A stretch of DNA of 40,142 bases, from NCBI GenBank assembly GCA_030524745.1, contig JAUNGC010000031.1, positions 1 through 40,142 on the forward strand, given 5' to 3'. Under the pieces are notes generated by a model. That model worked only from the letters and a program-made list of their open reading frames with translations. It ran no database searches and was not told the origin of the DNA. Source of the stretch: Eubacteriales bacterium (lineage in GTDB: Bacteria > Bacillota > Clostridia > Lachnospirales > Lachnospiraceae). The position numbers were made by a program, and so were the translations under genes. Shown here piece by piece: positions 1 through 40,142 of this stretch (within the stretch, counting starts at the first letter, position 1; every line of letters starts with the position of its first letter).

Positions 1-98
1 GATAATTAGCTATTATCAATGAAACAATTCCACATACTCTGAGAATTCCCCCATATTAAGAAGAGAATATTTCCCATGTTTTAAAAATTTCACAGGCA

Positions 99-131
99 GT
101 CCAGCCGCTGGCAGCAGGCTGGACAACTTTT
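99..131 (+). terminator. Possible terminator hairpin of an upstream gene
   Basis: Perfect 8-bp inverted repeat (99-106 with 117-124, GTCCAGCC/GGCTGGAC) around a 10-base loop, followed by a short AACTTTT run. The T-tract is weak and the upstream gene lies outside the window, so it may be a terminator tail or an incidental hairpin. I see no gene in bases 1-252. Confidence 0.35.
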
Positions 132-191
132 GAACGGAGCACAGACAAATACGGCCGAATGGATAAGAACAATGATGGAAAATGACCGGAA

Positions 192-224
192 GTTAAGTTT
201 GGCTTAAGGTTTGTGTGCTAAGCT
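192..224 (+). promoter_or_regulatory. CiaR-box-like direct repeat with -10 element (regulator promoter)
   Basis: GTTAAG-N5-CTTAAG (192-208) is a direct repeat with 11-bp periodicity. It fits the NTTAAG-N5-WTTAAG pattern known for CiaR of streptococci, except for the W position. Fifteen bases after the start of the second TTAAG is TAAGCT (219-224), preceded by TG (extended -10). No good -35 hexamer is visible, as expected for an activated promoter. The predicted transcript would start near 231 with a short leader. The same layout recurs at 2177-2209, which is the main reason to believe it. Confidence 0.6.
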
Positions 225-252
225 TGTAAGAAACGAGCGAGGTGAGAACAGG

Positions 253-933
253 ATGCGGCTGTTGATTGCGGAAGATGATCCAAGATTATTAAAAACGCTG
301 GTCCATATTTTTGAGAGCAACAAATTTGCGGTGGATGGCGTAAACAATGGGGAGGATGCCTTTGCATATGCATCCTCAGAGGAATATGACGGGCTGGTGC
401 TGGATATCATGATGCCGGGACTCAGCGGAATTCAGGTGCTGCAGAAACTGCGGAAGGCGAATGTGACGACGCCGGTGCTGCTTTTGACTGCGCGCACCGA
501 GGTGGAGCAGCGCGTGGAGGGGCTGGATGCCGGAGCGGACGATTATCTGCCAAAGCCTTTTGTCACTTCTGAACTTCTGGCCAGAACCAGAGCCATGTTG
601 AGACGAAAGGATAACTATGTGCCCGATCTTTTGACATATGGGGATGTGGTACTGAATCGGTCCACCTGGCAACTGGTTTATGACGGGAATGGAAGGATTC
701 TGAGCGGCAGAGAGTTTCAGATCATGGAAATGCTCATGCAAAGGCCGGAAACCATCGTGCCGACCGAGCAGCTTATGGCGCATATCTGGGGCTGGGATTC
801 CAATGTGGAAATCAGCGTCGTATGGGTACATATTTCCAATCTGAGAAAAAAGATTAATGAACTGCTTGCCCCCGTGGAGATTCGATTCGTCCGCGGCGCA
901 GGCTATCTTTTGGAGAGAAAAAATGATTTATAA
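253..933 (+). CDS. OmpR/CiaR-type response regulator
   Basis: A 226-residue two-component response regulator that binds DNA once its receiver domain is phosphorylated. The receiver (about 1-115) has the acidic pocket (E7, D8, D9), phospho-acceptor D51 (VLDIMMPG), T79 and K101 (LPKPF). The C-terminal winged helix (about 130-224) contains the GREFQIMEML and RGAGYLL signatures of the OmpR/PhoB class. The ATG at 253 is chosen because it begins the canonical receiver strand MRLLIAEDD and sits behind a GAGGTGAG ribosome site; the frame is open upstream to 211 but adds only non-conserved residues. It overlaps the kinase gene by 11 bases, so the two are translationally coupled. It probably regulates itself and the downstream ABC operon, since matching repeats precede both. 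The closest named relative by motif is CiaR, but orthology is not shown. Confidence 0.95.
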   Translation: MRLLIAEDDPRLLKTLVHIFESNKFAVDGVNNGEDAFAYASSEEYDGLVLDIMMPGLSGIQVLQKLRKANVTTPVLLLTARTEVEQRVEGLDAGADDYLPKPFVTSELLARTRAMLRRKDNYVPDLLTYGDVVLNRSTWQLVYDGNGRILSGREFQIMEMLMQRPETIVPTEQLMAHIWGWDSNVEISVVWVHISNLRKKINELLAPVEIRFVRGAGYLLERKNDL

Positions 934-2152
934 TCTGCGTAAAAAATTTATAAGGGTCTGCGTTGTTTCCGTTGTGATCGTGTGTACTGTCATCTTTATT
1001 GTCATGCTTGTGATGAGCAATCTGCAACTGAATCATACTATGGACACGCTGACGGATGCGATCGCTTCCAATAACGGCGTATTCCCGCCTTTTGATGAGG
1101 AGGAACAGCCCATGCCCTCCGGGCGTTTCCCTTACAGGGACATTATTACGGAAGAAACACAGTTCAGTACGCGCTTTTTTACGGTATGGGTCGGAGAGGA
1201 TGAACAGATTGAGGAAGTCAATGTGGATTCCATTTTTTCAATTTCGGAGGAAGAAACGCAGGAATATGCGGAAGCCGCCCTCTTAAGCGGCAGAAAGACG
1301 GGATGGGTGGAAGATTACCGGTTTCAGGTGTTTGAAACGGACAGAGGAACAGCCATTGTTTTTGTAAACGGAGAGATGAACCGCGTCATGACGGAGCGGT
1401 TTTTGTTCACGTTCCTTCTGGTTTTGTGCGGAAGCGGTCTGGTGATCCTGATTTTGATTATTCTGATCTCCAAACGGGTGGTGCGCCCGGTGGCGGAAAG
1501 TTATGAAAAGCAAAAACAGTTTATTACCGACGCCAATCATGAACTGAAGACACCGCTTACGCTGATTTTATCAAATCTGGATATTGTAGAGGCGGAGACG
1601 GGAAAAAGCGAATGGCTCGATGACATCAGAATCGAAGGAGAACGGATGGGAATGCTGATCAATCAACTGGTCATGCTGTCCAGAATGGATGAGGATCAGT
1701 CCAATCTCAATATTTCTCATTTTGATTTAAGCGATACCGTATCGGATACGGTATCGGAATTTTGCACGCTGGCTGAAGACCGTAGTAAGACGTTGCTTTC
1801 TGAGGTGGAAGGGGCGGTCGAATACCGGGGAGATGAAGGTTTGATCCGGCGGCTTGTGGCGATTCTTCTGGATAACGCGGTCAAATATTGTGATTTGCAG
1901 GGAGAGATACGGGTGTTGGTTTATAAGAAACATCATCCGGTGATTGTTGTGGAGAATACCTGCTCCGATGCGGAACAGATAGAACTGGGGAAGCTGTTTG
2001 ACCGGTTTTACCGGGCGGACAGGGCCAGGACTTTTGACGGCAGCTTCGGTGTCGGTCTGTCCATAGCCCGGGCGATCGCCAGAAAACATCGCGGCGATAT
2101 TACAGCTTATAGAAAAGACAGGATAATCGGCTTTCGGGTGGAACTGAAATAG
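923..2152 (+). CDS. Membrane sensor histidine kinase
   Basis: A 409-residue sensor kinase, partner of the preceding regulator. A short cytoplasmic tail is followed by TM1 (about 10-32), an extracytoplasmic segment of about 125 residues (33-158) rich in acidic residues, and TM2 (about 160-183). The HisKA dimerisation domain carries the phospho-acceptor H206 in NHELKTPLT. The ATPase domain has an N-box (LLDNAVKYC) and a G-box (GSFGVGLSIARAIA). The ATG at 923 lies inside the end of the regulator gene behind GGAGAG. An earlier in-frame start at 857 would add 22 residues with no conserved character and was rejected. The sensor region matches no ligand-binding domain I recognise. Overall layout resembles CiaH-type kinases, so envelope stress or antimicrobial peptides are plausible signals, but that is inference. 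Confidence 0.93.
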   Translation: MIYNLRKKFIRVCVVSVVIVCTVIFIVMLVMSNLQLNHTMDTLTDAIASNNGVFPPFDEEEQPMPSGRFPYRDIITEETQFSTRFFTVWVGEDEQIEEVNVDSIFSISEEETQEYAEAALLSGRKTGWVEDYRFQVFETDRGTAIVFVNGEMNRVMTERFLFTFLLVLCGSGLVILILIILISKRVVRPVAESYEKQKQFITDANHELKTPLTLILSNLDIVEAETGKSEWLDDIRIEGERMGMLINQLVMLSRMDEDQSNLNISHFDLSDTVSDTVSEFCTLAEDRSKTLLSEVEGAVEYRGDEGLIRRLVAILLDNAVKYCDLQGEIRVLVYKKHHPVIVVENTCSDAEQIELGKLFDRFYRADRARTFDGSFGVGLSIARAIARKHRGDITAYRKDRIIGFRVELK

Positions 2153-2176
2153 GTTTCACACTTTTTTCACGGCCTT

Positions 2177-2209
2177 CTTTAGGGTGGCTTTAGGCGAAAC
2201 GTATAAAAT
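2177..2209 (+). promoter_or_regulatory. CiaR-box-like direct repeat with -10 element (ABC operon promoter)
   Basis: CTTTAG-N5-CTTTAG (2177-2193), an 11-bp-period direct repeat, followed by TAAAAT (2204-2209). The distance from the first repeat to the -10 (26 bases) is identical to that at 193-219, and both sites share TGGCTTNAGG. This makes it a likely second target of the response regulator, placed to drive the ABC operon. The 158-base gap between kinase and ATPase genes holds nothing else I can name apart from the ATPase gene's GCGAGGAGC ribosome site. Confidence 0.6.
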
Positions 2210-2310
2210 AGGATGAAGTGAAAGGCGCTCTGTTTTGGGGTGTATCGTCATGACATTGCGTACGCGCTGCTGCTGCGGGCGCGAAAAAAGAAAAAGCGAG
2301 GAGCGAAACG

Positions 2311-3291
2311 ATGATATCAGTTGAACATTTGACGAAATGCTATGGTGATTTCATGGCGGTTGAAGATTTGTCCTTTGAAATCGACGAAGGGCATGTTTAC
2401 GGGTTCCTGGGACCTAACGGCGCCGGAAAGTCCACCACCATGAATATCATGACGGGCTGTTTGTCGGCAACGGCAGGGCATGTCAGAATTGACGGACATG
2501 ATATTTTTGAGGAACCTGACAAGGCGAAGAAGCTGATCGGTTATCTTCCCGAACAGCCGCCGCTGTATATGGCGGAAACGCCCGTGGAGTATCTGCGTTT
2601 TGTGGGGGAAGCCAAAGGGCTGCGCGGTGCGGAACTGAAAGCGCAGATTGAAGACGTCATCCGCCAGACGAAGATTGAAGATGTGAGGAACCGCCGCATT
2701 CAGGCGCTTTCCAAAGGCTACAGGCAGAGGGTCGGGATCGCGCAGGCGCTGCTGGGAAATCCGAAGGTTATCGTTCTGGATGAACCCACGGTGGGGCTTG
2801 ACCCGATTCAGATCATCGAAATCCGCGCGTTGATCAAAGAATTGGGACAAAACCACACGGTTATTTTCAGTTCTCATATTCTGTCCGAAGTACAAACGAT
2901 CTGCGATCAGATTCTCATTATCGCAAAAGGAAAACTGGTCGCTTTCGGGGAACCGCAGCAGTTGGAAAAGCGGCTGCTTGCGCCGAATGAAATCATGATC
3001 ACGACGGATGCCGGCAAAGAGGAAGTGAAAATTCTTTTGTCCGGCGTCGGACACGTCACGGCGGCAGAGATAAAGGAAACGGACGGCGGTCTTGTCACCG
3101 CCTGTCTGAAAACGGATCATGACGATATTTATGCAGTTTCCCGCGCCGTTTTTGAGGCCTTTGCCGCAAATAAGCTGGCGCTGCTGGAAATGTCCTTAAA
3201 AAAGGCAAATCTGGAAGATGTTTTCCTGGAACTCACGGAAAGCGGCGGTCCGGATGAAAAAATATCCGAAGAGGAGAAGAAAACGAAATGA
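2311..3291 (+). CDS. ABC transporter ATPase, Gld/ABC-2 type
   Basis: A 326-residue ATP-binding subunit that should power the membrane protein encoded next. It has a Walker A (GPNGAGKST, 34-42), an ABC signature of divergent form (LSKGYRQR, about 133-140) typical of the CcmA/NatA/GldA group, a Walker B with catalytic Glu (LDEPTVGLD, about 156-164) and an H-loop in FSSHILSE. The roughly 100 residues after the nucleotide-binding domain form the C-terminal extension usual in this group; the last 20 are highly charged. The start follows GCGAGGAGC. The gene overlaps the permease by four bases (ATGA), and the four genes to 7055 form one operon. The substrate is unknown. The set resembles the GldA-GldF-GldG arrangement of Bacteroidetes gliding machinery, but such operons also occur in non-gliding Firmicutes, so gliding should not be assumed. 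Confidence 0.93.
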   Translation: MISVEHLTKCYGDFMAVEDLSFEIDEGHVYGFLGPNGAGKSTTMNIMTGCLSATAGHVRIDGHDIFEEPDKAKKLIGYLPEQPPLYMAETPVEYLRFVGEAKGLRGAELKAQIEDVIRQTKIEDVRNRRIQALSKGYRQRVGIAQALLGNPKVIVLDEPTVGLDPIQIIEIRALIKELGQNHTVIFSSHILSEVQTICDQILIIAKGKLVAFGEPQQLEKRLLAPNEIMITTDAGKEEVKILLSGVGHVTAAEIKETDGGLVTACLKTDHDDIYAVSRAVFEAFAANKLALLEMSLKKANLEDVFLELTESGGPDEKISEEEKKTK

Positions 3292-4151
3292 TCGCAGTAT
3301 TAAAGCATGAACTCAGACTTTATTTCCATTCGCTGACCGCCTATGTTTTCGGCGCATTTTTACTTGCTTTTGTGGGAATCGGCGCGATGCTGTATAACAT
3401 ACAGGCCGCGGTCAGCAATTTTGAATATGTATTAAGCTTCGGCTGCCTCGTTTTTGTGGTCATCGTACCGATTCTGACCATGCGGGTGATTGCGGAGGAG
3501 AGGAAGCAGAAGACAGACCAGCTTCTGTATGCGCTGCCCATTACGACGACGCAGGTGATCGTCGGTAAATACCTGGCGCTTCTGATCGTATATCTGATCC
3601 CTTTGTGCCTGATCTGCTTTTATCCTTTGATCTTTTCAAAGTACGGCGACGTCTATCTGCTGACGTCTTATGGCTCAATTCTTGCATTTTTTATCATGGG
3701 TGCAGCTTTAATTGCACTCGGCGTATTTATTTCCTCCCTGACGGATAATCAGGGATTTGCGGCAGGCATCGGAATTGCGGTAATTCTGCTGAATTACTAC
3801 AGCGTCAGCCTTTCGGAATATATTTCCTCCACCGCTTTTGGATCGGTAGTTGTGATTTATGTGCTGATTCTTGTCCTGGGGGTTGTGATCCGCCATCTGA
3901 CCAGGAACGACACGCTGGCATACGGAATCGGCTTTGCATTGTTTGCGGTTACGATCGTGACATACTATTTGGATTCGTCAAAATTTGAAGGACTTCTGCC
4001 GAAGATCATGACGAAGCTGTCTTTGTTTGAACGGTTTTATGTGTTTGTGAACGGGGTTTTTGACATGACTGCCGTCGTATATTATATTACTTTTGCCGTC
4101 TTTTTCCTGTTCCTTTCCGTACAGTCCCTGGAAAAGAGGAGGTATAACTGA
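3288..4151 (+). CDS. ABC-2 type permease, GldF-like
   Basis: A 287-residue polytopic membrane protein with about six hydrophobic segments, starting with one at about 16-36. The stretch after TM2 contains RVIAEERKQKTDQLLYALP, characteristic of ABC-2 permeases of the NosY/GldF type (an amphipathic elbow before the next helices). It should form the membrane channel or mechanotransducer for the ATPase upstream, which it overlaps by four bases. It ends in the charged tail EKRRYN, and its stop codon overlaps the start of the next gene by one base (TGATG). The substrate cannot be read from the sequence. Confidence 0.88.
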   Translation: MIAVLKHELRLYFHSLTAYVFGAFLLAFVGIGAMLYNIQAAVSNFEYVLSFGCLVFVVIVPILTMRVIAEERKQKTDQLLYALPITTTQVIVGKYLALLIVYLIPLCLICFYPLIFSKYGDVYLLTSYGSILAFFIMGAALIALGVFISSLTDNQGFAAGIGIAVILLNYYSVSLSEYISSTAFGSVVVIYVLILVLGVVIRHLTRNDTLAYGIGFALFAVTIVTYYLDSSKFEGLLPKIMTKLSLFERFYVFVNGVFDMTAVVYYITFAVFFLFLSVQSLEKRRYN

Positions 4152-5605
4152 TGAATAAATTGAAATTGCCCCGGATTTCAGACCGGACCCAAAGCAGCCG
4201 GATCGCCCTGCGCGGCGGTTCCTATTCGCTGCTCATCACGGTCATTGTCCTTGCGCTTCTGATCGTGGTGAATGTGTTCGCTGCTGCGTTACCGGCTGCG
4301 CTGACAAAATATGATATCAGTTCCACAAAGCTTTATTCCATCACCAGCAATACAAAAGTGGTGGTCAATGCGCTGGAACAGGATGTGACGATATACTGGA
4401 TCGTGCAGTCCGGAGAAGAGGACGATGTCATTGAGAATCTGCTGAGTAAATATGAGAGTCTTTCGGATCATATTGAAGTCGTGAAAAAGAATCCGGATGT
4501 ATTCCCGACTTTTGCAGAACAGTATACCGATGAAAACGTATTGAACAACAGCCTGGTTGTGGAGTGCGGAGAACGCAGCCGGTTTATCAGTTATAACGAT
4601 ATTTATGTGCAGGAAGCGGATATTTACTCTTATTCTTATACCACTTCCTTTGACGGGGAAGGGGCCATTACTTCCGCCATCGATTATGTGGTGAGCGAAG
4701 AACTGCCGCAGTTATATGTGCTGGAAGGACATGGAGAGAGCGAACTTCCCGCTTCCTTCAGCGAGCAGATCGAGAAGGACAATATCGAGGTCAATACGCT
4801 GTCCCTTCTGACGGTGGATTCCATTCCGGAAGAAGCGGACTGCATGATGATCTATGCGCCGACCAGCGATATTTCGGAAGAAGAAAAGAATATGCTTGCC
4901 GATTATGTGGCGGAAGGCGGTAAACTCCTGGTGGCGGCCGGGCCGGTACAGGATGACGGTATGGAAAACCTGTACGGTCTGCTTGCGGATTATGGCGTGG
5001 AAACCGTGGAAGGAATCGTCGTGGAAGAGGACAGACAGCATTATGCGTTCCAGGCTCCGTATGTATTGATACCGGATATGACCAGCGATGAAATCACCGA
5101 CTCTTTGATCGAAGAAAATTACTATCCGATCATGCCCATATCCCAGGGGCTGACCGTAACGGGGGCCTCCGGCAGCGCGACGGTGACGGAGCTTCTTACC
5201 ACTTCCGCGGCTTCCTTCAGCAAGACTGCCGGATATGACATATCCACCTATGACAGGGAAGAAGGAGATGTGGACGGACCGTTTGCAGTTGCAGTTTCCA
5301 TCGAAACGGAGAATGAGGGAAAGATCGTCTGGTTTTCCTCCTCCGGTTTTCTGGAAGACATGTACAATGCTTACTCTTCCGGCGCAAATGCGGATCTGGG
5401 CATGAACGCGCTGTCCTCTCTGATTGGAGAGAGCGAGGCGATGGCGATTCGCAGCAAGTCGTTAAACTATAATTATCTGACGATCAGCGAGTCCGCAGCC
5501 ACTGTGTTAAAGACCGTGATGATCGGCGTGTTCCCGCTCGTATATCTGGGAATCGGAATTTTCGTGAGCCTGGGGAGAAGGAGGATGCAGCATGAAACGG
5601 TCTAG
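4151..5605 (+). CDS. GldG-like ABC auxiliary protein
   Basis: A 484-residue protein with one N-terminal TM (about 24-47), a large extracytoplasmic domain (about 50-450) and one C-terminal TM (about 453-475) followed by a short basic tail. This is the topology of GldG-type ABC-associated proteins (ABC_transp_aux family). Recognisable pieces include DISSTKLYSIT just after TM1 and YVLEGHGESELP in the middle, both typical of the family. It presumably forms the outer part of the ABC complex together with the permease. The start overlaps the permease stop by one base behind GAGGAGG. The end overlaps the next gene by 14 bases. Its biochemical role is unknown even in well studied gliding bacteria. 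Confidence 0.85.
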   Translation: MNKLKLPRISDRTQSSRIALRGGSYSLLITVIVLALLIVVNVFAAALPAALTKYDISSTKLYSITSNTKVVVNALEQDVTIYWIVQSGEEDDVIENLLSKYESLSDHIEVVKKNPDVFPTFAEQYTDENVLNNSLVVECGERSRFISYNDIYVQEADIYSYSYTTSFDGEGAITSAIDYVVSEELPQLYVLEGHGESELPASFSEQIEKDNIEVNTLSLLTVDSIPEEADCMMIYAPTSDISEEEKNMLADYVAEGGKLLVAAGPVQDDGMENLYGLLADYGVETVEGIVVEEDRQHYAFQAPYVLIPDMTSDEITDSLIEENYYPIMPISQGLTVTGASGSATVTELLTTSAASFSKTAGYDISTYDREEGDVDGPFAVAVSIETENEGKIVWFSSSGFLEDMYNAYSSGANADLGMNALSSLIGESEAMAIRSKSLNYNYLTISESAATVLKTVMIGVFPLVYLGIGIFVSLGRRRMQHETV

Positions 5606-7055
5606 GAGAATTCTGATACTGCTGGTCGTTTTAGTGATCGCCTGCGCCGGAACATTCGGCGTCATGCAGTATGAAGAGAAAAAAGAGCAGATTAAAAACA
5701 GTGATGAAATCATTCTGGAACTGGACAGCGATTCAGTTACATCGCTGGCGTGGGAATATGAATCGGAAACCGGATCGGAAACGATTTCGCTCGCTTTTCA
5801 TAAAGACGGGACATGGCTTTATGATGACGACGAAGCTTTCCCGGTGGACGAAGAAAAAATCGCGGAACTTCTGGATCAGTTTACGGCTTTCGGCGTATCT
5901 TTTATCATCGAAGAGGTGGAAGATTACGGCCAGTACGGACTGGATGAACCGGTCTGTGCCATCCGGCTGGAAACGCAGGAGGAGTCCTGCGAAATCCTGC
6001 TGGGCAATTACAGCAACATGGATGAGGAGCGTTATGTTTCCATCGGGGATGGCAATGTATATCTGGTAAAGGAAGACCCGCTGGATACTTTCGGCGTGAC
6101 CTTAAGCGATCTGATTAAGCAGGATGAAATTCCGCTCCTGAGCACATCTACGGCGACGGTGACCGGAATCGGATTTACGGGTTCGGAAAACTACGACATT
6201 GTATATGAAGAAGAAAATATAAGCGCTTACGGTGAGGACGATGTTTATTTTACAAAGCAGGACGATGAGTCGCTGCCGCTGGATTCTTCCAGAGTGAAAA
6301 GTTACATAAGCAATATCAGTTATCTTGGCCTGACAGATTATGTGAGTTATAATGTGTCAGAAGAAGAACTGGAGAGTTTCGGTCTGGATGAACCGGAACT
6401 GACGGTAACGGTGGATTACACTTGGGAAAATGAAGACGGAGAAGAAGAATCCAATACCTTGGTTCTGCATATCAGCCGTGATCCGGAGGAGATCGCAGCG
6501 GAAGCGGAAAAAGATGCGGAAGACAGCGGCGCAGAAGAAACGGCGGACGCAGGAGAAGAGACGGTAACGGCATACGCCAGAGTCGGAGATTCTCAGATTG
6601 TGTATCGGATCACTTCAGAGGATTATGAAAATCTGATGGCGGCCTCCTATGACGATCTCCGGTATCAGAAAGTGTTCGCCGCGGACTTCGCGGAGGCTTA
6701 TCAGGTCGATATCTCGCTGGAGGGCAACGTTTATTCCCTCACATCAACGCAGGAAGAAGAGGGAGATCAAACCTGGTTTTATCAGGAAGAGGAAACGGAT
6801 ATTTCGGATTTTGGAACAGCGTTAAAGGGCCTGACGGCGGACACTTTTACGGATGAACAGCCTGCTTTGCAGGAAGAAATCAGTCTGACCGTGTATTTAA
6901 ACAATGAAAATTATCCGAAGATCCTGATCGAGTTGTATCGATACGACGGAACGAGTTGTCTTGCGATGGTGGACGGAGAGCCTGTTTGTCTGATCAGCCG
7001 CACCCAGGCGGTGGATCTGATCGAGGCAGTTCATGCGATTGTGCTTCGGCAATAA
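5592..7055 (+). CDS. DUF4340-like membrane-anchored protein
   Basis: A 487-residue protein with one N-terminal membrane anchor (about 7-24) and a long acidic extracytoplasmic region. It contains repeated modules of the form YGLDEP and FGLDEPELTV, which are hallmarks of DUF4340 proteins and commonly follow GldG genes. A low-complexity Glu/Ala/Asp insert lies at about 299-324. The start at 5592 follows AAGGAGG and is translationally coupled to the GldG-like gene (14-base overlap). It is the last gene of the ABC operon and is followed by a strong hairpin. It likely works outside the membrane with the GldG-like protein. Function is unknown. Confidence 0.82.
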   Translation: MKRSRRILILLVVLVIACAGTFGVMQYEEKKEQIKNSDEIILELDSDSVTSLAWEYESETGSETISLAFHKDGTWLYDDDEAFPVDEEKIAELLDQFTAFGVSFIIEEVEDYGQYGLDEPVCAIRLETQEESCEILLGNYSNMDEERYVSIGDGNVYLVKEDPLDTFGVTLSDLIKQDEIPLLSTSTATVTGIGFTGSENYDIVYEEENISAYGEDDVYFTKQDDESLPLDSSRVKSYISNISYLGLTDYVSYNVSEEELESFGLDEPELTVTVDYTWENEDGEEESNTLVLHISRDPEEIAAEAEKDAEDSGAEETADAGEETVTAYARVGDSQIVYRITSEDYENLMAASYDDLRYQKVFAADFAEAYQVDISLEGNVYSLTSTQEEEGDQTWFYQEEETDISDFGTALKGLTADTFTDEQPALQEEISLTVYLNNENYPKILIELYRYDGTSCLAMVDGEPVCLISRTQAVDLIEAVHAIVLRQ

Positions 7056-7117
7056 AGAATTGGTTCAGCGATAAGAAATTGAGCGCCCGCGCAGGCGCCG
7101 GCAGAAAACAGAACGAA

Positions 7118-7180
7118 AAAAGACCGCCCGGCAGGGAAAGAATCAGAGGATATCTGAACCCGCCGGGCGGTCTTATATTT
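7118..7180 (+). terminator. Rho-independent terminator of the ABC operon
   Basis: A perfect 13-bp stem pairs 7120-7132 with 7162-7174. It continues after a one-base bulge with GGG/CCC and an inner TCAGA/TCTGA stem, so nearly the whole element is paired. It is followed by TTATATTTT and preceded by an A-run, so it could work in both directions. The downstream partner of an opposing transcript is absent, so the main role is ending the 2311-7055 operon. Confidence 0.85.
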
Positions 7181-7206
7181 TCGGACGGGAAACAAAAGGA
7201 AACAAT

Positions 7207-7236
7207 TTGTGCGTTTTTCACAAAGTTTTATAAAAT
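7207..7236 (+). promoter_or_regulatory. Possible weak upstream promoter with inverted repeat
   Basis: TTGTGC (7207-7212) and TATAAA (7229-7234) are spaced by 16 bases. The -35 part sits in an inverted repeat TTTGTG-N7-CACAAA (7206-7224). It could be a second promoter for the starch operon with a leader of about 225 bases. The stronger promoter at 7338 makes this one optional, and the region is A+T-rich, so chance is a real alternative. Confidence 0.25.
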
Positions 7237-7337
7237 TCGAAAAAGAAGAGGAAATTTCCGTGAAAATGTCCAAAAAATGAATTTTGAAATTGGAAATTAT
7301 CGTGAAAAAACGGGGAAAACGGTTAACTAAAACGAGA

Positions 7338-7367
7338 TTGACCGGTCATTGGGGGGTGAAATATAAT
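7338..7367 (+). promoter_or_regulatory. Sigma-A promoter of the starch operon, with palindrome on the -35
   Basis: TTGACC (7338-7343), an 18-base spacer and a perfect TATAAT (7362-7367). The predicted start is near 7374, giving a leader of about 94 bases. A perfect 10-bp palindrome TGACCGGTCA (7339-7348) with a central CG covers the -35, which is where and how a LacI-family repressor could block RNA polymerase. Confidence 0.8.
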
Positions 7368-7380
7368 TGAATCAACAAAG

Positions 7381-7396
7381 GAAACGTGCACATTTC
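7381..7396 (+). promoter_or_regulatory. Operator-like palindrome in the early transcribed region
   Basis: GAAACGTGCACATTTC matches its own reverse complement at 14 of 16 positions and lies at about +8 to +23 from the predicted start. Together with flanking bases it also resembles a catabolite-responsive element (8 of 10 defined positions of WTGNAANCGNWNNCW by my count). Candidates to bind here are the LacI-family protein encoded at 13506 or a CcpA-like regulator. Confidence 0.5.
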
Positions 7397-7467
7397 TATT
7401 GTAAAAAGAATCTGCGGCCGGCAGCACGGATTCGGGTTCAAATGTCAATCATACAGGAGGATATATT

Positions 7468-8691
7468 ATGAGTAAAGCGATAAAGCGGACTTTAAGGCTT
7501 GTTTTGTCTATGCTGCTTTTGTTTTCTGCGGTTTCCCTGAGCGCTCTGGCGGCGCCGGAGGAAGAGCGGGTTGCCGTTTATGTGCAGGTACCGTCAGATT
7601 GGGAAGATCCCTGCCTGTGGGCGTGGGATGAGGACGGAAATAACGCGTTTGAAGCGTGGCCCGGCGGGGAAATGGACGCGGATAGCGCCAACGAGGGCTG
7701 GTATTATATCTGGATTCCGGCATGGGCGAATCATGTGATCGTCAACGCCAACGAAGGCTCCGTGCAGACGGGCGAAGTGGTGCTGGACGGGAAGGATGCA
7801 TGGATTACCGTAAAGGACGCCGAAACCGTGGAACTGTCACAGGAAAAGCTGACAGAAGGGGAAACGCCGGAGTACGTGGAGAAATTCATCGTTCATGCGA
7901 AAGTGGATGAAAGCTGGACGGATCCCTGCCTGTGGGCGTGGTCGGCGCCGGACGGAACCAATGCGTTTGAAGCGTGGCCCGGTTTTGCCATGAAGGAAGG
8001 GGAAAACGGCTGGTATTCGGCAAAAGCGCCCGTATGGGTGAATTCCATCATCATTAACGGCAATGAAGGAAACGTGCAGACGGAGGATATTTCCATTGAT
8101 CCGGCGGAAATCTGGGTGACGGTGGAAGCGGACGGAAGCTATGATTTCAGCTATGTGGATCCGGACAAGGAAGCGGTTCCGAACGTTACGGTGCACGTCA
8201 TGGCTCCGGCGGATTGGGAAGGCCCCTGCCTGTGGGCGTGGTCCGCGCCGGACGGAACTAATGTCTACAGCACCTGGCCGGGAGAGGCGTTTGCGGAAGG
8301 CGAAAATGGCTGGCTGGAAAAAGAGATTCCGGGATGGGTGAATTCCGTCATCGTCAACGGAAACGAAGGAAGCGTACAGACATCGGATATTTCCGTGGAG
8401 ACAGGAAAGGATTTGTGGCTTGTTGTAAAAGGTCCGGAGGAATATGAACTTTCCTATGAAGTGCCTGAAGTGAGCGGCGCGCCCGTTGAGGAGGCGGCTG
8501 TGGCGGAGACGGCGGATGCTTCTGAAGCGGCAGACGCAGCAGAAACACAGGATGCCGCGGCCGGAGAAGCGGCAGAACCTGCCGGAACGAAAGGCGCAGG
8601 CGCGGCGCCCGTGGTAGCGGTCATCGTCGTGATTGTAGCGGCGGCAGGAGCGGGTGTTTACTGGAAGAAAAAGAAAGCGGGCGGCAAATAA
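7468..8691 (+). CDS. Surface starch-binding protein with three CBM26-like repeats
   Basis: A 407-residue exported protein. The signal peptide (about 1-29, ending ALAAP) is followed by three repeats of about 91 residues (34-124, 139-230, 239-331). Each repeat carries PCLWAW, a WPG motif, GW plus aromatic, WxNxxIxNxNEG and VQT, the pattern of CBM26-type starch-binding modules (family call by memory of motifs). After an Ala/Glu-rich linker (about 337-378) comes one TM (about 380-398) and a KKKK stop-transfer tail, so it is held in the membrane with the repeats outside. No catalytic domain and no LPXTG sorting signal are present. As first gene of the operon, behind an AGGAGG ribosome site, it likely captures starch or maltodextrins at the cell surface and supplies the ABC importer encoded downstream. 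Confidence 0.82.
   Translation: MSKAIKRTLRLVLSMLLLFSAVSLSALAAPEEERVAVYVQVPSDWEDPCLWAWDEDGNNAFEAWPGGEMDADSANEGWYYIWIPAWANHVIVNANEGSVQTGEVVLDGKDAWITVKDAETVELSQEKLTEGETPEYVEKFIVHAKVDESWTDPCLWAWSAPDGTNAFEAWPGFAMKEGENGWYSAKAPVWVNSIIINGNEGNVQTEDISIDPAEIWVTVEADGSYDFSYVDPDKEAVPNVTVHVMAPADWEGPCLWAWSAPDGTNVYSTWPGEAFAEGENGWLEKEIPGWVNSVIVNGNEGSVQTSDISVETGKDLWLVVKGPEEYELSYEVPEVSGAPVEEAAVAETADASEAADAAETQDAAAGEAAEPAGTKGAGAAPVVAVIVVIVAAAGAGVYWKKKKAGGK
7567..8460 (+). repeat. Three in-frame carbohydrate-binding repeats
   Basis: The three modules are about 273-279 bases each with short linkers. Modules 2 and 3 are closest: both have PCLWAWSAPDGTN and GENGW. Module 1 differs around the DEDGNN loop. This suggests duplication of module 2/3 after an earlier duplication. 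Conserved tryptophans in all three support sugar binding in each. Confidence 0.85.
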
Positions 8692-8743
8692 TCCGCTGTA
8701 TCCGAAAAAGAAATCCGGCATAGGGGAAAGGTGCGGAGGCAGG

Positions 8744-9994
8744 ATGAAGAAGTTTTTAGCGATGATGTTAACAATAGTTGTGGCGACGGGAACATTGTGC
8801 GGCTGCGCGCAGTCTGCGGACCAGCTGCAGGCGGATCCGGCAAAGGAACAGGGAAATTCGCAGGAGGAAGAAACGACGACAATCACCATCTGGCACGATA
8901 AGGAAGCGGCGGTTGCCGAAGTTCTGCAGAACAGGCTGGATGCCCTGGCGCCAAAAATCAACGTCGTGCTGGAACGCAAAAGCGATCTGACGGAGACGCT
9001 GAAAATGGTGGGAAACGATCCGAAGGCCGCGCCTGATATGTATTTTTTTGCACATGATAAGATCGGCGTTTATGCGGAGATGGGGATTCTGACGCCGATT
9101 ACGGATATCATTCCGGAGGACGAACTGGACCGGTATCTGGATCAAACCCTGGAGGCGGCGACCTATGAGGGAGCCGTCTACCAGCTCCCCATCTATTATG
9201 AGACGCTGCTTTTCATGTACAACCGTCTTTATATGAGCGACGATGAGGTGCCGGAAACGACGGAAGAACTCTATGCTTATATGCAGGAAAACACAAAAGG
9301 CGGCCACTACGGATTTGTGGAACAGCACAGCACGCCTTATTATGCGGCGGGCTGGATCAATGGCTTTGGCGGAAGCATTCTGGGCGGGGACAAAACGCCG
9401 GGACTTGACCGGCCGGAAACGATCGCGGCGCTGGAATATCACAAAAAGTTTGTGGAACTGATGCCGGGAGAATCGGAATATGCCACCGTGAACACGCTGT
9501 TTAAAGAAAAAATGGCGCATTCCACGATTGCGGGACCCTGGCTGATTCCCACCGTGCGGGAAAGCGGCATGGACGTGGGAGTCGCGCCGATGCCGGTCAT
9601 CGACCAGACCGGACAGCGCATTTCTCCTTACATGGGCGTGCAGGGAGTTCAGGTGTTGAAGCATGCGGCTGAAACGAAACGCGATGCGGTGGAAGCGGTG
9701 CTGCGCGCGCTGATGGAGCCGGATATCGGGGCCGGATTGGCGAAGGCCAGCGGCTGTGCGCCCGCCAATGAGACCTGCTATGAGATGGAGGAAGTCGCAT
9801 CGGATGAGGTGGTCATGGCGATGAAGGAGACTGCGGAATATGCGGTTCCTATGCCAAATGTTCCGGAGATGGATGTGATGTGGACAGTGGCGGGAAATCT
9901 TTTGACAGATGTGAACATGAGCAACAAGGACGTTGCAGAGAGCGCGCAGAAGGCGCAGCAGGAGGCGGAGCGGTTAATTGAAAGCATGCAGTAA
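8744..9994 (+). CDS. Maltodextrin ABC transporter substrate-binding lipoprotein
   Basis: A 416-residue extracellular solute-binding lipoprotein of the MalE type. The lipobox ends LCGC with the lipidated Cys at 21. An acidic linker follows, then a typical family 1 fold beginning TITIWHDKEAA. Also typical are PDMYFFAHDKIG, the hinge-region segment YQLPIYYETLLFMYN and the later MAHSTIAGPWLIP. It should bind malto-oligosaccharides and hand them to the permeases encoded directly downstream. The start at 8744 follows GCGGAGGCAGG; an in-frame start at 8654 inside the preceding gene would put 30 charged residues in front of the signal peptide and was rejected. The substrate is inferred from the operon (CBM26 protein, GH13) as well as from family resemblance. 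Confidence 0.9.
   Translation: MKKFLAMMLTIVVATGTLCGCAQSADQLQADPAKEQGNSQEEETTTITIWHDKEAAVAEVLQNRLDALAPKINVVLERKSDLTETLKMVGNDPKAAPDMYFFAHDKIGVYAEMGILTPITDIIPEDELDRYLDQTLEAATYEGAVYQLPIYYETLLFMYNRLYMSDDEVPETTEELYAYMQENTKGGHYGFVEQHSTPYYAAGWINGFGGSILGGDKTPGLDRPETIAALEYHKKFVELMPGESEYATVNTLFKEKMAHSTIAGPWLIPTVRESGMDVGVAPMPVIDQTGQRISPYMGVQGVQVLKHAAETKRDAVEAVLRALMEPDIGAGLAKASGCAPANETCYEMEEVASDEVVMAMKETAEYAVPMPNVPEMDVMWTVAGNLLTDVNMSNKDVAESAQKAQQEAERLIESMQ
9961..9970 (+). promoter_or_regulatory. Ribosome site that decides a TTG start
   Basis: GGAGGCGGAG ends seven bases before TTG at 9978. No ATG or GTG occurs in that frame until well inside the first TM helix of the permease, so the TTG start is well supported. 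Confidence 0.7.
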
Positions 9995-10892
9995 AAAGAA
10001 AAAAAGAAAAAATACGGTTTTTTCATGGATGTGGTCTGCGCCGTCGCTGCTGCTGATTTTGCTGATCGTCATATTTCCGATTCTGTACACGGGCTATATT
10101 TCTCTGACGAATATGAACGTGTATCACTGGAACGATTATGAACTGATCGGGCTGAAAAATTATAAGGATGCTCTGTTCGTACTGGACAACGGCTTTCTGA
10201 CCGCCTTTTTGGTCACCATTTTGTGGACGGTGGTGAATATGGCGCTGCAGCTTGTAATCGCGTATTTATTGGCGAGCCTTTTAAACATAAAAGGGCTTCG
10301 GCTGCGCAATTTCTATAAAACGCTGTTGATTTTTCCGTGGGCGATGCCAGGCTATGTGTCCATCCTGCTGTGGAAAACCGGGATGTTTAATTCCCAGTTC
10401 GGCCTGTTGAATCAATGGCTGACAAAGCTTGGCATGGAGCCGGTAAGATGGCTGAATTCCGATGGAATGGCATTTTTGAGTTGTACGGCGGTGAATTTGT
10501 GGCTGGCGCTGCCCTTTATGATTACCATTATTGACGGGGCGCTGCAGAGCATTGACAGAAGCTTTTATGAGAGCGCCTTTCTGGACGGCGCCAACTGGGG
10601 ACAGCGCACGCGCTATATTACCATTCCGATGATCCGGGCGATCATCGCCCCCAGTGTGGTGATTACCACCTTTACGACCTTTAAGCAGTTCGACGTCATT
10701 TATCTTCTGACCCAGCAGGTCGGGGGAAAGACCGGGGCGAACGTTCATACGATCATGACTTACGCCTATGAAAAGGCGTTTATTACGAACAATTACGGCT
10801 ACAGTTCGGCCATTTCCATCATCATCTTTGCGATTTTGATCGTATTTTCTATGATAACCAATGTAAAGCCGAAGGAAGACAGGGAGAGTTAA
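9978..10892 (+). CDS. Maltodextrin ABC permease, MalF type
   Basis: A 304-residue inner-membrane permease with six predicted helices, the first at about 17-40 after a lysine-rich start. The EAA loop that docks the ATPase is visible as ESAFLDGANWGQRTRYITIP. Unlike E. coli MalF it has no large periplasmic loop, as usual for Gram-positive versions. Translation begins at TTG, inside the last 17 bases of the binding-protein gene, so it is translationally coupled. The stop is directly followed by the ATG of the second permease. The pair must use an ATPase encoded elsewhere, since none is in this operon. Confidence 0.92.
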   Translation: MKACSKKKKRKNTVFSWMWSAPSLLLILLIVIFPILYTGYISLTNMNVYHWNDYELIGLKNYKDALFVLDNGFLTAFLVTILWTVVNMALQLVIAYLLASLLNIKGLRLRNFYKTLLIFPWAMPGYVSILLWKTGMFNSQFGLLNQWLTKLGMEPVRWLNSDGMAFLSCTAVNLWLALPFMITIIDGALQSIDRSFYESAFLDGANWGQRTRYITIPMIRAIIAPSVVITTFTTFKQFDVIYLLTQQVGGKTGANVHTIMTYAYEKAFITNNYGYSSAISIIIFAILIVFSMITNVKPKEDRES

Positions 10893-11735
10893 ATGTCAAA
10901 AAAAGTGCGGAATAAAATAATGCTCAGCTTTGCCAATGTATTTCTCTGCGCGGTGTGCTTTTGCGCGCTGGTGCCGGTTTTATATGCGTTTTCCGTATCC
11001 TTAAATGCGCAGAACAGTTTGCTTGGTTCTGATTTTTCCTTTCTGCCAAAGCAATTGACCCTTGCCAATTACGGCGCGGTGTTCACCCAGCAGCCGGTTC
11101 TTCTGTGGTTTAAAAACAGCATGATATTGGCGCTTGCGACGCTGGGAATTTCCTTTTGTACGGCGGTGCCGGCGGCCTATGTTTTTTCCAGAAAGGATTT
11201 CGCCGGAAGAAAGGCGGTTCTGCAGCTTTTGATCCTGCTGTACGCCTTTCCTTCCCTGCTTTCCATGACGGCGCTGTATAAGCTGCTTTCTCCCATGGGG
11301 CTGATTAACACGAAAACGGGGCTGATTATTGTTTACACGGGCACGATGGCGGTTTTTGCGTTGTGGAACATGAAAGGATATTTTGACACGATTCCGGTGG
11401 AAATCGAGGAGGCCGCGATGATTGACGGCGCTGACTCCGTGCGGCTTGTGACAAAGGTTGTACTGCCTTTGGCGAAGCCGACGCTGGCGGTCACGGCGAT
11501 GATGATTCTGATTTATGTTTGGAATGAATATATTTTTGCGGTCAATTTCATGACGGGGGCGGACACCTATACGCTGGCAGCCGGGCTTTATTCCCTGCAG
11601 GCGACGGAAATGAGCGGAAGCTGGCCGGTTTTCGCGGCGGCGTCCTTGCTGGTGTCTTTGCCGATTCTGATCGTCTTCTTTGCATTGCAGAAAAATATGA
11701 CGGCGGGGCTTACCTCCGGCGGTGTGAAAGGTTGA
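10893..11735 (+). CDS. Maltodextrin ABC permease, MalG type
   Basis: A 280-residue permease with six helices. The EAA motif is EEAAMIDGADSVRLVTKV followed by LPLAKP, the standard MalG-type form. The start is adjacent to the stop of the MalF-type gene, behind AGGGAGAG. It forms the heterodimeric membrane channel with that protein. The C-terminus (MTAGLTSGGVKG) is the conserved MalG-type tail thought to contact the ATPase, supporting use of a shared MsmX/UgpC-like ATPase from elsewhere in the genome. Confidence 0.92.
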   Translation: MSKKVRNKIMLSFANVFLCAVCFCALVPVLYAFSVSLNAQNSLLGSDFSFLPKQLTLANYGAVFTQQPVLLWFKNSMILALATLGISFCTAVPAAYVFSRKDFAGRKAVLQLLILLYAFPSLLSMTALYKLLSPMGLINTKTGLIIVYTGTMAVFALWNMKGYFDTIPVEIEEAAMIDGADSVRLVTKVVLPLAKPTLAVTAMMILIYVWNEYIFAVNFMTGADTYTLAAGLYSLQATEMSGSWPVFAAASLLVSLPILIVFFALQKNMTAGLTSGGVKG

Positions 11736-11753
11736 AAGGAGCAAGAAAATCGC

Positions 11754-13478
11754 ATGAATAAGAGCGCAGTGTTGCATATCCCTATGTCGCAGTATGCCTA
11801 TGGGACGGATGAAAACCATGTGACGATCCGCATACGGACAGGACGGGACGATATCAGAGCATGCACCCTGTATTACGGAGACCGGGCATGCCGCAGAACG
11901 CCTGTCATTTTTACAGAGAAAAAAATGGAACTTACGGCACAGACGGTATTGTTTGATTACTATGAGGCAGAACTTGAAAATTCATACAAACGGCTGTGCT
12001 ATTATTTTGAACTGGATGACGGAATCCAAAAAGTCCTGTATTACGGGGATCAGTTTGCAGACGGCCGGGTGGACGACCGGTCGGAATATTATCAGCTTCC
12101 TTTTCATCACAGGGCGGACATCGTAAATCCCCCCGGATGGGCGCAGGACGCGGTGGTTTACAATATCTTTGCGGACAGCTTCGCTACGGGAAAACGTTAT
12201 ATTTCGGGAGTGGGAGAGGAAAAGGAAGTAAGCGGGACCGTGTGCAGGGGAAAGCGGGGCGGCACGATCAAAGGAATTCTGGAAAATGTGGATTATCTGG
12301 CGGAACTTGGCGTCAATACAGTGTATCTCAATCCCATTTTTACGGCCGGGGAATATCACAAGTATGATCTGATCGATTATTTTCATATTGATCCCTGTTT
12401 CGGAACGGATGAGGATTTCGGACGGCTGGTGGAGCGCTGCCATGAAAACGGGATCCGTGTGATTATAGACGGGGTGTTCAACCACTGCGGCTGGCGCTTT
12501 TTTGCCTTTGAGGACGTGGTGCGAAACGGGGAACGCTCCCGGTATAAGGACTGGTTCTATGAATTGAAGTTTCCCGTCGTCCGCCCGGCGGACCCGGAAA
12601 CCTATCCGGATTATGCGTGCTTCGGCTATGAAAGGATGATGCCGAAGCTGAATACGGCGAATCCCGAGGTGGAGGAATATTTCTGCAGGGTTGGGCGTTA
12701 TTGGGTGGAAAAGTTCTGCATCGACGGCTGGCGGCTGGATGTGGCAAGCGAAGTCAACGACGGCTTTTGGCGGAAGTTTTGGCGCGAGGTAAAAGCGGCG
12801 AATCCGCAGGCTGTTCTGATCGGAGAGGTATGGGAGAGCGCAAATCACTGGCTGGAGGGCGGAATTTTTGATTCGGCCATGAATTATGACTTCAGAAAAC
12901 ATTGCAGAAGATTTTTCGGAAACGCCTCCATTGACGCCATGGAATTTGACAGCCGGGCGACGGATATGCGGATGCGTTACCGCAGCCAGACCTGTTTCGC
13001 CCAACTCAACGTGCTGGACAGCCATGATGTGAGCCGGTTTTTATCAGTGTGTGAAAATGACAGGAAACGTTATAAGCTGGCGGTGATTTTTCAAATGACC
13101 TTTCCGGGCATGCCCTCCATATTTTATGGAGATGAAGCCGGACTGACCGGCGTGGAGGAAGACGAATACCGCCAGCCGATGAACTGGGGGGAAACGGACG
13201 GCCTGTTTTTCTTTTTTCAAAAGCTGATTGCGCTCAGAAAGAAAGAAGAGGTCCTGCGGCAGGGAAAATTCAGAACCAGAAGCGCTACAGCGGGAAGCCG
13301 CTTTTACTGTTATGAAAGGTATTGTGGAACGGCAGGGATTCGTGTTATGCTGAATATGGAAGCTGCGCCGGTTGCGCCCGGTAAAGAACTATGCGCCGGG
13401 GAGAACTTGATGAGCGAAGGCTTCGATGGAAAAGTTCTGGAACAAAAAGGGTATGTTCTGCTGCGGTTTGAAGGATAA
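11754..13478 (+). CDS. GH13 maltodextrinase/neopullulanase-type enzyme
   Basis: A 574-residue alpha-amylase-family enzyme without a signal peptide, so cytoplasmic. A beta-rich N-terminal domain (about 1-118, CBM34-like) precedes the GH13 barrel. Catalytic residues by alignment of motifs are the nucleophile D329 (GWRLDVAS), acid/base E358 (LIGEVWE) and D425 (LDSHDVSR). Region I is DGVFNH (239-244). The segment MPKLN (296-300) is typical of subfamily 20 (cyclomaltodextrinase, neopullulanase, maltogenic amylase), which cleaves imported malto-oligosaccharides and cyclodextrins. It sits 18 bases after the permease gene, behind AAAGGAGC. The C-terminal beta domain is short. Exact specificity cannot be told from sequence alone. 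Confidence 0.92.
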   Translation: MNKSAVLHIPMSQYAYGTDENHVTIRIRTGRDDIRACTLYYGDRACRRTPVIFTEKKMELTAQTVLFDYYEAELENSYKRLCYYFELDDGIQKVLYYGDQFADGRVDDRSEYYQLPFHHRADIVNPPGWAQDAVVYNIFADSFATGKRYISGVGEEKEVSGTVCRGKRGGTIKGILENVDYLAELGVNTVYLNPIFTAGEYHKYDLIDYFHIDPCFGTDEDFGRLVERCHENGIRVIIDGVFNHCGWRFFAFEDVVRNGERSRYKDWFYELKFPVVRPADPETYPDYACFGYERMMPKLNTANPEVEEYFCRVGRYWVEKFCIDGWRLDVASEVNDGFWRKFWREVKAANPQAVLIGEVWESANHWLEGGIFDSAMNYDFRKHCRRFFGNASIDAMEFDSRATDMRMRYRSQTCFAQLNVLDSHDVSRFLSVCENDRKRYKLAVIFQMTFPGMPSIFYGDEAGLTGVEEDEYRQPMNWGETDGLFFFFQKLIALRKKEEVLRQGKFRTRSATAGSRFYCYERYCGTAGIRVMLNMEAAPVAPGKELCAGENLMSEGFDGKVLEQKGYVLLRFEG

Positions 13479-13505
13479 ATTGCGTAAAGGGGGCGTAAGG
13501 CTGAA

Positions 13506-14510
13506 ATGGCGGCTACAATCAGAGATGTTGCAAAATGCGCCGGCGTCTCCATTGCGACGGTTTCCAAAGTGATGAACGGTTCTTATTCCATCTCACAGGA
13601 AACGGCGGACCGGGTGAAACGGGTGATGGAGGAACTGAACTATCATCCGAACCTGCGCGCCAGAAATTTTGTGAAGCAGTCCAGCAAAACGGTGATATAT
13701 GTGACTGCGCTGGGGAAGGGAATCGGATTTTCCAATCCGCAGATGTTTGAGATCCTGTGCGGAATCGAACAGGCGCTGACGCAAAAGGGATACATGCTTG
13801 TGATAAAAAGTATATCGGCCAAAGAAGCATGCGCCTGCATCCGGGAAGCGAAGGACGCGAAGATCGCGGACGGTTTTGTGATTCACGCTTCCGTATTGTC
13901 GCAGGAACTGGATGAGTTGATCTTTCAGGAAAACATTCCCCATATTGTCATCGGCACACCTGATTTTCCCAGCCATTTTTGCTGGATCGACATTAACAAC
14001 CGTCTTGCGGGCCAGTTGGCGGCGAAATATTTACTGGAAAAGGGCTATCAGTCGCTGGCGTTCATCGGCGGCAGGAAAGAGGACCGGACGACGGCCTACC
14101 GGCTGGAGGGCGTGCTGTCCGTCCTTTCCGAGCATGATGTGATTCTGCCCAAAAATCACGTACAGCAGGGAGAGTCTTTGTGCGACAGCGGCTATGCCAT
14201 GACAAAACAGGTTTTAAGCCGCAGCGACCGGCCGGATGCGATCATCTGCGCGGATAACTATATCGCCTATGGCTGCGTAAATGCGCTGCATGATGAAGGA
14301 ATGCGGATACCGAAGCAGATGGGCGTGATTACCTTTGATGATTTCCCCTTTTCCCGGATTTTAAAGCCAATGCTCACCGTGGTGAATATCGATGTTTTCG
14401 ATATGGGAGTGCAGGCGGGAAAGCACATCCTGCAGAAAATCAGAAAACCGAATCTGTATGTGCAGTCGTATATCACGCTGCCTGCCATTATAGAACGGGA
14501 TTCCTGCTGA
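13506..14510 (+). CDS. LacI-family transcriptional regulator
   Basis: A 334-residue repressor. The N-terminal helix-turn-helix (TIRDVAKCAGVSIATVSKV, about 4-22) and hinge helix (YHPNLRARNF) are classical. The periplasmic-binding-like effector domain follows (about 60-330), with GYMLVIKS and DAIICADNYIAYG as recognisable core strands. It most likely controls the operon it is part of, by binding the palindromes at 7339-7348 and 7381-7396, with a malto-oligosaccharide as inducer. Both points are inferred. The start follows AAAGGGGGCG; the gene is 27 bases after the GH13 gene. Confidence 0.93.
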   Translation: MAATIRDVAKCAGVSIATVSKVMNGSYSISQETADRVKRVMEELNYHPNLRARNFVKQSSKTVIYVTALGKGIGFSNPQMFEILCGIEQALTQKGYMLVIKSISAKEACACIREAKDAKIADGFVIHASVLSQELDELIFQENIPHIVIGTPDFPSHFCWIDINNRLAGQLAAKYLLEKGYQSLAFIGGRKEDRTTAYRLEGVLSVLSEHDVILPKNHVQQGESLCDSGYAMTKQVLSRSDRPDAIICADNYIAYGCVNALHDEGMRIPKQMGVITFDDFPFSRILKPMLTVVNIDVFDMGVQAGKHILQKIRKPNLYVQSYITLPAIIERDSC

Positions 14511-14551
14511 CCGGGCGGCGCCGGAAGATAAGCTGTGAGAGGAGCAATGTT

Positions 14552-15967
14552 ATGAAGGGACAAATGGTAAATCCGTATCTGCCGTCCTGGGAGTATATTC
14601 CGGACGGAGAGCCTCACGTATTCGATGGGAGAGTGTATGTCTATGGCTCCCATGACCGTTTTAACGGGTATGTGTATTGCATGAACGACTATGTCTGCTG
14701 GTCCGCTCCGGTGGAGGATCTGTCGGACTGGCGGTATGAGGGCGTGATTTATAAAAAGACGGACGATCCGTTAAACCAGGACGGGGAAATGTGCCTGTAT
14801 GCGCCGGATGTTACCCGCGGGCCGGACGGCCGTTATTATCTTTATTATGTATTAAACGGCGTCGATATCGTATCCGTGGCGGTCTGTGATACCCCTGCCG
14901 GAACCTACCGGTTTTACGGATATGTCCACGATAAAGAGGGCGGACGGCCGGGAGAGCGCCCCGGCGATCAGGCCCAGTTTGATCCCGGCGTATTGACGGA
15001 AAACGGAAAAACGTATCTGTACACGGGATTCTGCAGGCCGGATGACAAAAGCAAAAGCGGTCCCATGGTGATGGTTTTGGACAGCGACATGCTGACTGTG
15101 CTTGAAGAACCAGTATTCATCGCGCCCAGCGCGCCTTACAGCGCAGGAAGCGGCTTTGAAGGACATGAGTTTTTTGAAGCGCCGTCGATCCGGAAAAAGG
15201 GGGATGTTTATTATTTTATTTATTCCTCCATCGTCTTTCACGAACTGTGCTATGCCACCAGCAGGGAGCCCACAAAGGGCTTTGCGTTCGGCGGCGTGAT
15301 CGTCAGCAACAACGACCTGCATATCGATACTTATAAGCCGGCTCAAAGGCCCATGTATTACGGCGGGAATAATCACGGCAGCATCGCGCAGATCGGAGAG
15401 GACTGGTATATTTTTTACCACCGGCATACGAACGGAACAAATTACAGCAGACAGGCATGCATGGAAAAAATCAGATTTGGAGAGGACGGCTCGATCATGC
15501 AGGCGGAGATGACTTCCTGCTGCGGCGCAGGAGCGCTTAAGGGTCAGGGGGTATATCCGGCGTATCTGGCCTGCAACCTGTTTTGCGGCGTGGAGTCGAT
15601 GTACACGGCGGGACACGGCGGCTGGATGGACGACCGCTTCCCTAAAATCACCCAGGATGGCCGGGACGGGGACAAAGAAGACGGATATATCGCCAATATG
15701 CGCAGCGGCGCGACGGCGGGATTTAAGTATTTTGACTGCAAAGGGGTCCGGAAAATTGGCGTCAAAGTGCGGGGCTACGGAGACGGAAATCTGGAAGTAA
15801 AGACCGCCTGGGACGGTCCGGTTCTGGGGGAAATTCCGGTGGGCTACTCCAATTTCTGGAAGAGATATGAGGCCGATATTCAGATTCCGGACGGTGTTTG
15901 CGCGCTGTATTTTACCTATAAAGGGCAGGGAAATATCAGCTTTGGCGCGTTTGAACTGGAGGTTTGA
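14552..15967 (+). CDS. GH43-like glycoside hydrolase
   Basis: A 471-residue protein lacking a signal peptide. The five-bladed propeller of GH43 is indicated by NPYLPSWEYIPDGEP near the N-terminus (candidate base D18), YAPDVTRG (candidate pKa-tuning D86) and FFEAPSI (candidate acid E209), plus repeated YYLYY and YYFIYSS blade strands. The last 110 residues look like a beta-sandwich carbohydrate-binding module (CBM6-like). GH43 enzymes usually remove arabinose or xylose from plant polysaccharides, so the substrate differs from that of the surrounding starch genes. It is 41 bases after the regulator gene, behind AGAGGAGC, and is the last gene before a terminator. The activity is not determined by the sequence. 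Confidence 0.82.
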   Translation: MKGQMVNPYLPSWEYIPDGEPHVFDGRVYVYGSHDRFNGYVYCMNDYVCWSAPVEDLSDWRYEGVIYKKTDDPLNQDGEMCLYAPDVTRGPDGRYYLYYVLNGVDIVSVAVCDTPAGTYRFYGYVHDKEGGRPGERPGDQAQFDPGVLTENGKTYLYTGFCRPDDKSKSGPMVMVLDSDMLTVLEEPVFIAPSAPYSAGSGFEGHEFFEAPSIRKKGDVYYFIYSSIVFHELCYATSREPTKGFAFGGVIVSNNDLHIDTYKPAQRPMYYGGNNHGSIAQIGEDWYIFYHRHTNGTNYSRQACMEKIRFGEDGSIMQAEMTSCCGAGALKGQGVYPAYLACNLFCGVESMYTAGHGGWMDDRFPKITQDGRDGDKEDGYIANMRSGATAGFKYFDCKGVRKIGVKVRGYGDGNLEVKTAWDGPVLGEIPVGYSNFWKRYEADIQIPDGVCALYFTYKGQGNISFGAFELEV

Positions 15968-16004
15968 GCCGTTTTCCGGAAAAGAACAGTATATTGGAAG
16001 AAAT

Positions 16005-16047
16005 TGGGCAAATGGTTGGGGAACTGGCTGTTTGCCCACGCTTTTTT
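16005..16047 (+). terminator. Rho-independent terminator of the starch operon
   Basis: An 8-bp stem TGGGCAAA (16005-16012) pairs with TTTGCCCA (16031-16038) around an 18-base G-rich loop. A T6 run follows at 16042-16047. It separates the carbohydrate operon from the channel/tubulin operon. Confidence 0.8.
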
Positions 16048-16068
16048 GTGCAAAACGTGAATTAGTTC

Positions 16069-16097
16069 TTAACAAGATATAAAAGATGTGTTAAAAT
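16069..16097 (+). promoter_or_regulatory. Sigma-A promoter of the channel/VWA/tubulin operon
   Basis: TTAACA (16069-16074), a 17-base spacer and TAAAAT (16092-16097) with an extended TG at 16089-16090. Five of six bases match consensus in each hexamer, with ideal spacing. The transcript would start near 16104 and leave a leader of about 25 bases before the ATG at 16129. No clear operator is seen, suggesting fairly constitutive expression. Confidence 0.75.
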
Positions 16098-16128
16098 TAA
16101 ATAAATATACATATGATGGGGGAAACAT

Positions 16129-18225
16129 ATGAAAAAGAAGATAAAAGAGGCTATCAGTCTGCAAATCGCTAAAAACCCGGGAAGGGTGGTTCTGGCAGTG
16201 ATTCTGGTGATGAATATCCTCTTTTTTGTTGCCGCCGCGGGCGTGATTTACTCTTTATCGCCGCCGACTCTGAAGGATACGGGATTTGGGGCCGCTGTTT
16301 TTTATACGATCACGATGGTGCTGGATGCGGGCTGCATTTCCTTCATCATTGAGGATGTGGGACAGACCAGCGTTGCGGTCATCATTTTCTGCCTGATCGT
16401 AGTCATTCTCGGCATGGTAATTTTTACCGGCGCCGTGATCGGTTATCTGACCAACTACATTTCCGCATTTATCGAACACGCCAATGAAGGAGAGAAACGT
16501 CTCTACCTGACCAATCATACGGTTATTTTGAACTGGAATTCCCGGGCTTCGGAGATTGTGAACGACCTGCTTTACAGTGAAAATGCGGAAAAGGTCGTTG
16601 TGCTGGTAAATGACAACCGGGATAAGGTAGAAAAGGAAATTACCGACAGAATTCTGGATACGCTTGCGCGGGAAAAACGGGAAAAGAAGGAAGCCCGCAG
16701 CGAACTCAAAGGAATGAAGAGATTTGTGCAGTGGATCCGGGACAGGAGGCCGCAGCGGCTGACGGTTATTGTCAGAGAGGGAGAAACCTTTTCCAGCAAA
16801 CAGCTTGACGACATATCTCTGTACAGCGCAAAAGCGGTCATCATTCTCGGAAGGGACATCGCCAATTCCGTGTGCAGATTCAATCAGCAGGAGCGGATCG
16901 ACAAGTATGAAAACGGAAATGCGGAAACGATCAAGACTCTGGTGCAGGTGGCGGAAATTACGGGCGCGCAGGACTCTGCCGACAATCAGAGGATTATCGT
17001 GGAGGTGGAGGACGACTGGACGCTGGGGCTGGTGAACAAGATCATCGAGCACAAAGAGAATGCAGGAAAATGCAATATCATTCCGGTGGCGGTGAACCGG
17101 ATTCTGGGGCAGATCCTTTCCCAGTTCTCCATCATGCCGGAACTGAATCTGGTTTACAGCATTTTGTTTTCCAATAAGGGAGCGGCTTTTTACTCAATGA
17201 AGCAGCCGATTCCGGCGGATGTGAACCGTTATATGGAGCAGTACCTGAGCACGCATAAAAAAGCAATTCCGCTTGCCTTCATGGATGGGAAAGACGGAGA
17301 ACAGTGCTTTTATATGGCCGGCAGTCAGGAAGCGCTGACGGAGGAGAACGAGGTCCGCGCCGGAAAAGAACTGCAGGTGGATTTAAACGAAGATTACTGG
17401 ATTGAAAAGAAAAATGTGATCATTCTGGGGCATAACAGCAAAAGTCATTTTATTATGGAGGGCTTCAACGCATTCTGCAGCGAATGGAATTATAAAGACG
17501 GCCGTGAGATCATGGATATCATCGTGATCGATGATGCGGAAAATCTTAAGAAGCAGGATTATTACCGGAAATATTCCCAGGTCAGTCAGGTGATCGAAGC
17601 GGATATTTATGAGAAAGAAAAAATTACCGATGCGATTAACCGCTTTGTGGCCAGCAAGGAAGAGGACACCAGCATTCTGGTCCTGTCAGACGACCGCGTG
17701 GCGGCGGATGAACTGGACGCCAATGCGCTGATCTATCTGATTTATGTGCAGGATATCATCCGGACCAGGATGAAAGAAGACGCGTCCTTTGAAAAAGGAA
17801 GCATTGATGTCATTGTGGAGATCATCAATCCCAAGAATTATGATGTGGTGCGCAGTTACAGCGTGGACAATGTGGTGATCAGCAATCGTTATGTCAGCAA
17901 AATGATGACGCAGATTGCGGAAAAAGAAGCGCTGTTTGATTTTTACAACGATATTCTGACCTATGATGAAGACTGTGAAAACGGGTATGAAAGCAAAGAG
18001 ATTTATGCAAAAAATGTGAGCAGCTTTTTCAAACGGATTCCCAGAATATCAACTGCCGCCGAACTGATCCGGGCGGTTTACGCCGCCACGCCCGAGGATA
18101 ACAAGGCGATTGTAATCGGATATGTGACATCCGGCGGAAAAATCGTTTTATTCGACTCAAATCAGGAAAAAACTTATGTGCAGCTTGGGAGTCAGGACAA
18201 GCTGCTGGTGTTCAGTAATCATTGA
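16129..18225 (+). CDS. CASTOR/POLLUX-like ion channel with RCK-like domains
   Basis: A 698-residue membrane protein. TM1 spans about 18-42 and TM2 about 80-108. Between them lies a pore segment with LDAGCIS (65-71), in the position of the ADxGNHA filter of plant CASTOR and POLLUX cation channels. The cytoplasmic part has a first RCK/Rossmann-like domain from about 128 (TNHTVILNWNSRASEIV) and a second from about 420 (NVIILGHNSKSHFIMEGF). A C-terminal part ends in a TrkA_C-like beta segment. Plant members are cation channels of the nuclear envelope; bacterial members are largely unstudied. Ion selectivity and ligand cannot be inferred here. It is the first gene after the promoter at 16069, uses a GGGGGA ribosome site, and lies 14 bases before the VWA gene. 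Confidence 0.82.
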   Translation: MKKKIKEAISLQIAKNPGRVVLAVILVMNILFFVAAAGVIYSLSPPTLKDTGFGAAVFYTITMVLDAGCISFIIEDVGQTSVAVIIFCLIVVILGMVIFTGAVIGYLTNYISAFIEHANEGEKRLYLTNHTVILNWNSRASEIVNDLLYSENAEKVVVLVNDNRDKVEKEITDRILDTLAREKREKKEARSELKGMKRFVQWIRDRRPQRLTVIVREGETFSSKQLDDISLYSAKAVIILGRDIANSVCRFNQQERIDKYENGNAETIKTLVQVAEITGAQDSADNQRIIVEVEDDWTLGLVNKIIEHKENAGKCNIIPVAVNRILGQILSQFSIMPELNLVYSILFSNKGAAFYSMKQPIPADVNRYMEQYLSTHKKAIPLAFMDGKDGEQCFYMAGSQEALTEENEVRAGKELQVDLNEDYWIEKKNVIILGHNSKSHFIMEGFNAFCSEWNYKDGREIMDIIVIDDAENLKKQDYYRKYSQVSQVIEADIYEKEKITDAINRFVASKEEDTSILVLSDDRVAADELDANALIYLIYVQDIIRTRMKEDASFEKGSIDVIVEIINPKNYDVVRSYSVDNVVISNRYVSKMMTQIAEKEALFDFYNDILTYDEDCENGYESKEIYAKNVSSFFKRIPRISTAAELIRAVYAATPEDNKAIVIGYVTSGGKIVLFDSNQEKTYVQLGSQDKLLVFSNH

Positions 18226-18239
18226 GCGGGGAAATGCGT

Positions 18240-20825
18240 ATGAGAAAATTGGCAGGAAGGAAAGAAAAAAAGACGTGCCGCAGAGCCGCGTTGTTGCTGC
18301 TGGCGATCGCCATGGCAGCAGGGGTTTTTGCACAGAGCCGGATGGTATCTGCAGCGGCTGTCAAATATACAAGCAGGCGGGCGATCGCGCTCGTGTTTGA
18401 TAATTCCGGATCCATGTATCAGAACACGGCATGGTGTCAGGCAATTTATGCCATGGAAGTATTCGCTTCCATGGCGAACGAGGGGGATGAACTCCGCATT
18501 TTTCCGATGCATGATATTGAGGTGAACGGAAAGAAATATACCAGTTCGTCTCCGCTGACCGTACAGGGCGGCAGGGATGTATCCGAAATCAGGCAGATTT
18601 ATACGCCTTCTGCCGGCGGAACGCCGATCGAAACGATTACGGATGCTTATAATAGTCTGAAAAGCATGGATGCGGATGAAAAATGGCTGATCGTTTTGAC
18701 GGACGGAGAAGAATTCGACGGTATGAACCATGAGCAGACCGGCGAACGTCTCACCGGCCTTTTAAGCCAGTATAATCAGTCCGTAAATCTGATGTATCTG
18801 GGGATCGGGCGGAATGCAGCCAGTCCTGTAATAGAAGGCAGTTTTCAGAACAAAGTTGTCATTACGAACAACACGGCGGATGTGCTCAACGGACTGACGG
18901 AGATGTGCAATACCATTTACGGACGGGATCAGTTGCCGATCGATGGAAATACGCTCGCTTTTGATCTGTCCATGAATAAGCTGATTCTGTTCGTGCAGGG
19001 AAGCGATATTCAGAACCTGCAGTTGACGGATGCTTCCGGCAATGCGGCGGGAACGCTGACAAACGTCTATGCCCCTTCTTATAGTGAGACAGGATGCGGA
19101 AATACCGGCGCTTATTATGCGAAAATGGCATCCGATACCAGCCTGAGCGGTGTGATCGCAACCTATGAGGACGTTCCGGCAGGAAACTATATCATGCAGT
19201 ACGACGGTTCTGCGAGCAGCATCGGCGTATATTATGAGCCGAATGTGAGCATCAGCGCATTTTTGGTAAACGAAGCGGGGATCAACGTCATGGAACTGGG
19301 AGATGAGGTTTATCCGGGCACCTATCAGTTGCGGTACGGGTTGGTGGATGAGAACGGAGAACTCACGGATTCGCCGCTGTTAGGAGACAGACAGTTTGTG
19401 ATTACCTATTCGGTTAACGGCGCAGAGCAGACCGAGACCATGAACGAGAACGGCTCCATTCCCATTGATGTACAGGAAGGGGATCAGGTTGAGGCGAATG
19501 TGGAGGCAACATATCTGAGCGGATATTATGTATCCGCCCAGACAAGGGCTGACTGGCCGTTTCCGATCGAAATTAAGGCGACTCCGGTTTATGACCTGAC
19601 CGGAACCCTTTCCGGAGGACAGGACGTCTATTCCCTGGAAGAAGTGGAAAACATGGGAGTATACCGGGTGGAACTGGCTTATGACAAAACCGCACTGACA
19701 GGAGAAGAACTGTCAAAAGTCGTGCTGGATGTTTCCTTTAACCGGGAGGGCGGCCCGGATTATACATATGAAATTGCGGAAGATAAAAAGTCAATTTTAT
19801 TGTATCTGAAATATCCGGGAAATGATCCGACGGGACTGGAAGCGCAAAAGTATGTGATGTCTGTGGGCGCTTCTTATATCGATGAGTTTGATAAGAGTAT
19901 CAGCGCGCCGGTCGGGGATGTGGCGTTTGAAATAGCGGCATATCGATATGCGCTTCGGGCGGAGATTGAGGCGAAGTCCTATTATGAAATTGCAAAGCTG
20001 CAGACTGCGGATCCTATCGCGGTGAAGCTGACCCATGACGGAGAAAATCTGACGGTTGGGGAAATGGAAAGAGTTCGTTTGGATCTGGACGCGGGGGGAC
20101 TGGAATATACGACGGAAACGGACGCGGAAAATTCACAGATTCTGGTGCGCCTGCAGGCGGATCAATCGGATGCAGGGACCTATAAGCTGATTGCGAATGT
20201 ATCCGGTTACGATCAGATCGGGCAGGAGGTCAGCGCGCAGGACAGTAAATCCATCGAACTGCAGAATTATCCGCTCTGGCTGAGAATACTGATCGCGGTG
20301 CTGTTAATCGCGCTGATTCTGGCTCTGATCTGGTTCATTTTAAACCAGAAGGTTCTGCCCAAAAAGATCACCGTCTATAAAACTTCCTTCAGCGTGGATG
20401 GGACGGAAGTGACGGGCAATGCCCAGCTTACGAATTATACGGGCGGGAAAAAGAGGTCCGGGCTGACGATCACGGCGCCGAAATGCCCCTTTAATCCGCT
20501 GGCCAAATGCGGAATGAGTCTGGATCTGGAAGCGGACAGTCCCAGAAAGGTCAGGAGCAGAGACCGCGTCGCAATGGTGAAGTCGGTCCGCATCAATAAC
20601 GGACAGAACGTGCTCAGTTATAAAATCGGCGCGGCCAGCTTCGTGAAGGATGAAGAGACCGGAAAGTTTAAGAAGAGCGGGACCCGCACAAAGAAGGAAG
20701 GGGACAACGCGCTGCTGAATATTCGTCTGAGCAACAACGGCAAGTGCACGATTTCAGGAGAAATCAACGACGGCACCGGAAACGGCACGCCGATGAATTT
20801 TTCAGTATCGCTCAGATTTTATTAA
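18240..20825 (+). CDS. Exported von Willebrand A domain protein with one C-terminal TM
   Basis: An 861-residue protein with a signal peptide (about 1-38). The VWA domain has a complete metal site: D54-N-S-G-S58, T128 (GGTPIE) and D155 (LTDGEE). Several beta-rich, Ig-like segments follow, up to about 675. One TM lies at about 680-702, and a cytoplasmic beta-rich tail of about 155 residues contains TAPKCPFNPLAKCGM. The VWA should therefore face outside and bind a protein ligand through a metal ion, while the tail can contact cytoplasmic partners such as the tubulin-like protein. I chose the ATG at 18240 because GGGG ends eight bases upstream. ATG at 18234 is too close to it, and TTG at 18222 overlaps the channel gene. 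The TM topology is predicted by eye. Confidence 0.82.
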   Translation: MRKLAGRKEKKTCRRAALLLLAIAMAAGVFAQSRMVSAAAVKYTSRRAIALVFDNSGSMYQNTAWCQAIYAMEVFASMANEGDELRIFPMHDIEVNGKKYTSSSPLTVQGGRDVSEIRQIYTPSAGGTPIETITDAYNSLKSMDADEKWLIVLTDGEEFDGMNHEQTGERLTGLLSQYNQSVNLMYLGIGRNAASPVIEGSFQNKVVITNNTADVLNGLTEMCNTIYGRDQLPIDGNTLAFDLSMNKLILFVQGSDIQNLQLTDASGNAAGTLTNVYAPSYSETGCGNTGAYYAKMASDTSLSGVIATYEDVPAGNYIMQYDGSASSIGVYYEPNVSISAFLVNEAGINVMELGDEVYPGTYQLRYGLVDENGELTDSPLLGDRQFVITYSVNGAEQTETMNENGSIPIDVQEGDQVEANVEATYLSGYYVSAQTRADWPFPIEIKATPVYDLTGTLSGGQDVYSLEEVENMGVYRVELAYDKTALTGEELSKVVLDVSFNREGGPDYTYEIAEDKKSILLYLKYPGNDPTGLEAQKYVMSVGASYIDEFDKSISAPVGDVAFEIAAYRYALRAEIEAKSYYEIAKLQTADPIAVKLTHDGENLTVGEMERVRLDLDAGGLEYTTETDAENSQILVRLQADQSDAGTYKLIANVSGYDQIGQEVSAQDSKSIELQNYPLWLRILIAVLLIALILALIWFILNQKVLPKKITVYKTSFSVDGTEVTGNAQLTNYTGGKKRSGLTITAPKCPFNPLAKCGMSLDLEADSPRKVRSRDRVAMVKSVRINNGQNVLSYKIGAASFVKDEETGKFKKSGTRTKKEGDNALLNIRLSNNGKCTISGEINDGTGNGTPMNFSVSLRFY

Positions 20826-20874
20826 GAAGTAACAGACAGAGGTATCGCATATAAAAATACAGGAGGATGAAAGC

Positions 20875-23800
20875 ATGAAGAAAGAAAACATCAAGCCCAA
20901 CGAAGTCGGTGCGCCTACGCTCTTTATCGGCGTCGGGGGAACGGGATCTGAGATCGTAAGAAGAGTGGCCGAAATGTGCCGGCCGGAGGAGACGGAGAAT
21001 ATCAATTTTGTTTGCCTTGACACGAATGTGAACGATCTGCTGACGGTCCAGAAGAGCAAAGCGCATATTTACTATGTGCAGACTTCCAATACGCAGACGG
21101 TAGGGGACTATCTGGACTATGACGATGATGCGAGAAGGCAGTGGTTTCCGAAAAATGCGGTTATGTATGATAAGACCGTATCGGAAGGCGCAGGCCAGGT
21201 GCGCGCCATTTCCCGCCTGGCATTGAACGCCACCATTAAGACGGGAAATATCAATCCTCTGTATGCGGCGATCGACGATCTGTTCCGGAAAAACGGCAAG
21301 GATATGAAGCAGGCTCTGCGCGTGGTGATCGCTTCCACCGCTTCCGGCGGTACCGGGTCCGGTATTATTTTGCCGTTATCCATGTTTGTCCGCGATTATG
21401 TGAAAAATAAATATCCCAATACTTCTCTGATCGTGCGTTCCCTGATTATGCTGCCGGAAACGCTGGACAGCGTCATCAGTTCCACGCAGGAAAGGGAGAG
21501 CCAGAGAAGGAACGCTTATGCGACCATTAAGGAAATCAACGCTTTCATGATGAAGGGATCCGGATTTTTTGATATTGATGAAGACTTGAAGCGGTATAAC
21601 GGACTGCATGTGGATTTCACCATGCCCGGCGAAGAGAAGAAAACGCTGGCGCTGCTGCCGATGGATTTCTGCTTTTTGATGGACGGGCAGGATTCTGAGG
21701 ATTCCACCATGATCAGCCTGACGCAGTATAAGAAGCAGGCGGCCCAGGCGCTGTATGAGCAGAATATCGGACCGATGCAGAGAAAAGCGTTCTCCGTGGA
21801 AGACAATATCATCAAAGAAATGTCCAATCCCGGAAATATGGGACGCAACCGCTTCGGCGGCATCGGGTCCAGCATCATCCGCTATCCTTATGAGCAGTTG
21901 GCGGATTACGTGGCTTACGGATGGGCGATCGACAACATCGGCGGCGAGCAGGAAGCCGGCAAGTGGGGACGCTATGATAAAGCATATGAAACGAAGAAGG
22001 CGGAGGCGAGAAAGAAGGGGCTGTCCGCTTCTGAAGGACCGAAACTGAGCGAAGTATATATCAGTACCTTAAACGCTTCCCAGGACAGCTTTTCCAAGGA
22101 TATCCGGGCGAAGTTTCTGACCGGCGCCAACAAGTCTGTCAGCAGCTTCTTCACTGCTTTGCAGAAGCATATGCATGAGAGCGTGGCGGACCATCCCATG
22201 ATTAAAAATACGTCCGGTCTGGCGAACGCGGTGGCGGAAGAAGTGGATTATAAGGACGAGAATAACCGCGGAATGGCAAGGGAAAATCTGGGGTATTTAA
22301 GAGATTATGAGGCCGCCGTGAAAATGAACGCAGCAAAGGCTGCCGACAGCGAAGCGGACGCGATTTTTGACAATGAGACAAAGACGATCAACGAGAAAAA
22401 AGCCTATACAATCGAGGCTCTGTTAAAGAATTCCTACGATGAAATCGCGCATCCGGTTGCAGCCAGATATATGCTGTATCTGGCCAAAAACGAATTTGAG
22501 AAGCGCGTCCGCACGACGCAGACAAAGCTGGAAGAAACGATTGACGGGCTGAACGAATATTCTTCAGAGGCAAATAACGCGGCGAAATTTGACGCAAAGT
22601 ACAGCCGTAAAAAGCGGGAGGTGAGCCTGGACGATCTGTGCGACGCGGAAAAGAATCAGGGACAGAATCCGAATCTTCTGGAGAAGATCGGGGGATATGA
22701 AAAGATTTATCCGTTGCTGAATGAATATTTTCCGGATTACTTTTCCCTGATCCGGGAGTATGGCGAACTGACCGCGGAATTGACCGCTTATAAGAAGGGC
22801 TTTGCATTCCTGGATGAGATCTGCACGATGTACGAGAAGTTTTTTGCAAGTTTCCCGGATAAGGTTTCCTCTCTGTTAAAGAGAAGAGACGATCTTGTGG
22901 ATGAGGTGAAGTTTGAAAAGGGCGATTCTGTTCTGAACATCTGCGCGAGCAGGGAGATCATGGATGAGATGACCCGCGCCACTTCCGCGCAGAGCGCGGA
23001 CGGCTCCATGCTGGACAATGAATTAAACGGCGCCATTTACGACGCGGTTAAGGCGAACGTGGCCTTTGAACGTGAAATCCGCAATGCGGATGTGGTGGAA
23101 GAAGATAAGAGAATTGATATCTTTGACGATATCGTGCTGGGATATTTCAGAAGAAGCGTCAGAAGCAAATGCGAGAATCTGGACGTCAATGTGGTGGAAG
23201 CGCTGGCTTTGGAATACAGGCTGATGGCCCGCATCAAGACCAGAGAGGAACAGGGCGAGAACGAGCAGGTTGTCGACCGCGTATCCAGCGCGGACAGTCT
23301 CCGCCACATCAAGGATGTGATCGCCATGGGCGAACGACTGGCGGCTCCCGGCATCCAGAGAATCCGCAATGAAGAGCCCAGAGAAGTCAAGTGCGTCGCT
23401 TATAACCGTTCTCTGGACAGCATGCGCAACTACCGCATGAGCGAGATGTTTGCCCAGGGCGTAGGAGCGGAACCCTGCGATACCATATGCAAGTATGAGA
23501 TGCACTTCTTCAACGCGCTGTATAACCTGACGCCGGATAAACTCAATAAGTTCGCTTCCCCGGCGGTATCGGAAACCCGTGTGAAGAACGCAGGACTTTA
23601 CCATAATGCCTATATGGCTTATGCGAAAAATCTCGGCCCGGATTCCACCAAGAACATGATGATTTCCACTCATATCGATAAGAGATGGGATTCCATCGCA
23701 TCCATGCCGGAGATGGATTTTGCCTTCATGAATAAGCAGATGATGAAAATTCATCAGTCTCTGATTTATGCGCTGGTATACGGCGCGATTGCGCAGCGGA

Positions 23801-24426
23801 ATCTGTCCGTTGCGGCCGGCGGCAAGAAAGTATACCGCTACGAAAACTCCAGCGAGAAAACGCAGGATCTGATCGTATCCAACGGAACTTTGTGCGACGA
23901 GTTTTATGAAATTCTGGATTCCCTCTACATCGACGCCTCCGTGGTGGAGGATATCAAGGTGATCCGGCAGCGCAAAATGGAACGGGATCTGGTCCGCAAC
24001 TCCAACTATGTGGACACCAGCTTTGCGAGCGCGCTGGAACAGTTTGAGATTAAGAGCGTCCATGAAGGCAGGGCGAGCCTGTTTGAAATTCCGCTGGCTT
24101 ATTACAACAGTCTGCCCAACAGCCAGCGCTTTTCGAGCGAAATTGCAGGACTGGTGGATGCGGTCATTCAGACCTTTGACGACGAACTGGAAATTTTTGA
24201 AAATAAGGACGATGCGAAGTTCATTCTGTGCGATATTTTGAAAGAGCAGTTTGAACTGCTGATGGATAATTATGAGAAGTATCCCGAATTGAAATGTAAG
24301 AGGGCGGCTTCCGATAATGTTGTGATCGATACGATCTACCGCAAGATCAAACATGTCATCAGCGAAACGCCGGAACCGGACGACTATTGCAGTTTACTGG
24401 AGAATATGAAGGCGTTGATCAAGTGA
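20875..24426 (+). CDS. Tubulin/FtsZ-like GTPase with long C-terminal region
   Basis: An 1183-residue cytoplasmic protein. The N-terminal domain has the tubulin-superfamily nucleotide pocket: GVGGTGSE (19-26), FVCLDTN (45-51, T3-like strand end), GAGQVRAISR (106-115) and the tubulin signature loop SGGTGSG (157-163). The later RRNAYATIKEI matches the conserved Asn-helix region. This is the pattern of the Tubulin_2 family rather than true FtsZ. I do not see a clear catalytic T7 loop. Beyond about 370 the sequence is long, charged and mostly helical, with no recognised domain. It starts behind AGGAGGATG, 49 bases after the VWA gene. It may form filaments or a GTP-dependent scaffold under the membrane. 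It is about three times the usual length of FtsZ. Confidence 0.82.
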   Translation: MKKENIKPNEVGAPTLFIGVGGTGSEIVRRVAEMCRPEETENINFVCLDTNVNDLLTVQKSKAHIYYVQTSNTQTVGDYLDYDDDARRQWFPKNAVMYDKTVSEGAGQVRAISRLALNATIKTGNINPLYAAIDDLFRKNGKDMKQALRVVIASTASGGTGSGIILPLSMFVRDYVKNKYPNTSLIVRSLIMLPETLDSVISSTQERESQRRNAYATIKEINAFMMKGSGFFDIDEDLKRYNGLHVDFTMPGEEKKTLALLPMDFCFLMDGQDSEDSTMISLTQYKKQAAQALYEQNIGPMQRKAFSVEDNIIKEMSNPGNMGRNRFGGIGSSIIRYPYEQLADYVAYGWAIDNIGGEQEAGKWGRYDKAYETKKAEARKKGLSASEGPKLSEVYISTLNASQDSFSKDIRAKFLTGANKSVSSFFTALQKHMHESVADHPMIKNTSGLANAVAEEVDYKDENNRGMARENLGYLRDYEAAVKMNAAKAADSEADAIFDNETKTINEKKAYTIEALLKNSYDEIAHPVAARYMLYLAKNEFEKRVRTTQTKLEETIDGLNEYSSEANNAAKFDAKYSRKKREVSLDDLCDAEKNQGQNPNLLEKIGGYEKIYPLLNEYFPDYFSLIREYGELTAELTAYKKGFAFLDEICTMYEKFFASFPDKVSSLLKRRDDLVDEVKFEKGDSVLNICASREIMDEMTRATSAQSADGSMLDNELNGAIYDAVKANVAFEREIRNADVVEEDKRIDIFDDIVLGYFRRSVRSKCENLDVNVVEALALEYRLMARIKTREEQGENEQVVDRVSSADSLRHIKDVIAMGERLAAPGIQRIRNEEPREVKCVAYNRSLDSMRNYRMSEMFAQGVGAEPCDTICKYEMHFFNALYNLTPDKLNKFASPAVSETRVKNAGLYHNAYMAYAKNLGPDSTKNMMISTHIDKRWDSIASMPEMDFAFMNKQMMKIHQSLIYALVYGAIAQRNLSVAAGGKKVYRYENSSEKTQDLIVSNGTLCDEFYEILDSLYIDASVVEDIKVIRQRKMERDLVRNSNYVDTSFASALEQFEIKSVHEGRASLFEIPLAYYNSLPNSQRFSSEIAGLVDAVIQTFDDELEIFENKDDAKFILCDILKEQFELLMDNYEKYPELKCKRAASDNVVIDTIYRKIKHVISETPEPDDYCSLLENMKALIK

Positions 24427-24462
24427 TTTGATTCCGCGAAAGAGAGTCGGAAAAAATAGAAC

Positions 24463-24468
24463 GGAGGT
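24463..24468 (+). promoter_or_regulatory. Ribosome site that decides a TTG start
   Basis: GGAGGT(G) (24463-24468/9) lies about seven bases before TTG at 24476. The frame is open back to 24428, but starts there lack a ribosome site and the translation reads as non-conserved basic sequence covering the ribosome site itself. Confidence 0.65.
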
Positions 24469-24475
24469 GTGCGGT

Positions 24476-26518
24476 TTGTATACTGTAATTATTACAGAAC
24501 AGGAACATATTGACAATATTCGAGAATATGGCCTGTTTTTAGAACCGTTCATGAAAAAGACTCAGTTTACTCCCTGTCTGTGGAATCCGGAGGAACAAAA
24601 CAGCCTGAAGGAGTCGGTTCCGAATCTGGACGAGACCGTCGCTCACCTGCAGGAGTGGAGGGCGGTCATCATCTGCGACGAGGCGGGACTGAACAAAAAA
24701 AATCCCTTTAACCTCGTGGAGTATAAGGAACCTGTGTGGGAAGGAGAAGAAAAGGAATCTCTGGAAGCATATTACGCCAGAAGGCTGGAAGCAAAAAAGG
24801 CTGCTTACCGGGAAGCCGCAAAGCAGCCTCTGACCAGACTGGTGACCAGACTTTGCGAGGACCCTACCGTCACGGCGCGGGGGGATCAGAATACGGATCC
24901 GAATTCATTGGGGTTTCTGACGGAGGATCTTGCGGATAAACTCAAAGCTACCACCCGGGAAGATCTGGAATTTCGGGAATACCGGGAATGCGCCCGATAT
25001 AAGAAAAAACTGCGGGATGAAATCCGGGGCAGTGAACCGATGGTTTCCTCCTATCCAAAGGAAATTATCTGCATTGCCAGACGGCATCATGACGATATGG
25101 ATTATGAACTGCAATGTATCTGGTCGGAACACGATGAACGGGAATATACCAGATTTTATGACTGGAATCTGTATTTTGATAAGATGCGTTATCTGGTTCT
25201 GGATGTGGATGATAAGGACAGGCAAAGTTATGCTTACGATTATATCCGCTTTCTGTTGAGCGTGACGCTGATTGCGGGAAACGAAGCGCCGGCCGGCTGT
25301 CTGCAGCCAAACCGGGTCTATCAGTTATGCAGTGTGACCGACGAGGATAATATGACGGAATTGCTGGGCCGGTATGATGCGAAGCTGACGGCGACCAAAG
25401 ACGCTATACAGGCGAAGATCAGCGCTATCCGGACGAAACCGGTAGAACGGCTGTCAGATGACGCGGCGGAGAAAATTTTCTGCGCCAATATCACGATACC
25501 GGTCAATATGAATCAGAATTATGACAGAGAGGAACTTTTCTGCCGGGAAAAGGTCGGACTGGCAAAAGACAGCCCTGTGGACGATGAAGAAAAGATCTGG
25601 ACCAGCAGTTGCCTGCATAACCGGAAAGCGTTGAAAAAGCTGCTAAAACAGCCGAAAAGAGCCATCAAAAAAGCGACCGATGATTTCCACAAGATGGATG
25701 TGCTGGAAGAGGAGCGGGCTGCGCTGCTGAATGAATTTCAGGTGGAGGACGTCCGGGAACATATTGACCAGGAAGAATTGCGCATGGTGGATACCCATAC
25801 CGGAAACATCTATGAGGCGGATCAATATTACAAAGAACTGGAAAAGGGATATCAAAAGGTCCTCTCCATGATCGACCAGCGTATGAGAAAGAAGACGACG
25901 CTTCTTTTGGGAGCGGCGGTATTGGGAAGTATTCTGATCGGGATGATTCCCGCCTTTTTCATGAACCGGGCAGATTCGGATACGCTTTATCAGACGGTGA
26001 TACTGGCGGTCGTTGCGTTGGGCCTGGTGGCTCTGTGCGCATTTATCTGCCTGTTGGGGCTGCGAAACAGATTGCGGGAAGAGATATCCGACTATAATGG
26101 GACCGTGGGGACGATCGTAAGAGAAGTGGAGGATTGTACCGGTCAATATTCTGTTTATTTAAGTCATGCCTGCAATATTATGAGGGGGAATTCTGTTCTT
26201 TCCTATCATAAGAATCATCAGAATGGCGCCGCCCGTCAGATCATGATTTTGAAAAAGCACGCGGCGGATATGGAAGAGCGCCAGGCGGTTTTGCGGGATA
26301 TTTTCGGCAGATTTTTAAGACGGAGCGAGATGATTCACAAATACGAGGAGGCGCCCTATGACTATGATTTTACCCGCGCTGTGGATTATCAGTATCCGCT
26401 TCCTGCGACGCCTCATCTGAGAATGCAGATTGAGTTTCTGGAAAGAGGCAATTACATAGAAATTCCATATGGGATTGTGAAAAAGATGGAATTGAGAAGG
26501 GAGGAATTGTATGACTGA
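24476..26518 (+). CDS. Unrecognised two-TM protein of the tubulin-like operon
   Basis: A 680-residue protein that I do not recognise. Residues 1 to about 470 are soluble, charged and helix-rich, including FYDWNLYFDKMRYLVLD and a basic stretch KALKKLLKQPKRAIKKA. Two TM helices follow (about 475-497 and 505-527) with only a short connection, then about 150 residues ending in MELRREELYD. Both large parts must be on the same side of the membrane; the lack of a signal peptide and the basic flanks favour the cytoplasm. It could therefore tether the tubulin-like protein encoded 49 bases upstream. No catalytic motif is visible. Translation starts at TTG. The end overlaps the next gene by eight bases, so the two are coupled. 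Confidence 0.8.
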   Translation: MYTVIITEQEHIDNIREYGLFLEPFMKKTQFTPCLWNPEEQNSLKESVPNLDETVAHLQEWRAVIICDEAGLNKKNPFNLVEYKEPVWEGEEKESLEAYYARRLEAKKAAYREAAKQPLTRLVTRLCEDPTVTARGDQNTDPNSLGFLTEDLADKLKATTREDLEFREYRECARYKKKLRDEIRGSEPMVSSYPKEIICIARRHHDDMDYELQCIWSEHDEREYTRFYDWNLYFDKMRYLVLDVDDKDRQSYAYDYIRFLLSVTLIAGNEAPAGCLQPNRVYQLCSVTDEDNMTELLGRYDAKLTATKDAIQAKISAIRTKPVERLSDDAAEKIFCANITIPVNMNQNYDREELFCREKVGLAKDSPVDDEEKIWTSSCLHNRKALKKLLKQPKRAIKKATDDFHKMDVLEEERAALLNEFQVEDVREHIDQEELRMVDTHTGNIYEADQYYKELEKGYQKVLSMIDQRMRKKTTLLLGAAVLGSILIGMIPAFFMNRADSDTLYQTVILAVVALGLVALCAFICLLGLRNRLREEISDYNGTVGTIVREVEDCTGQYSVYLSHACNIMRGNSVLSYHKNHQNGAARQIMILKKHAADMEERQAVLRDIFGRFLRRSEMIHKYEEAPYDYDFTRAVDYQYPLPATPHLRMQIEFLERGNYIEIPYGIVKKMELRREELYD

Positions 26519-29500
26519 AGCGCTTCAGTATATGAGACAATGCCTTCCCGGGCTGCTTCCCTTTATTGCGCTGGTATTTTTGTCAATAAAGGTGAATTTA
26601 AAGAGGGAGTATCGCAGCAGACAGCTTTTGATGCCGATCGTGGCCCTGATTTACGGCATTTTCGTGCTTGTTGTCATGGTGGGGTTCAATAACCAGGTCC
26701 TGGGGATGATAGAGGTCTTTGCGCAGCGGCTGACGGAGGCGGAGAATTCCCTGCCCGCCCTTTCCGGCAGAGGGGAACAACTGCAGGCGTATCTGGACGG
26801 CGCGGATCTTGTGCTGCTGCTGTTCTATGTGGAGAATACGGCTTTCCTGGTGATTTTTCTTATTTTAAAGGGAATCTCGATCGGCTTTATGCGGGCGTTT
26901 TGTAAACCGGACGGAAGCCTCATGGAAGCGATTCTGTATCCTTTTTATGAAACGGACCGGGAAACCCATATGGTTTACCTGCGTAAAGAGTGCTGTCAGG
27001 CCCGGATCTATCTGAGGACGATGTATATTGCCACAGTGTCCGTGCTGTCCCTGCTTGCCCTCTTTTCCTGCTGGCTGTACCATATCGGTACGCTGCAGAC
27101 GCCCTTTTATCCGGCTTTTGCGGTGATCGTGGTGGGAGAATTGTATTTTGCGCTGGGCGGTATGACCAGACAGGAAGCGGGGAGCGATCTGGAAGGCGAG
27201 GAAGACAGCGCCAGACATATGGCGAATTATTCGCTGATGAAGGATGTGCTCCGCAAATTATTCCCGGATAAGCTGAGCGCGGAGAGCACGACGGTAAAGA
27301 GCATTGCCGGGAATTATAAAACCAATAAAGAAGTGCTGGCGGAACTGGAAGACAATGAAAAGACCATGGTTGAGGCTTATGGACGTTTTTTAAGACATAA
27401 GCTGTCGGAGGGCATGGAACTGGATCACAGCTATGTGAATGCGGGAAAAGAACTGCTGGAAGGAAACAGCGTTCTGTTTCATAATCCATTTTATTATGAT
27501 TTGATTCCGTATCTGTTTTATCCGATGAACCGTCAGTTGCTGAATCATAAAAAAATTCTTCTCGTGCTGGGGCGTCATGGAGTGGAAGAAGGAATCGAAT
27601 CCTGGTGCAGGGAAGGACTCGCCGCGGTCAATCATACGCCGTCCTTATGGAAGATCGGTGTGCTGGGAGGCGAGAGCCGGGATCTGGATGTGGGCATACT
27701 CACCCGGTCCATGGTGCATGATCTTGCGCTTCATGAAGCCAACGCCGGATTTTTAACGGAAGTCGGCATGATGATTCTTCTGGAACCTTCCCGGCTGATG
27801 ACCACGGCGCAGATCGGTCTGAACTCTTTGGTCCGCTGGTGCAGCACAGCCGGGGGCAGACCTGTGTTTGTTTCGATTGACAGAAACTGCGACGGTTTGC
27901 TGGATGCGCTTTCTCACGTGCTGATGACCAGTCTGGTGGAGGTTTCGGCGACGAATCACCATATGGGAAGATCTACTTATATGTGCTGGGACGGCGACAG
28001 CGACCATATGCAGCACCGCATGCTGCCCAATTTGTCCCGGTATCTGGGGTTTGGCACCGAATTATCGATGGCGGCGCTGAAAAATCAGATTGAGAGTACG
28101 AACTGGTATGGCGGCGAAGCCTTTCCGGTCGTCGATGTGGGCTGGGTTGCCGGACAGTATTATTATGATCTGATGAATTATGCGTCGCTTCCGGCCACGC
28201 AGGAAGCCCTTGAGGCGAAATTCCGTGTGACGCCGGAATTGTGGAACGCCAGAAAAGAGCGGCAGCTTTATCTTACCGTTGAGGATGAATTCTGCAACCT
28301 TTTTGAAATTAAGCGGAATTTTGCGACCAGAGCGGTCAAAGAAGGCTTTATCAACATCATTTCTCCGGAGTATTTGCTCAAGGATTATATGACGGAAAAT
28401 GAAAGCATCTTCAATGCGGACCCGAAGGCGATTCCCGGTCTGGTCGCCGACTATGCGCATACGGCGCGCAACGTCGTATTGCGTCTGTGCCTGCGCATGA
28501 GCGTAGGACCGGTATGGGAAAGCGAACTGGAACGGGAACTTTTGCTCATCGACGCCCCTGTTGTGAATCTTGCGGAAAGCCTGTGGCATGAAATCTGCAG
28601 AACCAGCAGACCGGCCGCGCCAGGCGATAATTCTGCGGACGATATTTTGAATCTTTCCGGGAACGGACGAATGAAATCTTTTACAAAGGACGTCGTTCGC
28701 AGCAGAAGAAAATTCAATATACATACCGGAAAAATGGAATCCTGTTTTTACATCGATGATCCGGGCTTTATTCATTTGTATGTGGATACCTTAAAGAGCG
28801 CGGAATATATCGCGGAGGACGAGCAGGGGAACCGCCAGTATCTGGGAAGCGAAATTTTAGGACAGATCTTTCAGAAGCATCTGCCCGGTCAGTTTATGAC
28901 CATTGCGGGGAAGCATTACGAGATGCTTCGCGTCAGTTCGGACAGCAAAGTGATATTGAGACGTGCGGCCGATCACATTACGGGACGTCCTCGTTACAGA
29001 CAGGTGCGCAATTACAGGCTGGAGAATCTGACGGAGTCCGGGCGGATGGGAGATATCCGCAGTATGGACGGACTGCAGATCGCCGTGTGTTATGCGGATA
29101 TTTCCGTGCAGACGCCCGCTTACTGGAAAATGGACCGTTATAACGATTTTGCAAAAGCGCAGAAAATGACGGTGAACGGCATTCCGGAGCGCACCTATTG
29201 TAATAAGAAAGTTTTAAAGATCAGCTTTGACGGCGGCGAAGAGCCGGTAACGCCGCAGATATGCCGGACGATAACCAATCTGATGAACGAGGTTTTCGTC
29301 ACGCTGTTTGCGGAGAATCAGTGTTATATCGCGGCCCTGATGCCGGGAGAGCAGGAAATTCCCATCACCTATCATCTTGAGGGCGGAAAAAACTGCGAAA
29401 TCGGCGGAAACAGCATCTATATCGTGGAAGACAGCCAATTGGACATCGGTCTGATCGAAGCCGTACAAAGAAACCTGGACCGGATTTTTGCAATTCTCTG

Positions 29501-30662
29501 CGACTACCTGGAATGGCATACACAGGCGGTGGAGCAAAGCAAGAACCCGCCGCCGGAGCCGGTCAGACAGCCGGTGGAACTGCCTGCGGAAGAAAAGAAA
29601 GAGGGGATGTTGAAGCGATTTATCGGGAAAATCAAAAAACTTTTTGGGAAAAAGCCCTTGGAAGAAACAGGACAGCCTGAAGAAACAGGACAGCCCGAAG
29701 AAACAAATCAGCCTGAAGTTGATGTGCGCGGAGCGGAGTCGCCGAAAGAAACGAATATGGAATTTGATCCGGCTGTTGCAACGCGCGTGAACGCATGCCG
29801 CATTCCCGTCAGAAGGCCTTATCATGAGAAATTTTATTTGCTGTATGGACAGGAAGAAGTGCCTGACGGCATTGCCGTCGCCGAGACGTTGCATTTCCTG
29901 AAAAAGCGGGGATATGACAACAGCGAATTGAAGCAGGCGAGGGAAGGAAAGGCGCTGTCGAAACAAATGGAAGAAGAATTCGTTCCGAATCAGGATGGAA
30001 AGCATTACTGCGATTTTTGCGGAGTGGAACTGGTCGGCACGGAATATGAAATTCTGGACGACGGCAGGGAACGCTGCATGAACTGCAGTTTTACGGCGGT
30101 TAAGACGGAAAAGGAATTTGTGGAATTATACGAAAACGTATTGGATACGATGCAATCCTGTTTCGGAATAAAAATCAACGTGCCGATCACCGTGAAAATG
30201 GTAAATTCCAGAAAACTGCACAAAGCGCTGGGAAAGACTTTTGTTCCTACGGGCAAGGCGGACGGAAGAATTTTGGGGGTTGCCATTTCTGACCGGAGCG
30301 GATACTCGATGTTGTTGGAGAACGGGGCGCCCAGAATCAGTTCCATGATGACAATGGCGCATGAACTGACCCATATCTGGCAGTATTTGAACTGGGACCG
30401 GAAAGAGATCTGCAGAAAATACGGCAAACATAATGAAACGTTGATCTATGAAGGAATGGCCAAATGGGCGGAAATCCAGTATACTTATCTGATTAACGAG
30501 GCCGTTTTTGCCAAACGGGAGGAAATCATAACGCGGCTGCGCGAGGACGAATATGGAAAGGGATTTCGGATTTATGAGTCCCAGTATCCTTTGACGGAGG
30601 GCACCGTGTTGAAACAGGAGACGCCTTTTATGCACAAAGAGGACCCCATTGAAGTTTCATAA
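26511..30662 (+). CDS. Giant multi-TM protein with zinc-finger/DA1-like metallopeptidase end
   Basis: A 1383-residue protein. About five TM helices occupy residues 12-216. Residues about 300-560 have the spacing of a superfamily 2 helicase core but without working motifs: NPFYYD (324-329) at the P-loop position, LLEPSRLM (423-430) for DEAH, VSATN (478-482) for motif III. Residues about 780-840 (LPGQFMTIAGKHYE and on) resemble the C-terminal module of some helicases. A Glu/Pro/Gln repeat linker (about 1051-1068) follows. The C-terminus has one four-Cys zinc finger (C1167, C1170, C1189, C1192) and a peptidase-like HELTH (1284-1288) with a further E1314 in YEGMAKW. Finger plus HELTHxW plus EGxAxW fits the LIM-peptidase DA1 family. 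The gene overlaps the previous one by eight bases and ends the operon. The helicase comparison is tentative. Confidence 0.78.
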   Translation: MTEALQYMRQCLPGLLPFIALVFLSIKVNLKREYRSRQLLMPIVALIYGIFVLVVMVGFNNQVLGMIEVFAQRLTEAENSLPALSGRGEQLQAYLDGADLVLLLFYVENTAFLVIFLILKGISIGFMRAFCKPDGSLMEAILYPFYETDRETHMVYLRKECCQARIYLRTMYIATVSVLSLLALFSCWLYHIGTLQTPFYPAFAVIVVGELYFALGGMTRQEAGSDLEGEEDSARHMANYSLMKDVLRKLFPDKLSAESTTVKSIAGNYKTNKEVLAELEDNEKTMVEAYGRFLRHKLSEGMELDHSYVNAGKELLEGNSVLFHNPFYYDLIPYLFYPMNRQLLNHKKILLVLGRHGVEEGIESWCREGLAAVNHTPSLWKIGVLGGESRDLDVGILTRSMVHDLALHEANAGFLTEVGMMILLEPSRLMTTAQIGLNSLVRWCSTAGGRPVFVSIDRNCDGLLDALSHVLMTSLVEVSATNHHMGRSTYMCWDGDSDHMQHRMLPNLSRYLGFGTELSMAALKNQIESTNWYGGEAFPVVDVGWVAGQYYYDLMNYASLPATQEALEAKFRVTPELWNARKERQLYLTVEDEFCNLFEIKRNFATRAVKEGFINIISPEYLLKDYMTENESIFNADPKAIPGLVADYAHTARNVVLRLCLRMSVGPVWESELERELLLIDAPVVNLAESLWHEICRTSRPAAPGDNSADDILNLSGNGRMKSFTKDVVRSRRKFNIHTGKMESCFYIDDPGFIHLYVDTLKSAEYIAEDEQGNRQYLGSEILGQIFQKHLPGQFMTIAGKHYEMLRVSSDSKVILRRAADHITGRPRYRQVRNYRLENLTESGRMGDIRSMDGLQIAVCYADISVQTPAYWKMDRYNDFAKAQKMTVNGIPERTYCNKKVLKISFDGGEEPVTPQICRTITNLMNEVFVTLFAENQCYIAALMPGEQEIPITYHLEGGKNCEIGGNSIYIVEDSQLDIGLIEAVQRNLDRIFAILCDYLEWHTQAVEQSKNPPPEPVRQPVELPAEEKKEGMLKRFIGKIKKLFGKKPLEETGQPEETGQPEETNQPEVDVRGAESPKETNMEFDPAVATRVNACRIPVRRPYHEKFYLLYGQEEVPDGIAVAETLHFLKKRGYDNSELKQAREGKALSKQMEEEFVPNQDGKHYCDFCGVELVGTEYEILDDGRERCMNCSFTAVKTEKEFVELYENVLDTMQSCFGIKINVPITVKMVNSRKLHKALGKTFVPTGKADGRILGVAISDRSGYSMLLENGAPRISSMMTMAHELTHIWQYLNWDRKEICRKYGKHNETLIYEGMAKWAEIQYTYLINEAVFAKREEIITRLREDEYGKGFRIYESQYPLTEGTVLKQETPFMHKEDPIEVS
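29661..29714 (+). repeat. Three 18-base in-frame tandem repeats
   Basis: Three near-identical 18-base units encode Glu-Glu-Thr-(Gly/Asn)-Gln-Pro each. They lie between the helicase-like part and the zinc finger and most likely form a flexible linker whose length can vary by slippage. Confidence 0.9.
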
Positions 30663-30672
30663 ATTTTGCGGC

Positions 30673-30714
30673 AAAAGGACACTTTTTTGGCGGATGCCGG
30701 GAGAGTGTCTTTTT
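30673..30714 (+). terminator. Rho-independent terminator of the channel/VWA/tubulin operon
   Basis: An 11-bp stem with one G-U pair joins 30673-30683 to 30704-30714. The loop contains a further small GGC/GCC stem. The right arm ends in T5, so the hairpin and U-tract coincide. It begins 11 bases after the stop codon of the last operon gene. Confidence 0.8.
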
Positions 30715-30792
30715 CTGAGGGGAAAAATGTATCCGGTGGCTTCCGGTCATAAATTGCAATCCTATGTCTTTACTCATGAATTGTAAAAACTG

Positions 30793-30821
30793 TTGCGCCA
30801 AAGCTTTTCCTGGGGTATTAT
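30793..30821 (+). promoter_or_regulatory. Probable promoter of the rRNA methyltransferase operon
   Basis: TTGCGC (30793-30798), 17-base spacer, TATTAT (30816-30821). The start would be near 30828, about 30 bases before the ATG at 30858. The -10 is good, the -35 only half-consensus. Confidence 0.5.
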
Positions 30822-30857
30822 GAAAGATAATGAGAAGATGACGCAGGAGAAGCCAGC

Positions 30858-32264
30858 ATGCTGCCACAGGAATTTTTGGAAAGAATGCAGGGGATGCTGC
30901 AATCGGAATATCCCCTGTTTTTGCAGAGTTTAGAACAGAAAAAGTATCAGTCGCTGCGGATCAATCCGCAGAAAGGCAGCAGGGAGGACTTCCTGAAAAA
31001 AAGCCCTTTTGCGCTGTCGGAGGTGGAATGGGAAAAAAACGGCTTTTATTATGAGGAAACAGACCGACCCGGCAGACATCCTTACCACGAAGCGGGCGTT
31101 TACTATATTCAGGAAGCGAGCGCTATGGCGCCGGCCGTTTATCTGGACGCGCAGCCCGGCGAGCAGGTGCTGGATCTGTGCGCGGCGCCGGGCGGTAAGA
31201 GCACGCAAATTGCGGCTGCCATGGAAGGAAGAGGGATTTTACTCTGTAATGAGATTCATCCGGCGAGGGCAAAGATTTTGTCTGAAAATGTGGAGCGGAT
31301 GGGAATTATCAATGCGCTGGTGACGAACGAGACGCCGGACCGGCTGGCAGAGCATTTTCCGGAGTATTTTGACCGGATTTTAGTGGACGCGCCCTGTTCC
31401 GGGGAGGGGATGTTCCGCAAAAACGAAGCGGCCTGCGATGAATGGAGTCCGGATAATGTGCAGATGTGTGCGGGGAGGCAGGATGAGATCCTGGACCGGG
31501 CGGCGCAAATGCTGCGGGCCGGCGGACGGATGGTATATTCTACCTGTACCTTTGCGCCGGCAGAGGATGAGGGCAGCATCATGCGGTTTTTGCGGCGGCA
31601 TCCGGATTTTACAATCGAGAACGCGGAGAAGACCGGCGGAATGGACGGCGGTCATCCGGAATGGGTCCCGGAGGAAGAAACGGATGGAAACTGTGGGATA
31701 CCAAAAAGCGCCGCCCTGACAAGGACGATTCGTCTGTGGCCGCATAAAGTAAAGGGCGAAGGCCATTATCTGGCCGTTCTGAGAAAAGAAGGAGACGTTC
31801 CGGCAGGATACCGGGGACGTTGCAGATTCGGGACGGAAGCCGGAATTGCCAAAAAAGACTGCGAAGGATATCTGCAGTTTCAGGCAGAGAATTTAAAAAC
31901 CGCCTTTGACGGCGTGTTTCTGAAATTCGGAGATCAGTTGTATCTGGCGCCGGAAAATACGCCCTCTCTGCGGGGACTGAAAGCGCTGCGGCCGGGGCTG
32001 CATCTGGGAACGATGAAAAAGAACCGATTTGAACCCTCTCATGCGCTGGCAATGGCTTTAAAGCCGCAGGAGGCGGCAAGGAGCCTGGCGCTTGCGGCGG
32101 ACAGCGCGGAGTGCAGGGCCTGGTTAAACGGCATGACGCTTTCGGCGCAGGGGGAAAAGGGCTGGTATCTGGTTACGGCGGACGGCTACAGTATCGGCTG
32201 GGGCAAGCTTGCGGGAACGGTCTTAAAAAACCACTATCCCAAAGGACTGCGGAAAAATTTTTAA
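30858..32264 (+). CDS. rsmF: RsmF-type 16S rRNA m5C methyltransferase
   Basis: A 468-residue SAM-dependent enzyme that methylates cytosine C5 in ribosomal RNA. The SAM pocket is LDLCAAPGGKST. The two functional cysteines are C180 (DAPCSGEGMF, motif IV, product release) and C230 (YSTCTF, motif VI, nucleophile). The N-terminal NusB-less part and a C-terminal RNA-binding extension of about 170 residues (PUA-like) match the RsmF/YebU group rather than RsmB. The start follows CAGGAGA. It is expressed from its own likely promoter and is 19 bases upstream of the GH3 gene, an unrelated function that seems to be merely co-transcribed. The exact target base (C1407 in E. coli) is assumed from family and may differ. 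Confidence 0.88.
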   Translation: MLPQEFLERMQGMLQSEYPLFLQSLEQKKYQSLRINPQKGSREDFLKKSPFALSEVEWEKNGFYYEETDRPGRHPYHEAGVYYIQEASAMAPAVYLDAQPGEQVLDLCAAPGGKSTQIAAAMEGRGILLCNEIHPARAKILSENVERMGIINALVTNETPDRLAEHFPEYFDRILVDAPCSGEGMFRKNEAACDEWSPDNVQMCAGRQDEILDRAAQMLRAGGRMVYSTCTFAPAEDEGSIMRFLRRHPDFTIENAEKTGGMDGGHPEWVPEEETDGNCGIPKSAALTRTIRLWPHKVKGEGHYLAVLRKEGDVPAGYRGRCRFGTEAGIAKKDCEGYLQFQAENLKTAFDGVFLKFGDQLYLAPENTPSLRGLKALRPGLHLGTMKKNRFEPSHALAMALKPQEAARSLALAADSAECRAWLNGMTLSAQGEKGWYLVTADGYSIGWGKLAGTVLKNHYPKGLRKNF

Positions 32265-32283
32265 AACGACAGGTGAGGAAGCT

Positions 32284-35079
32284 ATGAAATTTGTAATGGA
32301 TTATAAAAAATATGCGATGCTGGCAAGGCAGGCGGCGGCAGAAGGCTGCGTGCTTCTGAAAAATGAGAACGAGACGCTGCCCATTCGGGAAGGGGAGACG
32401 GTTTCTGTATTCGGGCGCATTCAGTTCACCTATTATAAGAGCGGCACGGGATCGGGCGGCATGGTCAACGCGCCTTATGTGAGAAGCATTCTGGACGGTT
32501 TAAAGGAGTGCGGTAAAATACGGATCAACGAAAGGCTGGAACGGGTCTATCTGGACTGGATTGAAAAAAATCCTTTCGATATGGGAGAGGGCTGGGCGCA
32601 GGAACCCTGGTGCCAGAAGGAAATGCCGGTCAGTATGGAACTTGCAAAAGAAGCGGCGGCGCAGTCCGATCTGGCGGTCATCGTATTGGGACGCACGGCG
32701 GGAGAGGACAAGGATAACAGTGAAACGGCGGGCAGCTATCTTCTGACAGCGGAAGAGGAGAATCTGCTGGAAGCGGTATGCGGCGCTTTTACCCGGACGG
32801 TCGTCGTTTTAAATGTGGGAAATATCATCGACATGAAGTGGGTGGACCGTTATCAGCCGCAGGCAGTTCTGTATGCGTGGCAGGGCGGTATGGAAGGCGG
32901 AAACGGCGTGGCAGACGTGCTGACGGGAGCGGTCAATCCCAGCGGAAAACTCAGCGATACCATTTCGGAGGATATTGCGGATCATCCTTCCACCGCCAAT
33001 TTCGGAGACGCTAATTTCAATGTCTATGCGGAAGATATTTATATAGGGTATCGTTATTTTGAGACTTTTGCGCCTCGAAAGGTGAAGTATCCTTTTGGCT
33101 TCGGGCTTTCTTATACAGAGTTTGAAACGGTCGTTACGGATTTTTGCGCGGATCAGGAAACTGTGAAATTGAGCGTCTGCGTGACAAATACAGGAAAGCG
33201 GGACGGAAAAGAAGTGGTACAGGTGTATGTTTGCCCGCCCCAGGGAAAACTTGGAAAACCGGTGCGCAATCTGATCCGTTTTGGGAAAACCACCGTTTTG
33301 GCGCCCGGAGAAGGGGAAGATATGGAGTTTTCCTTTTCTCTCAAAGAAGCGGCTTCCTATGACGATGGCGGCGCGACGGGCCATAAATCCTGTTATGTAT
33401 TGGAAGCGGGCGAATACGGCGTTTATGCGGGCAGCGATGTGAGAAGCGCCCGGCTGGCCGGCAGCGTTTTTGTGGAAGAATTGCTGGTGACGCAAAGGTG
33501 CCGGGAGGTTCTGGCTCCGGTGCGGGAGTTTAGCCGGCTGCGTCCCGTGAAAGCCTCCGCCGGAGAAAAAAATGCCGCGATTCCGGAAAAAGATGCGGCG
33601 TTTGCGCCCTTTACAGAGGGGCGGGAAGCCGCGCCGCTTCGGACGGTGGATTTGGCGGCCCGGATACAGACAGAACGCCCGGACGGCGCTGCTTATACCG
33701 GAGACCGGGGCTATCAGTTATCGGATGTCTGCGACAGGAAGGTATCTTTGGAGGATTTTCTGGCCCAGCTTTCCGATGACGATCTGATCTGCCTCACGAG
33801 AGGGGAAGGCATGTGCTCTCCGAAGGTGACGCCGGGAATTGCGGGTGCATTCGGCGGCGTGACGAAAAACTTAAAAAAGTTCGGCATTCCGGTGGCAGGC
33901 TGTTCCGACGGCCCTTCCGGCATTCGGATGGACTGCGGAACCGGCGCCTTTGCGCTTCCCAACGGGACGCTTCTGGCCTGCACGTTCAACGCGCGTCTGG
34001 TGGAAGAATTGTATGAAATGGAAGGAATGGAGTTACGGAAAAATAAAATAGATACCCTCCTGGGGCCGGGGATCAATATTCACCGCAATCCTTTAAACGG
34101 ACGGAATTTTGAATATTTCAGCGAAGATCCTTATCTGACCGGAAAAATGGCGGCGGCCCAGCTGATCGGCATGGAGAAATACGGCGTCACGGGAACGATC
34201 AAACACTTTGCCTGCAACAATCAGGAATATGAACGTTTTTCTGTGGACTGCGTCGTATCGGAGAGAGCGTTACGGGAAATTTACCTGAAAGCTTTCGAAA
34301 TTGCCGTGAAAGAGGGAAGAGCCTACAGCATCATGTCTTCCTACAATCCCATCAACGGCATTTGGGCGGCGGGGAATTATGATCTGCTCACTTCGGTGCT
34401 CCGCAGAGAGTGGAATTACCGGGGCGTTGTGATGACCGACTGGTGGGCGAGGATGAACGAAGAGGGAGAAGAAGGAACCAGGGAGAATACGACCGCAATG
34501 GTGCGCGCCCAGAACGATGTATATATGGTGGTGGCCGACTCGGAGAGCAATTCCTCCGGCGATAATACGAAGGAAGGTCTGGAAAGAGGGGCGATTACAA
34601 GAGCGCAGCTTGTGCGCAACGCTTCCAATATCTGTACATTTTTGATGAGGTCTCCGGTGATGAACCGTTTTCTGGACCGGGAATATGATGTATGCGAAGA
34701 GCAGAATCGTTTTGAAGGCGTGGATATGACGGATCTGATTTTGCAGCAGACGGAAGTGACGGACGGCTGCATGCTTGACACTTCCGCTTTGAATACGGAT
34801 AAAGGAAGCAATTCCACCTATATTCTGGATTTTCAGGAGCGGGGAGAATATGTTATCCGGTTTCGGATGAAATCCGACGCGCTTTCTCTGGCGCAGATGC
34901 CGATGAGCGTTTTTGTCAACAACCATCTGGTGAAGACGATCACCATAACCGGGACGGAAGGAAAATGGGTGGAAAGAGAAGTGGAATGCCGCGTGTTTTC
35001 TTCCCTGCAAAACTATTTGAAGTTGTATTTTGGAGAAAGCGGAATTGAAATCGGGGAAATCCGTATTTGCAGAGTCTGA
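32284..35079 (+). CDS. GH3 beta-glycosidase with swapped domain order
   Basis: A 931-residue enzyme without a signal peptide. The domains come in reverse of the usual GH3 order. First is the alpha/beta sandwich (about 1-270, with GCVLLKNENETLP and LGRTAGEDKDNSE, candidate acid/base E141). Next is a fibronectin III-like domain (about 280-400), then a linker. The TIM barrel follows (about 470-790, with GCSDGPSGIRMD, KHFACNNQE and nucleophile D719 in VVMTDWWA). The last 130 residues look like a beta-sandwich. Swapped GH3 enzymes are known in rumen and gut Firmicutes. It likely releases terminal beta-linked sugars from imported oligosaccharides in the cytoplasm; substrate is not readable. It starts behind GGTGAGGAAG and is followed after eight bases by a lipoprotein gene. 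Confidence 0.9.
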   Translation: MKFVMDYKKYAMLARQAAAEGCVLLKNENETLPIREGETVSVFGRIQFTYYKSGTGSGGMVNAPYVRSILDGLKECGKIRINERLERVYLDWIEKNPFDMGEGWAQEPWCQKEMPVSMELAKEAAAQSDLAVIVLGRTAGEDKDNSETAGSYLLTAEEENLLEAVCGAFTRTVVVLNVGNIIDMKWVDRYQPQAVLYAWQGGMEGGNGVADVLTGAVNPSGKLSDTISEDIADHPSTANFGDANFNVYAEDIYIGYRYFETFAPRKVKYPFGFGLSYTEFETVVTDFCADQETVKLSVCVTNTGKRDGKEVVQVYVCPPQGKLGKPVRNLIRFGKTTVLAPGEGEDMEFSFSLKEAASYDDGGATGHKSCYVLEAGEYGVYAGSDVRSARLAGSVFVEELLVTQRCREVLAPVREFSRLRPVKASAGEKNAAIPEKDAAFAPFTEGREAAPLRTVDLAARIQTERPDGAAYTGDRGYQLSDVCDRKVSLEDFLAQLSDDDLICLTRGEGMCSPKVTPGIAGAFGGVTKNLKKFGIPVAGCSDGPSGIRMDCGTGAFALPNGTLLACTFNARLVEELYEMEGMELRKNKIDTLLGPGINIHRNPLNGRNFEYFSEDPYLTGKMAAAQLIGMEKYGVTGTIKHFACNNQEYERFSVDCVVSERALREIYLKAFEIAVKEGRAYSIMSSYNPINGIWAAGNYDLLTSVLRREWNYRGVVMTDWWARMNEEGEEGTRENTTAMVRAQNDVYMVVADSESNSSGDNTKEGLERGAITRAQLVRNASNICTFLMRSPVMNRFLDREYDVCEEQNRFEGVDMTDLILQQTEVTDGCMLDTSALNTDKGSNSTYILDFQERGEYVIRFRMKSDALSLAQMPMSVFVNNHLVKTITITGTEGKWVEREVECRVFSSLQNYLKLYFGESGIEIGEIRICRV

Positions 35080-35087
35080 GGTGAAAT

Positions 35088-36134
35088 ATGGAGAAAAAAA
35101 GGATTTGGGGGATAGTGTCGATTTGCTTTGCCGCAGCGTTTCTTGCAGGCTGCGGCGGGAATACCGGCGAAAATATTGCGCAGGGAATGGAACTGATCGC
35201 GCAGATGGATTATGAAGGAGCCCTTGACAGTTTTGAAGCGGCCACGGTGAATAAAGAGGATGCGCAGATGATTTACCGGGGGCAGGGAATCGCTTACATG
35301 GGGCTGACCGATTATGAAAATGCGGTTCTGAATCTGGAAAATGCGCTTTCCTTAAGCGATCCCCACCCGGATCCGCTGGATTATGATATCAACTATTATC
35401 TGGCGACCGCCTACTATAAGGGCGGGCAGATCGACAAGGCGATCGCCGTGTACCAGGCGATTACAGATCTTGCGCCGGATGAAAAGGACGCCTGGTATTT
35501 GAAAGGAACCTTAGAACTGGAACAGGGAAAAACGGAAGCGGCGCAGGCCGATTTTGATCAGGCTGTGAAGGTGAATAAGGCGGACTATGACCTGCGGATC
35601 GATATTTTCTGCAGTTGCAGTAAATATGGCTATACGGAACTGGGATCCTCTTATTTGCAGGAGGTCCTGGCGGATGAATCGCTTCGGCTTACCGATTATG
35701 ATAAGGGACGGATGAACTTTTATCTGGGAGATTATGAAGAGGCGAGAGTTTCCCTGGAGAAGGCGAAGGATTCAAACGGAGCCAGCGCGGCCTCTCTTTT
35801 GGGGCAAACCTATGAAAAACTGGGCGATTACAATTATGCGGCCAGCGTATACAGCACTTATCTGGAAACGAAGCAGGCCGATGCGGAAATTTATAATCAA
35901 CTGGGGCTGTGTAAACTGAAAGTGGGAGATTATGAGGCTGCTCTCAGCGCGTTTCAGGAGGGACTGGCAATAGAAGGCAATACGGCGCTTCAGTCGCTGC
36001 AGTTTAACGAGATTGTGGCTTATGAGTATTTAGGACAGTTTGAACAGGCAAAAGCGCATATGGAGCAGTATCTGGCGCTTTATCCGGATGATGAAAAGGC
36101 GCAGAGAGAGAACGTCTTTTTACAGACCAGGTAG
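35088..36134 (+). CDS. TPR-repeat lipoprotein
   Basis: A 348-residue lipoprotein. The signal ends in the lipobox LAGC with Cys22 lipidated, so it is anchored on the outer face of the membrane. From about residue 34 on, TPR-like helix pairs run to the C-terminus, for example MDYEGALDSFEAA, TDYENAVLNLENAL, GQIDKAIAVYQAI and GDYEAALSAFQEGL, giving about eight repeats. TPR lipoproteins usually act as scaffolds for envelope complexes; no partner is obvious. The gene follows GH3 by eight bases with a GAGGTG ribosome site, so they share a transcript. Confidence 0.85.
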   Translation: MEKKRIWGIVSICFAAAFLAGCGGNTGENIAQGMELIAQMDYEGALDSFEAATVNKEDAQMIYRGQGIAYMGLTDYENAVLNLENALSLSDPHPDPLDYDINYYLATAYYKGGQIDKAIAVYQAITDLAPDEKDAWYLKGTLELEQGKTEAAQADFDQAVKVNKADYDLRIDIFCSCSKYGYTELGSSYLQEVLADESLRLTDYDKGRMNFYLGDYEEARVSLEKAKDSNGASAASLLGQTYEKLGDYNYAASVYSTYLETKQADAEIYNQLGLCKLKVGDYEAALSAFQEGLAIEGNTALQSLQFNEIVAYEYLGQFEQAKAHMEQYLALYPDDEKAQRENVFLQTR

Positions 36135-36227
36135 GTTGTGCCCGGACTTCATATTGCGATATGCGTTAAGATCCAACGCCGCAGAGGTTAACGTCAGAAT
36201 AAAAAGGGAAAGGAGTTCACATATATT

Positions 36228-37277
36228 ATGAAAAAATTAATCGGAAAACTGACAGCGTTGTCTGCAGTCATGTTATTTGCCTGCCTGCTGTTGCCGGCGA
36301 CAGCGCAGGCGGCGGAGCCGCAGACTGAAATTGTGGGCGGACACACGGTAACGCTCATTCAGACCGCTGTGGTGACGAACGTGCAGACGAATGTGAGAAG
36401 CGGCCCCGATACTTCCTGGCAGGTGATCGGAGAACTGCCGGGCGGGCAGGCGGTGAATGTCTGCGGACAGGCGGATACTGGCTGGTATCAGGTGGTGTAT
36501 GGCAACGGAATCGGTTATGTCAGCAACAAGCTGGTCACACAGATTCCGGTGGATGAGGCTACGCTGGCAGAACTGGCGGCGCAGTCGGCGTGGGTGAAGC
36601 AGAACGCGGCGCAGCAGGCGGCAATAGCTGCGGGGCAGCAGGAAGCTGCAGCGCTGGCACAACAACAGGCGCAGGCGGCAGCACTGGCGCAGCAGCAGGC
36701 GGAAGCGGCACTGGCACAGCAACAGGCCCAGGCGGCAGCGCAGGCAGCGGCCTTGGCGGCGCCAGCCAGCGGAAACGTGATTTTTGTGGGGGATTCCCGG
36801 ACCGGGCAGATGGGCAATGCGGTCGGCGGTTCGGCGGCATATCCCGGCGTGGCTTTTGTGGCATGCTATGGAGGCGGAAACGCATGGCTGTCCACAGCAA
36901 AAGCGAAAGCGGATATCGACCAGTATGTAACGCCCGGCTCCATCATTATCATCAACTACGGTGTTAACGATCTTGCCAAGCATAACGAGTATATCGCCAC
37001 GATTAACAAATATAATCAGGACTGGCGCAGCAAGGGCGCGACGGTATATTTTGCCACGGTCGGGCCGGTAGGCGAGAATGAGTACGGCAAGCGCAACTGG
37101 GCGGTGGAATATTTTAACGATCAGTTAAGCAACCGGCTGGACGGCAGCATCGGACGTATTCCGTTATATCAATATCTGGTGATGTCAGGTTATACGGCGA
37201 CCGCGGACGGACTTCATTATGCGCCGGAAACTTATGGAAGGATGTTCCAATATCTGATGCAGAGCGTCGGAAAGTAA
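36228..37277 (+). CDS. Secreted SH3b-SGNH hydrolase
   Basis: A 349-residue exported protein. The signal peptide is cleaved near AQA-A (about 28). An SH3b domain (about 45-105, TNVRSGPDTSWQVIG) likely binds the cell wall. A low-complexity Ala/Gln linker (about 128-179) leads to an SGNH/GDSL-type hydrolase domain: block I VGDSRTG with nucleophile S190, block III GVNDL (N248) and block V DGLHY with D327 and H330. Such domains remove or transfer O-acetyl groups on wall glycans. The gene has an AAGGAG ribosome site. Its stop is four bases from the AT3 acyltransferase gene, which suggests joint O-acetylation of peptidoglycan or another surface glycan. The intergenic 36135-36227 has a small CATAT/ATATG hairpin but no clear promoter. 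Confidence 0.88.
   Translation: MKKLIGKLTALSAVMLFACLLLPATAQAAEPQTEIVGGHTVTLIQTAVVTNVQTNVRSGPDTSWQVIGELPGGQAVNVCGQADTGWYQVVYGNGIGYVSNKLVTQIPVDEATLAELAAQSAWVKQNAAQQAAIAAGQQEAAALAQQQAQAAALAQQQAEAALAQQQAQAAAQAAALAAPASGNVIFVGDSRTGQMGNAVGGSAAYPGVAFVACYGGGNAWLSTAKAKADIDQYVTPGSIIIINYGVNDLAKHNEYIATINKYNQDWRSKGATVYFATVGPVGENEYGKRNWAVEYFNDQLSNRLDGSIGRIPLYQYLVMSGYTATADGLHYAPETYGRMFQYLMQSVGK
36609..36764 (+). repeat. Ala/Gln-rich low-complexity linker
   Basis: Imperfect repeats of the type AALAQQQAQ, encoded by GCGCAGCAGCAGGCG-like units, separate the SH3b and SGNH domains. The segment would be a long flexible or helical spacer reaching into the wall. It is prone to length variation by slippage. Confidence 0.85.
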
Positions 37278-37281
37278 TTTT

Positions 37282-38346
37282 ATGAAAAAATATGATAATA
37301 TCCAGGTTTTCCGGGTGTTGGCATGTCTGGGGGTGTTCGTTACCCATTTGTCGCCCCGCATGGGAGCAACCGGGTGGGCGGCGAAAGCTGCCAATTTTGG
37401 AGCGTCCGGTGTCTATCTGTTCTTTTTAATCAGCGGTTTTCTGGCATGCGGCAGTACGGATATTGCTCCGGATTGTGAGCGGCGAGGGATCTTCACTTAT
37501 TATGCCAAAAGACTTTTTCGGATTCTGCCGCTTTATTATGTGGTGATTCTCTACAATATGGCGCTGCATGGCCTGCTTTTGCAGGATGTGCCGCCTGATC
37601 CGGCAGGACTTGCATGGCTGCGGTACTTTTTTCTCACCAATGCATTTATTCCGGGACCGGATAACTTCTGGTCGAATCTGAGCGCAACCTGGACGGTCAG
37701 TCTGTTTTGCTTTTTTTATCTGTGTGCGCCGCTGTTTGTGCGGCTGATCGCCGGAAAAAAGGGTACGCAGGATCGAACGCCTGAAGGAAAAGTCCTGCGC
37801 GCGGCTCTTCTGTATCTCGCTGTGCTGCTTCTGCGTTATATCTGGGTAGGAGCAGGTCTTTCTTCCTATATGATGGCGTTTTATTATCTGCACTTCTTTG
37901 TGCTCGGTATGCTGGTCTATGCGCTGCAGGAGGCTTACCGTCCTCTGGCGGCGGCGTTGAAGTTTGGGGTATTTGCGCTTGCTCTTGGGGGACTGCTTTG
38001 GCTCAGCGGCGCGGGAAACGATTATTTTACGATGATTTCCTGGATTTTTGCCATCCTCATTTTGATATCAGGGCGATTTTCCTGGAGGCGGGATGAAAAA
38101 GGACAACTCTGTTATGCCGCCCGAGTCATCGGCGTGCTGGATGCGCATTCCTATGCGGTTTATCTGGTGCATGCCGTGGTTATTGACGGCATTGCATTGC
38201 TGCAGGCTCACGTGAATCTGACAGGGGCGGCGGTCCTGGGGACGGCTGTAGTTCTGACTGCAATCGGAGCATATTTCGCCCGTCGTTTGATTGAAAAGCC
38301 TGCGGGAAAATTGGGGAGAAGGCTTGTGACCGGAGTGAGAATATGA
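37282..38346 (+). CDS. Acyltransferase family 3 (AT3) membrane protein
   Basis: A 354-residue polytopic membrane protein with about ten helices. TM1 contains the family's R-x10-H motif (R11 and H22), in FRVLACLGVFVTH. A second conserved zone is KRLFRILPLYY. AT3 proteins carry acyl groups, usually acetyl, across the membrane to extracellular glycans. In OatA the AT3 domain is fused to an SGNH domain; here the SGNH domain is the preceding separate gene, four bases away. The ribosome site is weak (GGAAAG), consistent with coupling to the gene before. The acceptor glycan is not known. Confidence 0.87.
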   Translation: MKKYDNIQVFRVLACLGVFVTHLSPRMGATGWAAKAANFGASGVYLFFLISGFLACGSTDIAPDCERRGIFTYYAKRLFRILPLYYVVILYNMALHGLLLQDVPPDPAGLAWLRYFFLTNAFIPGPDNFWSNLSATWTVSLFCFFYLCAPLFVRLIAGKKGTQDRTPEGKVLRAALLYLAVLLLRYIWVGAGLSSYMMAFYYLHFFVLGMLVYALQEAYRPLAAALKFGVFALALGGLLWLSGAGNDYFTMISWIFAILILISGRFSWRRDEKGQLCYAARVIGVLDAHSYAVYLVHAVVIDGIALLQAHVNLTGAAVLGTAVVLTAIGAYFARRLIEKPAGKLGRRLVTGVRI

Positions 38347-38394
38347 TACCATCAGTGTACGGGTATGAAAAATCGCCAGAATGGAGAGAGAACG

Positions 38395-39321
38395 ATGATT
38401 AACAAACTGATAGCGAATATTAAGAAAACGAACGCGCCGATCGTGGTAGGTCTGGATCCGATGCTGAAGTATATTCCGCAACAGATCAAAGAGGCGGCCT
38501 TTTCGGAGTACGGGGAAACCCTGCAGGGCGCTGCAGAGGCGATCTGGCAATACAATAAGGGCATTGTGGATGCCGTTTATGATCTGATTCCTGCGGTAAA
38601 GCCCCAGATTGCCATGTATGAACAGTTTGGCATTGAGGGTATGATCGCGTTTAAGAGAACCGTGGATTATTGTAAGGAGAAGGGACTTGTCGTGATCGCA
38701 GATGTGAAGCGGGGCGATATCGGCTCCACTTCGGAAGCCTATGCGGTGGGACATCTTGGCAAAGTGACGGTGGGAAGCAAGTCCTGGTATGGTTTTGACG
38801 AGGATTTTGCGACGGTAAATCCTTATCTGGGTTCCGATGGCGTAAAACCTTTTGTCAAGGTATGTCAGGAAGAAAAGAAAGGGATATTTGTTCTGGTCAA
38901 GACTTCCAATCCCAGCAGCGGAGAGTTTCAGGACAGGCTGATTGACGGCAGGCCGCTGTATGAGATCGTGGGAGAACAGGTCGCACAGTGGGGCAGCGAA
39001 TGTATGGGCGACGAATACAGCTATGTGGGCGCGGTCGTGGGAGCGACTTATCCGGAACAGGGCAAGATCCTGCGTAAAGTGATGCCGAAGGCGTATATTC
39101 TGGTTCCCGGATACGGCGCGCAGGGAGGCAAAGGCGCGGATCTGGTGCACTTCTTTAACGAAGACGGCCTGGGCGCGATCGTGAATTCCTCCCGTGGCAT
39201 TATCGCGGCTTACCAGCAGGAGAAATATGCGAAGTTCGGCCCGGAAAACTATGCGGATGCTTCCAGGCAGGCGGTGCTGGATATGAGAGAGGATATTGCA
39301 CAGGCGCTGGCGGCGAGATAA
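38395..39321 (+). CDS. pyrF: Orotidine 5'-phosphate decarboxylase
   Basis: A 308-residue enzyme that converts OMP to UMP, the last step of de novo UMP synthesis. It is of the longer type 2 group. The catalytic array is DVKRGD with D103, K105 and D108, followed by IGSTSEAYA. The N-terminal VGLDP binds the substrate and VPGYGAQGG near the end belongs to the phosphate site. I prefer the ATG at 38395 (MINKLIANI), behind GGAGAG, over the in-frame ATG at 38365, which has no ribosome site and adds ten non-conserved residues. It is followed by pyrE after a 93-base gap holding a hairpin. Confidence 0.94.
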   Translation: MINKLIANIKKTNAPIVVGLDPMLKYIPQQIKEAAFSEYGETLQGAAEAIWQYNKGIVDAVYDLIPAVKPQIAMYEQFGIEGMIAFKRTVDYCKEKGLVVIADVKRGDIGSTSEAYAVGHLGKVTVGSKSWYGFDEDFATVNPYLGSDGVKPFVKVCQEEKKGIFVLVKTSNPSSGEFQDRLIDGRPLYEIVGEQVAQWGSECMGDEYSYVGAVVGATYPEQGKILRKVMPKAYILVPGYGAQGGKGADLVHFFNEDGLGAIVNSSRGIIAAYQQEKYAKFGPENYADASRQAVLDMREDIAQALAAR

Positions 39322-39336
39322 CAGGTATGCCAAGAG

Positions 39337-39375
39337 AATCCATGTGTTTACCGGGACGCGGCGGACACATGGATT
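39337..39375 (+). other. Intercistronic hairpin between pyrF and pyrE
   Basis: A perfect 11-bp inverted repeat (39337-39347 with 39365-39375) around a 17-base G+C-rich loop. It is followed by AGTTTCGGG, not a U-tract, so it is a poor terminator. It might stabilise or separate the two messages. No PyrR-type attenuator structure was recognised. Confidence 0.6.
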
Positions 39376-39414
39376 AGTTTCGGGATGGACTTAAAATAAG
39401 GAGGTTTTCACACG

Positions 39415-40092
39415 ATGGAGCAGTATAAACAGGAATTTATTGAATTTATGGTGGACAGCGATGTCTTAAAGTTCGGCGATTTTACCTTAAAGAGCGGCAG
39501 AAAATCCCCGTTTTTCATGAATGCGGGCGCATATGTGACGGGCACGCAGCTTCGGAAGCTGGGCGAATATTATGCGAAGGCGATTCATGACAATTACGGG
39601 CTGGATTTTGACGTTCTGTTTGGACCTGCCTACAAGGGCATTCCGCTGACTGTTGCGACGACCATGGCGATCAGCGAACTGTACGGCAAGGACATCCGTT
39701 ACTGTTCCAACCGTAAAGAAGTGAAGGATCACGGCGATACCGGAATTTTGCTGGGATGTAAACTCAGGGACGGCGACCGCGTTGTGATTATTGAGGATGT
39801 GACCACTTCCGGCAAATCCATCGAAGAAACGTTTCCCATTCTGAAGGCGCAGGCCGATGTGGAGATTGTCGGACTGATGGTTTCCTTAAACCGCATGGAA
39901 CGCGGCCTTTCCACGCAAAAGAGCGCGCTGGAAGAGATTAAGGAAAAGTATGGATTTGAAGCCAATGCGATCGTTTCCATGGCGGAGGTGACGGAATATC
40001 TGTATAAAAAACCTTATCATGGAAAAGTTTATATTGACGATACTTTGAAGGCGGCGATTGATTCCTACTATGAACAGTATGGCGCAAAATAG
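39415..40092 (+). CDS. pyrE: Orotate phosphoribosyltransferase
   Basis: A 225-residue cytoplasmic enzyme that joins orotate to PRPP, giving OMP for PyrF. The PRPP-binding motif is VVIIEDVTTSGKS (123-134 core). FTLKSGRKSPFFMNAG at about 23-38 is the conserved orotate/PRPP N-terminal segment, and FGPAYKGIPL (69-78) is the flexible region near the active site. The ribosome site AAGGAGG ends about eight bases before the ATG and is the best in this region, so it may be translated more than pyrF. The remaining bases after the stop (40093-40142) contain nothing assignable. Confidence 0.95.
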   Translation: MEQYKQEFIEFMVDSDVLKFGDFTLKSGRKSPFFMNAGAYVTGTQLRKLGEYYAKAIHDNYGLDFDVLFGPAYKGIPLTVATTMAISELYGKDIRYCSNRKEVKDHGDTGILLGCKLRDGDRVVIIEDVTTSGKSIEETFPILKAQADVEIVGLMVSLNRMERGLSTQKSALEEIKEKYGFEANAIVSMAEVTEYLYKKPYHGKVYIDDTLKAAIDSYYEQYGAK

Positions 40093-40142
40093 GAGCATTC
40101 CTGTAATTCAGAAATAATGCCAATTGAACAAAAAAGAACCTC

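Follow-up and report, generated by a model that had tools for sequence, protein, structure and literature searches.

The window, a 40,142-nucleotide stretch of contig JAUNGC010000031.1 from a member of the Lachnospiraceae (assembly GCA_030524745.1), contains five ORFs on the forward strand, at positions 16129-18225, 18222-20825, 20875-24426, 24428-26518 and 26511-30662. As judged from the sequence, the locus is a four-gene core, encoding a VWA protein, a tubulin-like GTPase and two proteins that we call P4 and P5, together with an exchangeable CASTOR-like channel partner. The features of the locus are:

16005..16038, + strand: terminator-like hairpin 3' of the preceding GH43 gene (15-pair stem, T run)
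16069..16097, + strand: promoter-like site (TTAACA, spacer of 17, TAAAAT; 10/12 matches to consensus; TG precedes the -10)
16129..18225, + strand: CASTOR/DMI1-like ion channel with RCK-type gating-ring domains and a putative filter aspartate, D66, in DAG (PDB profile)
18240..20825 (ORF from 18222), + strand: VWA protein with complete MIDAS (VWA relative in 80/80 loci)
20875..24426, + strand: tubulin/FtsZ-like GTPase, Tubulin_2, FtsZ-like-1 type (PF13809, E 1.1e-52)
24476..26518, + strand: P4, with N-terminal alpha/beta domain, long helices and two-TM hairpin (structure model; 73/80 loci)
26511..30662, + strand: P5, with N-terminal membrane segments, MrfA/YprA-fold pseudohelicase, zinc ribbon and metallopeptidase (70/80 loci)
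27183..29525, + strand: P5 pseudohelicase core, residues about 225-1005 (predicted fold)
29808..30659, + strand: P5 tail, zinc ribbon and HExxH metallopeptidase, residues 1100-1383 (CxxC pairs, HExxH)
about 30669..30717, + strand: terminator hairpin of the five-gene unit (-28 kcal/mol, z -6.4 against shuffles)

The original prediction described one promoter, five co-directional genes and one terminator. Analysis of the ORFs and signals confirmed this layout with a strong terminator and a promoter-like site that is suggestive only, since such sites are no more common across the region than in shuffled sequence (15 versus a shuffle mean of 17.1). The hairpin at the end of the unit is absent from the list of the terminator scan, perhaps because the scan allows only loops of 3-8. 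The predicted gaps of 14, 49, 49 and -8 are reproduced if the VWA protein starts at the ATG at 18240 and P4 at codon 24476. Both starts were accepted, the latter because aligned P4 relatives begin there.

Conserved core and variable partners

The genome scan retained 80 relatives of the locus. A VWA relative lies upstream of the tubulin-like gene in all 80, and P4 and P5 are found downstream in 73 and 70 of them, respectively. The order VWA-TUB-P4-P5 on one strand is never broken, and all except one of the P4 and P5 misses are located at contig ends. Across relatives the median gaps are 29.5 (VWA-TUB), 34 (TUB-P4) and -8 (P4-P5). Sequence distances co-vary in the five core pairs tested (r 0.75-0.91), a level that none of 2000 permutations reaches. 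The distribution is patchy, with strong matches in 4 of 200 family-sample genomes including that of the window. Core carriers include the actinobacteria Humibacter albus DSM 18994 and Leucobacter salsicius M1-8, as well as Naasia aerilata, Pseudolysinimonas kribbensis and Pseudoflavonifractor sp. An44; Pseudoflavonifractor, the genus in which 'Bacteroides capillosus' is now placed, carries the core at locus L042. By their titles most relative records are metagenome assemblies, so absences should be taken as soft.

A CASTOR-like gene occurs near the core in 13 of the 80 loci. Its position varies, from 87 bp upstream of the VWA gene in genome G124 to about 2.5 kb downstream of P5 in G154, and all 15 nearby cases are on the strand of the core. 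Among 50 further core genomes, 15 carry a CASTOR-like channel outside the fetched flank, 31 have no match and four have short weak matches only; the channel is also missing from the core genomes G021 and G300, the latter with a 64% identical system. In the family sample, full-length CASTOR relatives were found in three genomes, all of them among the four that carry the core (hypergeometric probability 3e-6, treating genomes as independent), and in none of the 196 without it. Nor was a full-length relative found in the 396 phylum-sample genomes lacking a strong tubulin-like match. Distances between channel and core proteins are weakly correlated (r 0.18-0.27), values exceeded by 24, 2 and 0 of 2000 permutations. 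Because the channel is absent from many core genomes and its distances correlate poorly, its output cannot be essential to the system; by genomic distribution it is an exchangeable partner, outside the core. The reading of all five genes as one system thus holds in part: four families are conserved, co-varying neighbours in fixed order (locus L085 excepted), whereas the channel is seldom beside them.

Other accessories recur near the core. A second, possibly channel-like protein is encoded at 18 loci, and all 12 of its aligned sequences contain a RyR domain; by profile it is unrelated to CASTOR. CASTOR, RyR-type and TIR proteins are among the exchangeable accessories. We considered whether the system belongs to defence islands and found no support for this: at E 1e-10, 120 ORFs sampled from 391 in the flanks matched six defence models, one member each, compared with 21 models matched by 120 of 172 control ORFs. 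At E 0.1 the only PADLOC match among the five proteins is a weak one to BrxB, in P5 (E 0.042). The plasmids searched contain no full-length relative, and the phage records yielded one candidate, a record of 9.8 kb. The site was compared in 12 congeners minus G200 and G207. Two of these, G208 and G209, have between GH43 and RsmF, in place of the window's five genes, one different gene (565-576 aa). The eight other stretches contain no GH43 match, some ending close to RsmF, and there is no plain empty site among the congener stretches fetched.

The encoded proteins

The VWA protein has an N-terminal hydrophobic stretch, read as an export signal, and one C-terminal membrane segment, read as an anchor, followed by a cytoplasmic tail; these features come from the window sequence and, for relatives, from hydropathy. 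Its MIDAS (D60, S62, S64, T134 and D161) is complete in 72 of 72 aligned sequences, the window included, in agreement with the metal site predicted earlier. The assignment of the next gene to the tubulin-type GTPases is borne out by its Tubulin_2 match. The GGTG[ST]G loop is present in all 77 sequences, and a GxGGTG-type first loop in 40 of the 77.

A profile built from 13 channel sequences matches PDB chains of 538-554 residues, DMI1 at E 5.4e-7 and CASTOR at E 1.2e-6 and 1.5e-6; this gating-ring similarity upholds the prediction of a channel with cytoplasmic RCK-like domains of CASTOR type. The acidic filter of plant CASTOR reads AD(S/A)G, without TVGYG, and its aspartate is D265 (PMC6697748). 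Like plant CASTOR, POLLUX and DMI1, the window channel has RCK-type ring similarity and an acidic DAG in place of TVGYG: DAG, placed by motif and not by alignment to a solved pore, is present in 28 of 28 aligned channels, and a TVGYG-like motif in none. Unlike the plant channels, it is bacterial, is tied to a tubulin-like operon and carries alanine (Ala353) at the position aligned with CASTOR E493, an essential residue of the Ca(II) site (PMC6697748); 13 of the 28 aligned sequences have glutamate there.

P4 and P5 gave nothing usable as single sequences in Pfam, NCBIfam and PADLOC, and their profiles gave only low-complexity or chance-like matches to PDB sequences, the best at E 3.1e-4 in a stretch of P5. 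The structure model of P4 (pLDDT 86.1, pTM 0.65) has no PDB match at E <= 0.001. The hydrophobic segments of P5 are N-terminal, as judged from the hydropathy of relatives. The model of its core aligns with the DNA helicase MrfA (YprA/DUF1998) over most of MrfA's length, and the core is predicted to fold like MrfA without ATPase motifs. A P-loop occurs in 1 of 71 P5 sequences and DExH/D in none, with EPS instead in 69; the motor ATPase motif is gone from 70 of the 71. PF09369, which covers the MZB zinc cysteines, does not match the window P5, and any CxxC-type pair between positions 700 and 1010 is found in 8 of 71 sequences. Profile comparison by hhalign of the P5 core with seven single ORFs, one of them YprA-type, gave no significant match (best probability 10%, to an ORF not of YprA type; 1.5% to the YprA-type ORF), and the link to MrfA rests on predicted structure. 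The helicase-like fold makes up most of P5 and had been overlooked in the earlier reading of the sequence.

The peptidase tail of P5 is fused in 47 loci, a separate ORF in 21, absent in one and not assessable in 17, in a count of 86 loci that includes one genome twice. Of the 69 loci that could be assessed, 68 thus have it fused to P5 or encoded by the ORF that follows, a fusion/fission pattern. CxxC..CxxC and HExxH..EG are both present in 45 of 46 fused tails. A zinc finger followed by HExxH..E is common to other gluzincins. The tail had been called DA1-like; its HExxH and CxxC pairs stand, and the DA1 label is unsupported by the DA1-like Pfam model PF12315, which has no match in the window P5 up to E 1, in six P5 proteins up to E 0.1 or in a scan of the window at E 0.01, and which is not among the 25 of 46 families listed for 23 P5 tails. 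Among the matches listed, PF19527, PF20573 and PF04450 each match 21 of the 23 tails weakly. DA1-like folds do not appear in the VIA list, most rows of which cover spans outside the tail, and their absence there is no evidence against such a fold.

Possible function and rival explanations

We read the system as a membrane-bound, GTPase-scaffolded machine for signalling and proteolysis, the function being a proposal. In the account that we tentatively prefer, at somewhat below an even chance, controlled proteolysis is the machine's response to an event at the cell surface, and ion flux is an additional output that can be exchanged. The VWA protein would bind a ligand outside the cell, and its cytoplasmic tail, together with P4, would recruit the tubulin-like GTPase. 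GTP-dependent assembly of the latter would gather P4 and P5 into clusters at the membrane. P5, through its dead helicase body, could then provide a platform that binds nucleic acid, nucleotide or protein in a regulated way and releases or positions the peptidase, and a CASTOR-like or RyR-domain protein, where present, would read the same state and let ions pass. That ligand, filament, ion flux and proteolysis are coupled in this way is our inference. A bolder version, which we consider quite improbable, gives the sensing role in an envelope complex, for which the tubulin-type GTPase would be the scaffold, to the membrane-tethered dead MrfA/YprA fold: once this fold detects nucleic acid or a nucleotide at the membrane, it would free the zinc peptidase and open a CASTOR-type, divalent-selective channel. 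If such an alarm were real, the effector of a cytoskeletal, immune-like switch would be a bacterial channel related to the calcium channel of plant symbiosis.

Two other accounts are unlikely but far from negligible. FtsZ-like-1 filaments and membrane partners might shape or pinch the cytoplasmic membrane while the VWA protein holds the wall or the surface, as proposed in 2010 (PMC2875224). Both the tubulin-like family and its pairing with VWA match that work of Makarova and Koonin, and P4 and P5 resemble membrane proteins, but remodelling leaves the conserved metallopeptidase, the dead DNA-helicase fold and the ion channels unexplained, and a reviewer of the same paper preferred transport or signalling. 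The other is an immune or conflict system, in which foreign nucleic acid entering the cell would be detected by the membrane-tethered MrfA/YprA fold, GTPase assembly would amplify the signal, and the effectors would be the peptidase together with the exchangeable partners, whether channel or TIR. Proteins of the YprA family stand at the centre of DISARM, Dpd and Druantia, and protection against phages has been reported for ARMADA (PMC12458937); the exchangeable accessories, the patchy distribution and the different gene at this site in two congeners point the same way. Weighing against an immune role are the single marginal PADLOC match, flanks poorer in defence models than the control, the lack of a full-length plasmid relative, the lone phage candidate and a pseudohelicase without ATPase motifs.

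A helicase-fold protein with a peptidase could also be the inner part of a machine importing or exporting DNA or protein. A membrane-anchored helicase fold beside a long-helix membrane protein, and a VWA protein read as extracellular, would suit such a role, but the motor motif is lost from nearly every P5, none of the five proteins was recognised as a member of a pore or pilus family, and we find this account very improbable. That the core is one machine and the CASTOR gene a passenger travelling with it is decidedly improbable as well: the scarcity of the channel near the core, the weak distance correlation and the G300 genome without a CASTOR match speak for it, and against it stand the lack of full-length copies in the sampled family and phylum genomes without the system, the shared strand in every nearby case, the 15 core genomes that carry the channel farther away, and correlations that, weak as they are, exceed nearly all permutations. 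For one subfamily of the FtsZ-like-1 proteins a conserved set of components is now known, in bacteria that are named and can be cultured, which makes the question of its function directly testable. The bacterial CASTOR set also supplies relatives of the plant channels.

Comparison with known systems

The P5 core model shares its overall fold with the MrfA/YprA (DUF1998) helicases. Unlike them, P5 has N-terminal hydrophobic segments and a peptidase, and lacks the motif I/II residues and the CxxC pairs. The searched text of a 2025 survey of the YprA family (PMC12458937) contains 'tubulin', 'vWA' and 'transmembrane' zero times and 'FtsZ' once, and makes no mention, by these words, of a use in which the YprA-type fold is dead and joined to membrane segments.

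The original prediction knew of no described system of this composition, a claim that must be trimmed, as operons joining tubulin-like and VWA proteins were described in 2010 (PMC2875224) and 2020 (PMC7159879). The later report, by Kaur et al., concerns tubulin and VWA GTPase systems, the GAP1-N2 conflict systems. These share with the present locus Firmicute and actinobacterial neighbourhoods with a tubulin-domain protein and a membrane VWA protein, and variable pore-type effectors. They are defined by GTPase (with zinc ribbons) and GAP1 genes (PMC7159879), whereas the window system has neither by Pfam: no such match was found in the five proteins, ten window neighbours or P5 relatives, and neither family is among the recurrent neighbours (sequences judged, with a Pfam scan of nine).

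The predicted membrane operons of FtsZ-like-1 (FtsZl1) and VWA of Makarova and Koonin (PMC2875224) likewise have a Tubulin_2-type protein adjoining a VWA protein whose MIDAS is intact, and they too encode uncharacterised membrane proteins. Their FtsZ-like-1 protein has an N-terminal tubulin-type domain with a GGTG(S/T)G loop, a long coiled-coil and then a helical C-terminal domain. Its role there is predicted only, with transport or signalling suggested by a reviewer in place of membrane remodelling, and no tested function was found in the open-licence literature searched. Prominent in the 2010 account are a P-loop GTPase, kinases and OmpA proteins, of which Pfam recognised none in the five window genes, and the text of that paper, as far as searched, does not include the MrfA-fold pseudohelicase, the metallopeptidase or the CASTOR channel. 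Its families A1-A2 and B1-B9 may include P4 or P5 unnamed. Since the 2010 set (PMC2875224) contains a 'Bacteroides capillosus' locus and Pseudoflavonifractor carries the system, this operon type may already have been seen there.

The five-gene unit and its conserved core

The five genes of the unit are ORFs on the + strand of the window, running from 16129 to 30662, with genes for GH43 and RsmF on either side. They encode a CASTOR-like channel, a VWA protein, a tubulin-like protein (TUB), a long-helix membrane protein (P4) and P5, whose core has a predicted MrfA/YprA-type helicase fold; the last four form the core of the system. The gene spacing of the original prediction is correct provided that VWA starts at 18240 and P4 at 24476, and the predicted terminator corresponds to a strong hairpin downstream of the P5 gene (-28 kcal/mol, z -6.4). 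A promoter-like site is indeed present, but shuffled sequence yields at least as many of them:

16069-16097, + strand, promoter-like site upstream of the five-gene unit

Searched against the window's own genome, the tubulin-like query matches once. Scanning genome contigs with a six-sequence tubulin-like profile yielded 165 relatives, the best 80 of which were analysed. VWA lies directly upstream of TUB in all 80 of these loci, and the order VWA-TUB-P4-P5 is unbroken, with all core genes on one strand. P4 was detected in 73 and P5 in 70 of the best 80. The sequence stops at most 2 bases from the TUB gene in 6 of the 7 loci without P4, and at most 108 bases from the last core gene in 9 of the 10 without P5. 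The sole exception in both cases is L085, a locus with 3.6 kb more sequence and neither gene; its TUB gene is split into two ORFs, and it is possibly decayed or misassembled. In three actinobacterial loci (L107, L108 and L112) VWA is broken into several ORFs, as is P4 in L107 and L112 and P5 in L112; either decay or frameshifted records may be the cause. For five pairs of core genes (all except VWA versus P4), pairwise distances are correlated at 0.75-0.91, values as high being reached in 0 of 2000 permutations. The core is a real, well-conserved system.

The C-terminal part of P5 contains two CxxC pairs and HELTH. Besides the 80, the survey of this tail took in L013-L016, L030 and the window, 86 loci in all (L030 comes from the same genome as L042). 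In 47 loci P5 and the tail form one protein, and in 21 the tail is its own ORF after P5; among the 69 assessable loci only L016, from genome G208, is without it, the other 17 being cut or, like L085, devoid of P5. HExxH is present in 67 of 68 ORFs matching the tail profile, and 45 of 46 fused tails have CxxC..CxxC plus HExxH..EG. The DA1 label proposed for this peptidase is not supported by the DA1 model PF12315, which gives no match to the tail. Weak matches to PF19527, PF20573 and PF04450 fall below curated cut-offs in the window protein. Judged from its sequence, we call the tail a putative zinc-ribbon metallopeptidase of an unnamed family.

The channel and other recurrent neighbours

Profile comparison relates the first gene of the unit to plant CASTOR and DMI1. 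DAG, equated on motif grounds with the AD(S/A)G filter of the plant channels, is kept in all 28 aligned channel sequences, and none of the 28 has a TVGYG-like motif. Neutralising the filter aspartate abolishes activity of the plant channel, according to a section of PMC6697748. Plant CASTOR requires a Glu for its Ca(II) site, whereas the window protein has Ala there (Glu in 13 of the 28), which counts against simple functional transfer from the plant channel.

In 13 of the 80 loci the fetched flank includes a CASTOR gene, always on the same strand and in 11 within 600 bases of the core; a further one adjoins the core in genome G124, and another, in G154, is about 2.5 kb away. Genomes of 50 of the 67 remaining loci were tested: 15 hold a full-length CASTOR beyond the fetched flank (one in two pieces), 4 have short matches only and 31 none. 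Full-length relatives occur in 3 of 200 sampled genomes of the window's family, all among the four with a P5 core (hypergeometric 3e-6, genomes treated as independent). The fourth, G021, has no full-length relative, and in two other genomes the matches are short, weak and confined to the N-terminal pore region. Among 398 genomes sampled across the phylum, the only full-length match is in the window's own genome, and six others have short weak matches; a strong TUB match, by which the core was judged here instead of by P5, occurs in two, the window's and G300. Distances of CASTOR and core proteins are correlated at 0.18-0.27; of 2000 permutations, 24, 2 and 0 gave values as high. In the sampled genomes the CASTOR family occurs only with this system, and many systems manage without it. 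Given this pattern and the weak distance correlation, we take the channel to be an exchangeable partner of the core.

Clustering of flank ORFs revealed a second family, proteins of about 600 aa predicted to have several membrane segments, which is present in 18 loci and shares the strand of the core in 16 (L094:21852-23636, L052:5960-7762, L040:5494-7299 and 15 further loci). A profile of 12 aligned members matches ryanodine-receptor repeat domains in PDB (best E 8.2e-14), the domain being C-terminal in these members. The family is possibly channel-like, and may be an alternative to CASTOR. TIR-type proteins occur near the system in six loci (L067:4493-6145, L048:3132-4781, L084:22412-23527 and three more); the one scanned, from L067, combines BspA-type leucine-rich repeats with TIR_2 and also matches ThsB-TIR. 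In six loci P5 is followed by a small lipoprotein-like protein of about 155 aa (L102:16981-17502, L043:14947-15411, L037:11290-11757 and three more); a scan of one of them against Pfam gave no match. Since downstream flanks are short, these counts are lower bounds.

Distribution and history

By their titles, the 80 records are mostly metagenome-assembled Clostridia, the rest being Microbacteriaceae and related Actinobacteria; best-segment identity of TUB to the window protein ranges from 82% to 29% among these best 80 of 165 relatives. Strong TUB matches occur in 4 of the 200 family genomes, the window's included, and the loci behind five weaker matches hold no P4 or P5 relative. The core is rare within the family. 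Another Tubulin_2 lineage is present there: in genome G180 a different, shorter protein of 843 aa (L018:10078-12609) is encoded between the genes for RF3 and a clostripain-type protease, the latter followed by a HerA-like gene, and no VWA, P4 or P5 relative is nearby.

Among 12 congeners only G208 has a TUB match (29% identity); its locus, L016, is a divergent core copy, on a different contig from the RsmF gene. At the place of the window's five genes, G208 and G209 carry a single other gene between GH43 and RsmF, which encodes 565-576 aa (L161:6470-8200 and L158:7654-9351, respectively). This arrangement suggests that the window's lineage gained the five genes as one block, by arrival or replacement. 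Plasmid records contain no full-length relative. The one phage record with a relative, an unverified, unannotated 9.8-kb clone from human feces ('Bacteriophage sp.', MT836542.1, 1-9794; TUB identity 29%, covering 84% of the query), is perhaps a bacterial contig filed wrongly.

Possible role and relation to known systems

The conserved operon established here combines a VWA that has a metal site, a GTPase of tubulin type, the long-helix membrane protein P4 and, in P5, a helicase-fold protein that lacks motor motifs, to which a zinc peptidase is fused or adjacent. In the proposed mechanism, VWA would meet a ligand outside the cell, GTP-dependent assembly would follow inside, the peptidase would be under regulation and the channel would be optional. 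For the broader family the authors of the 2010 paper proposed membrane remodelling, and a reviewer transport or signalling instead (both in portions of PMC2875224); the presence of a peptidase and of channels speaks for signalling. An immune function is possible, and the YprA fold and exchangeable partners are in its favour. However, 120 flank ORFs sampled from 391 matched 6 PADLOC models at E 1e-10, with one member each, fewer than the 21 matched by 120 ORFs from a control set of 172, a small set of mixed origin that includes other Tubulin_2 loci; in this the loci are unlike defence islands.

Among the open-licence papers listed by literature searches, supplements aside, none was seen to combine tubulins of this family with a CASTOR channel, a metallopeptidase or a protein of YprA fold. 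The GAP1-N2 systems of 2020, as described in parts of PMC7159879, need GTPase and GAP1 genes, neither of which was found here, but have the theme of tubulin plus VWA in common with this locus. The TUB and VWA pair fits the FtsZ-like-1 operons of 2010, as outlined in excerpts of PMC2875224.
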